Positions 1-64,000 of a stretch of 64,000 bases of DNA are shown one piece after another. Position 1 is the stretch's first letter. Each line of letters opens with the position of its first letter. The stretch spans positions 124,001-188,000 of the forward strand of contig JALVJV010000021.1 of the NCBI GenBank assembly GCA_027028145.1, given 5' to 3'. The notes under the pieces are model-generated. The model searched no databases, was not told where the DNA came from, and saw only the letters and a list, made by a program, of their open reading frames with translations. Both the position numbers and the translations under genes were made by a program. Source of the stretch: Archaeoglobaceae archaeon. GTDB taxonomy: Archaea; Halobacteriota; Archaeoglobi; Archaeoglobales; Archaeoglobaceae.

Positions 1-132
1 AAATCTGATTTTAAGCTTATATCCCGATGCTTTTATTCTGCAACAATCGATATGTAGACTGAAATCGAAGCAATCATTGTCGTTGATTTTATCTTTCAAT
101 TTCTCAATTAGCCTATCGATTTCACTCTCCAT
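1..132 (-). CDS. Partial hypothetical protein, downstream partner of the OLD-like ATPase
   Basis: An open reading frame begins with ATG at 132 on the minus strand and runs off the window edge after 44 codons. Its start overlaps the end of the upstream ATPase gene by 11 bases, which is typical of translationally coupled partners. The visible N-terminus is charged (begins MESEIDRLIEKLKDK) and then contains a CC pair; no family can be assigned from it. It was too short to be called as an ORF of its own. Because it is truncated, function is unknown; the coupling suggests a dedicated partner of the ATPase. Confidence 0.55.
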   Translation of the reverse strand, partial: MESEIDRLIEKLKDKINDNDCFDFSLHIDCCRIKASGYKLKIRF

Positions 133-1552
133 GAATCTTCCTCCAAACAGCTTCTTCAACGTCGGCGTATCTATTGGAGAGTTCCATTATAACAGATGAA
201 AATTCTTCTTCCTCGATTCCATCATCAGTAACCTTTACTTCCTCGACAGTTCCGTCGAGCTTGAATCTGTATATCTTCAGAGAGTTCGAATCTAAGCCCT
301 CCTCCTCTCTATAACCTCTTTCCTTCTTTTCCTCTGGACTGAGCTTGTTGAGTTTTATTTGATTATCAATCTCATCCAAGATTATCGGGCTGTGAGTTGT
401 TATCAAAACGTTGGCATATTTACTGAGCATGGCTAAAGCCCTCGTTACGATACTTTGCATGTATGGATGAAGATGAGTCTCTGGCTCTTCTATCACTATA
501 AATGCTCTTTCATCCTCTATCACGTATCTTAAATAAACGATTAGGGGTGCCAACTCCCTCACGCCGGAATGAGATCTGAGTATAGGAACAACCAAGTCGC
601 TCTTTTTAAAGAACATCTCCGGGAATACCAACCCTTCAGTTTCAATATGAATCACACCACCAATAGATTCCTCCAAAAAATCGGCGATTTTGGCTATTTT
701 TTCATTTTTAATTTCTTTTCTATCTATTATAAGCTTTGAAAGCATGTGGATGTCTGGAAATCCTATTGGAAATTCATCCTTTCTTCTTGCTTCAAGTAAG
801 GCGTATCTGATCAAGCTTGGAGCGAATCTGAGAAATCCAGACTTGCTGTCCGTAAGGATAAAGCTCGCTCTTGATGTAAGAAAACCATCCAAATATGTGG
901 ACATTATATATGGAATTGCCATCGTAACGAAATCGAAAACTATCCCAGAAACTTCTCCAATATCAATATTTGGGGAAATATTTTCTTCGTAAACTATTTT
1001 ATTCTTATATTTTAGCATTAGCTTATTTTTCGACTTATCAAACTCTATAAGATAATCGTTTTCTTCTATGAGCTTGTCGAGACCTCTTATCCTCACTTCA
1101 TCATCGATCCTAATCTCTACGCATTTCGATGATTCATCGTTGCATATCTTGATTTCGCAGGAATCTGCACCGCTACGTATCAACTCTCTAACATCGCTTA
1201 CTCTGAACGTATCCTTGAAGTATTGAGGCATTACCTTTTCATGGGCTTCTTGAGTTATTTCCATAACCTTCGTAAGCAGTCGGTATGTAAATTCCTCATC
1301 AAATTTTATAGTTTCACCGAATCCAAATTTTTCATATTCACCACTTACTGTAAGGCATATATCGAGAAACTCATGAAGAGGATAGATCTTATCCGCTAAA
1401 ATTCCCCAATCGGGCTCCATCCTTTGAAGCATCCAGATCAGATAAGCCAGATAGGACTTTCCCGTTCCTCCTGGGCCAATAAATACCGTAAAATCGCCTA
1501 AGGTAACATCGGCATGTTTAATCGGACCGAAGTTTTTTACGATAAATCTCAT
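122..1552 (-). CDS. AAA/OLD-like ATPase (RecF/SMC-type, AAA_15 class)
   Basis: About 476 residues. It opens with RFIVKNFGPIKHADV, the usual start of RecF/OLD-type ATPases. Next comes a Walker A motif GPGGTGKS near residue 30. Late in the protein lie a Walker B/signature block VIEEPETHLHP and the H-loop TTHSPIIL. This split layout with a long insert is characteristic of OLD-like ABC ATPases. No TOPRIM nuclease domain is visible in the protein itself. The frame stays open upstream to a GTG at 1591, 5 bases after the preceding stop, but family N-termini favour the ATG at 1552. It lies between a metallo-beta-lactamase gene and a coupled partial gene in one minus-strand operon. Such ATPases often pair with effectors in defence or DNA repair, but no function can be fixed here. 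Confidence 0.8.
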   Translation of the reverse strand: MRFIVKNFGPIKHADVTLGDFTVFIGPGGTGKSYLAYLIWMLQRMEPDWGILADKIYPLHEFLDICLTVSGEYEKFGFGETIKFDEEFTYRLLTKVMEITQEAHEKVMPQYFKDTFRVSDVRELIRSGADSCEIKICNDESSKCVEIRIDDEVRIRGLDKLIEENDYLIEFDKSKNKLMLKYKNKIVYEENISPNIDIGEVSGIVFDFVTMAIPYIMSTYLDGFLTSRASFILTDSKSGFLRFAPSLIRYALLEARRKDEFPIGFPDIHMLSKLIIDRKEIKNEKIAKIADFLEESIGGVIHIETEGLVFPEMFFKKSDLVVPILRSHSGVRELAPLIVYLRYVIEDERAFIVIEEPETHLHPYMQSIVTRALAMLSKYANVLITTHSPIILDEIDNQIKLNKLSPEEKKERGYREEEGLDSNSLKIYRFKLDGTVEEVKVTDDGIEEEEFSSVIMELSNRYADVEEAVWRKIHGE

Positions 1553-1596
1553 AATTTCATCTGATGCTTCAAAAATTATAAGACTTTGCACGCCAA

Positions 1597-2310
1597 CTAA
1601 ATCTCAAAACTCATTCCATCTTCGGCAATCACGAATTCGATGTCCTCTCTAACGCATCTAAGACGTTCAAGTATTCTGTCTCTTACCTCGTAGGCTTGGG
1701 GATACATATGCGTCAGATAAACGACCTTAGCTCTGCAGAACGGCAGCACTTCCGCAAAGTTTTCAGGAGTGGTATGATCTCTCGATATTCCAGACGGTAG
1801 AGACATCTCGTGGATGAGCGCATCGCATTCGATCTCCACCAATTCCTTGAGCGGACTCGTATCCCCGCTCACTACAATCCTTCTGCCATTAAACTCGATA
1901 ACGTAAGCCTGACTGACGATCGAGTGTCTTGTTGGGATGGTTTTAACTCTAAACTCCCCGATCTCGAATTCCGGATCTTCGAAAACCTTAAACTTCGGCT
2001 TTCTCCTAAGATACGCGTAAGCTTCGAACAGAGACTCCAAGAACGCCTTTGTTCCACTCGGACCAAATATAAGCAGTTCGTCTCCTCCTGTCAGCCATCT
2101 TGCCTTTAGAAGTGCAAGCAAATCGCCGTTGTGGTCGAGATGGTTGTGCGTTATGAGAACAGCGTTGATTTCGTTGAAATCCTTCAATCTCGTGAAAGCT
2201 CCGACGCCGATGTCGACCAATATCTTCGTTTCCTTTCCTTCAATCAGAATGCAACTTTGAGCTCTCGAAGTATCTACGCATGTTCCGGTGCCCAAGAACG
2301 TAACCTTCAT
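1597..2310 (-). CDS. Metallo-beta-lactamase fold hydrolase, RNase Z-like
   Basis: 237 residues starting MKVTFLGTGTCVDT. The metal-binding motif HNHLDHNGD lies near residues 55-63, a later GDTSP supplies the bridging aspartate, and HEMSLPS plus a C-terminal THMYP supply further ligands. The N-terminal GTGT and HxHxDH pattern resembles the RNase Z/arylsulfatase-like branch of the superfamily. It is shorter than typical tRNase Z (about 300 residues) and lacks an obvious exosite arm, so the substrate is uncertain. It is the first gene of the minus-strand run that continues into the ATPase and is divergent from hemD, 70 bases away. Confidence 0.75.
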   Translation of the reverse strand: MKVTFLGTGTCVDTSRAQSCILIEGKETKILVDIGVGAFTRLKDFNEINAVLITHNHLDHNGDLLALLKARWLTGGDELLIFGPSGTKAFLESLFEAYAYLRRKPKFKVFEDPEFEIGEFRVKTIPTRHSIVSQAYVIEFNGRRIVVSGDTSPLKELVEIECDALIHEMSLPSGISRDHTTPENFAEVLPFCRAKVVYLTHMYPQAYEVRDRILERLRCVREDIEFVIAEDGMSFEI

Positions 2311-2380
2311 ATGCTTGACTCATCGGCTGAGCTATTTACGTTAACGCAAACGATTAAAAACGATGTAACGAGCTTGAAGC

Positions 2381-3118
2381 GTGAAGGTTGCTGTCTTAAG
2401 ACCGAAGGATTATCTTGCCGAAGTTTCGAATAGGCTAAGAAGGGAAGGTTTTGAAGTCGTAGCGGTTCCGTTCCTTAAAATAGTTCCGAACGATGAAGGT
2501 ATCGCCAAAATAAAGGATCTGAAGGAATTCGATGCGGTGATAGTTACAAGCCAAACTTCCGCAAGGCTATTGATCAAACACGGATTCAAACACGATGACG
2601 TCATTGCGATAGGCAAGAAGACTGCCGAAATACTAAAATCGGCCGGAATTTGCCCTAAGGTTCCGTCTAAGTTCGATTCAAAAACGCTTTACGAAGAGTT
2701 CAAGGACGAATTGAAGGATAAGAGGATTGCTATCGTCAGAAGTGATAGGGGAGATCCGATTTTGCTGAAGTTGCCGAATGTCGAGGAGATAGTTCTATAC
2801 AGGATAGAATTCGAGCACGGAGAGGAACAGAAAAGGCTCATCGAGAGCATGGACTTCGACGCAATAATCTTTTCGAGCAGTATGATGGTTAAAAGCTTCT
2901 TTGAGCTCGCTGAGAAGATCGGAAAGCTTAATTATGTGCTTGAAAAACTCAAGAGCAAGATCGTTATTGCTATCGGCCCTCCAACGAGGAGGACTCTCGA
3001 AAGATACGGTGTTCCTTCCCTGATGCCCGATGAGTATTCGTTCGATGGAATCATCGAACTCCTAAAGACTTTAAACGAACCTTCGCATCAAGGAAAGTAT
3101 CAAAAACCCAAGCGATAA
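2381..3118 (+). CDS. hemD: Uroporphyrinogen-III synthase
   Basis: 245 residues with the two-lobed HemD pattern: N-terminal KVAVLRPKDYLAEVSNRL, a central VTSQTSARLL, and a second Rossmann-like half ending in IIFSSSMMVKSFF and AIGPPTRRTLERYG. It closes the tetrapyrrole ring to uroporphyrinogen III, the precursor of siroheme, haem and cobalamin. The start is a GTG at 2381, with an A/T-rich TATA-like stretch about 25 bases upstream, so the transcript is probably leaderless. proC follows 9 bases downstream. The sulfite reductase encoded at 8.7 kb needs siroheme, which fits this gene and the methyltransferase at 7.8 kb lying nearby. Confidence 0.85.
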   Translation: MKVAVLRPKDYLAEVSNRLRREGFEVVAVPFLKIVPNDEGIAKIKDLKEFDAVIVTSQTSARLLIKHGFKHDDVIAIGKKTAEILKSAGICPKVPSKFDSKTLYEEFKDELKDKRIAIVRSDRGDPILLKLPNVEEIVLYRIEFEHGEEQKRLIESMDFDAIIFSSSMMVKSFFELAEKIGKLNYVLEKLKSKIVIAIGPPTRRTLERYGVPSLMPDEYSFDGIIELLKTLNEPSHQGKYQKPKR

Positions 3119-3127
3119 AATGTTGAC

Positions 3128-3880
3128 ATGGATGTAGCGGTTATAGGGGGTGGTAACTTAGGCTGTGCGGTTGCCAAGGCTTTAGCGAAAAGACATAGGG
3201 TTGTTGTGACGAGGAGGAACGTTGAAAAGATTAGGTTTTTGGAAGATGTTGGTTGTGAAGTTCATTCCGATAACGTTCGTGCTGTCGATGATTCCGATGT
3301 CGTTTTTATTGCGGTTAAGCCTAAGGACGTTTTCAACGTTTTATCCGAACTTAAGGATAATTTGAATGGTAAAATTTTGGTCAGCTTCGTTGCCGGAGTT
3401 AAAATCGATGAAATCAAGGAGATCGTTGGCTGTAAGGTAGTTAGAGCCATGACGAGCATCTCAGCTGAAGTCGGAAGCTCGATAACCGCATACTATACGA
3501 GGGATCTAACTCCCGAAGAGGAGTTCGAGCTCGAGCTTATGCTTGAGTGCATGGGAGATGTCGTGAAGGTTGAAGACGAGGATCTTCTGGATGCCATAAC
3601 GGCCTATTCGAGCGCTGTAGCATTCATGGCTAAGATCTTCCAATCTTTCGTTTACGCCGGTTTAAAATTGGGCTTGAGCAAGGAGCTTGCGAGGAAGATG
3701 ACGGTTGGACTTTTCAAAGGAGCTTCCGAGCTTCTAGATCTTGAGGAGCCCGAAGTTATAATAGAGAAGGTCACAACTCCGGCGGGAACCACCATAGAGG
3801 GCTTATGCAAGCTTATGGAGCACAGAATAGATTTCGGAATAGTCGATGCCATGATATCCTCGGCAAAGTCAAAGCGATGA
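3128..3880 (+). CDS. proC: Pyrroline-5-carboxylate reductase
   Basis: 250 residues. The N-terminal dinucleotide-binding fold is VAVIGGGNLGCAVAKAL, followed by VVFIAVKPKDV. The C-terminal dimerisation domain carries the ProC signature around VTTPAGTTIEGL. It performs the last step of proline synthesis, reducing pyrroline-5-carboxylate with NAD(P)H in the cytoplasm. It is probably cotranscribed with hemD. Its 3' end overlaps the convergent ABC ATPase gene by 12 bases. Confidence 0.9.
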   Translation: MDVAVIGGGNLGCAVAKALAKRHRVVVTRRNVEKIRFLEDVGCEVHSDNVRAVDDSDVVFIAVKPKDVFNVLSELKDNLNGKILVSFVAGVKIDEIKEIVGCKVVRAMTSISAEVGSSITAYYTRDLTPEEEFELELMLECMGDVVKVEDEDLLDAITAYSSAVAFMAKIFQSFVYAGLKLGLSKELARKMTVGLFKGASELLDLEEPEVIIEKVTTPAGTTIEGLCKLMEHRIDFGIVDAMISSAKSKR

Positions 3881-5062
3881 AATAGCATCATCCTCATCTC
3901 TTACAAATTTACCCTTAAGCCTGCGATAAAGTTCCTTAGCTCTGCCGTTTGTGAAATCCCTTTTCTCAATCGGCGTTCTATCGATTACTATCAACTTTCC
4001 AAGCTCTGATGCGTATAGTGCCGCCTCCAAATTCTTAAGATTTCCGTAGCCGAACGGAATATCTGCTAAAATCACCGTCTCGGCTTTTTCTATCAGCTTT
4101 AAATTTCTCTCATGGGCTTCATCGCTTATCGGGGAAAAAGGAGCTTCGCTGACTATTTCGAAGTCTAAGCTTTTTGCTATCTCCCAATCCGTATCGAGGA
4201 CGTTCAGAACTCCTGCGGAGCCTCTTTTAAGCTTGAGCATAAGCTTCGCACCGCTCCCTCCTCCGCAGATGATGTGAACATCTGAATTTCCCACCTTCTC
4301 AAGCTTTACCGGAAGGACGTAGAACTTCCCGGTAATCGGATTCCTTCTGACGATTACGTCAATATCGAAGACATCCCTTATCGCTTCCACGACCTCTTCC
4401 GGCTTGCCAATCGCAACTATTTTACCATCCTTCATCAAAATAAGCTTAGAGCAGAACTGTAAAGCCAAATTGACGTCGTGAATTACGGCTATAACTAAAA
4501 CTCCGCTATCTGCCAATTCTCTCAGCAGATTCATTATTTCTATTTGATGGTTTATGTCCAGATGGGCCGTGGGCTCATCCAAAAGCAGTATCTTCGGTTC
4601 CTGAGCCAAGGCTCTTGCGATGATAACTTTCTGCAATTCCCCGCCGCTAAGCTCTCCAACGCTTCGCCCGATCAAATATTCACAGCCGACGGTTCTCATA
4701 GCTTTTAACGCTATCTCGAAGTCCCTCTCACTTTCAAGCTCGAATCTGCCCAAATGCGGAGTTCTTCCCATTAAAACGACGTCTTCAACCTTGAAATCGA
4801 AGTTTGTCTGAAAATTTTGCGGAACCACCGCTATAATCTTAGCAAGTTCTCTGACACTCATTTCAGCGACGTTTTTTCCGTCCACGTAGATCACTCCCCT
4901 TCTCGGCATCAGAATCTTCGCGATCGTTCTTAGAAGAGTAGTTTTCCCGCTTCCGTTAGGGCCTATTATACCGATGAATTCTCCAGCTTCGGCTTCGAAG
5001 CTTATATCCCTAAGAACTTCTTCGATGTAGCCCGAGCTTACGTGCTTAAGTATGAGACGCAT
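3869..5062 (-). CDS. ABC transporter ATP-binding protein of the cobalamin/Fe-siderophore type with C-terminal extension
   Basis: 397 residues. Residues 1-250 are a complete FecE/BtuD-type ATPase: Walker A GPNGSGKTT near 34, signature LSGGELQKV near 138, Walker B ILLLDEPTAHLD, and switch VIHDVNLALQ. A further 130-150 residue domain follows, starting around VHIICGGGSGAKLML and including EAPFSPISDEA and ILADIPFGYGNL. I know similar extensions on archaeal B12/iron-complex ATPases, but cannot name the domain. No permease or binding protein is adjacent in this window. B12-type substrate is an inference from family resemblance. Confidence 0.75.
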   Translation of the reverse strand: MRLILKHVSSGYIEEVLRDISFEAEAGEFIGIIGPNGSGKTTLLRTIAKILMPRRGVIYVDGKNVAEMSVRELAKIIAVVPQNFQTNFDFKVEDVVLMGRTPHLGRFELESERDFEIALKAMRTVGCEYLIGRSVGELSGGELQKVIIARALAQEPKILLLDEPTAHLDINHQIEIMNLLRELADSGVLVIAVIHDVNLALQFCSKLILMKDGKIVAIGKPEEVVEAIRDVFDIDVIVRRNPITGKFYVLPVKLEKVGNSDVHIICGGGSGAKLMLKLKRGSAGVLNVLDTDWEIAKSLDFEIVSEAPFSPISDEAHERNLKLIEKAETVILADIPFGYGNLKNLEAALYASELGKLIVIDRTPIEKRDFTNGRAKELYRRLKGKFVRDEDDAISSL

Positions 5063-5113
5063 GATTGATGTTCGGTTAAAGCCTTAAATATCCATTTGCT
5101 CAATTTTATCGGA

Positions 5114-7801
5114 ATGCAAAAACTCGTCGAAGTCCTTAAGGAGATAGGGATCGAAAGGTTGAACGATCTTCAGAGGGTTGCGATTCCTAAGGTAGCTGAA
5201 GGTAGGGATCTGCTGATAGTTGCTCCGACCGGAAGCGGTAAGACGGAATGTGCCATTATTCCAATTTTAAATAAAATGTTGAAAAATAAATATGAGGGCA
5301 TCGCTTTGATCTACATAACTCCTTTAAGAGCTTTAAATAGGGATATGCTTAGGAGATTCCACACTCTCGCAAGAATATTGGATTTAAGCATCGCTGTTAG
5401 GCACGGAGACACCGCTGAGATCGAGAGGCGGAAGCAATCTTTGAAGCCTCCTCAGATTCTCATCACAACCCCCGAAACGTTCCAAATTTTGTTCTTGGGG
5501 AGAAGGTTGAGGGAGTATTTGAGGAACGTTCGGTTCGTTGTGTTAGATGAGGTGCACGAGCTTGCGGAATCTGAGAGGGGCGTTCAGTTAGCTGTTGCTC
5601 TGGAAAGACTAAAGGAGCTTACGAATTTCCAGATAATCGGGTTATCCGCAACGGTCAAGAACGCTGAGGAGGTGGCAGGGTTCTTCGGAATTTCTGAGGT
5701 TCTTGTTTGGAAGGGTAGGAAAGCATACGAATTTTACGTAATTAAGCCCGAGAAGGAGACTGACTTGGCAGAAAAGCTTGGAGTTAACGAGGAGTTCGCG
5801 AAGGAGCTCGAAGCTATAAGGGAGATAGTTGAATCGCACAAATCCGCGCTAATTTTTGTAAATACAAGGCAAACAGCCGAAGCTTTGGGGTTAAAACTCA
5901 AGCGGATTTTAGATGCGGAGGTTCATCACGGTTCTCTCTCAAGAACTGCGAGGATAGAGGCGGAAGAGATGTTCAGTAAGGGTGAGCTCAAAGCCCTCAT
6001 CTGCACATCGTCGATGGAGCTCGGAATTGACATAGGGCATGTCGATGTTGTAATTCAGTTCAACAGTCCGAGGGAGGTGAGCAGGCTCGTTCAGAGGGTT
6101 GGAAGGAGCGGGCATAGGGCTGATGAGACCTCAAGGGGTTTCGTGATTGCCGGGAACTTCGACGATATACTCGAATCTTGGGTTATAGTTAAGAGGGCTG
6201 AAGAAGGCGAAATAGAAGAGACGAGAATGCACGAGTTAAGCTTGGATGTATTGGCGAATCAAATCTGCGCAATTGCTTTGGAATACGGTCAAATCGATGC
6301 TGAAAAGTGCTACGAAATAATATCGAGGGCTTATCCGTTCAGAAATCTGAAATTCGAGGAGTTCGTTGAAGTTTGCAAGTTTTTGGCTGAGGATCGAGTT
6401 ATCTCGTTCGACGGCGAGATGATAAAGCCCACAAGGAAGACGAGGCGATACTTCTACGACAACATCTCGATGATTCCGGATGAAAGAAGGTTCAAGGTTG
6501 TCGACATAACTTCCGGAAGAACCATAGGCTACTTGGACGAGAGCTTCGTCTCATCCTTCGAAGGAAACGTCTTCGCCATGAAGGGCGATCTATGGAAGAT
6601 AGTGGCAATCAACGATGCCGTTAGGGTTGAGCCCGTTAGGGAGGAGGGCGTCATTCCTTCATGGGTTGGTGAGGAGATTCCCGTTCCGTTTGAGGTTGCT
6701 CAAGAAGTAGGGAGAGTTAGGAGATGGATAGCCGGGCTTATCGTTTCCGGAGTTGAGGAAGGGGAAATCGTCGAAATTCTTAAGGAAAGGTTTAAGACCA
6801 ACAATGAAGCATGCAGAGAGGTTGTTTCGATCATAAAGGAGCAGATATTAAGGGGTTTTGCCGTCCCGACGGACTGCAGGATTACTGTTGAGGGAAACGA
6901 TTTGGTCGTTCTTAACTGCTGTTTCGGGCATAGGGTCAACGAAACTCTTGCAAGAATCTTGGCATTGCTTCTATCTGCGAGAAAGGGTAGCAGCGTTGGC
7001 GTTGAGGTAGATCCCTACAGGATTAAGCTGACACCGGCGAAAGCGGAGGAGGTTGCGGAGATACTCAGATCAATTGAGCCGGATGCTGTGGAGTATCTTG
7101 CGGAAAGGGCTCTGATCGAAACTAAGCTCATGCAGTGGAAGATAGTTCATTGCGCGAGGAAGTTCGGCTACCTGAGTAAGTCCGCAGACACAACGAAGAT
7201 AAATCTAAAGAAGCTCGTTATTAAACTCAGAGGAACGCCCATATACAGAGAAGCGCTCAGGGAGATATTCTTCGAAAAGATGGATGTTGAAAGGACTAAA
7301 GAGATCTTGCAGAAGGTTAAAGCCGGCGAAATACAGATTTCCGTTTACTCCGAACTTAGTCCGATTTCTAATGCTACGAGGAATCAGCTTACAGATCTTC
7401 TTATACCTTCGAAGCCGACTAAAGCAATATTGGAAGTATTTAGGAGGAGGATCGAAGAAGAGGAGTGCATTCTGCACTGTCTCAACTGCGGATGCACGGT
7501 TAAGATGAAGGTTAAGCTGATCGAAAGCTTGGAGTGCGTAAGATGCAAGTCGAAGATGGTGGCATGCATCAATGCCAAAAGAAGGCTTGAAGAGTTCGGT
7601 AAGAAAGAGTTGTTTAGAATCGCGAATCTTGTCATGTGCTACGGAAAGAAAGCGGTATACGCTTTGAATACATACGGCGTAGGGGCAGATACAGCATCAA
7701 AAATTCTCGCAAAGCCTTTCAGAAATGAGGAGGATTTCTTCGCGGAATTACTTGAAGCCGAAAGGAGATTTATAAGGACGAGAAGATTTTGGGATTTGTA
7801 G
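5114..7801 (+). CDS. Lhr/Ski2-like DEAD/DEAH helicase with C-terminal zinc cysteines
   Basis: About 895 residues from the ATG at 5114; the frame extends to a TTG at 5096, but the ATG is a better fit. Motifs in order are Q-like NDLQ, Walker A APTGSGKTE, TPLRALNRD, TPETF, DEVH (VVLDEVHELAE), GLSATV, then helicase C-terminal FVNTRQTAEAL, HHGSLSR, TSSMELGIDIG and the arginine-finger region QRVGRSGHR. A long C-terminal region ends with CLNCGC and CVRCKSKM, a likely zinc ribbon. Archaeal Lhr-type helicases unwind forked DNA and R-loops and are linked to repair. The end overlaps the convergent methyltransferase gene by 32 bases. Confidence 0.85.
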   Translation: MQKLVEVLKEIGIERLNDLQRVAIPKVAEGRDLLIVAPTGSGKTECAIIPILNKMLKNKYEGIALIYITPLRALNRDMLRRFHTLARILDLSIAVRHGDTAEIERRKQSLKPPQILITTPETFQILFLGRRLREYLRNVRFVVLDEVHELAESERGVQLAVALERLKELTNFQIIGLSATVKNAEEVAGFFGISEVLVWKGRKAYEFYVIKPEKETDLAEKLGVNEEFAKELEAIREIVESHKSALIFVNTRQTAEALGLKLKRILDAEVHHGSLSRTARIEAEEMFSKGELKALICTSSMELGIDIGHVDVVIQFNSPREVSRLVQRVGRSGHRADETSRGFVIAGNFDDILESWVIVKRAEEGEIEETRMHELSLDVLANQICAIALEYGQIDAEKCYEIISRAYPFRNLKFEEFVEVCKFLAEDRVISFDGEMIKPTRKTRRYFYDNISMIPDERRFKVVDITSGRTIGYLDESFVSSFEGNVFAMKGDLWKIVAINDAVRVEPVREEGVIPSWVGEEIPVPFEVAQEVGRVRRWIAGLIVSGVEEGEIVEILKERFKTNNEACREVVSIIKEQILRGFAVPTDCRITVEGNDLVVLNCCFGHRVNETLARILALLLSARKGSSVGVEVDPYRIKLTPAKAEEVAEILRSIEPDAVEYLAERALIETKLMQWKIVHCARKFGYLSKSADTTKINLKKLVIKLRGTPIYREALREIFFEKMDVERTKEILQKVKAGEIQISVYSELSPISNATRNQLTDLLIPSKPTKAILEVFRRRIEEEECILHCLNCGCTVKMKVKLIESLECVRCKSKMVACINAKRRLEEFGKKELFRIANLVMCYGKKAVYALNTYGVGADTASKILAKPFRNEEDFFAELLEAERRFIRTRRFWDL

Positions 7802-8519
7802 CGTTGATCTTCTTCGCAACTTTCACGACTTCCCCAACGACGATAAGCGCTGGGCCGTTCAAATTCTCTCCTTCAATAATATCGGCTATATTTTTCAGTG
7901 TGCCGAAAAATACTCTCTGATTTTTCAAAGTCCCGTTCTCTATAACCGCAATCGGCGTATCCGGGCTTCTACCAGCTTTAATTAAATTATTACAAATTTC
8001 TTTTATATTATTTCTTCCCATAAGAATTACGAGCGTTCCGTTTAAAATCGATTCGCACCAGTTTTCCACACCATCTTTCCCGGTTACAACGAGTATCGAA
8101 GAAGAAAGCTTGGGATGTGTGAGGGGAATCCCAGCAGAAGCCGGAACGGAGTTTACCGAGCTAACGCCGGGTATAACTTCGAAGGGTATGCCATGACTCG
8201 CCAAAAACTCCGCCTCCACTCCACCTCTTCCAAATACGAAGGGATCTCCACCTTTAAGCCTGACGACGACTTTTCCCTCCTCTGCAAGCTTCTTTAAAAG
8301 CTCGTTAATTTCTTTCTGCCTATACTCCCCCCTCTCACCGCAGTTCTTCCCTACGTATACCAGTTCCTTTCCCATTCTCTTCAGCATCTCGATAATCTCA
8401 TCTCCGACGAGTCTATCATATAAGATGACGTCAGCTTCCTCTATCGCCTTCAAAGCCTTAATCGTGAGAAGCTCCGGGTCTCCTGGCCCGGCTCCGACGA
8501 TGTAAACCTTACCGACCAT
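7770..8519 (-). CDS. cobA: Uroporphyrinogen-III C-methyltransferase (SUMT)
   Basis: 249 residues with the full SUMT signature set: N-terminal VGAGPGDPELLTIKAL, LYDRLV, the GDPFVFGRGG glycine loop, PGVSSVNSVPA and GIPLTHP. It methylates uroporphyrinogen III at C2 and C7 with S-adenosylmethionine to give precorrin-2, the branch point to siroheme and cobalamin. It is transcribed divergently from dsrA, 152 bases away, so its product can supply siroheme to the sulfite reductase. There is no fused dehydrogenase/ferrochelatase domain, so that step must be encoded elsewhere. Confidence 0.93.
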   Translation of the reverse strand: MVGKVYIVGAGPGDPELLTIKALKAIEEADVILYDRLVGDEIIEMLKRMGKELVYVGKNCGERGEYRQKEINELLKKLAEEGKVVVRLKGGDPFVFGRGGVEAEFLASHGIPFEVIPGVSSVNSVPASAGIPLTHPKLSSSILVVTGKDGVENWCESILNGTLVILMGRNNIKEICNNLIKAGRSPDTPIAVIENGTLKNQRVFFGTLKNIADIIEGENLNGPALIVVGEVVKVAKKINATNPKIFSSL

Positions 8520-8612
8520 TCAACCACCTTTACTTAATCACAGCCCCAAGCCAACCTAAAACTTTTTTGTTTTTTAGATTGTAATTAAAGCTAATTTTAT
8601 CAAAGTCAATTT

Positions 8613-8667
8613 CGAAAATCTTATATATGGTCTTATGAAGATAGTTATACGATTAATTGGGAGGTGA
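8613..8667 (+). promoter_or_regulatory. dsr operon promoter and ribosome binding site
   Basis: A TATA box CTTATATAT at 8620-8628 follows a purine-rich BRE-like CGAAAA at 8613-8618. Transcription would start about 25 bases further on, near 8650. A strong Shine-Dalgarno GGGAGGTGA at 8659-8667 precedes the dsrA ATG. Unlike many genes in this window, dsrA therefore has a short leader with a strong ribosome site, as expected for a highly expressed enzyme. Confidence 0.7.
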
Positions 8668-8671
8668 ATAG

Positions 8672-9916
8672 ATGACTGATGTCGAGTTGCCCGAAACTCC
8701 TTTGCTTGACGAATTAGAAAAGGGTCCATGGCCCTCTTTTGTAAAGGAGATTAAGAGAGCCGCTATTGAGCAGGAAAAGGCTATGAAAGCCGGTAAGAAG
8801 ATTAAGCTACCCGGTGCCGCTAAGGGTCTTTTGAAGGTTCTCGAACTCGCATATAAGGAGAAGAGAACACACTGGAAGCACGGTGGTATCGTAGCCGTCG
8901 TCGGATACGGTGGTGGAGTTATCGGTAGATACTGCGACCTCGAAGATAAAGTTCCAGAAGTCTGGCACTTCCACACCATGAGAATTAACATGCCCTCCGG
9001 TTGGTTCTATCAAACTAAAGCGTTGAGGGCCATTTGCGATGCTTGGGAGAAGTGGGGTTCTGGTTTAACGAACTTCCACGGTTCGACTGGAGACATAATC
9101 CTGCTTGGAACGAGAACCGAGTATCTCCAGCCGATGGCTAACGCTTTGGCTTACCTCGACAAGCTCTACGGTTCACCAGCCCCGTTCGACATCGGTGGTT
9201 CTGGTTCTGACTTGAGAACTCCTTCAGCGTGCATGGGTCCGGCGTTGTGTGAGTTCGCGTGCTACGACACGTTGAAAGCTTGCTACGAGTTCACGATGAG
9301 GTATCAGAACGAGCTCCACAGACCGATGTGGCCATACAAGTTCAAGATCAAGTGCTCTGGATGTCCGAACGACTGTGTTGCCGCTAAGGCTAGATCGGAC
9401 TTCGCTATCATCGGGACCTGGAAGGACGAGATCCAGATCGATCAGGAAGCCGTTAAAGAGTATGCGAAGGTAATCGACATTGAAAAGCAGGTTGTAAAGA
9501 AGTGCCCGACCGGTGCGATGAGCTGGGACGGCAAGGAGTTGAAGATCGACAACAGGGAGTGCATAAGATGCATGCACTGCATAAACGTAATGCCGAAGGC
9601 TTTGAAGCCGGGTAAGGAGAGGGGTGCTACGATCCTAATCGGTGGTAAGGCTCCATTCGTAGATGGAGCCATCATCGGCTGGGTTGCGATTCCATTCATA
9701 CCGGAGAACGAGTTGATCGAGAAGTGCTGTGAAGTTCTTGAAGCAATCTGGGAGTGGTGGGACGAGGAAGGTAAGTTCAGAGAGAGAGTCGGAGAGCTCA
9801 TCTGGAGAAAGGGTATGGACGAGTTCCTGAAGGTCATAAACCAGAAGGCGGATGTTAGGATGGTTTACGCTCCGAGAAACAACCCGTTCATATTCTGGAG
9901 AGAGTTGAACCAGTAA
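8672..9916 (+). CDS. dsrA: Dissimilatory sulfite reductase alpha subunit
   Basis: 414 residues. The siroheme/[4Fe-4S] ligands appear as [13 protein letters not shown] near residue 190 and KCSGCPNDC near residue 230. An inserted ferredoxin domain follows (CIRCMHC near residue 290). The second cluster in this insert shows CPTGA earlier and [10 protein letters not shown] here. With DsrB it forms the alpha2-beta2 enzyme that reduces sulfite in the last steps of sulfate respiration. Length and order match the Archaeoglobus enzyme. The first ATG with a strong GGGAGGTGA just upstream fixes the start. dsrB follows after a short gap. Confidence 0.97.
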
Positions 9917-9931
9917 TAGGGGGTGTTTTGT

Positions 9932-11062
9932 GTGGTTGCGCAGGAAGTTGAGAAAGAACCGGAAGAGACCGTTGAGATAAAAACGGATTTCGGTCCACCG
10001 CACTACGAGATAATGCTCCATCCGATAATTAAGAAGAATTACGGAAAGTGGAAGTATCACGAGGTCGTTAGACCGGGTGTCATTAAGAGGGTCGCGGAGT
10101 CTGGAGATGTCCTATACGTCGTAAGGTTCGGTTCACCGAGATTGCTCAGCGTCTATACCGTTAGAGACATCTGCGACATCGCCGATAAGTATTCCGACGG
10201 TTACCTCAGGTTCACGAGCAGGCATAACGTTGAGTTCTTCCTAACCGATCCCGACAAGATCGAGCCTCTAATTCAGGAGGTTCAGGAGAAGTTGGGATTC
10301 CCGTGCGGTGGAACTTGGGATGCCACGAAAGGAGAATACGGATTGTCGAACATCGTTCACACTCAGGGTTGGGTTCATTGCCACACACCGGCTACGGACG
10401 CTTCGGGTATCGTAAAGTCGGTTATGGACGAATTGTATGACTACTTCACGGACCACAAGCTCCCGGCCCTCTGCAGAATCTCACTTGCTTGCTGTGCGAA
10501 CATGTGTGGAGCCGTTCACGCATCGGACATCTCGATGGTCGGTGTCCACAGAAAGATACCCAAGATCGACGACGACGCTGTTAGAAGGACGTGTGAGATT
10601 CCGTCAACAGTAGCCGCATGCCCAACCGGAGCTCTGAAGCCGGACATGAAGAGGAAGACCGTAATCTTGGACAAGGACAAGTGCATGTATTGCGGTAACT
10701 GTTACACGATGTGTCCGGGAATGCCGATCTTCGACCCAGAAAACGACGGTGTCGCTGTCTTGGTTGCTGGTAAGATCTCCGACGCAAGATACCCGCCGCA
10801 ACTCTCGAAGGTCGTAGTTCCATGGTTGCCGAACAACCCGCCGAGATGGCCTGAGGTCGTTCAGACCGTTAAGAAGATCCTCGAAACTTGGGCAACGCAT
10901 GCTGAGAAATACGAGAGAATTGCCGAGTGGGTTCACAGAATCGGCTGGGAGAGGTTCTTCGAGCTGACGGGCTTGGAATTCACTGAGAAGCTCATCGACG
11001 ACTACAAGAGAACGCCATACATCTACGCATCATACAGAACATCGGCTGCATTTAGATGGTAA
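9932..11062 (+). CDS. dsrB: Dissimilatory sulfite reductase beta subunit
   Basis: About 376 residues. Motifs include TRHNVEFF-like SRHNVEFF, the cluster ligands [16 protein letters not shown] and a ferredoxin insert with CPTGA and [12 protein letters not shown]. It is the DsrA partner. The frame opens with GTG at 9923, but the bases there form the GGGGGTG ribosome site, so the second GTG at 9932 is the probable start. It follows dsrA by 15 bases in the same transcript. The beta subunit carries the functional siroheme in characterised enzymes; the substrate-facing residues were not individually checked. Confidence 0.96.
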
Positions 11063-11106
11063 AGCGTATATACACCTTTTTCAAATTTTTATATTGGTGA
11101 CCCAAA

Positions 11107-11346
11107 ATGACCGAGGAAGTTAATAAGGAAGAGTTGAAACAGAAGGTTTTGGAATACCTCGCAAAGAAGCCTTGGCAGGTTAGGGATCTCGCAAAAGTCT
11201 TGAGAGTTAAGAAGAGGGAGCTCGATAAGATAGTTCAGGAGCTTATAAACGAAGGAAAGGCCGCGTATTGGTCATCGGGTTCGACAACCTACGTAACTAC
11301 GAAAGATAAGCTTGAGGAAATGGAGAAGAAGAGATCCGGAACGTGA
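11107..11346 (+). CDS. dsrD: DsrD, small sulfite-reductase-associated protein
   Basis: 79 residues, lysine/glutamate rich with a winged-helix pattern: KKPWQVRDLAKVL, RELDKIVQEL and YWSSGSTTYVT. It matches DsrD in length and position directly after dsrB. DsrD from sulfate reducers is reported to bind to and stimulate DsrAB; the fold alone would also allow nucleic acid binding. It lies 44 bases after dsrB. The stretch CAAATTTTTATATTGGTGA just before it holds a TATA-like element and a GGTGA ribosome site, so it may also have its own promoter. Confidence 0.9.
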   Translation: MTEEVNKEELKQKVLEYLAKKPWQVRDLAKVLRVKKRELDKIVQELINEGKAAYWSSGSTTYVTTKDKLEEMEKKRSGT

Positions 11347-11347
11347 T

Positions 11348-11376
11348 CTCTTCTATTCTTTTTGTCCTTATTTTCA
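11348..11376 (+). terminator. T-rich terminator after dsrABD
   Basis: Directly after the dsrD stop, the plus strand has repeated pyrimidine runs (TTCTATTCTTTTTG, then TTATTTTC). Archaeal RNA polymerase terminates at such T-runs without needing a hairpin. The ferredoxin promoter follows immediately, which supports a transcript end here. Confidence 0.5.
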
Positions 11377-11391
11377 ATTAAAAAACAAAAA

Positions 11392-11430
11392 GATTTAAAT
11401 ACATGCCGGCTATAGCGTCAAAAGGGTGAT
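11392..11430 (+). promoter_or_regulatory. Ferredoxin promoter and ribosome binding site
   Basis: TATA box GATTTAAATA at 11392-11401, with a BRE-like run of A and C upstream. The Shine-Dalgarno GGGTGAT at 11424-11430 lies 3 bases before the ferredoxin ATG. The gene can therefore be expressed separately from dsrABD. Confidence 0.65.
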
Positions 11431-11433
11431 GTT

Positions 11434-11625
11434 ATGCCAGAGATTAAGGTAGATCCCGACAAGTGTGACGGTTGTGGAGAATGCGTCGGTGTCTGTCCGG
11501 GAGAGGTTTTCGAGATCGGTGAGGACGGAAAATCACATCCTGTAAGACCGGAAGACTGTCAGGAGTGCTGTTCTTGTGTTGAAACTTGCCCGAACGGCGC
11601 TATATCTGTCGACGTCTGCGAGTAA
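11434..11625 (+). CDS. Two-cluster [4Fe-4S] ferredoxin at the dsr locus
   Basis: 63 residues. Two cluster motifs: [12 protein letters not shown] near residue 10 and, later, CQECCSCVETCP. The first is a standard CxxCxxCxxxCP. The second has CxxC-CxxxCP spacing with an extra cysteine. The protein is acidic. It probably delivers electrons in sulfite reduction or a related step; its position after dsrABD is the same in Archaeoglobus fulgidus as I recall it. It has its own promoter. Confidence 0.9.
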   Translation: MPEIKVDPDKCDGCGECVGVCPGEVFEIGEDGKSHPVRPEDCQECCSCVETCPNGAISVDVCE

Positions 11626-11663
11626 CCCTTAAACTTTTTTTATTTATAAGAGCGGCTTCCTTG

Positions 11664-11719
11664 GACAATCGCCTCTTGAAAAGTCAATTGTCGAAGATAC
11701 ATTCGATAGATTTATAAAT
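11664..11719 (+). promoter_or_regulatory. Promoter and possible operator of the HMG-CoA operon
   Basis: TATA box TTTATAAAT at 11711-11719 sits 22 bases before the ATG at 11741, implying a leaderless mRNA. Just upstream are two inverted repeats: GACAAT at 11664-11669 with ATTGTC at 11687-11692, and TCGAA at 11691-11695 with TTCGA at 11702-11706. The second abuts the TATA box and is a plausible operator for the HTH protein encoded first in the operon. Autoregulation is an inference. Confidence 0.45.
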
Positions 11720-11740
11720 TGTTCGTGTAAGTAGACGATT

Positions 11741-12436
11741 ATGGACTCAATCATCAAAGCGTTAGCTGACAAGATCTCCGGAGATATCGTTTTTTCAGAC
11801 ACCCCCGGAAAAACTATCAAAAAGTGGAGGCAGATATTCGAAATTTCCCAAAAGGAGTTGGCTCAAAAGCTTGGAGTTTCTCCTTCCGTTATCAGCGACT
11901 ACGAAAGCGATAGGAGGAAATCGCCGGGTGTAAACTTTATCAGAAGGATAATCGAAGCCATGCTCGAAATCGACAAGGAGAGAGGTTTCAAAACCGTATC
12001 CAAGTATAGGGACATTCTGAGCGGGTTTAAGCTTGACGTCATAATAGACATGAGGGAGTTCGATGAGTTGATCGGCGTAAATGAGCTTGCGAAAGTCGTG
12101 GATGGTGTCATGCTCACCGATTTCGACAAGCTCATAAGCGGTTATACAATAGTGGACAGTATCAAGGCAATACTCTCCCTAAACGCCTACGACTTCTACA
12201 GATTATACGGTTTCACAACCGAAAGGGCTTTGATATTCACCAAAGTATCGACGGGCAGATCTCCGATGGTTGCCGTTAGGGTTGCGAACCTGAAGCCGGC
12301 TGTGGTCGTTCTTCACGGCATAAATGCCGAGGATGTTGATAGGATAGCCATCAAGCTCGCAGAGATAGAGAGGATACCTCTCATAGCAACTCAGATGCCG
12401 CTCGATGACATGATAAAGGCTCTGAGAAACATATGA
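11741..12436 (+). CDS. XRE-type HTH transcriptional regulator (COG1709-like)
   Basis: 231 residues. The helix-turn-helix lies near residues 30-85: WRQIFEISQKELAQKLGVS then PSVISDYESDRR. The C-terminal 140 residues form a separate domain of unknown ligand, ending in LIATQMPLDDMIKALRNI. This family is commonly found directly before archaeal HMG-CoA synthase and thiolase genes. Here the synthase begins 9 bases downstream. A role as operon regulator sensing an isoprenoid or acetyl-CoA metabolite is plausible but not shown. Confidence 0.85.
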   Translation: MDSIIKALADKISGDIVFSDTPGKTIKKWRQIFEISQKELAQKLGVSPSVISDYESDRRKSPGVNFIRRIIEAMLEIDKERGFKTVSKYRDILSGFKLDVIIDMREFDELIGVNELAKVVDGVMLTDFDKLISGYTIVDSIKAILSLNAYDFYRLYGFTTERALIFTKVSTGRSPMVAVRVANLKPAVVVLHGINAEDVDRIAIKLAEIERIPLIATQMPLDDMIKALRNI

Positions 12437-12445
12437 GGTGGTATC

Positions 12446-13483
12446 ATGGTCGGTATAGTATCCTACGGAACATACATTCCGAAATTCAGAATAAAGGTGG
12501 AAGAAATAGCAAGGATATGGGGGGAAAATGCGGAGACGATAAAGAACGGATTGGGTATTCTGCAGAAATCCGTTCCGGACTTCGACGAAGATACCGCAAC
12601 GATTGCAGTTGAAGCTGGGCGGGAAGCAGTTAGGAGGGCTAGAATAGATCCAAAGGAGATAGGTGCCGTATATGTCGGAAGCGAATCCCATCCTTACGCA
12701 GTGAAACCTACTGCTACGATAGTCGGCGAAGCGCTTGGAGTCGGTAACGAATACTTCGCCGCCGACTTGGAATTCGCTTGCAAGGCTGGAACGGCCGGAA
12801 TTCAGATATGCATGGGACTCGTTAAGGCTGGAATGATCAAATACGGCTTGGCTATAGGAGCTGATACGAGCCAAAGCAGACCCGGGGATGCGTTGGAATA
12901 TTCAGCGGCAGCTGGCGGAGCCGCAGTTGTAATAGGAAACGATGGGGTGATAGCCGAAATCGAGGGAACTTACTCGTTCACATCAGATACTCCGGATTTC
13001 TGGAGGAGGGAGGGTCAGCCCTACCCAAGCCATGGAGGTAGGTTTACCGGAATACCAGCTTACTTCAGGCATATAACTTCAGCCGCTAAGGGATTAATGG
13101 AGGAACTGGGCTTGAAGCCATCCGATTTCAGTTATGCGGTCTTCCATCAGCCTAACGGAAAGTTTCCGGTTAGGGTGGCGAAGATGCTGGGATTCAGCAC
13201 GGAACAGATAAAGCAAGGGCTCGTCGTTTCGCACATCGGAAACACATATTCCGGATCATCCCTGCTCGGGCTTTGTGCCGTTTTGGATGAAGCAAAGCCG
13301 GGAGATAGAATCCTCTTGGTTTCATTTGGCTCTGGAGCCGGAAGCGATGCCTTCTCATTGATCGTTACTGACGAAATCGATGACTTCGAAAGAACGCCGA
13401 AGGTCTGGGATAAGGTTATGAGTGGAGAGTTCATAGATTACGGGCTCTACGTTAAGCTTAGGAGGAAGATAAAGTTCGGGTGA
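12446..13483 (+). CDS. Hydroxymethylglutaryl-CoA synthase, archaeal type
   Basis: 345 residues, the usual archaeal length. N-terminal [16 protein letters not shown], catalytic cysteine region [14 protein letters not shown] near residue 112, and a later FHQPNGKFP histidine motif. Acetoacetyl-CoA plus acetyl-CoA gives HMG-CoA, the entry to archaeal lipid isoprenoids. In archaea the enzyme forms a complex with the thiolase and DUF35 protein encoded immediately downstream, which channels acetoacetyl-CoA. A GAGGTGG ribosome site lies just before the ATG. Confidence 0.95.
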
Positions 13484-13487
13484 TAGC

Positions 13488-14648
13488 ATGAGGAGAGTTG
13501 CGGTTATCGGCGTTGGATGCTCGAAATTCGGGGAGCTTTGGGACATGAGCTTTAGGGATATAGTTCTTTCAGCCGGGATCGAAGCGCTTGAAGATGCAAA
13601 TCTCGAAGGCAGGGAGATCGATGCGATATACGTTGGAAACATGAGCGGCGGAAGGTATCTCGCTCAGGAGCACATATCCGCATTGATAGCCGATTACGCC
13701 GGTTTAGCTGAGTTGCACATCCCTTCAACGAGGGTTGAAGCCGGAGATGCGAGCGGAGGCTTGGCTTTAAGGCAAGCATACATGGCTGTGGCTTCCGGCA
13801 TGCACGATATAGTCATAGCGGCCGGGGCTGAAAAGGTGACAGACGTTGGCGCTGAGATGGCTATGGATATCCTATCCTCTTCAGCGGATAGGGAATGGGA
13901 AGTGTTCTGCGGTGCAAACCTGCCGGCTCTGTTTGCTATGATCGCAAGACTGCACATGGAGAAGTTCGGAACTAAACCGGAAGATCTTGCTAAGGTCAGC
14001 GTTAAGAATCACAGGAACGCAACGCTGAATCCGAAGGCACAGTTCAGAAGGGAGATTTCACTCGAAGTCGCTCTGAATTCGCCTTACGTAGCAGAACCAT
14101 TACGATTGTTCGATTGTGCTCCGATTTCGGATGGGGCATCGGTTGTAATATTGGCGAGCGAGGAGGTTGCGAAGAAATACACGGATACGCCAGTCTATAT
14201 CTCAGCATGCTGTCAGGCGAGCGATTACATAGCTCTGCACAGCAGAAGGGATATAACGACGATGGACGCCGTTGTTCACGCTTCGAAGCAGGCTTACAAG
14301 CAGGCTGGTATAGAGCCCAAGGATATAGATGTTGCGGAAGTCCACGATTCTTTCACTATAGCGGAGATAATCGCATACGAAGATCTGGGATTCGTTGAGA
14401 AGGGAAGGGGGGCTGAGCTGATAAGAGAGGGAGTTACGGAGCTCGATGGAGAAATTCCGGTTAATCCTTCGGGCGGTTTGAAGGCTTGCGGGCATGCCAT
14501 AGGAGCTACGGGAATAAGGCAGGCTGTGGAGATAGTTCTTCAGCTTAGGGGGGATGCCGGAAAGAGGCAGGTTGATGCCGAAAGGGGTTTGGCTTTGAAC
14601 ATCGGCGGAACCGGTGCAACGGCTGTAGTTACTATCTTTGAGAGGTGA
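13488..14648 (+). CDS. Acetyl-CoA C-acetyltransferase (thiolase), HMG-CoA complex subunit
   Basis: 386 residues. Thiolase features include [15 protein letters not shown] around the nucleophile region (non-canonical: GDASG), [13 protein letters not shown], and the C-terminal [17 protein letters not shown] with catalytic cysteine/histidine context. It condenses two acetyl-CoA molecules. In the archaeal thiolase/HMG-CoA synthase complex this unfavourable reaction is driven by direct transfer to the synthase. It starts 4 bases after the synthase stop, with GGGTGATAGC as ribosome site, and its end precedes the DUF35 start by 4 bases. Confidence 0.93.
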
Positions 14649-14652
14649 TGGG

Positions 14653-15051
14653 ATGCTTCCGAGGTTTTGGAGGAAGATAAAGTATAGGTATAATCTTGTC
14701 GGGACATATTGCGAGAACTGCGGGACTTACTACTATCCGCCACGCAACCTATGCCCGAAATGCAGGAGGAAGAGCAGGATAAAGGAGGTTCAGCTTAGCG
14801 GAAAAGGAAAAGTCATCAGCTACTCCGTAGTCCACGATGCCCCGGAAAACTTTAAAATGATGAAGCCATACGTCGTAGCTTTGATTCAGCTCGATGAGGG
14901 GCCGGTGATTACTTCTCAACTGGTATGTAAGCCTGAGGAGGTCAAAATCGGGATGAGGGTGAAGGCTGTCTTCAGAAAATACGGCGAAGAGGGGGAGAGC
15001 GGGATAATATACTACGGAACGAAGTTCGTTCCGGATGAAAAAATAGGTTAA
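14653..15051 (+). CDS. DUF35 OB-fold/zinc-ribbon protein, scaffold of the thiolase-HMG-CoA synthase complex
   Basis: 132 residues from the ATG at 14653. The frame extends to a TTG at 14638, but that lies in the thiolase gene and the GAGGTGATGG ribosome site favours 14653. The zinc rubredoxin-like part is CENCGTYYYPPRNLCPKC near residues 20-37, followed by an OB-fold (GKGKVISYSVV). Such proteins bridge thiolase and HMG-CoA synthase. The stop overlaps the convergent UPF0173 gene by 4 bases. Confidence 0.88.
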   Translation: MLPRFWRKIKYRYNLVGTYCENCGTYYYPPRNLCPKCRRKSRIKEVQLSGKGKVISYSVVHDAPENFKMMKPYVVALIQLDEGPVITSQLVCKPEEVKIGMRVKAVFRKYGEEGESGIIYYGTKFVPDEKIG

Positions 15052-15725
15052 ACCTCCAAACTTTCTCCCGGCTTTAGAATTACGACTTTAACCCCCATTT
15101 TCTCCGCTTTTTCCTTAAACTCCTCTGGATTCTGCTTTATCGGCGGGAAAGTGTTGTAGTGCATCGGAATTACTATCTCGGGCTTTATCAGCTCGATAGC
15201 CTTCAGAGCACCTTTTATACCCATGGTGTAGAAATCCCCTATCGGAAGCAAAGCAACCTTTGGCTTGTATAGCTCTCCTATGAGTTGCATATCCATGAAT
15301 ACATCCGTATCTCCGGCATGATAAACGCTTATGCCATCCATTTTTACAACGAAGCCCACGGGATCTCCGGCGCTGATTATCTCGTTCTCAACCACATCCG
15401 CTGAGTGAACGGCTTTTACCATCGTAACCTCAACATCCTCAAGCTTTGCGGTTCCTCCGATGTTCATTCCGATCGTTTCGGCCCCTTTCCTGCCGAGCAA
15501 AACCGATAGCTCGTATATGCAGATTATGGGTGCTTTGCATCTCTTCGAAATTTCGACCGCATCGCCCAAGTGATCTCCGTGTCCGTGCGTAACCAAGATC
15601 AGATCCGCGTCAACTTCATCCGGCTTAACCGGCGACATGGGATTCCCTCTAAGAAACGGATCTATGAGTATCTTCTTCGATCCCTCAAGCAGAAATGCCG
15701 CGTGCCCGAGCCACGTTATCTTCAT
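15048..15725 (-). CDS. UPF0173-family metal-dependent hydrolase (metallo-beta-lactamase fold)
   Basis: 225 residues starting MKITWLGHAAFLL. Metal motif THGHGDHLGDA near residue 47, VHSAD, HAGDTDVF and MHYNTFPPI supply the two-metal site. The WxGHA(A/S)F N-terminus and length are typical of the UPF0173/UlaG-like group. The substrate is unknown. A TATA-like TTTTTATATGATC lies about 25 bases before the ATG on this strand, giving a near leaderless mRNA. Confidence 0.85.
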   Translation of the reverse strand: MKITWLGHAAFLLEGSKKILIDPFLRGNPMSPVKPDEVDADLILVTHGHGDHLGDAVEISKRCKAPIICIYELSVLLGRKGAETIGMNIGGTAKLEDVEVTMVKAVHSADVVENEIISAGDPVGFVVKMDGISVYHAGDTDVFMDMQLIGELYKPKVALLPIGDFYTMGIKGALKAIELIKPEIVIPMHYNTFPPIKQNPEEFKEKAEKMGVKVVILKPGESLEV

Positions 15726-15797
15726 ATTATTATATAATGCATGATCATATAAAAACGTTCCGTTATGTATTTAAATGTTTGAAGTCGTTAAGCGTTT

Positions 15798-16316
15798 ATG
15801 AGATCGTTTGCTTTGCTTCTGATCATCTCTCTTCTTTTTGTAGGTTGCTCCGAAAAGATTGAACACAAAGCTATGCCAACGCCATCGGTTTCCGAAAATT
15901 CGAAGGAAATTAAGGTTTACTTTTTCTACAGTCCCAAATGTCCGGCGTGTAGAATGGTAAAGCCATACATGAAACTGCTGAGGGAGAAGGTTAAAGGTGT
16001 GCACTTCGACTTCTGCAACGTTAATGATCCCAAAAATTGTTCGAGGGATAGCATAATGGTCGCCCACATGTATCCGTTCGAATACATTCCGACTGTGATC
16101 TTAATAGTCGGAAACAACGTTACAAAGCTTACCGGCAGTTACGAAGTCCTGAAGTTAGGTAAGATTCTCGAATCCTACGGCATAAAAACGCCCGAAGTCG
16201 TTTTCGGAAACGTCAGCTACAGCGTCGACGAATGCATAAGATGTCATGAGGAAAGGCACATTCCGCCGCCGTCGAACTTCACATGTTCCCACTGCTGTCA
16301 TAAAGCTCGGATTTGA
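15798..16316 (+). CDS. Lipoprotein with thioredoxin fold and C-terminal CxxCH-like motifs
   Basis: 172 residues. Residues 1-16 are a signal peptide ending in a lipobox LLFVGC, so cysteine 17 is the likely lipid anchor and the protein is exported. A thioredoxin-like domain follows with redox motif CPAC near residues 50-53 and the cis-proline region YIPTVIL. The last 30 residues hold CIRCH (146-150) and CSHCCH (163-168). CIRCH fits a haem c attachment site, while CSHCCH reads as CxxC or CxxxCH. Binding of haem or of a metal cannot be told apart. The 3' end overlaps convergent shikimate kinase by 38 bases. A TATA box GTATTTAAATG lies 25-35 bases upstream. Confidence 0.75.
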   Translation: MRSFALLLIISLLFVGCSEKIEHKAMPTPSVSENSKEIKVYFFYSPKCPACRMVKPYMKLLREKVKGVHFDFCNVNDPKNCSRDSIMVAHMYPFEYIPTVILIVGNNVTKLTGSYEVLKLGKILESYGIKTPEVVFGNVSYSVDECIRCHEERHIPPPSNFTCSHCCHKARI

Positions 16317-17130
16317 TTACGACTTCATCGCTCGGAGTTTCGGCGAGATTCGTCCAAACAACCTTACCGTATTCGCTCCAAATCCCTTCAACCTCTTTTA
16401 GCGAATCTTTACTTCCGAAGGCAACAAAAGTAGGTCCGTTGCCGGAAAGCCCGCAGAAGCATTCCAAATCCCTTACCTTTTCGATAACCTCAAACGGGTA
16501 TCCGATCCTGTCGCAGTAGTGCTTCGAGTTTAGTATCATCGCCTCCCTGTAATCGCCGTTCAAAGCCAACTCTACCGCTTTCCCAACGAGTTCGGGATTC
16601 CTTCTTATCTCATCGAGCGAAATTTTTCCTCTTCCCCATTCCGGAATCAAAATTAACGCCTTAGCACGTTTGAACTCCCAGCTTATCAACTTCATTTCCT
16701 TGTTGTTCGAAATAACTATGCCACCGAGGAGAGATGCGGAAGCATCATCGAACGCTCCGGTGTAGCTTATTCCGAGTTCGAGCGAGAGCTTCGCGTTAAG
16801 TCTTAAGATTTCGTGCGCGAGCAATCTAATGCCGAGATGCTTGTATACCGACAAAAGAAGGGCGTTCATGAAAGCGCTACTACTACCCAACCCGCTACCC
16901 TTCGGAATCTCGCTTTCTACTTCCACAGCACCCCTAATTCCGAACTCGGATAAAACCCTATCTACGATTTTGCTCTCCTTCTCTTCCCCGTTTTCGATCA
17001 ACAAACTACGCTTTAGGTCATCTTCGACCGAAAGCCTAACCTTTGTAAGTATATTTAAGCCGAATGCGCTTCCGTAGCCCAAAGCCAAGGCGTTGATTAT
17101 AGTTCCAGCCGCGTAAGCCTTCGACTTCAT
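16279..17130 (-). CDS. Archaeal shikimate kinase (GHMP family)
   Basis: 283 residues. GHMP kinase motifs: N-terminal AAGTIINALALGYGSAFG, phosphate loop IPKGSGLGSSSAFMNA near residue 82, and C-terminal LSGNGPTFVAFG. This is the archaeal-type shikimate kinase, unrelated to bacterial AroK, and makes shikimate 3-phosphate in aromatic amino acid synthesis. No other aro genes are nearby. It is divergent from cobY with a shared short promoter region. Confidence 0.9.
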   Translation of the reverse strand: MKSKAYAAGTIINALALGYGSAFGLNILTKVRLSVEDDLKRSLLIENGEEKESKIVDRVLSEFGIRGAVEVESEIPKGSGLGSSSAFMNALLLSVYKHLGIRLLAHEILRLNAKLSLELGISYTGAFDDASASLLGGIVISNNKEMKLISWEFKRAKALILIPEWGRGKISLDEIRRNPELVGKAVELALNGDYREAMILNSKHYCDRIGYPFEVIEKVRDLECFCGLSGNGPTFVAFGSKDSLKEVEGIWSEYGKVVWTNLAETPSDEVVIKSELYDSSGNM

Positions 17131-17149
17131 GCTTGACAGTTCGACCGAA

Positions 17150-17160
17150 GTTATATAACG
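17150..17160 (+). promoter_or_regulatory. TATA box of cobY
   Basis: GTTATATAACG is centred about 26 bases before the GTG at 17181. This spacing puts transcription start at the codon itself and supports 17181 rather than the TTG at 17133 as the start. Confidence 0.6.
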
Positions 17161-17180
17161 ATCACCGACATCGATTTTAC

Positions 17181-17750
17181 GTGATCGCTCTGCTTATGTG
17201 CGGCGGAAGGGGGAAGAGGCTTGGAATGGGTGAAAAGCCTCTCGTCAGGATTGAAAGGAGGTATCTGATAGACTACGTGCTTGACGAGCTATGGTTTTGC
17301 GAGGTTTACGGCGTCACTACGGCTTTTACTCCCAAAACCGAAAACTACTTAGAATCTCAGGGGGTAAGATGTCTCAGAACATCCGGAAAGGGTTACATCG
17401 AAGATTACGTTGAGGCAATTCTTAAGCTCGGTCTTTTTGAGCCAATTTTGATAGTTTCAGCCGATCTTGTAATTCTGCAGAGGGATTTAATTTTGAACGT
17501 CGCCGAATTCTACTTTAAAATCGATAAGCCAGCCTTAAAGGTGGTAAACACGAACGGCGAGCCCGTTGGTATAAACGTCATCGACGGAATGTTTTACGAT
17601 TGCGTTCAGGATGAGGAGCAGTATGTAGTCGATGATAACAAAGTTATAAATATAAACACGCCCGAAGATTTAATGAGAGCTCTATGCCTGATCCGTATGA
17701 AGAAAAGAGAAGGAGGATGGTGGAAAGACTTAGGGAGGAGCTCGGGATAA
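17181..17750 (+). CDS. cobY: Adenosylcobinamide-phosphate guanylyltransferase, archaeal CobY
   Basis: About 189 residues from the GTG at 17181; an upstream TTG at 17133 would add sequence unlike the family. Nucleotidyltransferase motif [12 protein letters not shown] near the N-terminus, then EKPLVRI, and [11 protein letters not shown] for the metal site. It adds GMP to adenosylcobinamide phosphate in cobalamin assembly or salvage. The last 67 bases overlap the pcm gene in another frame. It is one of the few B12-related genes here, with the methyltransferase at 7.8 kb. Confidence 0.8.
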
Positions 17751-18349
17751 GCGATAAGGTAGCCAGAGCTATGATGAAGGTTCCGAGGCACGTATTTGTT
17801 CCATCATCATATGAAAGGGAAGCCTACGTCGATACCCCTCTTCCGATCGGTAGCGGTCAAACCATCAGCGCTCCGCATATGGTTGCGATAATGTGCGATC
17901 TGCTCGATCTGCATGAGGGCGATAAGGTTTTGGAGGTCGGAGCGGGTAGCGGATACCACGCGGCTGTTGTTGCAGAGATAGTCGGGAAGAAAGGCAAGGT
18001 GATAGCAATCGAAAGGATTCCAGAATTAGCCGAAAGAGCTAGGCGGAATTTGGAGTATTTGGGCTACGATAACGTTATAATAATTGTCGGTGACGGAACA
18101 AAAGGCTATCCGCCCGAAGCTCCATACGATAAGATATACGTAACCGCCGCCGCTCCGGATATTCCAAAGCCGTTAATAGAACAGCTTAAGCCGGGAGGAA
18201 AGATGGTGATACCCGTAGGAAGATACGAGCAATATCTATACGTTGTTGAGAAGGATAAAGAAGGTAGAATTCGCAAAAAGATATGGGGACCGGTTAGATT
18301 CGTCCCGCTCATCGGCGAATACGGGTTTAAGGAGTATGAGGTCATCTGA
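17684..18349 (+). CDS. pcm: Protein-L-isoaspartate O-methyltransferase
   Basis: 221 residues. The family N-terminus KVPRHVFVP, substrate loop [15 protein letters not shown] and SAM motif [14 protein letters not shown] near residue 85 are all clear. It methylates isoaspartyl residues in ageing proteins so they can be repaired, useful at high temperature. The long overlap with cobY is probably real, because residues 4-20 ([13 protein letters not shown]) match the N-terminal helix of the family. Confidence 0.93.
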
Positions 18350-19079
18350 TTTTCAATACATCGAGAGCATTGCGGTATGATAACCTATTTACGATTTTTT
18401 CTTTGACTCCGGCTTTTTTAAGATATCTCACGGTCTTCGGCACCGCGAGGGGATCCGTGTTTGTTAGGGATGCGCAGTCACTGTTGAGAAGTCCGGTTGA
18501 GTATTTATCAACGTTCTCGGCGATCTTTTCTGGAGTTAAAAGCCCGGGTTTAACGGACAATCCCGGAACAGCTCCGGCTTCGTTGATAATATTAATTGTA
18601 TCAATCCATCCTAACTTCCTCAGCTAAGGACAAAACCTTATTCACGATATTTACACGATTGCCCATTGGAGTGTGGACTATTACCGGCACATCGTATTCC
18701 TTAGCAAGCTTTAATTGCTCCCTTAGGACATCCAACTCAAGATCGCTGGCTTTTTCCAGTCCAACTTCACCTATACCCACAGCTTTTCCGGATTCAACGT
18801 ATTCCTCAATTACGGGTAAGATCCTCTTCCATTCCTTCGGTATGCATCTGGGATGAACACCAACGAAGATGTGTGCTTTGAGACCGATATCGTTCAGCCT
18901 TGGACGATGAATTTCATCCAGCTCGGTAAAATGGTCAATTAACGTTTCCGCATATCTTGCAACCGGCACGAAGCTACATAGCACAACGTCTTTCACACAC
19001 CGGCTAAAGCCATCAGCTCAAGATCTCTGGCATGCAACATATACGCATGCGTATGCGAGTCTACATAACAATCGTTCAT
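18342..19079 (-). pseudogene. Broken TatD/COG1099-like metal-dependent hydrolase
   Basis: Three consecutive minus-strand pieces make one amidohydrolase. Piece 1 (ATG at 19079) reads DSHTHAY, the HxH metal motif, and continues to LMALAGV, then stops at TGA 18995. Piece 2 (to 18601) carries VGVHPRCIP, VGIGEVGLE and VIVHTPMG. Piece 3 (about 18610 to 18342) carries GLSVKPGLLTPEK and LNSDCAS. Piece 1 ends at a GTGTGTG run (18994-19000) where removal of one GT restores GVKD. The second break is a one-base-type shift near 18605. All catalytic motifs are otherwise intact, so the decay is recent, or these are sequencing errors. Confidence 0.75.
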
Positions 19080-19119
19080 GATTTTTTGTTATTTTTCTTG
19101 GAATATCAATTTTTCCGCA

Positions 19120-20418
19120 TCATCTAACCTTTTCCCACTTGTAGAGCTCCACTACTTCGGCCAACGTTTTACCACTTTCTATTTCCGCTCTGATCCTGTC
19201 CTCGTGCTTTTTAACTTCCAAAGCCCTCCTCGCAATTTCGTAAGCCCTCTGCTTCGGAATAACCATAACTCCGTTGTCATCCGCAACGATCCAGTCCCCT
19301 GGATTTACCTCGACGCCTCCGCAGACTATCTTAACGTTTATCTCCCCGAAGCCCTTGGGTTCTCCGGCATTCGGAACGATCTTTTTAGCAAAGACGGGAA
19401 ATCCCAGCTTTACTATATCATCAACATCCCTAACGGCTCCGTCTATTACTACCCCCTCTATCCCCTTATTCATGCAACTTCTCGTTGCCAGTTCTCCCCA
19501 AACTGCCGCGTTATCTCCGGAACACTTGATCACGATTACATCCCCCTTTCCGGCGACATCTATCGCCTCAACGGTCTTGGCCCAGTCACCGTCCATCGTG
19601 TAAACCGTAACAGCCTTACCTACGATCTTTCTCCCCTTTACTATCGGCTTGATCCCCTCCATAGCCCTTGCTCTATGCATGGCATCGCTTACGTTCGGAG
19701 TCGTAACCTGCATCAGAATCCTTCGAATTTCTTCATCTATCGAAGCCCTTCTAATCCTTATCTCCCTCGATTTGGCATAAGCCGAATCTATTGCTTCCCT
19801 TATTTTCCGAGCCGAAGCTGTTACATCCTTGGATTTCACGATGTTGCTCCCGACTATGACTATATCAGCCCCCAGGGCAACGCAATCTGAAGCCCTTTCG
19901 GCATCTAAGCCTCCTGCAACTGCCACGGGGATGCTGACCGCATCAACTACATCCTTAAGAATTTCGAGAGGATCGTAGCCGAGCATCTGAACGTCTATCC
20001 CAACGTGAACGTTTACGTAATCGACTCCCAACTCTTCAAGCTGTTTCGCCCTTTCAACCGGATTCGGATGATTGATCAGGTCGACCATAACCTTACAGCC
20101 GTATTTCCTTCCGGCCCTGATGGCTTCGGCGATGGTGGAATCGTTGCTTAAAGCTAGAATTATAACAACATCAGCACCGCTCTTTGCGCACATCTCAACC
20201 TCCAAGGCTCCGGTGTCTATCGTCTTCATATCCGCAACGACCGTTCTTTCCTTAAACTCGCGCTTTATAGTCCTGATAGCGTTCATACCCTCACTCTTGA
20301 TTAGAGGAGTTCCTACTTCTATCCAATCCGCTCCCCCTTTTAAAGCCAACTTAGCGATTTCAACTGCTCTTTTAAGCTCAACCAGATCCAAAGCAACCTG
20401 AAGGATGGGTTTATCCAT
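19120..20418 (-). CDS. 3-Hexulose-6-phosphate synthase fused to an RraA-like domain
   Basis: 432 residues. Residues 1-210 are the orotidine-decarboxylase-like barrel of hexulose-phosphate synthase: LQVALDLVELKRAVEIA, WIEVGTPLIKSEG, VVADMKTIDTGA and VAVAGGLDA. Residues 225-432 are an RraA/aldolase-like domain (VTTPNVSDAMHRA, GDVIVIKCSGDNAAVWGELATRS, VIDGAVRDVDDI). The synthase joins ribulose 5-phosphate and formaldehyde, or in archaea runs in reverse to make ribulose 5-phosphate for nucleotides. This fusion is known in Archaeoglobales and some methanogens; the role of the second domain is not settled. It is divergent from a radical SAM gene. Confidence 0.9.
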   Translation of the reverse strand: MDKPILQVALDLVELKRAVEIAKLALKGGADWIEVGTPLIKSEGMNAIRTIKREFKERTVVADMKTIDTGALEVEMCAKSGADVVIILALSNDSTIAEAIRAGRKYGCKVMVDLINHPNPVERAKQLEELGVDYVNVHVGIDVQMLGYDPLEILKDVVDAVSIPVAVAGGLDAERASDCVALGADIVIVGSNIVKSKDVTASARKIREAIDSAYAKSREIRIRRASIDEEIRRILMQVTTPNVSDAMHRARAMEGIKPIVKGRKIVGKAVTVYTMDGDWAKTVEAIDVAGKGDVIVIKCSGDNAAVWGELATRSCMNKGIEGVVIDGAVRDVDDIVKLGFPVFAKKIVPNAGEPKGFGEINVKIVCGGVEVNPGDWIVADDNGVMVIPKQRAYEIARRALEVKKHEDRIRAEIESGKTLAEVVELYKWEKVR

Positions 20419-20468
20419 ATCCTTAGTTCCGCAATAAGGATATAAGAGTGTAATCTATAAAGACAACT

Positions 20469-21467
20469 GTGAAGTGCGAGCTGTGCGGCAACGAAACTTA
20501 CACCGATACGATTCCGATCTGCCCGAACTGTTCGAAGACTGAAAAAGCCTTGGAGTTCGTTGCAAGGCTACATCCGGATGTAGGTAAGATCAAAGGCGAA
20601 GGGATTGCGAAATGCAGATTGTGTTCAAACGAGTGCGGTTTCGATGATCAAGGCTTATGCGGACTTAGAATCGTTCACAACGGTAAACTGAGATCGCTGG
20701 TTAGCTCTGATAAGGCTATCCTAAGTTGTTATGAAGATCCGTTGCCGACGAACTGTTGCAACGCTTGGTTTTGCGAAGGTTCAAAGCTTAGAGGCGTGAA
20801 CTTGGCCGTATTTTATTACGGTTGCAACTTCGATTGTCTTTACTGTCAAAACTGGTCTCACAAATTCGTCTCGGAGAAAAATTTGGTTACCGTTGAGGAG
20901 ATGGTGGAAAAGGCTATGCCGGAAAGGGTTAAGTGCATCTGTCACTTCGGCGGATCTCCGGAACCTCAGCTTCCCTTCGCAATTAAGTTCAGCGAGGAGG
21001 TTCTGAAGAGGAGAAACGTAATGATATGCTGGGAGTGGAACGGAGCCGGAAGAACGTCTTTAGCCCTAAAAGCGGGGAAGCTGAGCCAAAAAAGCAACGG
21101 AACGGTCAAATTCGATCTTAAGGCTTGGAATCCGAATCTTCATAGGATTCTTACCGGTAGAAGTAACGAGCAGACGCTTAAAAACTTCGAAAGGATATTC
21201 GACAAATATCCAGAAGTTTTATCCGCCACAACCTTGCTCGTCCCATACTACGTGGATGAGAAGGAGGTTGAGGGTATTGCGAGGTTTATAGCTTCGCTGA
21301 GCGACGAAATTCCATACAGCCTACTGATATTCCATCCCGATTTCAGGCTTTCCGACATGCCGATAACGCCGAAGAGTCAGGTTAAGAGATGCTACGAGGT
21401 TGCAAAGAGGGATCTCAAAAGGGTGCATATAGGAAACTTGCACCTTCTCAAGTGGGCTCCGGATTGA
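20469..21467 (+). CDS. Radical SAM protein with N-terminal zinc/cysteine motifs (COG1180-like)
   Basis: 332 residues. The N-terminus has paired cysteines CELCG and CPNCSK (residues 3-25), then CRLCSNECGF and CGLRIV. The radical SAM cluster motif is YGCNFDCLYCQNWS near residue 120, of the CxxxCxxC type. Later VKFDLKAWNP and the HIGNLHLLKWAPD end are family-like. It resembles pyruvate-formate-lyase-activating enzyme relatives, but no glycyl radical enzyme is nearby. Substrate unknown. The start is GTG at 20469, about 50 bases from the divergent neighbour. Confidence 0.8.
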   Translation: MKCELCGNETYTDTIPICPNCSKTEKALEFVARLHPDVGKIKGEGIAKCRLCSNECGFDDQGLCGLRIVHNGKLRSLVSSDKAILSCYEDPLPTNCCNAWFCEGSKLRGVNLAVFYYGCNFDCLYCQNWSHKFVSEKNLVTVEEMVEKAMPERVKCICHFGGSPEPQLPFAIKFSEEVLKRRNVMICWEWNGAGRTSLALKAGKLSQKSNGTVKFDLKAWNPNLHRILTGRSNEQTLKNFERIFDKYPEVLSATTLLVPYYVDEKEVEGIARFIASLSDEIPYSLLIFHPDFRLSDMPITPKSQVKRCYEVAKRDLKRVHIGNLHLLKWAPD

Positions 21468-21589
21468 CGAAGCCGAACCAAGCTTACAAAACGTCACTAA
21501 GAAATCCCCGGTTTTCACCGGTCGACGAAGTTGTATTTTCGGAAATTCTCAAAGTATACTGTGCAAAATTCAGTTCGAAATAAGATAAG

Positions 21590-22426
21590 TCAGATTCTAG
21601 AAGCTATGAACTCGAAGATCAGCTTTGCGACGAGCATAGGAGTAACCCTTTCCGAATCCGGAACGACCTCAACGAAATCTATCGCAAATATGTTATCGAA
21701 CGCTTCGAAGAACTTGAGCATAACTATGGGGTTCAAACCGAACGGTTCTGGAGTTGAAACACCCGGAGCGAAGGCTGGATCGAAGGCGTCAACGTCTATG
21801 GAAAGGTAAATCGGTCTATCTCCGACGATTCTCTTCGTTTCCCTTAAAACTTCATCGAAGTTCTGCCACGAATAGAAGAATTTTATTCCGTTCTCTTCGG
21901 CGAAAATTTTCTCTTCCTTAGTTCCGCTCCTAATACCGATTTGAACCATATCCCCAACCCCAAGCTCGAAGATCCTTCTCGCAGTGCATGCGTGGTTGAA
22001 CTTTTCATCGTCGAATTCATCTCTGAGATCGAAATGAGCATCGAAAACGACATAGCAGATCTCGCTTAAATCGACCTTCAAACCCTTTAAGATCGCATAA
22101 GTGACGGTATGTTCCCCGCCCAATCCGATCGGAATCTGCCTGTCAAGATTCAATCTTGCAAGAAATTTTCCGACATTTCCAATTACCCTTTCAAAGTTTC
22201 CGTCAGCATTCACATTCCCTGCATCGCAAATCCTTGCAAAATCCAGCTCGAAATCGAAGTAGACGGAGTAGTTTTCCAAATTCCAGCTTGCCTCTCTTAT
22301 CGCATTCGGCGCGAATCTTGAGCCGGGCTTGAACGATTGGGTTGCATCGAAAGGAACTCCGAAGATCACGAATTCGGCTTCCTCAAAATTTGAATTGGAG
22401 CAGGCAAAAAAAGAGTCTATGTGCAT
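21590..22426 (-). CDS. speB: Agmatinase/arginase-family ureohydrolase
   Basis: 278 residues. Manganese motifs: GLGGEHTVTY (residues 97-106), VVFDAHFDLRDEF near 124 and SIDVDAFDPAFAPG near 205. It converts agmatine to putrescine and urea, the start of polyamine synthesis. It begins 1 base after the aIF5A stop in the same minus-strand operon. This is meaningful because aIF5A is modified with a spermidine-derived aminobutyl group. Spermidine synthase is at 41.4 kb. Confidence 0.88.
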   Translation of the reverse strand: MHIDSFFACSNSNFEEAEFVIFGVPFDATQSFKPGSRFAPNAIREASWNLENYSVYFDFELDFARICDAGNVNADGNFERVIGNVGKFLARLNLDRQIPIGLGGEHTVTYAILKGLKVDLSEICYVVFDAHFDLRDEFDDEKFNHACTARRIFELGVGDMVQIGIRSGTKEEKIFAEENGIKFFYSWQNFDEVLRETKRIVGDRPIYLSIDVDAFDPAFAPGVSTPEPFGLNPIVMLKFFEAFDNIFAIDFVEVVPDSERVTPMLVAKLIFEFIASRI

Positions 22427-22427
22427 G

Positions 22428-22811
22428 CTACTTCTCCGCTATCTTTCTCTTTCCGAGGGATTCGATGTAAACTATCTCCTTACCCGGCTCTATTTTATCC
22501 TTCAACTCTTCGGGAATCGGAAGCTCGAATGTCTCATACGTTTCCAAATCCATTAGCTGAACTACGTCACCCATTACGCTTATAACTTGCGCCCTCTTTC
22601 TCTCAACTATCGGCACGTATACCTTTGCGGTGACCGGCTGAACTATGCTCCTCTTCTGCCCGTCGAAGATGCCTATGGCATCTATCCTCGCCTTCGCGGC
22701 ACCGTGCTTACCGGGCTTGCTTACCGAGATGCTCACGATCTCGCAGGGTTCATCGTCTATGACTATGTATCCTCCCTCCTTAAGCTGTCTAACTTCAGCC
22801 TGCACCTTCAT
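22428..22811 (-). CDS. Translation initiation factor aIF5A
   Basis: 127 residues. The hypusination loop [12 protein letters not shown] lies near residues 30-41, with the modified lysine inside KPGKHGAAK. Two domains are visible: the N-terminal SH3-like part with the loop and a C-terminal OB-like part beginning [13 protein letters not shown]. It rescues ribosomes at difficult junctions and is modified from spermidine. It is cotranscribed with the agmatinase gene. Confidence 0.96.
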
Positions 22812-22850
22812 AATTTCAGCCTTCCGCCAATTATTTTTAAGACTTTCTAA

Positions 22851-23189
22851 TCACGGCTCGGACTTCTCTTTTGGAAGAACCTTGTATATCTCCTCAAGCA
22901 GTTCATCGTCACTCTTGCCTTCCGGATCTATTCCAAGATCCTTAGCAATCTTTTCAAGCTTGCTCCTCTTTTCGCTCGAAGTATACTTACCCTCCCTCAG
23001 CTTCCTCTCGAACTCGATGAGTTCGAGCTCAGCTTCTCTCTGCGCCTTCTTGAACTCGCCCATGCTCCTCCCCAAGCTCCTCGCTAATTCTGGCAACTTG
23101 TTCGCTCCGAACAGCAAGAACGCAATCAGCAATATAACCAGCAGTTCGTTGGGACCGATCGGCAACTGTTCCTTCATGACTGGAACCAT
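22851..23189 (-). CDS. tatA: Sec-independent translocase protein TatA/TatB family, longer paralog
   Basis: 112 residues. Starts with a hydrophobic helix PNELLVILLIAFLLFG followed by ANKLPELARSLGRSMGEFKKA, the TatA amphipathic helix. The tail is highly charged. A GGGTGAT ribosome site precedes the ATG at 23189. It would form the Tat export channel for folded proteins such as metalloenzymes. It follows a second TatA-like gene by 4 bases. TatC is not in the window. Confidence 0.9.
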   Translation of the reverse strand: MVPVMKEQLPIGPNELLVILLIAFLLFGANKLPELARSLGRSMGEFKKAQREAELELIEFERKLREGKYTSSEKRSKLEKIAKDLGIDPEGKSDDELLEEIYKVLPKEKSEP

Positions 23190-23193
23190 TCGA

Positions 23194-23460
23194 TCACCCC
23201 CTTCTACTCAACCCGTCGCTATTTAAAGATTCTCTCAAATCGGAAGTTAACTCTTCAATCTTTTTTCTTTGGATTTCCTTAAGTTTTTCTTCCGTCGGTA
23301 TTTCCTGACCGTATAGAATTTCGAGTTCGAGTCTCCTTTTAGCCTTTTGATATTCTCCGTAAATCCTGCCGGCCGTTCTGGCTAAATCGGCTAATTTGTC
23401 GGGACCGAGAAGAATGATTGCGAGGATTACGATCAGGGTTAGTTCGCTCCAGCCGAACAT
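23194..23460 (-). CDS. Second TatA/TatB-family protein
   Basis: 88 residues. Membrane helix ELTLIVILAIILLGPDKL and amphipathic segment ADLARTAGRIYGEYQKAKR. The GPDKLADLA motif is more TatB-like than the partner gene, which has GANKLPELA. Two tandem TatA/B genes suggest division of labour between TatA and TatB, or two TatA isoforms. The assignment to B is tentative. Confidence 0.82.
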   Translation of the reverse strand: MFGWSELTLIVILAIILLGPDKLADLARTAGRIYGEYQKAKRRLELEILYGQEIPTEEKLKEIQRKKIEELTSDLRESLNSDGLSRRG

Positions 23461-23485
23461 TATAGATCAGTCTGCATCGGGAAAT

Positions 23486-24370
23486 TTAAGAGTTTTTGAA
23501 GAAAGGTTCTCTCAAGGCAACAGCCTTCCTTATAGCTTTTACCATCTCATCGTAGCTCAATCCCCTCAAATCGACCAAATTGTCGTTTCTGAGCAGGCAT
23601 GGTTTTACCTTTCCATCCGAAGTTACCCTTATTCTCGTGCAACGCATGCAGAACTCCCCGTGGAAGGGGCGAACGAATTCAACAGCTTTGTTCCCGAATA
23701 CGTATTGCTTTCTGTTGTGCAACCCTCTAACGATTACCCTCTCCGCAATTTTACCGAATTTCGATTCTATTTCGGACAGATCGACGTAGTAATCGGGCAT
23801 GTTTACGACTTCGATCAGCTGAAGGATCACGTTTATACTTTCTCTATTAAATTTTGAGGAGAACTCCAGCAGATCTTCAATTTCGTCTTCGTTTATTCCC
23901 TTTAAGACTACCATATTCAGCTTTATCGGAAAAAGACCCACGTCGCATGCCGAATAAATACCTTCGATCACCCTTTTCAGCATATTTCTTCCGGTTATGA
24001 GCTTGTATCTTCTTTCGTTCAGTGTATCTAAACTCACGTTCACCCTGTTCAAACCCGCATCCTTCAAATCGTAAGCCAACTTGGACAGCAAAGTTCCGTT
24101 TGTCACGATCGATATTTCCTTAAAGGGAGGCATCTCCTGAACTATCTCAACTATATCCTTTCTCATCAGCGGTTCTCCGCCCGTTATCTTAACCTTCTCA
24201 ACGCCCAGATCGTAAAAAGCTCGGCATATGCCGGCAATTTCATCGACGCTCATCTCATCTCCGGAAGATTGCTCCCCTTCCATATGGCAGTAGATACATC
24301 TCAGGTTGCATCTGTTGGTGACGGAAATCCTCAGATGCTTGATTACTCTTCCGTATCTATCTACAAGCAC
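23486..24370 (-). CDS. moaA: GTP 3',8-cyclase
   Basis: 294 residues. The radical SAM motif is VTNRCNLRCIYCHMEG near residue 20. VKITGGEPLMRKD follows, then the second cluster FCMRCTRIRVTSDGKVKPC. It makes cyclic pyranopterin precursor from GTP, the first step of molybdopterin. The archaeal form is about 300 residues, as here. It overlaps the upstream mobA gene by 10 bases, so they are cotranscribed in the order mobA-moaA. Confidence 0.95.
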   Translation of the reverse strand: MLVDRYGRVIKHLRISVTNRCNLRCIYCHMEGEQSSGDEMSVDEIAGICRAFYDLGVEKVKITGGEPLMRKDIVEIVQEMPPFKEISIVTNGTLLSKLAYDLKDAGLNRVNVSLDTLNERRYKLITGRNMLKRVIEGIYSACDVGLFPIKLNMVVLKGINEDEIEDLLEFSSKFNRESINVILQLIEVVNMPDYYVDLSEIESKFGKIAERVIVRGLHNRKQYVFGNKAVEFVRPFHGEFCMRCTRIRVTSDGKVKPCLLRNDNLVDLRGLSYDEMVKAIRKAVALREPFFKNS

Positions 24371-24951
24371 CCTACCACCTTCAGGATCTTTTTGTAATCT
24401 TCGTAGGTGTTAACATTCATAAACGAAAGCAGATCATCATCAAATATTCTAAGCTTATCGATCGGATAGTATGTAGCGTTCATACTTCTTATAGCTTTGT
24501 AAACCCTTCGTTCTCCCTTCTCTATGCATTTTCCAATCTTATCGATTGCGCTATACGAGTAGCAAGCCAGAAGGGGTTCAATCTTTCCGTCGCTCCATAC
24601 GGGCACGACGGCATCGACTTCCTCTTCAACGCACTTTTTGAACAGAAACTCCGCAAGCTCTCTCTTAACGAGCGGCATGTCAACTGCAACGATCAGAGTG
24701 TGATCTTTAAAGTGCTTTAAGGCTGAATATACACCGGCGAGCGGGCTGAAGTTTTTGATCTCGTCAACTATAGTTTTTCCAAATTTCGAGTATTCTTCAG
24801 CCTGATCTTTATCTCTGCAAACTAAAACCACGTCGCAATCGTAGAATTTCTCTATTATCCTTTCCACGAAAGTCTTTCCGCACAGATCCAGCAGACCCTT
24901 GTCCCTTCCAATCCTCTCACTCTTCCCGCCTACGAGTATCGCAACGTTCAC
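24361..24951 (-). CDS. mobA: Molybdenum cofactor guanylyltransferase
   Basis: 196 residues. Nucleotidyltransferase start AILVGGKSERIGRDKGLLDL and metal motif VAVDMPLVKREL. It joins GMP to molybdopterin for Mo/W enzymes. It is cotranscribed with moaA. hisD lies divergently upstream. Confidence 0.88.
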   Translation of the reverse strand: MNVAILVGGKSERIGRDKGLLDLCGKTFVERIIEKFYDCDVVLVCRDKDQAEEYSKFGKTIVDEIKNFSPLAGVYSALKHFKDHTLIVAVDMPLVKRELAEFLFKKCVEEEVDAVVPVWSDGKIEPLLACYSYSAIDKIGKCIEKGERRVYKAIRSMNATYYPIDKLRIFDDDLLSFMNVNTYEDYKKILKVVGCL

Positions 24952-25029
24952 TTAAAATCGTTTCAACTTTTTGGTTATAAGTTCAGCGAGAGCAAAGTTC
25001 TATATGACTTTGCCGACACCAACATTCCA

Positions 25030-26283
25030 ATGATCGTTCCGGCAGAGGAACTGCTGAGGATTGAGAGGAAGATAAACTGGGACGAATACATCGAGAAGGT
25101 TAAGCCGATCGTTGAGAGGGTTAGGGAGAAAGGAGACGAAGCCCTCATAGAATTCACCAAGCAGTTTGACGGCGTCGAGCCCGAATACTTGAGAGTGCCG
25201 AAAGATGAGATCGACAAAGCTTACGACGTCGTAGATGATGAGATAATAGATGCCTTGGAAGTGGCGAAGGAAAACATAGAACGCTTTCATTCCATAACTG
25301 CAGTGGAGAGGGACATGAAAATAGACTTCGGCGACTGCGTTTTGGGTAAGAAGTATACGCCTCTGGATTCCGTCGGTATATACATCCCCGGCGGAAGGGC
25401 GAGCTATCCTTCAACCGCTCTGATGGCTGGAATTCCCGCAAATATTGCCGGAGTTGAAAGAATCGTAGCATGCACTCCTCCGGATAAGGATGGAAAGATA
25501 AAGCCTTTAACGCTTGTAGCTTGTGACATAGCCGGAATAAAGGAGATCTACGCAGTAGGCGGCGCTCAGGCTATAGCCGCGATGGCTTACGGAACGAAGA
25601 CGATAAGGAGAGTTGATAAGATAGTAGGCCCGGGAAACGTCTACGTTACCGCGGCAAAGCTCCTCGTTCAGAAGGATGTGCCGATAGATATGCCTGCCGG
25701 CCCCTCTGAAATATTAGTAATCGCCGACGAAACGGCAAATGCAGAATTCGTAGCTTTGGACTGCGTAGCCCAGCTTGAGCACGATCCGATGGCTTTAGCC
25801 ATCGTCCTCACGACTTCAAGGGATTTGGCTGAGAAGGTCGAAGAATTTGCGAAGGGAATCGTAGCGGATCATTCCGAGATAAACCTGAGCAATCTAAAGA
25901 TTGCGGTCGTAAGGGATATAGATGAAGCTATAAGGTTGGCGAATAAAATAGCCCCGGAGCATCTTTCGATGATGTTTGAGAGGGCTGAGGATTATTTGGA
26001 CAAGATAAAGCATGCCGGAAGCGTTTTCATCGGGGAATTCAGTCCCGTTGCATGCGGAGATTACGCGAGCGGAACGAATCACATATTGCCTACTTCAGGA
26101 TACGCGAAGGTGTTTTCCGGCATAAGTGTTGAGACGTTCATGAAGCACGTAACCTATCAGATTTTAAGCGAGGATGCACTAAGAAGGATAGGGGATGCTG
26201 TGATAAAGCTTGCAAGGGCTGAGGGTCTGCCGCTACATGCTTTATCTGTGGAGAAAAGGCTCGGACCGAGGTCTTCATCATAG
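25030..26283 (+). CDS. hisD: Histidinol dehydrogenase
   Basis: 417 residues. Signature regions GIYIPGGRASYPSTALM, AVGGAQAIAAMAYGT, VGPGNVYVTAAKL, MPAGPSEILVIAD and PEHLSMMFE cover NAD and zinc sites. It oxidises histidinol to histidine in two steps. A TATA-like TTCTATATGAC lies 25-30 bases before the ATG. No other his genes are in the window. Confidence 0.96.
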   Translation: MIVPAEELLRIERKINWDEYIEKVKPIVERVREKGDEALIEFTKQFDGVEPEYLRVPKDEIDKAYDVVDDEIIDALEVAKENIERFHSITAVERDMKIDFGDCVLGKKYTPLDSVGIYIPGGRASYPSTALMAGIPANIAGVERIVACTPPDKDGKIKPLTLVACDIAGIKEIYAVGGAQAIAAMAYGTKTIRRVDKIVGPGNVYVTAAKLLVQKDVPIDMPAGPSEILVIADETANAEFVALDCVAQLEHDPMALAIVLTTSRDLAEKVEEFAKGIVADHSEINLSNLKIAVVRDIDEAIRLANKIAPEHLSMMFERAEDYLDKIKHAGSVFIGEFSPVACGDYASGTNHILPTSGYAKVFSGISVETFMKHVTYQILSEDALRRIGDAVIKLARAEGLPLHALSVEKRLGPRSSS

Positions 26284-26384
26284 CTCAGTCGGGACCAATC
26301 TCCTCATCGCCCCATATTTTTATTCCTCCGCTTTATTTATTCGTAACGGTAGAGTAATATATCCGAAGTCATTTGGAAGGGAAG

Positions 26385-27680
26385 ATGAGAAAGTGGACGA
26401 GCGAAATTGGGGAGGAAGACGTGGGCAAGGAGGTTCTCCTTTACGGCTGGGTTCACGAAGTCAGAGATTTGGGCGGTCTCGTCTTCCTGATTCTGAGGGA
26501 TAGGGAGGGATTCATTCAGATTACGTTACCGAAGAAGAAGGTGGATCAAAAGACATTTGAAATCGCTAAGAAGATTCACAGGGAGAGTGTGATTAAGGTC
26601 GTCGGAGTCGTAAAGAAGGAGCCGAAGGCTCCGGGTGGATACGAAGTAATTCCGAAGGAGATCGAAGTCCTGAACGAGGCAACGGTTCCCCTTCCCCTGG
26701 AAGTCACCGAGAAGGTTCCCGCGGAACTCGATACTCGTTTGGATCACAGGTTCATGGATCTTAGAAAGCCGAGGGTGCAGGCGATATTCAGGATAAGACA
26801 CCAAATTATGCAGAGCGTCAGGCAGTTTTTGAGCGAGGAGGGCTTCATAGAAGTCCATACACCTAAGATCGTATCAACGGCTACGGAAGGAGGAACGGAG
26901 CTATTTCCGATAAGTTACTTCGAGAAGGAGGCATTTCTAAACCAGAGCCCCCAGCTATACAAGCAGATCCTCATGGGTGCGGGATTGGAGAGAGTATTCG
27001 AGATCGGACCGATCTTTAGGGCGGAGGAGCACAACACAACCCGACATCTAAACGAAGCTATATCGATTGACATCGAGATGAGCTTCACGGATCACGAAGG
27101 GGTTATGAACGTTCTCGAACGCCTTATAGCGAGGGTTTACGAAGATGTGGCTGAAAACTGCCAGAAGTTCTTGGATTGGCTGAACGTAAAGCTTGAGATT
27201 CCGGAGGTTCCGTTTGAAAGGTTAACCTACGATGAGGCTTTGGAAATAGCAAGGAGGAAGGGCGAGGAAATTCCTTGGGGTGAAGATCTCAGCACTCCGG
27301 CTTTGAGGGCTATAGGGGAGGAGATGGAGAACAAACACTACTTCATCGTCGATTGGCCGACCGAATCTAAACCATTCTATGCGATGCCTTACGAAGATAA
27401 GCCGGAAATCTGCAAGAGTTTCGATTTGATGAAAGGAGCCTTAGAGCTTGCAAGCGGAGCTCAGAGAATTCATAAATACGATCTGCTCGTCGAAAGGATA
27501 AAGCAGTGCGGATTGAGTCCGGAGAGCTTCGAGTTCTACTTGGAAGCCTTCCGCTACGGTATGCCGCCGCATGCCGGCTGGGGGCTTGGGGCTGAAAGGT
27601 TGCTCATGTCCATGCTCGATTTGAAGAACATAAGAGAGGCTGTGCTGTTTCCGAGGGATAGGCACAGGCTTACACCCTAA
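26385..27680 (+). CDS. aspS: Aspartyl-tRNA synthetase, archaeal type (AspRS)
   Basis: 431 residues from the ATG at 26385, preceded by GGAAGGG; an upstream TTG at 26373 is in frame but less likely. N-terminal OB anticodon domain ([22 protein letters not shown]). Class II motifs follow: [22 protein letters not shown] and the C-terminal [14 protein letters not shown]. Whether it also charges tRNA-Asn cannot be read from the sequence. A TATA-like GAGTAATATATC lies about 25 bases upstream. Confidence 0.95.
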
Positions 27681-28158
27681 TCCTCTTTTTAAAGACTTCC
27701 CTTCCACCGTTCCAGCTTATCGTAAGCTTTGCGTCGACGTATCCCTTACTTTTAATCCTCAATCCGTCGAAGAAACCGACGGAAATTTCAACTTTCTTTT
27801 CAACGCTACTATTCGGCTCCATGTCTCCGACCTTAATGACGAGCTTGTCCTTCCCGTTCACCTTTATCCGATCCCCGTCGACGAACAGTTCGAGGGTAAC
27901 GACGACGTTTTTCGCGTATACGTCTTTGTTGATCAACCTCGCAGTTATAATCCTGCTCAACGCTCCGCTTTCTTCAACCCGAACGATTTCGATGTCGAAC
28001 TTCCGCTCGGGAGCTCGAGTTACCTTCTTCGGCTTTCTATTTACCTTTACCTTACGTTCAGCGGTGGATTTGTGTGGAACTACTTTGGGCATGACTAAGA
28101 ACGCGAAGGACAACACAACGCCGAGCAATACAACCATTACGATTACCTTCGATTTCAT
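27670..28158 (-). CDS. Membrane-anchored hypothetical protein with extracytoplasmic beta domain
   Basis: About 162 residues from the ATG at 28158. A single hydrophobic segment (VIVMVVLLGVVLSFAFLVM) is followed by a lysine-rich linker and a beta-rich domain with conserved hydrophobic strands (IVRVEESGALSRIITARLIN, VVVTLELFVDGDRI). It looks like a type II-like anchored surface protein. The frame opens at 28191, but the GAGGTG site at 28165-28170 and the family-like TM start favour 28158. The C/D sRNA gene lies immediately upstream, and its D box touches this ribosome site. No family recognised. Confidence 0.6.
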   Translation of the reverse strand: MKSKVIVMVVLLGVVLSFAFLVMPKVVPHKSTAERKVKVNRKPKKVTRAPERKFDIEIVRVEESGALSRIITARLINKDVYAKNVVVTLELFVDGDRIKVNGKDKLVIKVGDMEPNSSVEKKVEISVGFFDGLRIKSKGYVDAKLTISWNGGREVFKKRIRV

Positions 28159-28166
28159 CAGAAGCA

Positions 28167-28220
28167 CCTCAGACCGTCGTGATTTCATCACAATTCAGCA
28201 CGGCTCTCCTTCATCATCGG
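28167..28220 (-). ncRNA. Box C/D guide sRNA 1
   Basis: On the minus strand: C box ATGATGA (28211-28217), 12 nt D' guide, D' CTGA (28195-28198), 3 nt spacer, C' GTGATGA (28185-28191), 12 nt D guide, D CTGA (28169-28172). Both guide intervals are exactly 12 nt, as in known archaeal sRNAs. The D guide is AATCACGACGGT. Its complement shares ACCGTCGTGA with the conserved LSU rRNA stretch AGACCGTCGTGAGACAG near the peptidyl transferase region. This rRNA match is from memory and should be tested. Confidence 0.88.
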
Positions 28221-28278
28221 CTCAACATCCTTCGGTGTTTGGTTAATAATATATTTACGCCTACCCCAACCTTCAACG

Positions 28279-29178
28279 ATGAAAGCGTCGGCTCCGGCGA
28301 AGATCATCCTCTTTGGCGAGCACGCGGTAGTTTACAAGAGGCATGCAGTCGTTACAGCGATAAACCTCAGGTGCTATGCGGAAGCAAAGAAGAGCGACGA
28401 GGTGAGGATTTATTCACCCTTAGGAGTTACCGGATTAGATTTCAAAGTCCATCCGTATATCTCCTACGCCATAAAGAGATTCAGCGAGGTTAAACCGATA
28501 AACGGGGTGGAAATAAGGATTGAAAGCGACATTCCGATCGCATCAGGTTTGGGAAGCTCATCAGCTGTAACGGTGGCTGTTTTAAAGGCTTTAGACGGGG
28601 AATTCGACGCCGGATTGAGCAAAGACGAAATATTCGAGCTTGCGAAGAAGGTCGAGTTGGACGTTCAGGGAATTGGAAGCGGAACCGATCCTTTCATAGC
28701 CACCTTCGGCGGAACTTGGCTCATTCCCGACAGAAAGCCGATTAAGATTGGGAACGTCAAGTTGTTAGTGATAAATACGGGCGAAAGTTCGATAACGGCT
28801 GATATGGTCAGAAAGGTCGCCGAGCTTAGAGGAAGGTATCCAAAGATTGTCGACGGAATCTTCGATACGATCGATGCGATAGCGCTCGAATCCGTCGAAC
28901 CGTTAGAAAGGGGAGACATCAAAACGCTCTCCGAGTTTTTCTTTTTAAATCAGTGCATGCTCAAGGCCATAGGCGTTAGCAGTAGGAGGATAGACGAACT
29001 CGTCGATAGACTTGCCGAACTCGGCGTATCGGCTAAGATCACTGGCGCCGGCGGAGGTGGCTGTGTCATAGGTATCGGCGATGACGAATCGATTGAAAAG
29101 GCAAAGGGTGTTTTTGGCGGATTTCTGGTTGAAGCCGGTGCCGAAGGAGTTAGATTCGAAAATAATTATAATATTTAA
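28279..29178 (+). CDS. mvk: Mevalonate kinase
   Basis: 299 residues. GHMP kinase features: KASAPAKIILFGEHAVVYKRHAV at the N-terminus, IPIASGLGSSSAVTVAVLK phosphate loop near residue 94, and KITGAGGGGCVIGIG near residue 255. It phosphorylates mevalonate in the isoprenoid lipid pathway, linking with the HMG-CoA genes at 12-15 kb. The start is the first ATG after a TAATATATTTAC promoter element at about 28245-28256. Confidence 0.95.
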   Translation: MKASAPAKIILFGEHAVVYKRHAVVTAINLRCYAEAKKSDEVRIYSPLGVTGLDFKVHPYISYAIKRFSEVKPINGVEIRIESDIPIASGLGSSSAVTVAVLKALDGEFDAGLSKDEIFELAKKVELDVQGIGSGTDPFIATFGGTWLIPDRKPIKIGNVKLLVINTGESSITADMVRKVAELRGRYPKIVDGIFDTIDAIALESVEPLERGDIKTLSEFFFLNQCMLKAIGVSSRRIDELVDRLAELGVSAKITGAGGGGCVIGIGDDESIEKAKGVFGGFLVEAGAEGVRFENNYNI

Positions 29179-29256
29179 CATATTTTAAAAATCCATAAAG
29201 TAAAGTTTAAATACTCGTTCAACCAAGCTCGGTGAAACGAATCGGAGGAGTCGGAA

Positions 29257-29514
29257 TTGGCTGAAATTACGGAAGTTAGAATATATAAAGCGAGAGGAAA
29301 CGGAGCCGTAAAGGCGTATGCGTCTATAAGCTTGGATGGGGAGTTTGTAGTAAAGGGAATTAAGATATTGGAGAACGAAAGGGGACTTTGGGTAAGCATG
29401 CCGAGTAGGAAGGGTAAGGACGGTTCGTATCAGGATATATTCCATCCGACGAATAGGGAAGCGAGAGAAAAGATAGTTAATGCTGTCCTGCAAGCGTATA
29501 GGGAACAGCTGTAA
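29257..29514 (+). CDS. SpoVG-family RNA/DNA-binding protein
   Basis: 85 residues starting MAEITEVRIYKARGNG, with KAYASISLDGEFVVKGIKI and WVSMPSRKGKDGSYQDIFHPTNREAREKI, which match SpoVG. In bacteria SpoVG acts as an RNA-binding regulator. It is uncommon in archaea and sits alone here. The TTG start is supported by a GGAGGAG ribosome site 12 bases upstream. A TATA box GTTTAAATAC is about 50 bases before the start. Confidence 0.85.
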   Translation: MAEITEVRIYKARGNGAVKAYASISLDGEFVVKGIKILENERGLWVSMPSRKGKDGSYQDIFHPTNREAREKIVNAVLQAYREQL

Positions 29515-29556
29515 TCCAGTTGGGTGTTTTTTGAATAGCTTTTTTGATATTTTATT

Positions 29557-30090
29557 TTAAGTTGGAATCCACCTCTCTATCAGCGTGCAGATTATAGCCG
29601 TGGATATCCCAGCCGCGGCCATTTTAATACCGGATAATACCAAATTCCTCTTCGAAAGCTTTCCTAAGTAGCCGCCTATCGAAAACAGAAGCAAAATCGT
29701 CAGAATAACAGCCCAAATTAGAGCGTAGGTTTTGCTCAATCCTAAGAACAGTGCGATTATAAAGGGGATTATAGGAATTATCGATCCGACAATAGTAGCG
29801 ACGCCGTCTGAAATTCCGCTCAAAATCGTGGACTTTAGCATGTCCTTATACAGTTCTGTTTTCCTTAGCTCCGGATAAACCACCATCGCCTTTTGAATTT
29901 CCATCAGCTTTCTCTCGGCTTCGGACTTCTCCGCCGTGAAAGCTCCGAGTATGTTCGAAAGTCCGTTCGCAACTCCTCCGCCAATCCCGGCGGCTATTAT
30001 TATTCCTATGCTCGCATTCTGAGCGCCTATAACTACGCCAAGCGTGGATAGAGAACCGTCTATCAGCCCCCTGAAGATGTATCGTCGCAT
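29557..30090 (-). CDS. VIT1/CCC1-family iron or manganese transporter-like membrane protein
   Basis: 177 residues. About five hydrophobic segments: the first two around FRGLIDGSLSTLGVVIGAQNASIGIIIAAGI and the last three after IPIIPFIIALFLGL. The motif DGSLSTLGVVIG plus an acidic loop (ESEAERKLMEIQKAM) resembles VIT/Ccc1-type divalent metal transporters. Substrate uncertain; iron is likely in this environment. Confidence 0.75.
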   Translation of the reverse strand: MRRYIFRGLIDGSLSTLGVVIGAQNASIGIIIAAGIGGGVANGLSNILGAFTAEKSEAERKLMEIQKAMVVYPELRKTELYKDMLKSTILSGISDGVATIVGSIIPIIPFIIALFLGLSKTYALIWAVILTILLLFSIGGYLGKLSKRNLVLSGIKMAAAGISTAIICTLIERWIPT

Positions 30091-30173
30091 TTTAAAATAG
30101 CTTTTGAGCGGACGAATTTAATCCTTACGATTTTAAGCATTAACCTTTTTAATTAAACTGAGTATTGCTCGTT

Positions 30174-30668
30174 ATGGGTAGGGCTTGGAAGTTCGGTGAT
30201 GATATAGATACCGATGTAATCATTCAGGGGAAGTATTTGGTTATAAACGATCCTAAGGAACTTGCCAAGCACGTTTTCGAGAACATCCGACCAGAATTTG
30301 CGAAAGAGGTTAAGCCTGGCGACTTCGTGGTTGCCGGAGAGAACTTCGGATGCGGTAGCAGTAGAGAGCATGCACCGCTTGCTTTGAAAGCGACCGGAAT
30401 AAAAGCAGTTATAGCCAAATCGTATGCGAGGATATTCTTCAGAAATGCGATAAACATAGGTTTGATGGTTCTGGAGTGCGATACGGATAGGATAGATGAT
30501 GGAGATGAGCTTGAAGTTGATCTTAATAGAAATGTGGTAGTTAACAAGACTAAGGGGGAAGAGTATCCGATTAATCCGATTCCGGAATTCTTGAGGCAGA
30601 TTATGGATAAAGGCGGTCTAATAAACTTCGCAAGGGAGATCTACGGGAAGGAGGTGGGAAGATGCTGA
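30174..30668 (+). CDS. leuD: 3-Isopropylmalate/homoaconitate-type dehydratase small subunit
   Basis: 164 residues from the ATG at 30174 (a TTG at 30165 is in frame but precedes the expected start of leaderless mRNA). Family motif [12 protein letters not shown] and [18 protein letters not shown]. The small subunit carries the swivelling substrate-recognition loop of aconitase-like isomerases. Its large subunit is not in the window. Which of leucine or other 2-oxoacid pathways is served cannot be decided. It overlaps mch by 7 bases. Confidence 0.85.
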
Positions 30669-31603
30669 GCGTGAACGAACTTGCTTTGGATATCGTCGAG
30701 GATATGCTCGATTACGAGGAGGAGCTGAACGTTCAATCTAAGAAGTTCAGTAACGGTGCCACCGTTATAGATTGCGGAGTCAATGCGAAGGGCGGCTACG
30801 ATGCCGGAATAATGTTCGTTCAAATCTGCATGGGCGGATTGGCCGGAGTTAATATACAGGTTGACGAGATAAACGGAATTCCGATTCCTTTCGTTTGGGT
30901 TTATACGGATCATCCCGCTTTGGCATGCTTGGGCTGTCAGAAGGCTGGATGGAAGATAGAATTCGATAGCTTTAAGGCTATAGCCAGCGGACCGGCAAGG
31001 GCTTTGGCTTTGAAACCGAAGAAAACCTACGAGCTTATAGAATACGAAGACGATACGGATTACGCCGTAATAGCGCTCGAAGCCGACAGGTTGCCGAACG
31101 CCGAAGTCATGGAGTTCATCGCGAGGGAATGCGATGTCGACGTGGAAGAAACTTACGCAGTTGTAGCTCCAACTCGCTCGTTGGTTGGAAGCATTCAGAT
31201 CTCTGCGAGGGTTCTGGAAACTGCCCTTTTCAAGATGGTTCAGCTCGGCTACGATCCGAAGCTCGTTAGAAATGCGATTGGAAGAGCGCCGATCGCGCCG
31301 ATCATGGAGGATGACGTTAAAGCGATGGGTGCGACGAACGACAGCATAATATACTACGGCAGTGCGATCCTTACGGTTGACGGCTACGATGGGGTTCTCG
31401 AGAATCTGCCTTCCGAAACTTCTCCTTCCTACGGAAAGCCCTTCTACGAGATATTTAAGGAGGCTGGAGGAGATTTCTACAAGATCGATCCTAACGTTTT
31501 TGCACCGGCTAAAGTAGTGATAAACGATGCCTCAAGCGGCAGAACTTATGTTCACGGAAGGTTGAACGCCGAAGTCCTTCTGAAATCCTACGGCTTACTT
31601 TAA
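30662..31603 (+). CDS. mch: Methenyltetrahydromethanopterin cyclohydrolase
   Basis: 313 residues. [16 protein letters not shown] start, [27 protein letters not shown], and [18 protein letters not shown] fit the family. It interconverts formyl- and methenyl-tetrahydromethanopterin. In Archaeoglobales it is part of the reverse C1 branch that oxidises acetyl-CoA to CO2 during sulfate reduction. It is coupled to leuD by overlap, an odd partner. It ends 4 bases inside the convergent zinc-ribbon gene. Confidence 0.94.
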
Positions 31604-31968
31604 GATTTCTCTTTCTTCTTCTCCCTCTTCTTGAGAAGTGAAGGCAGGTGGATCATGTATCTGCCCTCCTCTTGGAGGGCTATGACGATACCGTCCCTGC
31701 TGAGAATGTTTTCGAGCTTGATTTCATACATTCCCGGCGCTATAATCTTGACGCTCTCGATACCCTCGAAGTCTTCGATCTTCACCTCTTCTTGTTTCTT
31801 CTTACTTTCAGATTCTGGTTTGACGTCTTTCTCCGTTTCGGTAGATCTTTCGGCTAACCTTTCCTTGGGAACGTAAAGAAACTTATTGTTCCCGCATTCG
31901 CAACCGTTCAAAATCCTGTAATCTCCATCCGGATATATTTTCCCGCACTTCGTGCACTTGTGCGGCAT
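31600..31968 (-). CDS. Zinc-ribbon protein of the Era-like GTPase operon (OapC-like)
   Basis: 122 residues from ATG at 31968; a GTG at 31977 is also possible and would overlap the upstream stop as GTGA. The N-terminal zinc ribbon is [11 protein letters not shown]...CECGNNKF (residues 4-32). A charged linker follows, then a C-terminal domain ([20 protein letters not shown]). It is the third gene of a conserved archaeal trio with DUF2073 and an Era-like GTPase. Function unknown; vesicle or membrane roles have been proposed for the set. Confidence 0.75.
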
Positions 31969-31973
31969 ACCGA

Positions 31974-32321
31974 TCACGGCTTCACGAGAGCTTTAATCAG
32001 ATCGTCCCTCTTCACGAGCGTCTTGAGTTTGTTTGCCGGCCCTATTACCGTGAGCCTTCCCTCCTTCTTTCCGAACAGCTTGCTCAGAAATCCTCCGGAC
32101 TTCTGCGGATACGTTTCGACCTCGATTCCCACGAAGTTTTCGTGATCTATTTCGAGCATCGTCAGTTCTATCAGTTTAGCCTCCTCTTCCGGAGTCAAGC
32201 CGGATTCGAGAACTACGATCGTGCCGGACTTAACCTCATCCAATATCATCCTGAGTTTCTCCATCGAGGACATCTTTTCGAGCCTTTCCTTAGAGATTAG
32301 ATTGAGTTGAACGCCCTCCAT
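31974..32321 (-). CDS. DUF2073 protein (OapB-like)
   Basis: 115 residues: MEGVQLNLISKERLEKM, LDEVKSGTIVVLESGLTPEEEAKLIE, FVGIEVETYPQKS and RLTVIGPANKLKTL. It matches the archaeal DUF2073 family found directly after the Era-like GTPase gene. The GTPase stop is 4 bases upstream. Its biochemical role is unknown. Confidence 0.8.
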   Translation of the reverse strand: MEGVQLNLISKERLEKMSSMEKLRMILDEVKSGTIVVLESGLTPEEEAKLIELTMLEIDHENFVGIEVETYPQKSGGFLSKLFGKKEGRLTVIGPANKLKTLVKRDDLIKALVKP

Positions 32322-32325
32322 AAGA

Positions 32326-32961
32326 TCACCCGAACTTTTCGGCTATACACTTATAGAGCGTATCTATATTCAATCCTTTTAAAGCAGAAATCGGAACTAC
32401 CGTGTGCTGAGGAAACGCCGCTTTGATCCTTGCCGGAGAAGCATTCGGCAGATCGATCTTGTTCGCGACTATTATGAGAGGTAGATTCCTCGCTTCTATG
32501 TTTCCAACTATCGTTATGTTAACCTGAGTAAAGGGGTCTTCGGTTGCGTCCATGACCAGAATCACACCATCCAAGTCGTCCAGCCACTTTATGGCTTCGA
32601 TGACTCCTTCTGTAGCCTCCTTAGCTCTCCTCTTAGCCTCTTCCTCGCTCAAGCCGTATTTCAAGAAATCGTGAAAGTCGATCTTCGTAGCCAAACCCGG
32701 CGTATCGACTATGTCTATCGTCACCGATTTGCCATCCACTTCGATCGTAACCCCTTCCCTAAGCCTCGCCCTCCTCGTTTCGTGCGGGATTTCGCTGACC
32801 GATCCCATGACATCTCCTACCCAGTCCCTGAGAATTCTGTTCGCAAGCGTTGTTTTACCGGCATTCGGAGGACCGTAAATACCTATCTTCATTCGGTTCT
32901 TCTTCCTCAGAAACTTGAAAATTACGTTAAATTTCTTTTTAATTCTGAGTATTAGACTCAT
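32326..32961 (-). CDS. Era-like small GTPase of the archaeal DUF2073 operon
   Basis: 211 residues. G1 [14 protein letters not shown] near residue 31, G2 THETRR-like HETRRARL, G3 [11 protein letters not shown]4 ANKIDLPN and G5 ISALKG. It lacks the KH domain of bacterial Era. The N-terminus is a basic amphipathic stretch ([19 protein letters not shown]) that could touch membrane or RNA. A GAGGTGA ribosome site supports the ATG at 32961. It is the first gene of the trio. Confidence 0.85.
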
Positions 32962-33033
32962 GAGTTCACCTCTAATGTTCTATTCGATGTAGATAATTTA
33001 AACTTTTGCTCAAGCAATTTTTATAAAAATTAA

Positions 33034-33204
33034 TTATTCAATAGTTATAGCTTCGTTCGGGCATATCTCAACGCAAGTCCCGCATTCAGTGCATATATCC
33101 GCATCGACGTGAGCAACGTCGTTGAGTTCTATCGCTCCAACCGGGCACTCGTCAACGCATTCTCCACATCCGTCGCATTTGTCCTCATCAACGACAGCCG
33201 GCAT
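33034..33204 (-). CDS. Two-cluster [4Fe-4S] ferredoxin
   Basis: 56 residues from the ATG at 33204; the longer frame upstream is non-coding. The two motifs are [12 protein letters not shown] and [12 protein letters not shown], perfectly spaced. A TATA-like TTATATGCTAC lies about 25 bases upstream on this strand, giving a near leaderless transcript. Divergent from purA. A general low-potential electron carrier. Confidence 0.92.
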
Positions 33205-33282
33205 AGCCGTTGATTGTAGTAGCATATAATAACGTTTGCGTAAAAGCAAAAATTCAATAAGTGATGTGTCGACTTTCTTAGG

Positions 33283-34296
33283 ATGCCAGCGACGATAGTT
33301 GTAGGCGGATTTTGGGGAGATGAGGGAAAGGGAAAGATCATCGCACACATAGCCTACTCGGATAAGCCGGTGATAATTGCAAGAGGAGGAGTAGGGCCGA
33401 ATGCTGGGCATACGGTTGAGATCGAAGGTAAGAAGTATGGAGTGAGGATGATCCCGTCGGGCTTCGTCTATAAGGATGCGAAACTCCTCATAGGTGCGGG
33501 AGTTTTGGTGGATCCGCGCGTGTTCCTTAAAGAAGTCGAGCTTTTGGGCGTTGCGGATAGGGCGAGAGTGGATTACAGGTGTGCGATAATTGAGGAGAAG
33601 CACATTCAAGCGGATAGAGGAGATGAACATCTAAGCAAGAAGATAGGAACTACCGGAACGGGTTGCGGGCCGGCTAACGTCGATAGGGTTAAAAGGGTTG
33701 CGAAGCAGGCTAAGGACATTCCAGAATTGGAGCCGTTCCTAACGGACGTTCCTCTTGAGATAAATACTGCGTTAGATAACGATCAGTTCGTGCTTGTAGA
33801 AGGTTCACAGGGCTTCGGTTTAAGCTTATATTACGGAACGTATCCTTACGTGACGTCCAAAGACACAACCGCATCGTCGATAGCGGCAGATGTGGGAATA
33901 GGGCCGACGAGAGTGGATGAGGTGATCGTCGTCTTCAAGTGCTTCCCGACGAGGGTTGGGGCTGGCCCTTTCCCAACGGAGATGCCGCAGGAAGAGGCAG
34001 AGAAGTTGGGGATAGTTGAATACGGAACTGTAACCGGAAGAAGAAGGAGGATAGGTTACTGGGACGGAAAGATGGCGCGATATGCTGCAATGGTAAACGG
34101 AGCTACTCAGGCGGCGCTAACGGGAATAGATAAACTCGATAAGGAATGTTACGGAGTGACGGAATGGGAAAAGCTCACGCCTAAGGCTAAGGAGTTCATA
34201 GAGAAGGTTGAGGACGACATAAAGGTTCCGGTAACTTTGATCTCCACTGGGCCAGAACTTCACCAGATAATAGACTTGAGAAAGGAGAAGCTTTAG
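33283..34296 (+). CDS. purA: Adenylosuccinate synthetase
   Basis: 337 residues, the short archaeal version. [13 protein letters not shown]-loop, [34 protein letters not shown] and KGGVGPFPTE-like [10 protein letters not shown]. It makes adenylosuccinate from IMP and aspartate in purine synthesis. Conserved GD and TG loops are intact. About 110 bases of leader sequence follow before the next gene. Confidence 0.95.
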
Positions 34297-34302
34297 CGGA
34301 AT

Positions 34303-34381
34303 TATATAACTTTATTTTTATCAACCAGTGTCTGCTCCAAGGAGAGAGGTTTAGTGGAGTTGCTACGAACTAAAGCCTAAA
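34303..34381 (+). promoter_or_regulatory. Promoter and stem-loop leader before the NTPase gene
   Basis: TATA TTATATAAC near 34303-34311 precedes about 70 bases of leader before the ATG at 34407, unusual where most genes are leaderless. A hairpin GGTTTAG (about 34350-34356) pairs with CTAAAGCC (about 34372-34379) with a one-base bulge and a 15 nt loop. Whether this is a regulatory leader or a short RNA is unknown. Confidence 0.3.
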
Positions 34382-34406
34382 ATTCAGATGGCGTTGAATA
34401 CGATCT

Positions 34407-34931
34407 ATGCTTAGAGTTGCGGTCGGTTCAAAAAATCCGACGAAGGTTGAAGGTGTAAAGAGGGCATTTGAGCAGTTCTTTGGAGAGGTGGAGGTTATCC
34501 CGAAGTCCGTCGATTCCGGAGTTCCTCCTCAGCCTTTCGATTACGATGTCATAAGGGGTGCGATAAATCGGGCTGTAAGATCGTTCGGCGACTGCGATTT
34601 CAGCGTCGGAGTTGAAGCCGGTTTGTTCGGCATTGAGAATACGATGACCGGATACATGGACTTTCAGGTGGCTGTGATCTACAACGGCAATCGGTTTACG
34701 ATAGGCTTTGGGCCGGGCTTCGAATTTCCGCCGTGCGTTGTTAAGGAGGCTTTGAAGGGGAGAGAAGTCGGAGATGTGATGGAGAAGCTGACGGGAATAG
34801 AGAACATCGGAGAGAGGATGGGAGCTATTCATTACCTCACGAAGGGGGTCGTTTCGAGGGTCGAGCTTACGAGAATAGCCGTCACGATGGCTTTAATTCC
34901 GTGGATAAATAGGGAGCTTTACGATCTATAG
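34407..34931 (+). CDS. Inosine/xanthosine triphosphatase (DUF84, YjjX-like)
   Basis: 174 residues: VAVGSKNPTKVEGVKRAFEQFFG, VPPQPFDYDVIRGAINRA and VGVEAGLFG. This family removes damaged purine triphosphates such as ITP. It is followed one base later by a radical SAM gene. Confidence 0.85.
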   Translation: MLRVAVGSKNPTKVEGVKRAFEQFFGEVEVIPKSVDSGVPPQPFDYDVIRGAINRAVRSFGDCDFSVGVEAGLFGIENTMTGYMDFQVAVIYNGNRFTIGFGPGFEFPPCVVKEALKGREVGDVMEKLTGIENIGERMGAIHYLTKGVVSRVELTRIAVTMALIPWINRELYDL

Positions 34932-34932
34932 C

Positions 34933-35769
34933 ATGTATTACGTCAAGCCCTTCGACCCTTGGAAATCACCTTTATGCACATGCCCTCCGAAATACTCGTT
35001 CAATCCATACACCGGTTGCGCTCACAACTGCATTTACTGCTACGCAACCTACATACCCAGATTTCATCGACTGAGGCTTAAGAGGAATCTTTTCAGAAAG
35101 CTCAAGAGCGATTTGCGGAAACTTCCGCCGAACTCTCTGATTTCGATGTCGAACAGTAGCGATCCTTATCCTCAGGCTGAGAAATCGCTTGAAATTACGA
35201 GGAGATGCCTCGAAATAATGAGGGATTACGATATCAGACTGCTGATAGTTACCAAAAGCGATATCGTTGCGAGGGACATCGATCTGCTTTCCGAGATTAG
35301 ATGCGCCGTCAGCATCACCGTAACATGCCTATCCGATCGCATGGCATCGAAGATCGAGCCGAACGCTCCGAAGCCCAAAGACAGAATAGAATCTCTGAAA
35401 AAACTTAAGGATGCCGGAATTCCGGTAATTCTGCGGCTGGATCCGGTGATTCCATTTTTAACCGAAAGCGAAGCTCTGAAGGTTCTTGAAGCCTGCGATT
35501 TCGTCGATCACGTCGTTACTTCGACTCTGAAGCTTAGAAGGGACATACTTGCGAGGTTTGCTTCCGTTTTTCCGGAGCTCGCCGAAAGGTATAGGAGAAT
35601 TTACACCGAAAGGGTCGGAAGATGCTATTATTACATGCCGAGGGAGCTTAGATTTAAGCTGTTGAAACCGATAATCGAAAGATGTGAGGAGTTGGGCATA
35701 AGCTACGCATTTTGCAGGGAGGGATTTGAGTTTAAGGCTAAGAGTTGCGACGGGAGTCATCTCATATAG
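34933..35769 (+). CDS. SplB-like radical SAM protein
   Basis: 278 residues. The cluster motif is CAHNCIYCYATY near residue 29 (CxxxCxxC), with NSSDPYPQAEKSL for the SAM region and VILRLDPVIPF later. It resembles spore photoproduct lyase-like proteins (COG1533), which in archaea have unknown substrates. The 3' end overlaps the convergent membrane protein by 13 bases. Confidence 0.8.
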   Translation: MYYVKPFDPWKSPLCTCPPKYSFNPYTGCAHNCIYCYATYIPRFHRLRLKRNLFRKLKSDLRKLPPNSLISMSNSSDPYPQAEKSLEITRRCLEIMRDYDIRLLIVTKSDIVARDIDLLSEIRCAVSITVTCLSDRMASKIEPNAPKPKDRIESLKKLKDAGIPVILRLDPVIPFLTESEALKVLEACDFVDHVVTSTLKLRRDILARFASVFPELAERYRRIYTERVGRCYYYMPRELRFKLLKPIIERCEELGISYAFCREGFEFKAKSCDGSHLI

Positions 35770-36458
35770 AGCAGAATCCACCAATTAAATAGTATCGGCA
35801 TGATCACAGCCGGAAAGATTAGGAGATTCAAAATGAAAACTAAAGCCAAGCTGAAGAACATCGATAGGCGAAGAAGAAGGGCGTATGAGATCAGAACAAG
35901 CCCAAATAAAGCCCACATCGCCAGCACATCCTTAATCCTATTTTTTACGATCTTTATAGACTTGAGAATGCTTTCTATCGGATCAAGCTCATCGATAACC
36001 ACTGCAATCGGCGCAAAAGTGAATAAGATCGCCAAGACTGTTAGATATATCGTAGAAACTGCAATGAGAGTTACATCTTTCTTAAGCAATCCCGTGATCG
36101 CGGGGATGGACGAAATGGAAATCATCAGAACGATCGCGAACATCGATGGAGTCCTTTTAACGGCAAACTTAAAGGCTCTATCCAAATTCAATTCGCCGTT
36201 GATGGCATCGTGGCAAGCTTTGATCTCAGCCGAAACGAAGTAGCTTTCGATGATCAAATCCGCAATAGTTGCAACAGCTATAGCGCTTACGAAATCATTT
36301 AAATGGCTGAAAATCTGCGAAACCGATAGGGTTCCGAGCTCGATCATCATGTATAGAACGAGTATGGTTAAAATCCCGTATCTGACGAACTGGTGAATTA
36401 CGAACGGAACGGCTGTGCTGGGATTCTTAAGCCAAATTCTGAATCCATCCCTAAGCAT
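35757..36458 (-). CDS. Multi-pass membrane protein of unknown function
   Basis: 233 residues with about five or six hydrophobic helices, among them FVIHQFVRYGILTILVLYMMIEL near the start and FSLALVFILNLLIFPAVIMPILFNWWI near the end. Helical content and length are DUF-type archaeal membrane proteins; no catalytic motif seen. Its start overlaps the upstream region of glmM on the other strand. Confidence 0.6.
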   Translation of the reverse strand: MLRDGFRIWLKNPSTAVPFVIHQFVRYGILTILVLYMMIELGTLSVSQIFSHLNDFVSAIAVATIADLIIESYFVSAEIKACHDAINGELNLDRAFKFAVKRTPSMFAIVLMISISSIPAITGLLKKDVTLIAVSTIYLTVLAILFTFAPIAVVIDELDPIESILKSIKIVKNRIKDVLAMWALFGLVLISYALLLRLSMFFSLALVFILNLLIFPAVIMPILFNWWILLYMR

Positions 36459-36515
36459 CGCATTAATTTAGATGCAATGGATAATAAAATATACATCTTC
36501 GACGAACATTTAAAT

Positions 36516-37871
36516 ATGGTAAGAATCGGTGCTGTCGGCGAGCTTTTTGGAACAGACGGCGTTAGAGGGATTGCGAATGAGGAGCTAACGGTTGAGATGG
36601 CTCTGAATTTGGGCAGAGTTATGGGAACGCTAAGGAGGGGAAGGATTGCGGTTGCGATGGATACCCGTCTTTCGAGTCCCATGCTGAAGGGTGCGGTTAT
36701 AGCCGGTTTGGCTTCCGTCGGAGCCGATGCGATCGATTTGGGTATAGCTCCAACTCCGGCTTTGCAGTATTACGTCAAATGTAAGAAAGAGGTCAAGGGG
36801 GGAATCGCCGTAACTGCGAGCCACAATCCGAGGGAATACAACGGAATAAAGTTCATCCAAGATGACGGGAGAGAATTTACGAGGGAGATGGATGAGGAAA
36901 GCGAGAGGATATACAAGAGCAAGGCTTTCAAGTTCGCGAAGTGGGATGAGGTTGGACAGGTTTATTACGACGAATACAAGAGGCTGTATTTGGACGGAAT
37001 TCTCAGCAAGGTCGATGTTGATGCGATTGCCAAAAGGAGGTTTAGAGTCGTCATAGACTGCGGGAACGGTGCGGGTTGCGTGACTTCCCCCCAGCTTCTC
37101 AAGGAGCTCGGTTGCGAAGTCATATCGATAAATTCGCATCCCGATGGAAGGTTTCCGGCCAGAAACCCCGAGCCTGTTGAGGAGAACCTCGATCTGCTTA
37201 AGAAGACCGTGAAGGCCGTAAAAGCCGATTTAGGCATCGCACACGATGGAGATGCCGACAGGGCGACTTTCGTCGATGAGAAGGGGAGATTCGTGAGCGA
37301 GGATGTTATCTTAGCTCTAATGGCTAAGTATTACGTAGAGAAGAACGGCGGCGGAAAGGTTGTAACTCCAGTATCATCATCCAGATGCGTTGAGGATGTG
37401 GTCAAGGAGGCTGGAGGAGAGATAGTTTACACTCCGGTCGGCTCACCCGTGGTTGCGGAGACAATGCTCAAGGTTAATGCCGTCTTCGGAGGAGAGGGTA
37501 ACGGTGGTTTGATCTTTCCCGAGCATCTGCTTGCGAGGGATGGAGCGATGAGCTTCTCAAGAATACTTGAGATGATGGCTTTGGAGGGGAAGCCGATTTC
37601 CGAATTGGTGAAGGACATTCCGAAGTATCACATGATAAAAACGAAGGTTCCCTGCAGGGATAAGCTCAAGCTTTTGGAGGGATTGAGGAAGGAGTTTCCG
37701 GAGGCCAACTTCACGGATGGCGCTAGAATAGACTACGAAGACGGATGGCTTCTCATCCGTCCTTCGGGCACGGAGCCGATAGTCAGGATATTCGCCGAAG
37801 CCAAGACGAAGAAGAGGGCTCAGGAGTTACTTGAGATGGGGATGAAAGCTGTTAAGAAGATCTTGGGCTAA
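36516..37871 (+). CDS. glmM: Phosphoglucosamine mutase / phosphomannomutase family
   Basis: 451 residues from the ATG at 36516; an in-frame start at 36393 exists but lies in the divergent gene. TATA AAAATATAC sits 24 bases upstream. Active-site serine VTASHNPREYNG near residue 100, metal loop DGDADRATF, and phosphate loop RPSGTEPIVRIF at the end. It interconverts hexose 6- and 1-phosphates for amino sugar and glycan synthesis. Glucosamine versus mannose use is not certain. Confidence 0.88.
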   Translation: MVRIGAVGELFGTDGVRGIANEELTVEMALNLGRVMGTLRRGRIAVAMDTRLSSPMLKGAVIAGLASVGADAIDLGIAPTPALQYYVKCKKEVKGGIAVTASHNPREYNGIKFIQDDGREFTREMDEESERIYKSKAFKFAKWDEVGQVYYDEYKRLYLDGILSKVDVDAIAKRRFRVVIDCGNGAGCVTSPQLLKELGCEVISINSHPDGRFPARNPEPVEENLDLLKKTVKAVKADLGIAHDGDADRATFVDEKGRFVSEDVILALMAKYYVEKNGGGKVVTPVSSSRCVEDVVKEAGGEIVYTPVGSPVVAETMLKVNAVFGGEGNGGLIFPEHLLARDGAMSFSRILEMMALEGKPISELVKDIPKYHMIKTKVPCRDKLKLLEGLRKEFPEANFTDGARIDYEDGWLLIRPSGTEPIVRIFAEAKTKKRAQELLEMGMKAVKKILG

Positions 37872-37874
37872 TTT

Positions 37875-38081
37875 TCACCGTTTTCCAAATAATAGTAGCA
37901 GAATTTCCAAAATTAGGGCGATAGGAATGCTTAGAAAAGTCGTAAACTTGAACACCTCGATAAGAAAGGGAAACTTCAGACTCCCTACGAACCCGATCGG
38001 AATTCTGCTGAGTATGTCAAACGTCATCCATCCGATCATTCCGACGAAAAACAGAATCACTCCGAAGATTATGGGTCTCAT
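37875..38081 (-). CDS. Small two-helix membrane protein
   Basis: 68 residues. Two hydrophobic segments (IIFGVILFFVGMIGWMTFDI and TTFLSIPIALILEILLLLF) flanked by basic residues. It is convergent with glmM, 3 bases apart. The TATA-like AAAATATTTT lies just before. The start could also be TTG at 38087. No family recognised. Confidence 0.5.
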   Translation of the reverse strand: MRPIIFGVILFFVGMIGWMTFDILSRIPIGFVGSLKFPFLIEVFKFTTFLSIPIALILEILLLLFGKR

Positions 38082-38157
38082 AAGCAAAATATTTTTTATG
38101 TTAGGAAATTTAAGGATTTCCTTAGGACAACGCTTTTATTCTACGATGCCGAATTAG

Positions 38158-38222
38158 TTTCGGATGATGACTCAGGCAGGATCTGAGCCGAAGCGATGAA
38201 GATGGCCGTACTCTCTGATTTC
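38158..38222 (+). ncRNA. Box C/D guide sRNA 2 (plus strand)
   Basis: C box ATGATGA at 38164-38170, 12 nt D' guide, D' CTGA 38183-38186, C' CGATGA 38194-38199 (one off consensus), 15 nt D guide, D CTGA 38215-38218. A TATA CTTTTATTC lies about 25 bases upstream. The D' guide CTCAGGCAGGAT pairs with 11 of 12 bases of the conserved archaeal 16S 5' segment ATCCTGCCGGAG. It faces sRNA 3 on the other strand. Confidence 0.8.
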
Positions 38223-38278
38223 AGAGCCTAAGGCTGTCATCATCCTAACGTCAGTCGAGAACCGATTCATCATCCAAA
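38218..38278 (-). ncRNA. Box C/D guide sRNA 3 (minus strand)
   Basis: C box ATGATGA at 38267-38273, 12 nt guide, D' CTGA 38251-38254, C' ATGATGA 38237-38243, 12 nt guide, D CTGA 38221-38224. Guides are ATCGGTTCTCGA (D') and CAGCCTTAGGCT (D). It ends head to head with sRNA 2: the two D boxes lie in CTGATTTCAG, 38215-38224. Confidence 0.88.
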
Positions 38279-38308
38279 CGATTTAACCTGGCATGGCAAT
38301 TATCGTTT

Positions 38309-39400
38309 ATGCTCTGCATAGTAGTTTCATCCAATTTGCAGAGCAAAGTAGGTTTGGATGTGAAGAGGAAGGTCGAATCCCTTCTTAAAATAAAAACGGT
38401 ATTTGCAACCGAATTTGAGGATTTTGAGATCGATGACGGAGTTATCGTTGTTCCGGCTACCGGCGGAACCGAAAGGGTTATTGAGAGCATAATCAAGGCT
38501 ACTGACAAGCCGATAATGATCTGGGCTTTGCCTTATAACAACTCCCTTCCCTCGGCTTTGGAGGTTTATTCAGTTTACAAGCAAAGGGTTAAGCTGATCT
38601 ATTCCCAGATAAGTTACGGTGTTTTGGATAAGATTGGAACGTTCATCGGTATCTGCAGACTTCTAAATTCCAAGCTCAGGCTCGGAATCGTCGGCGGAGT
38701 TTCCGACTGGATATTGGCTTCGGACAAAAGGGATGCGGAAGATTTGGGCGTTGAAATAGTCGATATAAAGCTGGATGAGGTTCTCCGTTATGGAAGTGAT
38801 CCTGATCAGATTTATAGAGCTTTAAAGGAGATCGTGGCGAATTACAACCTTTCGGCTTTGACTATCCGGTGCTTCGATCTGCTGAAGCACAACACTACAG
38901 CCTGTCTACCAATTGCAAGGCTCAACGATGAGATCCCGGCTGGATGTGAAGGAGACATCGGAGCGATTCTGACGATGATGATCGTTAGCGGAATCACGGG
39001 CAAGCCCTGCTGGATGGCAAACACGTGCAGAATAGGGAAGACTCTAACCTTAGCCCACTGCACCGTTCCGTTGGCTATGACCGAAAGTTACGAACTGACT
39101 ACGCATGCCGAATCGGGAAAGGGGGTGGCTGTTAGAGGAGAACTGCGCAGAGAAGTCGTTACGATCGCTCGGTATGGAAGAAGGAAGATGATCTTAGCAT
39201 TGGGAAGGATAGTTCGAAATCTCAGAGAGGAGGGGCTATGCAGAACTCAGGTTGAGATCGATCCGATTTTCGATGTCGAGGAGTTCGTCGAGAACTCTCT
39301 TGGCAATCACGTCGTGATTACCTACGGAGACGTTAGGAGGGACTTGGCGGACTTCTGCAAGTTTAAGGGGATCGAAGTTATCGATCTTTGCTACCCTTAA
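38309..39400 (+). CDS. Fucose isomerase-related protein (COG2407-like)
   Basis: 363 residues. The fold and motifs resemble L-fucose/L-arabinose isomerases: GCEGDIGAILTMMIV near residue 214 with the acidic metal ligands, TLAHCTVPL and the late VEIDPIFDVEE. The first half lacks the full hexose-isomerase N-terminal domain and may not use sugars. A role in sugar isomerisation is possible only. The 3' end overlaps a membrane protein by 23 bases. Confidence 0.65.
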   Translation: MLCIVVSSNLQSKVGLDVKRKVESLLKIKTVFATEFEDFEIDDGVIVVPATGGTERVIESIIKATDKPIMIWALPYNNSLPSALEVYSVYKQRVKLIYSQISYGVLDKIGTFIGICRLLNSKLRLGIVGGVSDWILASDKRDAEDLGVEIVDIKLDEVLRYGSDPDQIYRALKEIVANYNLSALTIRCFDLLKHNTTACLPIARLNDEIPAGCEGDIGAILTMMIVSGITGKPCWMANTCRIGKTLTLAHCTVPLAMTESYELTTHAESGKGVAVRGELRREVVTIARYGRRKMILALGRIVRNLREEGLCRTQVEIDPIFDVEEFVENSLGNHVVITYGDVRRDLADFCKFKGIEVIDLCYP

Positions 39401-39866
39401 CCTCCGCAAACCTATCCAACGCTCGGGATCCGAAGTAAAACGATATCATTGCGAAATATATCCACGTGAAGTGCTCCAGTAAACTTCTTTCACCTTGGAA
39501 CAGCAGTATTATGTAAATTATCGTAAACGTTATGATCAGAGATCTCCTTATTTCACGTCTATCCAAAACGTTAATCGGTTCGGGGAATAACAGGGCTGTT
39601 TTATCTGCGGGAGGGAGTTCTTCTTTTATTTTATCCAACTCTCCTTTCATATCTTTCGCTGTTTTGTATGTCCTTTTCCACGTCATGTATGTCATGGCGT
39701 CCATCAGAGCCAAGGTTGAGACGAACACCAAGATCCCAAGTAGCACGTAGGGGTTCAAACCATCATCAAATATTTTTATAATAACAACGTAAACGAAAAA
39801 TACGGCTAACCAAAACGCGATCCATAGGACTAACCTACCAATAGCATCAGATCCCATCGCCCGCAC
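39378..39866 (-). CDS. Hypothetical membrane protein with coiled linker
   Basis: 162 residues with about four hydrophobic segments (LVLWIAFWLAVFFVYVVIIKIF, YVLLGILVFVSTLALM, SLIITFTIIYIILLF and TWIYFAMISFYFG) separated by a charged stretch (KDMKGELDKIKEELPPADK). No known domain is recognised. Confidence 0.55.
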   Translation of the reverse strand: MRAMGSDAIGRLVLWIAFWLAVFFVYVVIIKIFDDGLNPYVLLGILVFVSTLALMDAMTYMTWKRTYKTAKDMKGELDKIKEELPPADKTALLFPEPINVLDRREIRRSLIITFTIIYIILLFQGERSLLEHFTWIYFAMISFYFGSRALDRFAEVKGSKDR

Positions 39867-39911
39867 CCTCTAAAATTTTTTTGAAATTTAATAGTTAAAA
39901 AATTTGTTCAA

Positions 39912-39970
39912 AAACCTCAGACCGTACAGGCTTCATCACGACTCAGGAGCGGATTAGATCATCATCGGCT
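39912..39970 (-). ncRNA. Box C/D guide sRNA 4
   Basis: C box ATGATGA at 39959-39965, 12 nt guide TCTAATCCGCTC, D' CTGA 39943-39946, 3 nt spacer, C' GTGATGA 39933-39939, 12 nt guide AGCCTGTACGGT, D CTGA 39917-39920. The D' guide resembles the complement of the 16S ATTAGATACCC region but with mismatches. A TATA-like element GTTTAAGC lies upstream at about 39993-40000. Confidence 0.88.
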
Positions 39971-40065
39971 ATAGTTCGATTCCGTTTTCCGGCTTAAACT
40001 TTGCGTTCAAACGCTCGATATACGGCGAAACAAAAACGCTAAAATGCTCTCAGACCGGCGAGACA

Positions 40066-40124
40066 AGTCAGCCGAATTTAGATCATCATCGGAGCCTCAG
40101 TGCTCAGCCAGTTCATCATTCCTC
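40066..40124 (-). ncRNA. Box C/D guide sRNA 5
   Basis: C box ATGATGA at 40113-40119, 12 nt guide ACTGGCTGAGCA, D' CTGA 40097-40100, 7 nt spacer, C' ATGATGA 40083-40089, 11 nt guide TCTAAATTCGG, D CTGA 40068-40071. All four boxes are consensus. Further CTGA copies in the guide (40104-40107) and at 40050-40053 are alternative boxes. It lies immediately before the ACT gene promoter, on the other strand. Targets not assigned. Confidence 0.85.
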
Positions 40125-40162
40125 AAGTAATCTTTTTATTGTTTCGTAATAAAACATTTGGC

Positions 40163-40585
40163 ATGGAAAAGACGATCAAGCAGGTTTCGGTTTTCGTCGA
40201 GAATAAACCCGGAAGACTCGCAAGCGTTACGGAAGTTCTGTATAAGGCCGGAGTCAATTTGAGAGCTTTCACGATCGCTGAAGCCGGAGACTTCGGAATA
40301 ATAAGAATGGTCGTAGATAAGACGGAAGAAGCTTACAAGGCTTTGAAGGATGCCGGTTTTACGGTCACTCTTACGGACGTTTTGGGAGTCGTGGTTAAGG
40401 ACGAACCCGGCGGGCTTTACAAGATAGCGAAGGCTTTGGGAGATGAGAACATAAACATAGAATACGTCTACGCGTTCACATTCGGCGGTGACAGGGCTCT
40501 GATAATTTTGAGGGTAGACAACATGGAGAAGGCTGTCGAAGTTTTGGAGAGGGAAGGTGTTCTGTTTAAGGGCGAGATACCGTAA
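40163..40585 (+). CDS. Tandem ACT-domain regulatory protein
   Basis: 140 residues from the ATG at 40163; the frame upstream (40100) overlaps sRNA 5. Two ACT repeats: KQVSVFVENKPGRLASVTEVLYKAG and VVVKDEPGGLYKIAKALGDENI. Such proteins bind amino acids; they often sit near aromatic/phenylacetate metabolism genes but none are here. It overlaps the next start (TAATG). Confidence 0.75.
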   Translation: MEKTIKQVSVFVENKPGRLASVTEVLYKAGVNLRAFTIAEAGDFGIIRMVVDKTEEAYKALKDAGFTVTLTDVLGVVVKDEPGGLYKIAKALGDENINIEYVYAFTFGGDRALIILRVDNMEKAVEVLEREGVLFKGEIP

Positions 40586-41307
40586 TGAGGTGCCCGAACT
40601 GCTTTGCCGAACTTCCGAGTCCAACCGCTTACTGTCTCCATTGCGGAAGCAGGAACGCCTTGGGTTGCGGGCTGTTTATTGCGGATAATAGGATTCACCT
40701 ATTTTTCATCGGGAAGCATGCGGAAGAAACTATTTCGTTCAGGCTATACGAAGAGGAGGAATCGGTGAGGAATACGTTCGAAATCATCGCGGAGAGAATT
40801 CACGAGAGGAGAGTAGATGAGGTTTACATCTCCGGAATAAGCGAGGAGCTGATTGAGAAAGCCTCGGAGATGCTGAAAAGAGTTGCCTTGTCACCGATAT
40901 CCGTAACTATAACGAATTCGTTCCAATCGGCTGAAGAATTCTTCAAACATTTGATTAAGCATGTAAGAACGGCTAAGGAACTTAAAAAGGTCGATATAAA
41001 GCCGGAGGAGAAGATACACGGAGCCCACTCCACTATAATCGGCGGAAGAGAAGGACTGAAGCTGATTCACAAAATAGCGACATCGGAATTCGTCAAGAAG
41101 ATAGTTCCCGGTGTTATCGAAGCGAAGGGTTCGGCTTTGGGTGGCGGTGTTAGATTCAAGCTCACGAGGTGCGATGACAGAGGTAACATAAGGGGTTTAC
41201 TCATCGATGGTGCTACGGTTCAAGAGATACACGTAGTAACGACGGCGGGGAACAAAGAGGAGGGAGAAGTCATACTAAAGATTTTGAGGGGGTTGCTCGA
41301 GTATTGA
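40585..41307 (+). CDS. Zinc-ribbon protein with DUF2103-like domain
   Basis: 240 residues. N-terminal zinc ribbon CPNCFAE...CLHCGSRN (residues 3-24), a central helical part, then a C-terminal domain starting GAHSTIIGGREGLKLIHKIA and including KLTRCDDRGNIRGLLIDG. The last part resembles DUF2103 metal-binding proteins. Translationally coupled to the ACT gene. Function unknown. Confidence 0.65.
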   Translation: MRCPNCFAELPSPTAYCLHCGSRNALGCGLFIADNRIHLFFIGKHAEETISFRLYEEEESVRNTFEIIAERIHERRVDEVYISGISEELIEKASEMLKRVALSPISVTITNSFQSAEEFFKHLIKHVRTAKELKKVDIKPEEKIHGAHSTIIGGREGLKLIHKIATSEFVKKIVPGVIEAKGSALGGGVRFKLTRCDDRGNIRGLLIDGATVQEIHVVTTAGNKEEGEVILKILRGLLEY

Positions 41308-41366
41308 TCGTTATTAGCACACGTCATCACCCTCAAGCGTCAGAGAGTAGAGTTCCGTGAGGACAA

Positions 41367-42188
41367 TCAGAATCGTCTAACAACATCTTCGAGCCATTTG
41401 GGAAGGGAAAAGGATGCGACGTGCACTTCTGGGGTGTAGTATACCGTCTCAATCCTCCTCTCCTCAAACCTATCCCTTATTCTCTCCACGTCCAATTCGA
41501 TCCTCCTTTTGTTCGATCCAATCAGGTAGCTCCACAATCCGAGCGGATACGTCGGAACGAATCCGATGTAAATTCTCCTATTCTCAAATTGAGCGTTTCT
41601 CAAAATAGCCTCGAAATACTCTCTTTGGACAAACGGCGATTGGCTCTGGGTGACGAAGTAGTCCGAAATCCTACCGCAATGCGAGTAGAATTCACGAGAA
41701 ACCAGAGATTGGCTAACCGGATTCGGATCCGTTCCGTCGACTACTATAACGTCGAAGCGCTCATCTGAGTTCCTGACGAATTCCACACCGTCTTCGTTGA
41801 TTATGCTAACCCTTTTATCTTCCAAAGCCCCCCTGTCGATTCCTACGAACTTTCTGCAGGCTTCTATAACATCCCTATCGATCTCGACCATTACAACTTC
41901 ATCTGGATCGTGCTTCAGAACCTCCCTAACCGCTCCTCCGTCGCCCCCTCCGATAACGAGAACCTTCGAAGGGTTTTCGTGCATTAACATGGCAGGATGA
42001 ACGAGCATCTCGTGATAGAACGCCTCATCCTTCTCGGTAAGCTGAACCTTGCCATCCAAAACGAGCATCTTGCCAAAATCGACGGTTTCGAATATCTGAA
42101 TACGCTGTATTCCCTTCTTCTCGAAAATTTTCCTCTTAACTCTGATCATCAAAGCCGAGCCGTTGTAGTATTCGATGAACCAGTCCAT
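41367..42188 (-). CDS. speE: Spermidine synthase
   Basis: 273 residues. SAM-binding-type motif VIGGGDGGAVREVLKH (residues 79-94) and VDGTDPNPVSQSLVSREFY for the active aspartate. It transfers an aminopropyl group to putrescine or agmatine/other amines. It supplies the substrate for aIF5A modification with the agmatinase at 21.6 kb. It precedes the NikR-type gene in the minus-strand run. Confidence 0.88.
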   Translation of the reverse strand: MDWFIEYYNGSALMIRVKRKIFEKKGIQRIQIFETVDFGKMLVLDGKVQLTEKDEAFYHEMLVHPAMLMHENPSKVLVIGGGDGGAVREVLKHDPDEVVMVEIDRDVIEACRKFVGIDRGALEDKRVSIINEDGVEFVRNSDERFDVIVVDGTDPNPVSQSLVSREFYSHCGRISDYFVTQSQSPFVQREYFEAILRNAQFENRRIYIGFVPTYPLGLWSYLIGSNKRRIELDVERIRDRFEERRIETVYYTPEVHVASFSLPKWLEDVVRRF

Positions 42189-42213
42189 TAAGCTTAAGCA
42201 TCGCGATCGAAAT

Positions 42214-42600
42214 TTAAACCTTGCACTCCCTAAGCGGAACGAATCTTACGTTGTAAAAGGCGCTCAGCAATCTCTTGTGAAGTTCGGCGATCTTTGTTGA
42301 AGAACCGGAGACTACCAACGCGTTTATGCACTTCTCGTCTATGTGTATGTGCGTGAACTCCTTTATTATGTCCTTAAACTCCTCGATGACCTTAAGAAGT
42401 TGAACGTTATCGTTTGAAATTAGGGTTATGACACCGTAGCATTCATGCGGGGTGAGGTAGTGCACGTGATCTCTTATATACGTTCTTATAGCCTCGCATA
42501 CGAGCTTCGATCTATTTACGTTGAGCTTCTCCGCTAAAACGTCCAAATCGCTCGCTACATCCTCCGGAATCGAGATACCGAATCTCCTCTTCTTAGCCAT
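42214..42600 (-). CDS. NikR-like nickel-responsive regulator family protein
   Basis: 128 residues from the ATG at 42600; the frame extends further but the ATG is the family start. Ribbon-helix-helix KKRRFGISIPEDVASDLDVLAEKLN and ARTYI-like RTYIRDH. The C-terminal ACT-like domain has HIHIDEKC (about residues 92-99), matching two of the nickel ligands and the cysteine of NikR, but the usual fourth histidine in the preceding helix is absent. It is the last gene of a block with a metal ABC transporter, overlapping the permease by 8 bases. Confidence 0.75.
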   Translation of the reverse strand: MAKKRRFGISIPEDVASDLDVLAEKLNVNRSKLVCEAIRTYIRDHVHYLTPHECYGVITLISNDNVQLLKVIEEFKDIIKEFTHIHIDEKCINALVVSGSSTKIAELHKRLLSAFYNVRFVPLRECKV

Positions 42601-43444
42601 GGTAACACCTCTTCGCAACGAATGCAAGAGCGAACATTCCGAACATCAGCAAACCTATGACACCCGAAGGCACCTGATTTATCAGTATCGAGATCTGCAA
42701 GCCGAGTAAACCCGAAAGTATGCTTATAAGGACACTTATAAAAAGCATGCTTTTTGAATCTTTTGCAATCAACATCGCAATTGCCGAAGGAAGCAGTATC
42801 AAGACGTGCTGAAGGACGAAGCCGACTATCTTTATCATCGCAACGGTTGCGATGCCTAAAAGAGTGTAGAGAAGCCAGTCGTAAAGTTTGACGTTTATTC
42901 CAGAAAGAATCGCGCAGTCCCTCTCGATACCTATGCAAACCTGCTCTCTGTAAGTCAAGATCGTCGCCGTGAGGGTTACCACGGCTACAAGAACTGCGTA
43001 ATAAACATCCGTCCAGCTTGCAAGAAGGGGGTCCCCCAAAATTATAGCCCAGAGATCGTAACCAATCGAATATTTTGTAAGAACTAAATACATCGAAATT
43101 ACGCTCAGAGAAGCCGTAAGAGATACGAAAATTGCCGTTGCTACGTCCTCGTCCATTCCCTTGTGAATGGAGTAGCCAACAGCATACAACAAAATCAGCC
43201 CGACTATTACTGCCCATACGTATTCGTTTAGCATTAAATTGGACAGAGGAATCGCAAGAACCACGGCTAACAGAGCTATATGGGATGACGCCGCAGAAAG
43301 GAAGTATAGCCTTCTCGCAGATACGAGCGTGCTTAAGGCACCATACATTAAAGATGCCGACAAAACGATGATAGCCCACTTGGGATACTGATAAACCGTG
43401 ATCGCGGAAACTATAGCCGTAATTACTGCAAGCAGTGTGATCAT
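42593..43444 (-). CDS. Metal ABC transporter permease (ZnuB-like)
   Basis: 283 residues, about eight transmembrane helices (TLLAVITAIVSAITVYQYPKW and VAIFVSLTASLSVISMYLV among them). It is of the zinc/manganese permease family. It is translationally coupled to the binding protein by overlap (43441-43444). Imports a divalent metal with the adjacent proteins. Confidence 0.85.
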   Translation of the reverse strand: MITLLAVITAIVSAITVYQYPKWAIIVLSASLMYGALSTLVSARRLYFLSAASSHIALLAVVLAIPLSNLMLNEYVWAVIVGLILLYAVGYSIHKGMDEDVATAIFVSLTASLSVISMYLVLTKYSIGYDLWAIILGDPLLASWTDVYYAVLVAVVTLTATILTYREQVCIGIERDCAILSGINVKLYDWLLYTLLGIATVAMIKIVGFVLQHVLILLPSAIAMLIAKDSKSMLFISVLISILSGLLGLQISILINQVPSGVIGLLMFGMFALAFVAKRCYHG

Positions 43445-44340
43445 ATCCTCCTCAACTCCACGGCAACGAGGATTCCCAACAAAGCGACCAAAACTCCGAA
43501 ATCCGGACTCTTTTTAGCTTTTCGAAACTTGAGATTGTTGACCTCTTCCGAGATAAACTTAAGCTTCTTCAAGATGCTCCCCCCCTCTATGGGCGAAGGC
43601 ACGACTAACACCGGTATCCCCCTCTCCTCCGCAATGCTCTTAAGCATCTGAGAAGCCGTTGAATTGGTGTCGGTAACGACCACGAGTTGAACGTTCTTCA
43701 TATTCTCGACCGCCCGAACATCCTCCGGCAGTGCCGGGAGTCCCGGTTCTTTGATCAGCAGATGGCGTATGGTTACGTTCAGCCAGCTGACGGCATACTG
43801 AACGACCGGAAGATCCGCAACGGCAAAAGCGTTGAGCTTCTTCGTATTCGACACGATTTCTTCGACTCGCTTACATACAATTTCGGCTCTCTCAATGTAG
43901 TCTCCATTCGGATTCAACTGTGATAGCTTTTTCGCAACGTATCTCAAGAAGACCTCGTAGTTGTGGGGATCGTAGATCGGCATGTGCAAGTTCGGCAAAC
44001 CCGTATCGGGGTTCTTCAAAATCCTAATCCCCGGGATCTTCGGAATCTCAATCAGCTCAGCCTTTATTTCACCAGACTCAACGAGCTCTCTTATCTTTAT
44101 TTCAAACGGCGTGTGGGCGGTGGAGATGATCACGTCCGCACGTTTCAGCGTAGCAACATCCTTAGGGGTGAGTTGATAGTTGTGCGGATCTACTCCGGGC
44201 TTAGTAATCGAGACAACCGTATCGTTCGGAGCGATCAGCTTTAGGTCATACTTAAGATTCGGAAACGTTACGACGACATTCAAACCGTTCGCATTCGAAA
44301 TTAAGAGCGTAAGACCCACCAGAATCAGAATCCATCGCAT
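43441..44340 (-). CDS. Metal ABC transporter substrate-binding protein (ZnuA-like)
   Basis: About 299 residues from the ATG at 44340; the frame starts at a TTG 44382 that overlaps znuC. It has a signal (RWILILVGLTLLISNANG), a metal-ligand region with DPHNYQLTPKD near residue 50 and DPHNYEVFLRY later, and a second hydrophobic C-terminal tail (VLVALLGILVAVEL). The tail suggests membrane anchoring rather than a lipid anchor. Divergent from znuC by a short promoter region. Confidence 0.82.
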   Translation of the reverse strand: MRWILILVGLTLLISNANGLNVVVTFPNLKYDLKLIAPNDTVVSITKPGVDPHNYQLTPKDVATLKRADVIISTAHTPFEIKIRELVESGEIKAELIEIPKIPGIRILKNPDTGLPNLHMPIYDPHNYEVFLRYVAKKLSQLNPNGDYIERAEIVCKRVEEIVSNTKKLNAFAVADLPVVQYAVSWLNVTIRHLLIKEPGLPALPEDVRAVENMKNVQLVVVTDTNSTASQMLKSIAEERGIPVLVVPSPIEGGSILKKLKFISEEVNNLKFRKAKKSPDFGVLVALLGILVAVELRRI

Positions 44341-44353
44341 GACAAAGTTTAAA

Positions 44354-44394
44354 TGTGCACAACTGCTTATAAAATTTATCAATGAGTGTGCACA
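44354..44394. promoter_or_regulatory. Repeated TGTGCACA palindromes in the divergent znuA/znuC promoter
   Basis: TGTGCACA occurs at 44354-44361 and inside GTGTGCACAC at 44386-44395 (core 44387-44394), 33 bases apart, about three helical turns on the same face. Between them lies CTTATAAAATTTA, a TATA box that can serve both directions. The second copy overlaps the first codons of znuC. This looks like a metal-responsive operator. The NikR-like protein encoded at 42.2 kb is the most likely binder. Confidence 0.6.
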
Positions 44395-45161
44395 CCATTG
44401 AGATTGAGATAAAGGACATCACGGTAAGATTCGGCTACGAAGAGATCCTCTCAAACCTAACCCTCAAACTTAAAGGACCCTCTCTGGTTCAGATAATAGG
44501 TCCGAACGGAGCCGGAAAGACGACGCTTTTTAAAGCCATATTAGGATTAATAAAACCCGTAAGCGGAAGGATAACCGTAAACGGCATAGATACTACCGCA
44601 AAGCCTGATAAGGTCGGAAATCTCGTCGGTTACGTTCCTCAACTCATGCCTATCGACAGCCACATACCTATCACCGCTTGGGAGATCGTTTTGAACTCTC
44701 TTCTTCTGCACAGAAGGAGGTTTCCGAGAATACTCGCAAAGAAGGATGAGATCGAAAAGGTGAAGAGCACCCTTAACCTCGTAGATCTACCGCAAGATAG
44801 GTGGCACAAGCCGTTTTTTGAGTTGAGCGGTGGAGAAAGGCAGAGGGTTTTACTGGCAAGGGCTTTGGTTTACGATCCTCAGATACTTCTCTTAGACGAG
44901 CCGCTTTCTGCCGTAGACCCTTTGGGCAAGGTAGAGCTGGCTGAAATTATCGGAGAGTTGGCTAAAAGCAAACTGATACTGGTTACGAGTCACGATCCGA
45001 TACTGCTTCTGCCTTATACAGACCAAATAATTCTACTGAATCGGAGCTACTACATTATCGGGAAGCCCGAGGAAATACTCACGGTTGACGTGCTCAAAAA
45101 CGTCTACGGAGAATCTGCGATACTCCTTGAGGAGCACGTTCATATAAGCGACGAACATTAA
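44382..45161 (+). CDS. Metal ABC transporter ATP-binding protein (ZnuC-like)
   Basis: 259 residues. Walker A GPNGAGKTTLFKA near residue 41, signature LSGGERQRVLLARAL, Walker B ILLLDEPLSAVD and TSHDPILLLPY. It drives metal uptake with the permease and binding protein encoded on the other strand. The ATG lies at the divergent promoter, so the mRNA has a very short leader. Confidence 0.88.
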   Translation: MSVHTIEIEIKDITVRFGYEEILSNLTLKLKGPSLVQIIGPNGAGKTTLFKAILGLIKPVSGRITVNGIDTTAKPDKVGNLVGYVPQLMPIDSHIPITAWEIVLNSLLLHRRRFPRILAKKDEIEKVKSTLNLVDLPQDRWHKPFFELSGGERQRVLLARALVYDPQILLLDEPLSAVDPLGKVELAEIIGELAKSKLILVTSHDPILLLPYTDQIILLNRSYYIIGKPEEILTVDVLKNVYGESAILLEEHVHISDEH

Positions 45162-45166
45162 AAAAT

Positions 45167-46153
45167 TTAAAGGATTATCTCAATTCCCAACTTCTCCGCG
45201 AGCTCCTTATACCTATTCCTTATCGTAACCTCCGTAACGCCGGCAACCTCCGCAACTTCCCTCTGCGTCCTTCTTTCTCCGCACAGAATCGATGCAATGT
45301 ATATAGCCGCGGCGGCAACGCCAGTCGGACCTCTTCCGCTCGTGAGCTCTCTCTCCTCAGCCTTCTTTATTATTTCAATGGCCTTCTTCTGAACCTCACC
45401 GCTTAAGCCCAACGCCGCGCAGAACCTCGGCACGTAATCTGCTGGACTTGTCGGCATCAGCTTCAAGCCAAGCTCTCTAGCTATGAACCTGTAGGTTCTA
45501 CCTATCTCCTTCCTATCGACCCTCGAATACTGAGCGATCTCATCCAAAGTTCTCGGCACACCAGCCTGTCTGCATGCGGCATACAAAGCGGCGGCAACTA
45601 CACCTTCGATGCTCCTACCCCTAATCAGATTCTTCTCAATGGCTTTTCTGTAAATCACGGCGGCGGTCTCTCTGACCGACTTCGGCAATCCCAAAGCGGA
45701 AGCCATCCTGTCCAATTCGCTTAAAGCGAACGCGAGGTTTCTCTCGGTAGCGTTGCTAATTCTAATCCTTCTCTGCCACTTCCTAAGTCTGAACAGCTGA
45801 GCCCTATTCCTGATCGAAATGGATTTCCCGTAAAAGTCCTTGTTGCTCCAATCGATTATCGTGGATAAACCTTTGTCGTGGATCGTGTATGTTACGGGAG
45901 CTCCGACTCTGCTCCTCTTTTCCTTCTGCTCGCTGTCGAAAGCCCTCCATTCCGGCCCGGCGTCGATGTATCTGTCTTCGATCACGTAACCGCAGTCTTG
46001 ACAAACGAGCTCACCGCGTTTGTAGTCCCTAATGATACGGGGCGAACCACACTCGGGGCAAACCTCAACGGTTTCTTCTCTTTCTATTTCTTTCTTTTCT
46101 ACCTCCTTTTCTTTTTCCTTTTCTACCTCCTTTACCTTCTCCACTTCCGGCAT
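45167..46153 (-). CDS. tfb: Transcription initiation factor IIB (TFB)
   Basis: About 328 residues from the ATG at 46153, preceded by GGGGGTGATG; frames upstream are in Gar1. Zinc ribbon CPECGSPRI and [11 protein letters not shown] near residues 30-55, B-reader/B-linker region, then two cyclin-like repeats (one around [15 protein letters not shown], one around [15 protein letters not shown]). The N-terminus carries a low-complexity lysine/glutamate repeat ([17 protein letters not shown]) before the ribbon. It recruits RNA polymerase to TATA-bound TBP. It overlaps Gar1 by 89 bases. Confidence 0.93.
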
Positions 46154-46397
46154 GAGCATCACCCCCCAAAACGAACAGATCATCCAAAATTACCCGCTTC
46201 AGCACATCCTTCTTTGGCTTGATCAGAATGAACGGTGATTTGGTGGGACCGATTATATCGTAGACAAAACCGATCTTCTCCATCTTCCTCGTGTATACTT
46301 CCGAGCCCACTTTAGGCAAGTTCTTCGGATCGGCTACAGCCACAACAAATCCGGATTTCGACACGTGACTTACCCTGCCGATCTTCCGCAGTTTCAT
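46065..46397 (-). CDS. gar1: Gar1, H/ACA ribonucleoprotein subunit
   Basis: 110 residues. Core: [48 protein letters not shown]. The last 40 residues are strongly basic and glycine-rich ([22 protein letters not shown]), a tail resembling the eukaryotic GAR domain. This tail is encoded in the region that overlaps the TFB start. Gar1 joins the H/ACA particle that pseudouridylates RNA. AGGAGG precedes the ATG. Confidence 0.9.
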
Positions 46398-46553
46398 AGT
46401 GCCTCCTATTTAAGTTTTGCGAAAGGCAATTTAACTGTTTGGCAAAGGACATATTTAAATCTTGCGGTCAAGCCGGTTGTTCACGGGGTAGCACAGTAAA
46501 ATGTCGATCTGAGTAACGCACACCTTAAAAATGTAGTTTAAAATGGTCGCGTT

Positions 46554-47213
46554 CTATCTCAAACCTACGAGCTCCTCCAAAGCCTTCTTCGGATCTTTGG
46601 CTTTGACTATTCCACTCGCGAGCAGAACGCCTTCTGCACCTAAATCCAACGCCGCAACGTAATCTTCGTGATTAGTTATTCCGGCTCCGCATAGCACTTT
46701 AACGTTGGGATTCACATCCTTAGCGGCTTTAACTGCTCCTTCAACGACTTCAGGCTCGGCTTTGCTGACCGGTATGCCCGTTCCGATCAACTCCGGTGGT
46801 TCAACGGCTACATAATCCGGATCTAAAGCCGCCGCCGCTTTAGTAGTTGCGACGTTGTTCGTGCAAACGACGGAAACCAATCCAAGCTTTTTGAATTTGC
46901 TCACGAGGAATTCGATGTCCGCAAGTCTGAGCCTCCTTTCGCTGTGATTTATCAAACTTCCCTTGGCTCCGACCTCTTTTATCATCTCAGCAGTAATTCT
47001 TCCGGTGTGACTTCCGAAATCCACAGCATCCACATGCTGTGCATATACATCGATGTTAAGCTTTGCGAATTCCGCCAAATCCAAAAAGGTCGGTGCGATT
47101 GCTATGTAATCGTCAACCTTGCTTGCAACTTCTTCAGCCGCTTTTGCGATTTCGTAACCCCTCTTTCCGAAGCCTTCGGCGTAGGCTTTAAAGTTGATAA
47201 TAATCACACCCAT
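46554..47213 (-). CDS. tpiA: Triosephosphate isomerase, archaeal short type
   Basis: 219 residues, typical of archaeal enzymes. N-terminal INFKAYAEG, NHSERRLRLADIEF, AVEPPELIGTGIPVSK and AGITNHEDY for the catalytic/phosphate loops. It interconverts triose phosphates. It is separated from gar1 by 156 bases with a TATA-like CATATTTAAATC on the plus strand and no gene. Confidence 0.93.
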   Translation of the reverse strand: MGVIIINFKAYAEGFGKRGYEIAKAAEEVASKVDDYIAIAPTFLDLAEFAKLNIDVYAQHVDAVDFGSHTGRITAEMIKEVGAKGSLINHSERRLRLADIEFLVSKFKKLGLVSVVCTNNVATTKAAAALDPDYVAVEPPELIGTGIPVSKAEPEVVEGAVKAAKDVNPNVKVLCGAGITNHEDYVAALDLGAEGVLLASGIVKAKDPKKALEELVGLR

Positions 47214-47262
47214 AATCGAAGCTCGGTAAACAAAATATAAATCGTTATTGCTAAAAAGGGGT

Positions 47263-48153
47263 ATGGACGCAATCGGCTTCGGAGCTTTGAACGTCGATAA
47301 AATATATCTGGTTAATAAAATTCCAAAGGCAGAGGAGGAGGCTTACGTTAAAGATGTTCAGATCTTCGCCGGAGGTTCGGCTTCAAATACGATCGTCGGC
47401 TTATCGAGGCTCGGAATGAAGACCGGATACATAGGAAAGGTGGGAAACGATGCCGACGGAGATTTCCTGCTGAGAGATTTGAGAAGCGAAGGTGTGGACA
47501 CGTATCAGGTTATCAAAGCTGACGGCAGAAGCGGAAACGCACTGATCTTCGTGGACGAATACGGAAACAGAGCGATATTGGTCGATCCGGGCGTTAACGA
47601 TACCATAAGATTCGACGAGATAGATTTGGATTACGTTTCCAAATTTAGATTGCTCCACCTAACCTCCTTCATATGCAAACTTGGAGAAGATTCTTTCAAA
47701 TCGCAGAAGAAGCTTGTTAAAGTGTTCGACGGAATCGTAAGCTTCGATCCCGGAGCCGTTTACGCCGAGAGGGGTTTGGACGATTTGAAGGAAATAATCG
47801 AGGAAACTACGATATTCATGCCGAACGCTATTGAGATGGAGATACTCACCGGGCTTAGCTATAAGGAGGGGGCAAACGAAATTCTGAACATGGGTGTTGA
47901 GGTTGTGGTTGTTAAGCTTGGCAAGAGGGGATGTTACATAACAGACGGCAAGAAGGAGCTCGAGATACCAGCTTTAAACGTTGACGTAGTCGATACAACC
48001 GGAGCGGGAGATGCATTCAACGCCGGATTTTTATACGGCTATCTCAAGGGAAAGGATTTGGAGGAATGCGGAAAATTGGGAAATTACGTAGCTTCGCTCT
48101 GCATACAAAAGGTCGGAGCGAGGGAGGGTTTGCCGAGACACAAAATTAGCTAA
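47263..48153 (+). CDS. PfkB-family carbohydrate or nucleoside kinase
   Basis: About 296 residues from ATG 47263 (a TTG at 47248 is upstream in frame). TATA AATATAAAT lies about 25 bases before, so leaderless. PfkB motifs: FAGGSASNTIVGLSRLG near residue 37 and DTTGAGDAFNAGF near residue 250. Substrate unresolved: ribokinase, adenosine or sugar kinases all fit. Its end overlaps the convergent zinc-ribbon gene by 8 bases. Confidence 0.85.
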   Translation: MDAIGFGALNVDKIYLVNKIPKAEEEAYVKDVQIFAGGSASNTIVGLSRLGMKTGYIGKVGNDADGDFLLRDLRSEGVDTYQVIKADGRSGNALIFVDEYGNRAILVDPGVNDTIRFDEIDLDYVSKFRLLHLTSFICKLGEDSFKSQKKLVKVFDGIVSFDPGAVYAERGLDDLKEIIEETTIFMPNAIEMEILTGLSYKEGANEILNMGVEVVVVKLGKRGCYITDGKKELEIPALNVDVVDTTGAGDAFNAGFLYGYLKGKDLEECGKLGNYVASLCIQKVGAREGLPRHKIS

Positions 48154-48352
48154 GCTCCTCCGGTGAGGGAAAATCGTATATCTCCGTATCTATATCTCCG
48201 AGTCTTATAATCCTGCCAACCCTTCCGCAATCCTGACACTTAACCTCTATAATCTCCCTGTTCTTCTTATCGCTTTTAATCCTCCTCAGAACTATTCCTT
48301 TGTGCTTCTTTCCGTCATCGCAAACCGGACATTCAAATTCTATCTCTTCCAT
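48146..48352 (-). CDS. Small zinc-ribbon protein
   Basis: 68 residues from ATG 48352; a longer frame upstream overlaps recJ and is not coding. Two CxxC pairs (FECPVCDDG and VKCQDCGRVG) define a zinc ribbon with a charged C-terminal end (IDTEIYDFPSPEEL). It is similar to archaeal small Zn-ribbon proteins of transcription-elongation (Elf1-like) type, but that is tentative. Confidence 0.75.
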   Translation of the reverse strand: MEEIEFECPVCDDGKKHKGIVLRRIKSDKKNREIIEVKCQDCGRVGRIIRLGDIDTEIYDFPSPEELS

Positions 48353-48425
48353 AGTTGTTACAACTCGATCTCCGTTTAAATTTCTTTCCAATATGCTTTT
48401 TAGTATGTTGTCGTAGATTATCTCA

Positions 48426-49808
48426 ATGCTCGAAATCATCAAAAGGGCGAGGGAGATCGCGGAAATTATAAGAAGGCAGGATGATGTGTTAATCGTAACG
48501 CACATCGATGCGGACGGAATTACATCCGGAGCCATAGCATTCGAATCCTTAAACCGGGCTGGTATCGACTGCGATATAGTTTTCGTTAAGAGCCTCGACG
48601 AGAGATTTATTGAGGAACTTTCAAACGCGAATAGATTCGTCTGGTTTACGGATTTAGGTAGCGGTTCGCTCGATTTAATTCTGAAGCACGACGTAGATTG
48701 CGTTATTACCGATCACCACAGCCCGGCGAACTGCTACTATAGATTTCAGCTCAATCCCCACGATTTCGGTTACGACGGAACTTACGAGCTTAGCGGAGCT
48801 ACTACGACTTATTTGGTTGCGAAATACTTGGGATTCAACTACGATCTCGTTTCCATTGCGATAGTCGGAGCAGTCGGAGATCTGCAGGATTCCAAAGAAG
48901 GGAGGCTTCTCGGCTTAAACCGGAAGATTTTGGAGGAGGCGGTGGAAGGAAAATTCATCAAAGTAGTTAGGGATTTGAGATTCTTCGGAAAGCAAACCCG
49001 TCCGATATACAAGATGCTCGAATACACATTCGATCCATACTTGCCCGGAATAAGCGGGAACGAGAAGGGGGCGATAGAGTTCTTCGAAAGCTTAGGAATA
49101 CCGCTGAAAGAAGGAGATCTTTGGCGGAGATGGATAGATCTAACGCCTGAAGAGAAGAGGATCGTAATTTCCGAGCTCGTCAAGATATGCATCGAAGCCG
49201 GATTGCCGGTCAAACTGATAAAGAGGCTCGTAGGCGAAACATACATACTTCTTCATGAAGAAGAGGGAACGGAGCTCAGGGACGCAACGGAATACTCGAC
49301 TCTACTAAACGCAACAGCAAGATACGGCTACTGCGATATCGGATTGAAGGTTTGCTTGGGAGACAGGGATGAAGCGTTTAAAAAGGCGAGAAATCTGCTT
49401 AGAAATCACAGAAGGAATCTTTCGAACGGACTGAGGCTTGTAGATGAGATAGGGATAGTAGAATTGGAGAACATCCAGTTCTTCCATGCTGGGAACGAGA
49501 TACTCGATACGATAGTCGGAATAGTTGCGGGTATGTGCTTTTCGAAGGCTAACCTTAACAAACCCATAGTGGCTTTCGCCTACAGCGAAGACGGGGTTAA
49601 GGTTTCCGCGAGAGCGACGCAGAGGCTCGTCGAAAGGGGAGTCCATCTTGCCAATGCGATAAGGATCGCCGCGGAGAAGGTTGGAGGACAGGGAGGTGGT
49701 CACAGCATAGCGGCCGGAGCTACGATTCCGAGGGGGACTGAAGAAGAATTCTTAAGGGAGTTGGATAGAATCATCGGGGAGCAGATGAGTAAGATAGCAA
49801 AACATTAA
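48426..49808 (+). CDS. DHH-family phosphoesterase, archaeal RecJ/GAN-like
   Basis: 460 residues. DHH motifs IVTHIDADGITSGAI near residue 26 and ITDHHSPA, then a late DHHA1 motif GGQGGGHSIAAGATIP. This matches the archaeal RecJ-like nucleases that act in DNA replication/repair or single-strand degradation. Alternative Cdc45-like role (archaeal GAN) is possible. An HTH gene follows directly. Confidence 0.85.
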   Translation: MLEIIKRAREIAEIIRRQDDVLIVTHIDADGITSGAIAFESLNRAGIDCDIVFVKSLDERFIEELSNANRFVWFTDLGSGSLDLILKHDVDCVITDHHSPANCYYRFQLNPHDFGYDGTYELSGATTTYLVAKYLGFNYDLVSIAIVGAVGDLQDSKEGRLLGLNRKILEEAVEGKFIKVVRDLRFFGKQTRPIYKMLEYTFDPYLPGISGNEKGAIEFFESLGIPLKEGDLWRRWIDLTPEEKRIVISELVKICIEAGLPVKLIKRLVGETYILLHEEEGTELRDATEYSTLLNATARYGYCDIGLKVCLGDRDEAFKKARNLLRNHRRNLSNGLRLVDEIGIVELENIQFFHAGNEILDTIVGIVAGMCFSKANLNKPIVAFAYSEDGVKVSARATQRLVERGVHLANAIRIAAEKVGGQGGGHSIAAGATIPRGTEEEFLRELDRIIGEQMSKIAKH

Positions 49809-49832
49809 ATGCTGTTCTGCGAATCATCTATT

Positions 49833-50087
49833 ATGCCCGAAAAGGTTAGGGATAGGGAGCATCACGAGAGGCTTTTCAAAGCTTCCATGAATCCGATCAG
49901 GAGGAAGATAATCGCATGCATAGGAATTCACGGAAAGACAAGTGAGGAGATAAAAGAGGAACTCGGATTGTCCGATTTTCAGCTTAAGTTCAATCTTGAT
50001 TGGCTGATAGCCAACGGATTCGTAGTTGAGAAGGAGGGAAAGCTCAGGCTTACCGAAGACGGAATTGAATTGCTCGAAGCGGGCTGA
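49833..50087 (+). CDS. Winged-helix DNA-binding protein
   Basis: About 84 residues from the ATG at 49833 (frame opens at 49809). Pattern: ASMNPIRRKIIACIGIHGKTSEEIKEELGL, then FNLDWLIANGFVVEKEGKLRLTEDG, an ArsR/MarR-like winged helix. A TATA-like CATTAAAT about 25 bases before suggests a leaderless mRNA. It lies directly before a decayed gene. Confidence 0.75.
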   Translation: MPEKVRDREHHERLFKASMNPIRRKIIACIGIHGKTSEEIKEELGLSDFQLKFNLDWLIANGFVVEKEGKLRLTEDGIELLEAG

Positions 50088-50340
50088 TGTTGAGGTAGTT
50101 TTAACGAAGCACGCTTTTGAAAGACTTTTCGAGAGGTTCTCGAAGAGGTTACGTCAGGGCTGTAACCAACTTAGTCGAGGGCATGATTAGGGACGGATTA
50201 ATTCTGAAGGGAAGGATTTGAAGATATCCACATCCAACTACACATTCCGTTACGTTTTCGACAACGGTAAGCTCGTGATAAAGACGATTATGAGAACTAA
50301 GGAGATGAACGAAAGAGATACAGATTTGCGAAGAGGATAG
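50065..50340 (+). pseudogene. Decayed small toxin-like or DUF4258-like gene
   Basis: Three frames in series read as one small protein: VEVVLTKHAFERLFERFSKR, then GYVRAVTNLVEGMIRDGLIL, then TFRYVFDNGKLVIKTIMRTK. The HAxxRxxER head and the strand-like YVFDNGKLVI resemble DUF4258/RelE-like proteins. Several frameshifts and stops lie between. A possible TTG start at 50065 overlaps the winged-helix gene. Attribution is uncertain. Confidence 0.4.
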
Positions 50341-50469
50341 AGAACAGAAGGCAGATAGAGAAATGATAGCCGAGAAAATGAGAAAGAGACAAGAGCCGAA
50401 GAAGTTCGGAAAGTTCGCTGAGTATATATTCCGATCAAAACGTTTATATCGTCATTATTGCATTAAATA

Positions 50470-50535
50470 TAACGGGTCGCTGGGGGTTAGGCTCCGATTC
50501 CAGATGAGGAGCTGATACGGGCGACCCGCACACCC
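50470..50535 (+). ncRNA. H/ACA-type guide sRNA candidate
   Basis: Lower stem GGGTCGC (50474-50480) pairs with GCGACCC (50521-50527). An internal loop, the pseudouridylation pocket, has TGGGGGTTA (50481-50489) and GATACGG (50514-50520). The upper stem GGCTCC (50490-50495) pairs with GGAGCT (50508-50513). Its loop GATTCCAGATGA resembles an L7Ae kink-loop. ACA follows at 50530-50532, about 16 nt from the pocket. A TATA box TTTATATC is at 50443-50450, about 25-30 bases upstream. Confidence 0.75.
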
Positions 50536-50606
50536 CTTAAAGCTTTCGCCCCCGCCCCTATTATCCTTAGAAAAATCATTATAAAACGTCCAACGATCTT
50601 CAGCCT

Positions 50607-52213
<1,607 letters not shown>

Positions 52214-52217
52214 ATTT

Positions 52218-52700
52218 TCATCGCTTTATAACCTCTTCCTCAAACTTTGACAGATCTATGCTGTGCGTCTCCTTAACGACATTTAGCACTAACATCGTGT
52301 ATGTTCTCTTTACGTGCTCCAAGCTCGCTATTCTCTTTATGAACGCGTTGAGCTCGCTTCTGCTCCTGAACCTCGCAACGGTTATGACATCGAATTCTCC
52401 AGTTACGTCGTAAACAGCTGTCACGTTCGGTTCCTTAGCGAGAAGCTCCTCAACTTCGATCAGATGCCCTCCTTCCGCCGTTATTCCGATTATGGCAGTT
52501 AGATCGAATCCTAACTTCGAATAATCTATTATCGGGATGAACCTCTCAAGGACACCCATCTTTCTCAGCTTGTTTATTCGATTGTAGACCGTTCCCTCAG
52601 CCACTCCAAGCTTTTCTGCTATCTCCCTAAGGCTCTTCCTTGCATCTTCCTGCAGTTCGATAAGAATCTTGATGTCGAGCGAATCCAGTTTCTCTGCCAT
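52218..52700 (-). CDS. Lrp/AsnC-family transcription regulator
   Basis: 160 residues. N-terminal HTH (LDIKILIELQEDARKSLREIAEKLG and VAEGTVYNRINKL) and C-terminal ligand-binding RAM domain (IIGITAEGGHLIEV, VTAVYDVTGEFDVITVARF). Regulates amino acid or central metabolism genes. Targets cannot be seen here. Convergent with ribC, 4 bases apart. Confidence 0.9.
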   Translation of the reverse strand: MAEKLDSLDIKILIELQEDARKSLREIAEKLGVAEGTVYNRINKLRKMGVLERFIPIIDYSKLGFDLTAIIGITAEGGHLIEVEELLAKEPNVTAVYDVTGEFDVITVARFRSRSELNAFIKRIASLEHVKRTYTMLVLNVVKETHSIDLSKFEEEVIKR

Positions 52701-52774
52701 TAAATTTTAATAAAGTTACAAGATTTTTTAAATTTTCCCATCCAATTTTAAAAAATTTGCAGTTATCAATGAAC

Positions 52775-53482
52775 TTAACTCAAATCTCCACAAGAGCAGA
52801 AAACCTCATTAACCATCGAAAGAACGTCGTCGAATCCCTTCCCTTTTAGTGCTGATATGTTGATCATCCTATACCTTGCAGTTGTGAACTCCAAGAAATC
52901 CACGAGCTTCTCAAGCAACTCTGCTAAAACCCCTTCTTCTTTTCTCAGCACATCCCTTACGCTTGATGGCGTGAACGGAACTTCAACCACATCAGATTTG
53001 TTGAAAACTGTAATTGTCGGAATTCCGATTCTTAAAGATATCACCGCGTTCTGGGCTAAGATCGATATGAAGTTCTCCGGAGTCGATGCGACTTCGGAAT
53101 CGACTATGAATAAGCCTACCGTCCAATCCGATTCGGCGATCCTCTTCGCGATTTCCGTTCCGGACTTAAGATACAGAAAGAGCTCCATCTGACCGGGTGT
53201 GTCGTATAGAACGTAATCGCCCCTTAAGATCAACTTATCAACGTTATTCAATGCCAGATCCATCGATTTTATCAGAGCCCCGTTTATCCCCAAATTGAAT
53301 TTCTTCATTATATCTTCAGTCTTTACGAACTCCCTAACATCAGCGTCGGCTTCGTAAATCGGATCCGAAGCAGGATCTAAATTTACCGCCTTGACATCGT
53401 AATCATCTTTAAGAAAACTTAAGAACGACTTTACGAACGTGCTCTTACCGCTTCCAGCCGGTCCAATAACGATCAGATTCAT
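52775..53482 (-). CDS. GPN-loop-type GTPase
   Basis: About 235 residues from ATG 53482 (frame opens at 53521). P-loop MNLIVIGPAGSGKSTF, AVNLDPASDPIYEADADVREF, and the loop LGINGALIKSMD where GPN is expected; here GIN, so the proline is replaced. DTPGQMELFLYL and FNKSDVV supply other G motifs. In characterised family members the GPN loop reaches the partner active site. Function in archaea unknown. Adjacent to serA. Confidence 0.8.
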   Translation of the reverse strand: MNLIVIGPAGSGKSTFVKSFLSFLKDDYDVKAVNLDPASDPIYEADADVREFVKTEDIMKKFNLGINGALIKSMDLALNNVDKLILRGDYVLYDTPGQMELFLYLKSGTEIAKRIAESDWTVGLFIVDSEVASTPENFISILAQNAVISLRIGIPTITVFNKSDVVEVPFTPSSVRDVLRKEEGVLAELLEKLVDFLEFTTARYRMINISALKGKGFDDVLSMVNEVFCSCGDLS

Positions 53483-53526
53483 AGAATAAATTATTCCGCT
53501 CTGCTTGTAAATCTTTGCCAAAAAAG

Positions 53527-55104
53527 TTAGAGATAGACGTAGGTTGCGTCGATTATTCCGTCCAATTCGACCATCTTCCTAAGAACCTCATCGCTCGGAG
53601 GATCGTCCACGAGCAGAAGCATGAGCTGAATTCCTCCCCTTCCTCCGTATCTTCCGACTATCATTCCCGCTATGTTTATGTTGTGCTGTCCGAACAACGT
53701 TCCTACTCTTCCTATCACCCCCGGCTTGTCTTCGTGCAGAGAAATTATGTAATGCCCTCTCGGCACGAAATCAACCTTGTATTTATCGATCATGAGAATT
53801 CTCGGCTCATCCCCGAAGCACGTTCCGGCCAGATATATCTCTTTGCCATTGCCGACAACAACCTCGATCAGGCTTTCGTAATGCTCGACATCTTCGGTCT
53901 TAGCCTCCTCAATAACTATTCCCCTATCCCTTGCAATAGGCAAAGCGGAAACCAAATTAACGCTCTCTCCGAGTATGTAGCTAAGAATACCCTTCAGCAG
54001 AGCTCTTGTAACCAATTCTGTGTTCTTCTCCGAGATCTTACCTCTGTATGTGATCCTAACGAGTTTGAACTGTCCTTTAAGCCTTGATATGGCTATCTTC
54101 CCCATCTTCTCAGCTAACTCCATGAAAGGAAGCAGATACTGATACTCCTCCGGACCAACTCTCGGAAGGTTTACGGCATTCTTAACCGGCAATCCCTTGG
54201 CGAAGTTTATGAATTCCTCCGCTATTATCATTCCAACGCTCAGCTGAGCTTCCTTGGTTGAAGCACCGATGTGAGGCGTTGTTACGACGTTGTCAAGCTT
54301 CAAAAGCGGGTTGTTCGGATCTGGAGGCTCTTTCTCGTAAACATCCAAAGCCGCTCCGGCAACCTTCCCCTTAACGATGGCTTCGTAGAGAGCTTTCTCG
54401 TTTACTATTCCACCCCTCGCCGCGTTTATTATGTAAACTCCGTCCTTCATCATCTCGAACTCCCTTTCGGAAATTAGATTCTCGGTTTCCTTCGTTTTCG
54501 GAACGTGAATCGTTATGAAGTCAGAATTCCTCAAAAGCTCCTCTAAGCTTACAAGCTTGGCTCCGACGCTCTTCGCTCTTTCCTCGCTAACGTAAGGATC
54601 ATAAGCTAAGATGTTCATCTCCAAAGCCCTAACCCTCTTCGCCACCTCGTAACCGATCCTTCCGAGCCCGATTATTCCGATGGTTTTACCTCTAAGCTCG
54701 ACACCCATGAACTTCTTCCTCTCCCACTTCCCTTCCTTAACGCTCTTGTCGGCTTGCGGGATCTTCCTCGCAACCGCAAAGAGCAAGCCCAATGTGAGTT
54801 CAGCCGCAGAAATTGTGTTTCCACCGGGAGCGTTGACTACTATTATTCCCCTTTCGGTAGCGGTCTTCAGGTCTATGTTATCAACACCTACTCCCGCCCT
54901 TCCGATTATCTTAAGCTTCTTTCCAGCCTCTATAACATCCTTCGTAACCTTAGTCCTGCTTCTGACAATAAGAGCATCATACTCGGGAATGATCTTAACG
55001 AGTTCATCATGGTTTATATCGGTTTTTACATCAACCTCCAAGCCCTCCTTCCTCATCAGATCGATAGCTTCCTCCGAAATTGGATCTGCTACGAGCACTT
55101 TCAT
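53527..55104 (-). CDS. serA: D-3-phosphoglycerate dehydrogenase
   Basis: 525 residues. NAD-binding [26 protein letters not shown] and catalytic [11 protein letters not shown] and [16 protein letters not shown] are clear. The C-terminal region carries an allosteric substrate-binding part and a final ACT domain ([29 protein letters not shown]). It starts serine synthesis. The C-terminal ACT suggests serine feedback. Three bases separate the 3' end from the GPN gene frame. Confidence 0.95.
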
Positions 55105-55129
55105 TAAATTGGTAGCCGAAAAGGTCTGA

Positions 55130-55831
55130 TTATAAATGTTGCTGAGTTAGACTTTTCGTTCTCGCAACTATAATTCCCACTATCTCGTGAATCTTCCTCT
55201 GCGAGAGATGGGTATTCGCGTTCTCTATGAACTTCGTTAGATTTTCGACGCCCAAAACCGGCACCGAAGGGTTGATCAGATCGACCTTGCAATCTCTGTT
55301 CGTTAGAACCACAACGCCGTGAACGAACTGGTCGCAACCGTGCTTTCTTAGGAACTTTCTGAGATCATACGCGTTCTGTTTAGCCTGTCTGCTCAAGCTT
55401 TTAATCCTTCTGACCTTTCCGTTTTTTATCTTATACCATTCGTCTCCTTCGCAGATGAAGTTACCCCTTATGTTCTTAGTTTCTATTGCGAAAACTCCCG
55501 TTGGCCCAACAACTACGTGATCTATGTTTCCGCTCTTATTCGGCAATCGAACGTTGTTTATGAGTATGTATGAATCGTCGAGCTCGCTGAGAGCCTTTCC
55601 TACTTCCATTTCACCTCTGATCCCCTTTTTGTATTTGATATACTTCGAGCTAAATTTTACCAGCTTTGCAGTCGCTACGGCAAGACCTAAGGCTATGGCC
55701 GGAAATATCTGAGGACAGAGCAACGCCAAAATCAAAGCCGAAGGATAAAATAAAGATATAATTATTATTCTATTTCTATACATACCCATTATTCTTGATA
55801 GGTGATAGTTGTGCCCTATTACTCTGACCAT
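55130..55831 (-). CDS. NERD-domain membrane protein
   Basis: 233 residues. Two N-terminal hydrophobic helices (IIIISLFYPSALILALLCPQI and AIALGLAVATAKLV) precede a NERD domain: GNIDHVVVGPTGVFAIETKNIRG. NERD is related to restriction-type nucleases. Its role is unknown; a single-strand nuclease or DNA-processing function is inferred. A TATA element TTTTTAAAGCC about 25-30 bases upstream supports the start at 55831. Confidence 0.8.
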   Translation of the reverse strand: MVRVIGHNYHLSRIMGMYRNRIIIISLFYPSALILALLCPQIFPAIALGLAVATAKLVKFSSKYIKYKKGIRGEMEVGKALSELDDSYILINNVRLPNKSGNIDHVVVGPTGVFAIETKNIRGNFICEGDEWYKIKNGKVRRIKSLSRQAKQNAYDLRKFLRKHGCDQFVHGVVVLTNRDCKVDLINPSVPVLGVENLTKFIENANTHLSQRKIHEIVGIIVARTKSLTQQHL

Positions 55832-55938
55832 CCCAACCCGAAGATTTGTCGGTCTGGCTTTAAAAATTTTTAGATAATTTTATTGGAGAATTATTATAAA
55901 TTCAATGTTGATGTAAATCGGATTGTATATTTTATATC

Positions 55939-56631
55939 TTATTCTTCCTTTAGGAATATTATGTTCCCCCTACCCTTCTTCACCTTCTCGACGATACCCC
56001 TCCTCTCCAAATCCGCTATGATCAGACTAACTTTGGCTTCCGAATATCCCAACCTCTTCCTAAGTTCCTTCTGAGTTATTCGCCCTCCTTCCTTCTTAAT
56101 TATTTCAACCGCTCTTCTTAGATCTTCGGGCATCTCTTCTTCATCTTTGGATTCCGCAATGACCTCCTCCCTTTTCCTAAGCCTACCCCTGCCGAAATAC
56201 CAAACTCCGAAGACGGAAGCCAACACCACCAAAAAAACCACCAAGCCGACCGGAAATTGAGAATTCCCCTCCCCTCCACTTAAAGATACCTGTATTTTGG
56301 GAATCTCCTCGCTGATGTTGGAAAGGTATGGAAACAATATCAGATCCAACACGTAAGTCCCGTTTCCCTTTACGGTTACGTTTTCTTCATCGTAAAGCTC
56401 AAGCTCTCCGTGACTGTAGTAGTAGGCTCTAATCACGTAGGTTCCCGGAGGAACGACGAACGAATAAGTTCCGTTTTCTGCTACAACCCTCTGTTCCGGA
56501 GTCGTATTTATCGTCACTATCGCTTTAGGCAAGGGTTCGAGGTTATCCCAAGAGTAGACTGTTCCGTGGATGATTGCGCCGTTAACCGGATACACCAGCA
56601 GTAGCAGTGCTATGAACCACAGGAATCTCAT
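55939..56631 (-). CDS. Membrane-tethered winged-helix protein with extracellular carboxypeptidase-regulatory-like domain
   Basis: 230 residues. A signal-like start (LWFIALLLLVYPVNG), an external beta-sandwich domain (AIIHGTVYSWDNLEPLPKAIVTIN, PPGTYVIRAYYYSHGELEL), a TM helix (VGLVVFLVVLASVFGVWYFG) and a cytoplasmic winged-helix tail (ITQKELRKRLGYSEAKVSLIIADLERRGIVEK). It looks like a one-component transmembrane regulator. Ligand unknown. Related archaeal proteins combine such parts. Confidence 0.75.
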   Translation of the reverse strand: MRFLWFIALLLLVYPVNGAIIHGTVYSWDNLEPLPKAIVTINTTPEQRVVAENGTYSFVVPPGTYVIRAYYYSHGELELYDEENVTVKGNGTYVLDLILFPYLSNISEEIPKIQVSLSGGEGNSQFPVGLVVFLVVLASVFGVWYFGRGRLRKREEVIAESKDEEEMPEDLRRAVEIIKKEGGRITQKELRKRLGYSEAKVSLIIADLERRGIVEKVKKGRGNIIFLKEE

Positions 56632-56672
56632 TGAAATACGTTAGAATTTCGAAGAATTTAAAGTTAAGGGAG

Positions 56673-56807
56673 TGGGGCCGGTGGGATTTGAACCCACGAC
56701 CAGCGGGTCTCTTCGGTCAGAGCTCCAACGGGTCATCACACATCAGCAGACCCGTTCGTCATCACACCGCTGGAGCCCGCCGCGCTACCTGGCTACGCCA
56801 CGACCCC
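56673..56807 (-). tRNA. tRNA-Trp (CCA) with intron
   Basis: Acceptor stem GGGGTCG (56807-56801) pairs with CGGCCCC (56680-56674) with one G-U. The T arm is GTGGGTTCAAATCCCAC. The anticodon stem is GCGGG and CCCGC, and the loop holds CCA at 56773-56771. The discriminator base is A at 56673; CCA is not encoded. About 61 bases interrupt the loop after position 37. A TATA box GTTATATTTC (56831-56840) lies about 25 bases upstream. Confidence 0.95.
56709..56769 (-). ncRNA. Intron-borne box C/D guide RNA in tRNA-Trp
   Basis: Intron of about 61 bases. C box GTGATGA 56759-56765, 12 nt guide, D' CTGA 56743-56746, C' GTGATGA 56733-56739, 12 nt guide, D CTGA 56717-56720. By the plus-five rule the D guide targets C34 of the anticodon loop, and the D' guide targets C39 in the 3' exon. 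This is the classic self-guiding archaeal tRNA-Trp intron. Confidence 0.92.
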
Positions 56808-56932
56808 ACTCATAAACAACTACCCATTCAGAAATATAACGCTTGCGATTCACCAAGCCACTTCACAACTTATATTTAGGTTTCTCCCAAGCTGGCAATA
56901 ATAGCTATGTGTAAAATTAAAATATTAAGAAA

Positions 56933-57421
56933 TTATTCTTCACCTTCCTCTTCGGGAATCTCTATTTTCCCTTCCTCTATTTCCCTGATAACTTCCTTAG
57001 GATGCTTCCCTTCCACAGTAACCCCCATCGAAACGCAGGTGCCCAAGACTTCCTTTACGGCAGATTTAAGTGTATACGCGAGCATCTGCTTTCTTTTCAT
57101 CTTCGCAATTTTTATCACCTGCTCCATCGTCAGATTACCTACCGTTTCGTGTTTTGGTTTGTGTGCTCCCTTCTCGATTCCGAGCTCCCTCTTCACGAGA
57201 GCCGAAACCGGCGGAACTCCGACTTCGATCTCGAAGCTTCTGTCTTCCTTTACGATGATCTTCACTGGAACGGCTAATCCTTCGAAATCCTTCGTTTTCT
57301 TGTTTATCTCATCGACAACCTGCTTGACGTTCAGACCCAAAGGGCCTATTGCCGGACCCAACGGAGGCCCGGGAGTCGCTTTTCCTCCCGTAACGAGAAC
57401 CTCAACAACCTGCACAGGCAT
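56933..57421 (-). CDS. rpl11: Ribosomal protein L11 (uL11)
   Basis: 162 residues. [31 protein letters not shown] start and a C-terminal [24 protein letters not shown]. Binds the GTPase centre of 23S rRNA. It is the last gene visible in a block ftsZ-secE-spt5-L11. The stop is followed by AT-rich sequence and then tRNA-Trp. Confidence 0.96.
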
Positions 57422-57424
57422 ACA

Positions 57425-57874
57425 TCATCCCTCCTTTTTGTCTATCACTCTAACGTGATCAGCCTTAACCGTAACTGGAATCGGGACTACCGCATCGAGC
57501 AATTCAACCGTGATCTCATTTTTGGCTGTATCCACCCTCTTAACTATAGCCATCTCACCCTTGAACGGGCCGGAAACTATTTCGACCGTGTATCCCTCTT
57601 TTATCTGCTCAACAGCCCTCTTGGGCGTTAGAAAGTGCTCCACTTCGCTGAAGTTGATCTCCCCCCTAACGACTCCCTTAACGTGTGGCAAACCCCTTAT
57701 AGCTTTCAAAACGTTTTGCATATCTTCAGCTTCAACTATTATGTATCCCCTAAGCTCCTTCGGAGCCAGTATCGAGTAGACTTCCAACTTGTGCTTTCTG
57801 ACAGCCATGTCCATCAGGTTCGCAACCAACCTTTCCTGATTAGCCGTAGTTTTGACAGCGAAGAACTTGCTCAT
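57425..57874 (-). CDS. spt5: Transcription elongation factor Spt5 (NusG-like)
   Basis: 149 residues. NGN domain (VKTTANQERLVANLMDMA and KGYIIVEAEDMQNVLKAIRGLPHVKG) and a KOW domain (VEIVSGPFKGEMAIVKRVDTAKNEITVELLD). It couples with RNA polymerase and ribosomes. It lies 4 bases upstream of L11 and overlaps secE. Confidence 0.95.
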   Translation of the reverse strand: MSKFFAVKTTANQERLVANLMDMAVRKHKLEVYSILAPKELRGYIIVEAEDMQNVLKAIRGLPHVKGVVRGEINFSEVEHFLTPKRAVEQIKEGYTVEIVSGPFKGEMAIVKRVDTAKNEITVELLDAVVPIPVTVKADHVRVIDKKEG

Positions 57875-58068
57875 TTCTTTAACACCTCTGGAACAATCTG
57901 CATCAGTATATATATAACAAAACCGACCAATCCGACTAAGAACATGACGGCTACCGATATCTTCGTGGTGGTTAAAAACTCCTCCTTATCCGGTTTTCTC
58001 GCCATCTTTAAGACGTTAATGTATTCCTGAAGCTTCGATTGTAGCTCGTCGATCGATGGAATTTGCAT
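57871..58068 (-). CDS. secE: Protein translocase subunit SecE
   Basis: 65 residues. A charged N-terminal amphipathic part (DELQSKLQEYINVLKMARKPDKEEF) precedes one membrane helix (VAVMFLVGLVGFVIYILMQIVPEVL). It is the essential gamma/E subunit of the SecYEG channel. Overlaps spt5 by 4 bases, a typical archaeal order. Confidence 0.92.
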   Translation of the reverse strand: MQIPSIDELQSKLQEYINVLKMARKPDKEEFLTTTKISVAVMFLVGLVGFVIYILMQIVPEVLKK

Positions 58069-58099
58069 AATCCAATCCAGCTACATCCGATATATAAGC

Positions 58100-59185
58100 T
58101 TACCTCACAAAGTCTATTCCGAATCTCTTCGAGAGGTGGGGTGTCTTCTTGCCGAGTATCTGCGGAGACTTGACGCCGGTAACAATTACGAGCGTTCTCA
58201 TGGTGTTCTCAAGCTCTGGATCGATCATAGCTCCCCAGATTATCCTCGCCTCCGGATCTATCTTGCTGTATATCTCCTCAACAACGCTCTCAGCCTCTTC
58301 TATGGTCATATCGGGGCCACCTGTTACGTTAACGAGCGCGGCTTTGGCTCCGGTTATATCTACATCGAGCAACGGAGACTTCAGAGCCTTTCTAACGGAC
58401 TCGGCCGCCTTATCCTCACCGCTTGCCTCTCCGAGTCCGATCATAGCAACTCCGCCCTTCTCCATTATCGTCTTAACGTCCGCGAAGTCCAAGTTAACCA
58501 AAGCCGGCTTCGTTATCAGCTCGGTTATCCCCTTCACAGCCCTCATCAAAACCTCGTCAGCAACCTTGAACGCTATGTGTATCGGGTAGTTCGGAACGAC
58601 TTCGAGCAACTTGTCGTTCGGAATTACTATCACCGTATCCGCTACCTCCCTCAACCTCTCCAATCCAGCTTCAGCGTTAGCCCTCCTTACCGCTCCTTCA
58701 GCGGAGAACGGAAAAGTCACAACGGCAATCGTCAAAGCTCCGGCATCCTGCGCCGCTTCGGCTATCACTGGCGCAGCACCGGTTCCGGTTCCACCTCCAA
58801 GACCGCAGGTTATGAAGACCATGTCCGCCCCTTCTACAAGCCTCTTGATCTCATCTTCACTCTCTCTCGCGGCTTCTTCACCGACCTGAGGGAGGCTTCC
58901 AGCCCCCAAACCCCTCGTTCTCCTCTTTCCGATCAGCAACCTCTTGTGAGCTTTAGTGTAGCAAAGATGTTGGGCGTCGGTGTTTATCGCAATGAGCTCC
59001 GCTCCTTCAATACCCTCATCGAACATCCTCGAAACTGTATTGCAACCGCTCCCACCGACACCGATAACCTTTATAACAGTTCTAAGCTCTTCCAAAACCT
59101 GAAGTATATCTTCCTCAAGATCTTCCACCGGCGCTCTTCTCTCCCTTTCAGCCCTCGCAAGAGCTTCTCTAACTAAGGACTCCAT
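58100..59185 (-). CDS. ftsZ: Cell division protein FtsZ
   Basis: 361 residues. Tubulin signature [16 protein letters not shown] near residue 125, N-terminal [15 protein letters not shown] and NTDAQHL. Loop T7 region with DFADVKTIM. The C-terminal end is short and lacks an obvious FtsA-binding tail. It forms the division ring. It precedes secE by 31 bases. Confidence 0.96.
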
Positions 59186-59254
59186 AGATCTCCCTCCGAC
59201 TATGAGACCCTTAAACTCGATAGTATATAAAACTGTTGGAGATTTTTTACAATT

Positions 59255-60385
59255 ATGATTTCACTGAAATTCACCCCCGCGAGGATAGGAATCGACGCAA
59301 CGAAGGATGTCGGAAAGATAGCCAAAAGGTTCGAACCTGAATCGGCATTGATAGTCACCGGCAAGAGGGTTGGCAGTAGTGAGATCTGCGAAAGGGTAAA
59401 GGGTTCGCTCGAAGAGGTCGGAATCAGCTACGAAGTTTGGAGCGGTGTTAAGCCCGAACCTGATGTGGAATGCGTTAGGGAGGGAATCGAAGTTGCGAAG
59501 GACTTCGATCTGCTCATAGGACTCGGAGGAGGAAGTGCGATAGATGTAGCAAAGCTTCTAAATTTATACACAACATATCCGCCGGAAGACTTCTTCGACT
59601 ACTTCCCGAAGCCGTTCGGGAAGGGCATAACGGTTGAAAAACCGCTGAAACCGCTAATAGCCATTCCGACAACTGCGGGAACGGGAAGCGAAACTACATG
59701 TGCTTCGGTTGTAAAGCTGTCGGGAATTAAGGTTGGAATAGTTCAGGAATGTCTGCTCCCAAGCTTTGCGATCATAGATCCGATGAACGTAACGCCTCCT
59801 CCCGAAATCGTAGCCTCTTCGGGCTTGGATGCGCTCATGCACGCTATCGAAGCATACACCGTAAAGCCGGCAGAAGTTTATCCATACGACAGTCCATACT
59901 CGGGATCGAATCCGATCACGGATGCTCTTGCTTTAAAGGCTATCGAAATGATAGCACAAAACCTGAGGAAAGCTTATCACTGGGGGGATTTAGAATCGAG
60001 AATGAAGATGGCGATGGCATCTTATATGGCTGGAATAGCTTTCGGAAACGCCGGAGTTCATTTGGGACACGCATTGGGGCATGCGATAGGCGGGGCAAAG
60101 GATATTCCGCACGGAATTTGCGTTGCGATCGTCGGCGATGCTCTGCTGGAATACATCGAACCCGTTGTTCCGGAGAAGGTTGGGAGGATCAGAGAGGTAT
60201 TGGGTGGCGTAAAATCGCTAATGGAAGACCTAAACGTTCCGACGAGCTTGGATGAGTTGGGATTCGATAAGAGCGACCTGCCGAAGCTTGCGGAGAACGC
60301 GATTAAACTCAAAAGGTTGATAGATCTATGTCCGAGGAGAACGGATGCAAAGGACTTGGTAGCTATTCTTGAGAGATCCTTCTGA
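59255..60385 (+). CDS. Iron-containing alcohol dehydrogenase
   Basis: 376 residues. NAD site [15 protein letters not shown] near residue 93, [14 protein letters not shown] and metal-ligand histidines in [12 protein letters not shown]. Family III ADH; the substrate is not known, and the group includes lactaldehyde, glycerol and butanol types. The 3' end overlaps the convergent DtxR gene by 23 bases. Start is ATG at 59255. Confidence 0.9.
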
Positions 60386-60950
60386 CGATAATTTTTTCGG
60401 CTACACTTTTCGATAAGCTGATTTCCTCACCGTCTACTTCAACAACGCATCTATCGACTACCTTCAGCTTAACATCCGGTTTGATTCCAACCATTTTAAC
60501 CGCCGAAGGGCAAGCTAAAACTTCGTAATAACCGGGCTCGGCTTCAACCAATGAGATAACCTTAAAATCGCACTTCTCGCAGATTTTACATTCGCTCGCA
60601 ATGATCATGCATACCTTTCGAACTATCTCATCGTTTACGTGATGCTCCAACTCACAGCTGAGCCTATGGGATTCCTCCTCATCTATACCCAAGAAATCCC
60701 TGAAAAACATCTCGAATATTCTATGATAGCGCTTTATTCTTTCGGCTACCTTCCTACCCTTTTCGGTTAAAACAGCACCATGGTAAGGTTGGTATTCGAT
60801 GTATCCTCTTTTGCTGAGCTTAAGTAGCATCTCGGTAACGCTCGAAGGTTTAACGTTGAGCTTTTTAGCTAAATCGCTCGTCTTTACGACCCTCCCCTTC
60901 TCCTTCTGAATGTCGAGCATGGCTTCGAGGTATTCCTCTATCCTCTCCAC
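60363..60950 (-). CDS. DtxR/MntR-family metal-dependent repressor
   Basis: 195 residues. HTH (TSDLAKKLNVKPSSVTEMLLKLSKRG) and a dimer/metal domain with HHVNDEIV-like ELEHHVND and CKICEKCDF, plus a FeoA-like C-terminus. It senses Fe or Mn. No target operator is proposed within this window; the VIT-like transporter is 30 kb away. Confidence 0.85.
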   Translation of the reverse strand: MERIEEYLEAMLDIQKEKGRVVKTSDLAKKLNVKPSSVTEMLLKLSKRGYIEYQPYHGAVLTEKGRKVAERIKRYHRIFEMFFRDFLGIDEEESHRLSCELEHHVNDEIVRKVCMIIASECKICEKCDFKVISLVEAEPGYYEVLACPSAVKMVGIKPDVKLKVVDRCVVEVDGEEISLSKSVAEKIIVRRISQE

Positions 60951-60991
60951 GATCTAACTACGATCCCATATTTAATAAGGTTTTAGAAATT

Positions 60992-61675
60992 CTAAAGCTC
61001 CATGAATGAAGACAGACTGTGGGACTTCGATTTCGTCGCAAGCTCGTGGGCGAGTCTAATCGGTTCCGGAAGTTTATGATTCCTTATGCAAGCCTTCACG
61101 ATCTCCAAAGCCGTTTTTGGGGTTACGTAACTACCCGGGGATATAAATATCGGCTTGCACAACTTGCACGGCTTTAAAGCGTAGCCTATTATCTCATCTC
61201 CATCGTAAATGGGCTTCGCTTCCATTTCCTCCTTCGGAAGCTCGACATCACCGTATAGCTTCCTCTTGGTAACTCCGATCGTAGGCACTTTAAGCTTCAA
61301 TGCGATGTAAGTAGCCAATCCGCATCTTCTCGGATGCGCTATCCCGCTACCGTCTACGATCACCACCGTCCTTTTCCTGTTGAGCTTTTCCAAAACAGGC
61401 TTAATCCCTCTAACTGCCGGATCTCCCTCTCTGAACATCAAAAAGGTCGGGATGTATGGAAAGTTGACGTCCTCAATGATGACGTTCTGATCTATCTGCT
61501 TCAATTCTGGAAACGTTAAAGCAACGCAAGCTGATATCACCTTCTCCCGCTTCTTCCCAATAAAGGATTGATCGACTCCCAAAACGAATCTAAGTTCGTC
61601 CGGCTTGACGAGATCCCTCAGAACTACGCTTTTGGCAAGTTCCTCCTGAAATCTCCTAAGCTTCTCAAGATCCAT
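60992..61675 (-). CDS. nfi: Endonuclease V
   Basis: About 227 residues from ATG 61675 (frame reaches 61723). Motifs VLGVDQSFIGKK near residue 34, IVDGSGIAHPRRCGLATYIALKLKVPTIGVTK and GSYVTPKTALEIVKACI are diagnostic. It cuts DNA/RNA next to inosine. A helical ORF extension lies upstream in frame. Confidence 0.88.
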   Translation of the reverse strand: MDLEKLRRFQEELAKSVVLRDLVKPDELRFVLGVDQSFIGKKREKVISACVALTFPELKQIDQNVIIEDVNFPYIPTFLMFREGDPAVRGIKPVLEKLNRKRTVVIVDGSGIAHPRRCGLATYIALKLKVPTIGVTKRKLYGDVELPKEEMEAKPIYDGDEIIGYALKPCKLCKPIFISPGSYVTPKTALEIVKACIRNHKLPEPIRLAHELATKSKSHSLSSFMEL

Positions 61676-61798
61676 AATCGCAGATTCGACTGAACGATTT
61701 AATACTTTCCGAACCATCGCCAAAATGACGGCTTCGGCTTGCGCCTTCTCACGTTCTCCTCTTTCTTCTAATTCCCTAATCCTTCACTCAAGAATACT
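61676..61798 (-). other. In-frame helical coding-like remnant upstream of endonuclease V
   Basis: Reading the endonuclease V frame upstream gives RIRELEERGEREKAQAEA and ILAMVRKVLNRSVESAI, a charged heptad-like pattern, down to a TGA. A second short in-frame run WELLKLKSILE lies beyond. It lacks a start codon except TTG/ATG near 61723-61717. It may be a relic of a coiled-coil gene or a longer start of endonuclease V. Confidence 0.3.
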
Positions 61799-61828
61799 CT
61801 TCAGCTTAAGCAACTCCCACGTGTTATT

Positions 61829-62767
61829 TTATCTCTGAGCTTTTTGAGGAGTTATATTACGTTTGCTCCACTCGATTTCAAAATCGAGCTCGGTTTTAAT
61901 TCCCAAACCGTGCAATCGCTCGTTTGCTTCGAATACGCTTTCGCTGTTCTCAACGACTTTCGGTAGCTGAGTAAACCTCAGCAGAATGCCGATGTCGATG
62001 TAAAAGGTCAGAGCGTTCAGTATCGAAACTTCCACATCGTAATGTCCCCAGATCTTGCGTTTTCCTTTAAAGCCCATTCCAGCCATTATCGGAATGCGGG
62101 AAGCTTCGGTATGAACATCTTTAACGAACTCGAACAGTCTTTCAGCTCTATCCTTCATCAGAATGCTGACACCCAATATACCACCTTCTCTTGCGATCTC
62201 GCTTAAGTATGTTTCTATTTCATTCCTACTAAGCTCTCCGTCGCTTCCAAAGCCGGTCACAGCCAAGATCGATCGCAACTTGCTCAGAGCCGAGAGCATT
62301 ATGGAATCGGCAAGCGGACTGCAGAGGTTTCTCTCCCTTCCTCTCGCAAGCGAATCACCTCCTGCATCAACTCCAACGACGAGATCTACGTTTTCGTATT
62401 CAACGAACTCCTTTAAGCTTCTTCTAACTCCCAATTCACCTTTTGTTATGTCCACAGCAACGACTTCTTTGCCCAAAAACTCCGAAACTTGAGCCACAAT
62501 CGGCTTGAGTCCGTTTATTCTGCTGTTTCCGTTCACCCAAGCCAAGCACTCGTTTACGATTCTACAATTCTCTATCTCCTCAATCGAGCGGGGACCGGGC
62601 TTCGGATCTCTCGAAATCCTCTCCCAAACAACGCCGGCATGAACACACTCCACATCGAAGAGCTTGAAGAAGTCGGCAACTATCAAAGTGCTGACTACAT
62701 CTCCCCCACCGCCGATGCCGATTAAAAGCGCTTTATCGATCTCTCGGAGTATTTCGACTATGCGCAT
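61829..62767 (-). CDS. DUF1152 family protein
   Basis: 312 residues with ALLIGIGGGGDVVSTLIVADF near residue 14, VVGVDAGGDSLARGRERNL and a C-terminal LRFTQLPKVVENSESVFEANERLHGLG. The glycine-rich loop recalls nucleotide or sugar-phosphate binding. Family function is unknown. Confidence 0.75.
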   Translation of the reverse strand: MRIVEILREIDKALLIGIGGGGDVVSTLIVADFFKLFDVECVHAGVVWERISRDPKPGPRSIEEIENCRIVNECLAWVNGNSRINGLKPIVAQVSEFLGKEVVAVDITKGELGVRRSLKEFVEYENVDLVVGVDAGGDSLARGRERNLCSPLADSIMLSALSKLRSILAVTGFGSDGELSRNEIETYLSEIAREGGILGVSILMKDRAERLFEFVKDVHTEASRIPIMAGMGFKGKRKIWGHYDVEVSILNALTFYIDIGILLRFTQLPKVVENSESVFEANERLHGLGIKTELDFEIEWSKRNITPQKAQR

Positions 62768-62789
62768 GTTCTACAATCTCGCGTAGATT

Positions 62790-63602
62790 TTAAAACTCTG
62801 ATGAGACCATCAAAACCGCAAGGACTATCAAGCCCGCTCCAACATATTGAATCAAATTCAAACTTTCCCCGAGCATAAAAACGGAGAATATATGGGAGAA
62901 CACACCCTCCATCGACATTATAACCGAAGCGTCCGCTGGCTTAGTCCATTTCTGAAAGTGGTTCTGCATCAGTTTAGCCACCAAAGTTGCCAATATCGCC
63001 GTTATCAGCAGAGCGATCACAACATCCCGATTCAGAACGAACCTATCGGTGACGACAGCAAAAGGAGTGGACAAAACGGCTACAGCAAGAATCTGCCAGA
63101 ACGCAAGCTGGGTAGGATTTATCTCCCTCGAATAGTGCGAAATCATGGCAATTTCCATGGCAAATGCGAATGCGCAGGCGAGCATCAGAATATCTCCCCA
63201 GTTGAATCCCTCGTAGCCGGTTAAGAGGAACAGCCCAGCCAAAGCCACGAATGTGCTTAAAACCTCGATCCCCCTCAGAGAAATTCTGTAAAGAACGAAG
63301 GCGATCAAAGGTGCTAAGACGACGTAGAGGGAGGTTATGAATCCGGCGTTCGTTGCTGTGGTGTATTGCAAGCCAACGGTCTGAAAGGAGTAGCCCAAGA
63401 AAGTTGCTATGCCGATCTTGAATCCATCCCTAAACCCCTCGAAGCTTACGAAGGGGAGAAAAAAGATGCACGCGATAAAGAATCTAATAGCGTTGAATGC
63501 GAAGGGTGATATGCTCTCAACGGCAACCTTTACGACGGGAAACGTTATCCCCCAGATCAGTGCGACAATCAAAAGCCCTAAATCAGCGTAGAGCCTCTTC
63601 AC
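62790..63602 (-). CDS. EamA/DMT-family transporter
   Basis: About 270 residues, ten hydrophobic helices from LIVALIWGITFPVVKVAVES to YVGAGLIVLAVLMV. Two EamA repeats. Exports amino acids or metabolites, unknown which. The frame reaches 63671, but a TATA-like CTTTTATTTTTG lies about 26 bases before the GTG at 63602, which would make a leaderless start and free the region for the divergent gene. Confidence 0.75.
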   Translation of the reverse strand: MKRLYADLGLLIVALIWGITFPVVKVAVESISPFAFNAIRFFIACIFFLPFVSFEGFRDGFKIGIATFLGYSFQTVGLQYTTATNAGFITSLYVVLAPLIAFVLYRISLRGIEVLSTFVALAGLFLLTGYEGFNWGDILMLACAFAFAMEIAMISHYSREINPTQLAFWQILAVAVLSTPFAVVTDRFVLNRDVVIALLITAILATLVAKLMQNHFQKWTKPADASVIMSMEGVFSHIFSVFMLGESLNLIQYVGAGLIVLAVLMVSSEF

Positions 63603-63676
63603 AGCCTCTCGCAGATGAAACAAAAATAAAAGCTTTTTGAGAAATCGTTTTGTGATGGCAAGTCTTAGCATAAAAC

Positions 63677-64000
63677 ATGAAGTTCGGAACAGCTGGCGTT
63701 CCTAATTGTTCGAAGGACAGATCGACGATCGGCGGCATAAAGACGATCAAGGAGCTTGGATTGGATGCGATGGAAGTTCAGTTCGTTAGAGGAGTCAGGA
63801 TGAACGAAGAGAAGGCGAAGGAGGTTAAGATGGTTGCGGATTCCTTAGGCGTCGAGCTTTCTGTTCACGCTCCGTATTACATAAACCTGAACGCGGAAGA
63901 AAGGAAGAAGGTCGAAGATAGCATAAGGAGGCTGATAGACACCGTTAGGGTGGGAGGCATCTTCGCGAGGAACATCGTGTTCCATCCCGGATACTACTTG
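63677..64000 (+). CDS. nfo: Endonuclease IV-like (AP endonuclease), partial
   Basis: The first 108 residues are in the window. MKFGTAGVPNCSKDRSTIG start, VQFVRGVRMNEEKAKEVKMVAD, SVHAPYYINLNAEE and IVFHPGYY match the TIM-barrel of AP endonuclease family 2, including the zinc-binding histidines beginning at HAPYY and FHPGYY. It cleaves abasic sites in DNA. The ATG is at 63677; the remainder lies beyond the window. Confidence 0.8.
   Translation, partial: MKFGTAGVPNCSKDRSTIGGIKTIKELGLDAMEVQFVRGVRMNEEKAKEVKMVADSLGVELSVHAPYYINLNAEERKKVEDSIRRLIDTVRVGGIFARNIVFHPGYYL

Follow-up and report, generated by a model that had tools for sequence, protein, structure and literature searches.

Dimers of ribbon-helix-helix (RHH) proteins have two-fold symmetry, and the sequence that one dimer recognises is typically about 8 bp long. 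In the RHH repressor MetJ, one dimer reads an 8-bp palindrome, the met box AGACGTCT, and the boxes are arranged in adjacent tandem. NikR of Escherichia coli, Helicobacter pylori and Pyrococcus horikoshii joins an RHH domain to an ACT-like metal domain. The canonical NikR operator is GTATGA-N16-TCATAC, with half-sites 22 bp or two helical turns apart (PMC7055735). The signal of the delta-proteobacterial NikR regulon, GTGTTAC-[N13/14]-GTAACAC, is found at nikMNQO (PMC545781). Bacterial znuABC is governed by Zur, a Fur-family protein with ATGCAACnnnGTTGCAT-type sites (PMC545781). Little has been mapped of how hyperthermophilic archaea control the uptake of metals. In the literature outside subscription papers, no report was found that joins the 8-bp palindrome TGTGCACA with archaea, and none on NikR-family control of archaeal zinc uptake; priority is unproven.

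The locus described here lies in the window (the whole stretch of 64,000 nucleotides that was analysed). Its TGTGCACA pair is very probably the docking site of a NikR relative for turning metal uptake off. As in canonical NikR systems, there are two separated half-sites at a metal importer, and the regulator has an RHH domain, an ACT-like metal domain and a predicted NikR fold. Canonical half-sites are spaced about 21–22 bp, whereas the half-site here is TGTGCACA and the spacing 32–35 bp in 79 promoters. The regulator also differs from canonical NikR in the loss of His76, the gain of an H-x4-H-x-C motif and its position in a separate clade. In the delta-proteobacterial regulon, too, a regulator of the NikR family is combined with inverted half-sites beside a metal importer, but the half-site is another one, the spacing is about 20–21 bp and the target is nikMNQO instead of znuABC. 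As with bacterial Zur, a znu importer would be repressed by its own metal. Unlike Zur, the operon regulator is of the RHH/NikR_C type and not of the Fur family, and the site does not resemble the Zur boxes of PMC545781. The proposed reading of one 8-bp palindrome per RHH dimer would correspond to MetJ, but the two boxes are three turns apart and not adjacent.

The palindrome pair in the znuA/znuC promoter

Both TGTGCACA palindromes are perfect. They lie 33 bp apart from centre to centre, as the sequence-only reading had described, and are separated by a spacer of 25 bp (Table 1). On the minus strand the gene order is znuA-znuB-nikR with overlapping gene ends, and the NikR-like gene is the last one. 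The same reading had placed the pair around a TATA region shared by znuA and znuC. The near-symmetric TTATAAAATTTAT indeed lies between the sites and could serve either direction; its shared use is presumed, and site 2 is possibly coding. If the ATG at 44382 is the znuC start, site 2 covers codons two to five, and thus the pair is not strictly intergenic. The start candidates ATG 44382 and GTG 44388 are both in or before site 2. In G018, a relative, ZnuC probably starts after site 2. The sequence-only reading had put both sites on one DNA face, three helical turns apart. As a point against the operator reading, 33 bp correspond to 3.1 turns, so that the sites do not share exactly the same phase.

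Table 1. Features of the znu locus (positions in the window).
Feature	Position	Strand	Basis
Putative operator half-element 1, TGTGCACA	44354..44361	.	sequence; conserved in 79 znu promoters
Putative operator half-element 2, TGTGCACA	44387..44394	.	sequence; conserved in 79 znu promoters
TATA-like core TTATAAAATTTAT, A+T-rich, between the sites	44367..44379	.	sequence; promoter role inferred
TTTAAA, alternative TATA element for znuC, abuts site 1	44348..44353	+	sequence; role inferred
znuC-like ABC transporter ATPase, 259 aa	44382..45161	+	Pfam ABC_tran; start codon uncertain
znuA-like metal-binding component of ABC importer, 299 aa from ATG	43441..44340	-	Pfam ZnuA
znuB-like ABC-3 permease, 283 aa	42593..43444	-	Pfam ABC-3
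NikR-like regulator, 128 aa, RHH and diverged NikR_C	42214..42600	-	Pfam RHH_1/RHH_3/NikR_C

In the shuffled window 0.21 TGTGCACA matches are expected, and two matches anywhere were reached in 3 of 100 shuffles. The whole genome (1,518,835 bases, 99.9% complete) contains three copies. Two of these form the pair; the third falls within the coding sequence of a gene for a tungstate/molybdate-type binding protein. Thus TGTGCACA is scarce, given an expectation of about 5 copies from dinucleotide content (scaled from the window shuffles) or about 23 from base composition alone. The chance that two of three genomic copies fall within 50 bp is approximately 2e-4. A search of the whole genome for a wider regulon yielded no further exact TGTGCACA in any promoter. 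Elsewhere in the window, there are no other pairs with up to two mismatches at 30–36 bp.

Conservation of the spaced pair

The pair is present in 79 distinct promoter sequences at divergent znuC/znuA genes of Archaeoglobales and many hyperthermophilic Thermoproteota, five of which are weak and entered with three mismatches. The spacing ranges from 32 to 35 bp. The core TGCA is nearly invariant and departures concentrate at the outer bases. The spacers are unconserved, save for a TATA-like stretch in most relatives.

Among the Archaeoglobales, the exact pair at 33 bp occupies the same promoter in four genomes of the genus and in G018, which belongs to another genus and whose contig ends inside znuB. 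G036 has TGTGCACG...CGTGCACG at 33 bp, and three g4 genomes have near-pairs at 32 bp. Archaeoglobales with the NikR-like gene (g1 and g4) carry the pair or a near-pair; in the same comparison, 14 distant znuA-like loci have neither the gene nor the pair.

When about 85,000 species genomes were scanned blind for the exact N25 pair, 73 stretches were returned. Fourteen archaeal ones (four Archaeoglobales records and ten from Thermoproteota) adjoin a ZnuC homologue at znuC/znuA promoters, and most of them also contain ZnuA, ZnuB and the NikR-like gene. The bacterial matches are scattered, none being at a znu locus. Furthermore, spacers of 12–38 were searched in 214 genomes from the order of a Pyrodictiaceae genome (Thermoproteota), with the reversed pattern as control. 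The exact pair was found in 38 genomes and the control in 0. Leaving out G229, G273 and G236, the pair is located at znuC/znuA in 29 genomes, at a LysE-superfamily-like permease in three and at cbiM (21–22 bp) in three. In G229 and G273 the distance between the pair and the nikR-like gene is about 2 kb. The spacing is 32–35 bp in each of the 29 cases examined at znu.

For an unselected test, 60 regions were retrieved because they contain the nikR-like gene, all of them from genomes that have no exact pair at znu. The divergent znuA/znuC promoter is included in 42 of these regions, and 37 of the 42 promoters have a pair with at most two mismatches, spaced by 32 bp (20 cases), 33 bp (14), 34 bp (1) or 35 bp (2). 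The remaining five lack a clear pair. Such pairs were not found in the 240 kb of flanking sequence (0 hits) and appeared in 1 of 840 shuffles. The random frequency in other promoters that the sequence-only reading had named as evidence against an operator is not observed. A functionless chance doublet has nothing in its favour beyond the shortness of each site. The recurrence with fixed spacing in 79 promoters excludes it, and we rejected it on the contrast of 37 of 42 znu promoters with 0 in 240 kb; its probability is negligible.

The aligned promoters also bear on the possibility that the palindromes form an RNA stem or a cruciform instead of two protein sites. Each site is its own reverse complement, so that the two can pair with each other and enclose a loop of 25 nt. 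However, 32 promoters with one departure keep the partner unchanged, so that pairing is broken or weakened and not compensated; changes that happen to preserve it are found at two loci (L047 and L255). Spacer length and position relative to the TATA element also fit DNA binding better. A stem is highly improbable and was rejected, since the promoters show no compensatory pattern.

The NikR-like regulator

The 128-aa protein scores above the Pfam cut-offs for RHH_3, RHH_1 and NikR_C, with the RHH domain at the N-terminus and NikR_C at the C-terminus. It stays below the cut-offs of both NCBIfam models for NikR (PRK04460, 46.8 bits, cut-off 105; TIGR02793, 24.8, cut-off 175). AlphaFold2 confidently predicts a NikR fold (mean pLDDT 88), and in the PDB the model matches NikR structures best (best E 2.9e-9).

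In the tree, canonical NikR is separated from the NikR-like proteins, which have a clade of their own (support 100/99). The eight members from Archaeoglobales group in a single branch (100/97) that is placed among Thermoproteota sequences; its neighbour, at weak support (81/82), is a Thermoprotei archaeon. This arrangement suggests that the gene was passed to the Archaeoglobales in one transfer. Canonical NikR is also present in all complete Archaeoglobales genomes, and the genome studied here has both types.

The NikR-like proteins have gained the motif H-x4-H-x-C (residues 47–54 of the window protein) between the RHH and ACT domains. Among the 90 NikR-like rows of the alignment, which include one protein of canonical type (L022), His51 and Cys53 are present in 89 and His46 in 86 (reference numbering; His51 and Cys53 are residues 52 and 54 of the window protein). 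None of the 10 canonical rows has these residues; W, G and V/A/R/I occupy the positions. Judging from the fold topology, the motif should be close to the RHH–ACT linker, at the strand end opposite the nickel site. The canonical nickel ligand His76 at the end of the first ACT strand, present in 10 of 10 canonical rows, is lost in the window protein and in most NikR-like rows. The HxH and Cys of the nickel site (H87, H89 and C95) are kept in 86 of the 90 rows. One protein (L079) has lost HxH...C and kept the operator. The DNA-contact strand R-F-[GS]-I-S is similar in the window protein and P. horikoshii NikR. H-x4-H-x-C, the RFG[IV]S strand (residues 6–10 of the window protein) and a TGTGCACA pair at 32–35 bp characterize the znu-linked NikR-like proteins, and all of them are found at this locus.

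Association of regulator and pair

The pair is nearly always accompanied by the NikR-like gene, which is usually the last gene of a znuA-znuB-nikR operon. In three genomes (G077–G079) it lies outside the znu operon, and an exact TGTGCACA pair at 32 bp is found before a permease gene with the motif HGATPDEHTW (L180, L181 and L182, about 1501–1540, directly upstream of the HGATPDEHTWPITFSY permease). Thus the operator goes with the regulator rather than with the znu genes. The permease, weakly related to the LysE superfamily, is probably a further metal permease of the same regulator. The co-occurrence in both phyla, the fixed spacing and the way in which the pair tracks the unlinked gene give comparative support to the earlier suggestion that the pair is read by the NikR-family protein encoded at 42.2 kb.

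DtxR proteins often read operators close to metal transporters. The pair may belong to another metalloregulator, e.g. of the DtxR/MntR family, in which case the NikR-like gene would be a bystander within the operon. DtxR-like genes are present in these genomes, and in several genomes one lies beside the unlinked nikR-like gene. The pair, on the other hand, accompanies the NikR-like gene in two phyla and shifts to another permease when this gene is unlinked, and the gene forms a coherent clade in the tree. Furthermore, paired 8-bp palindromes with a tolerance of 32–35 bp would be unlike one longer DtxR palindrome. We consider a DtxR/MntR-type reader improbable.

Unlinked nikR-like genes are located directly beside a DtxR-like regulator gene at L223, L228 and L246–L249, suggesting a two-regulator metal locus. 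A counter-case is given by exact TGTGCACA pairs with 21–22 bp spacing that are found upstream of cbiM, at its start, in G170, G173 and G174 (L192, L193 and L194, about 1501–1530). These genomes have no clear member of the NikR-like clade and present the half-site at the canonical NikR spacing; another factor may therefore also read TGTGCACA. In G399, from another order of the class, an exact pair is spaced by 42 bp or four turns (L308, 1501–1550), and no metal gene was recognised adjoining it.

Proposed mechanism

It is highly likely that the NikR-like protein has its operator in this pair, with one RHH dimer at each site, a tetramer over the TATA region and metal-dependent co-repression. Given the symmetry of the RHH dimer and its recognition of about 8 bp, it is simplest to assume that each dimer binds one TGTGCACA and that two dimers make up the tetramer. 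The C-terminal ACT-like metal domains would join the two dimers across about three helical turns (32–35 bp). The tetramer would thus straddle the TATA region and keep TBP, TFB and RNA polymerase off both divergent promoters. As the genes under control serve metal import, the corepressor is most likely the metal itself, which when bound to the regulator would favour the DNA-bound state. With plentiful metal, znuA-znuB-nikR and znuC would be co-repressed and the regulator would repress itself. We infer binding, the tetramer, repression and the role of metal as corepressor. The earlier suggestion of a tetrameric reader of the NikR type holds as to the family. The protein is, however, a divergent paralogue with changed ligands, and its proposed span of three turns instead of the canonical two would require a different domain arrangement.

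The regulating metal

ABC-3/ZnuA-type importers usually carry Zn, Mn or Fe. Three His are invariant or nearly so in the ZnuA-like binding protein (68–69 of 69 relatives), but the fourth ligand is atypical, so that the binding protein points to no single metal. Its closest solved relative is the polyspecific YfeA. Zinc is favoured by the importer type, the near-invariant His and the presence of a separate NikR and CbiM. Given the rest of the explanation, the chance that zinc is the metal of the regulator is about even. Manganese or iron could also be the metal.

Alternatively, the NikR-like protein may read the pair as an ordinary nickel sensor at a shifted operator, the importer being one for nickel or cobalt. 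This is a variant of the main explanation and not exclusive of it. The NikR family, the retained HxH...C of the nickel site and the association of the pair with the LysE-like permease are consistent with nickel or cobalt, as is the same half-site at canonical spacing (21–22 bp) at cbiM, a cobalt/nickel ECF gene, in G170, G173 and G174. The loss of His76 of the square-planar site in nearly all members, together with the gain of H-x4-H-x-C, argues against it. So do the separate canonical NikR and CbiM of the same genome, the usual Zn, Mn or Fe cargo of such importers and the relationship to YfeA. We regard nickel or cobalt as rather unlikely.

The full proposal is that a widespread group of archaeal zinc-uptake repressors arose from NikR, with an H-x4-H-x-C site, the TGTGCACA half-site, a three-turn operator and one transfer to the Archaeoglobales; we advance it tentatively, at a little less than even confidence. 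If true, the nickel site was replaced by a site between the DNA-binding and metal domains, and the operator was lengthened from two to three helical turns, the same tetramer architecture spanning a divergent promoter. The protein would then be the main zinc-uptake regulator of many Desulfurococcales-like archaea, passed once to the Archaeoglobales. The comparison supplies a candidate regulator together with its exact putative operator, and a promoter architecture that is conserved between the two phyla. As a natural case of a metal sensor with both ligands and operator geometry changed, it is relevant to how the binding of metal in NikR is coupled to the distance that separates the DNA-binding domains.

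Related promoter elements

The upstream regions of cbiM in some Archaeoglobales (L266, L279 and L280) contain TGTTA-N16-TAACA (21 bp), which resembles the delta-proteobacterial NikR signal and is a probable canonical NikR operator in archaea. The canonical operator was rejected for the znu site, as these cbiM promoters carry that element instead. In the genome studied here, the cbiM promoter (L296, about 510–560; C1 near 43020) has repeated TTGAT/ATCAA palindromes (AATTTGATCTCGGATCAAGTAAACTTGATT) that are common to relatives. Mycobacterial genomes (L085, L093, L096, L097, L103, L104, L118 and L131) repeatedly carry gattTGTGCACA-N25-TGTGCACAaatc, a recurrent element of a separate kind that has a GAGCG..CGCTC palindrome inside.
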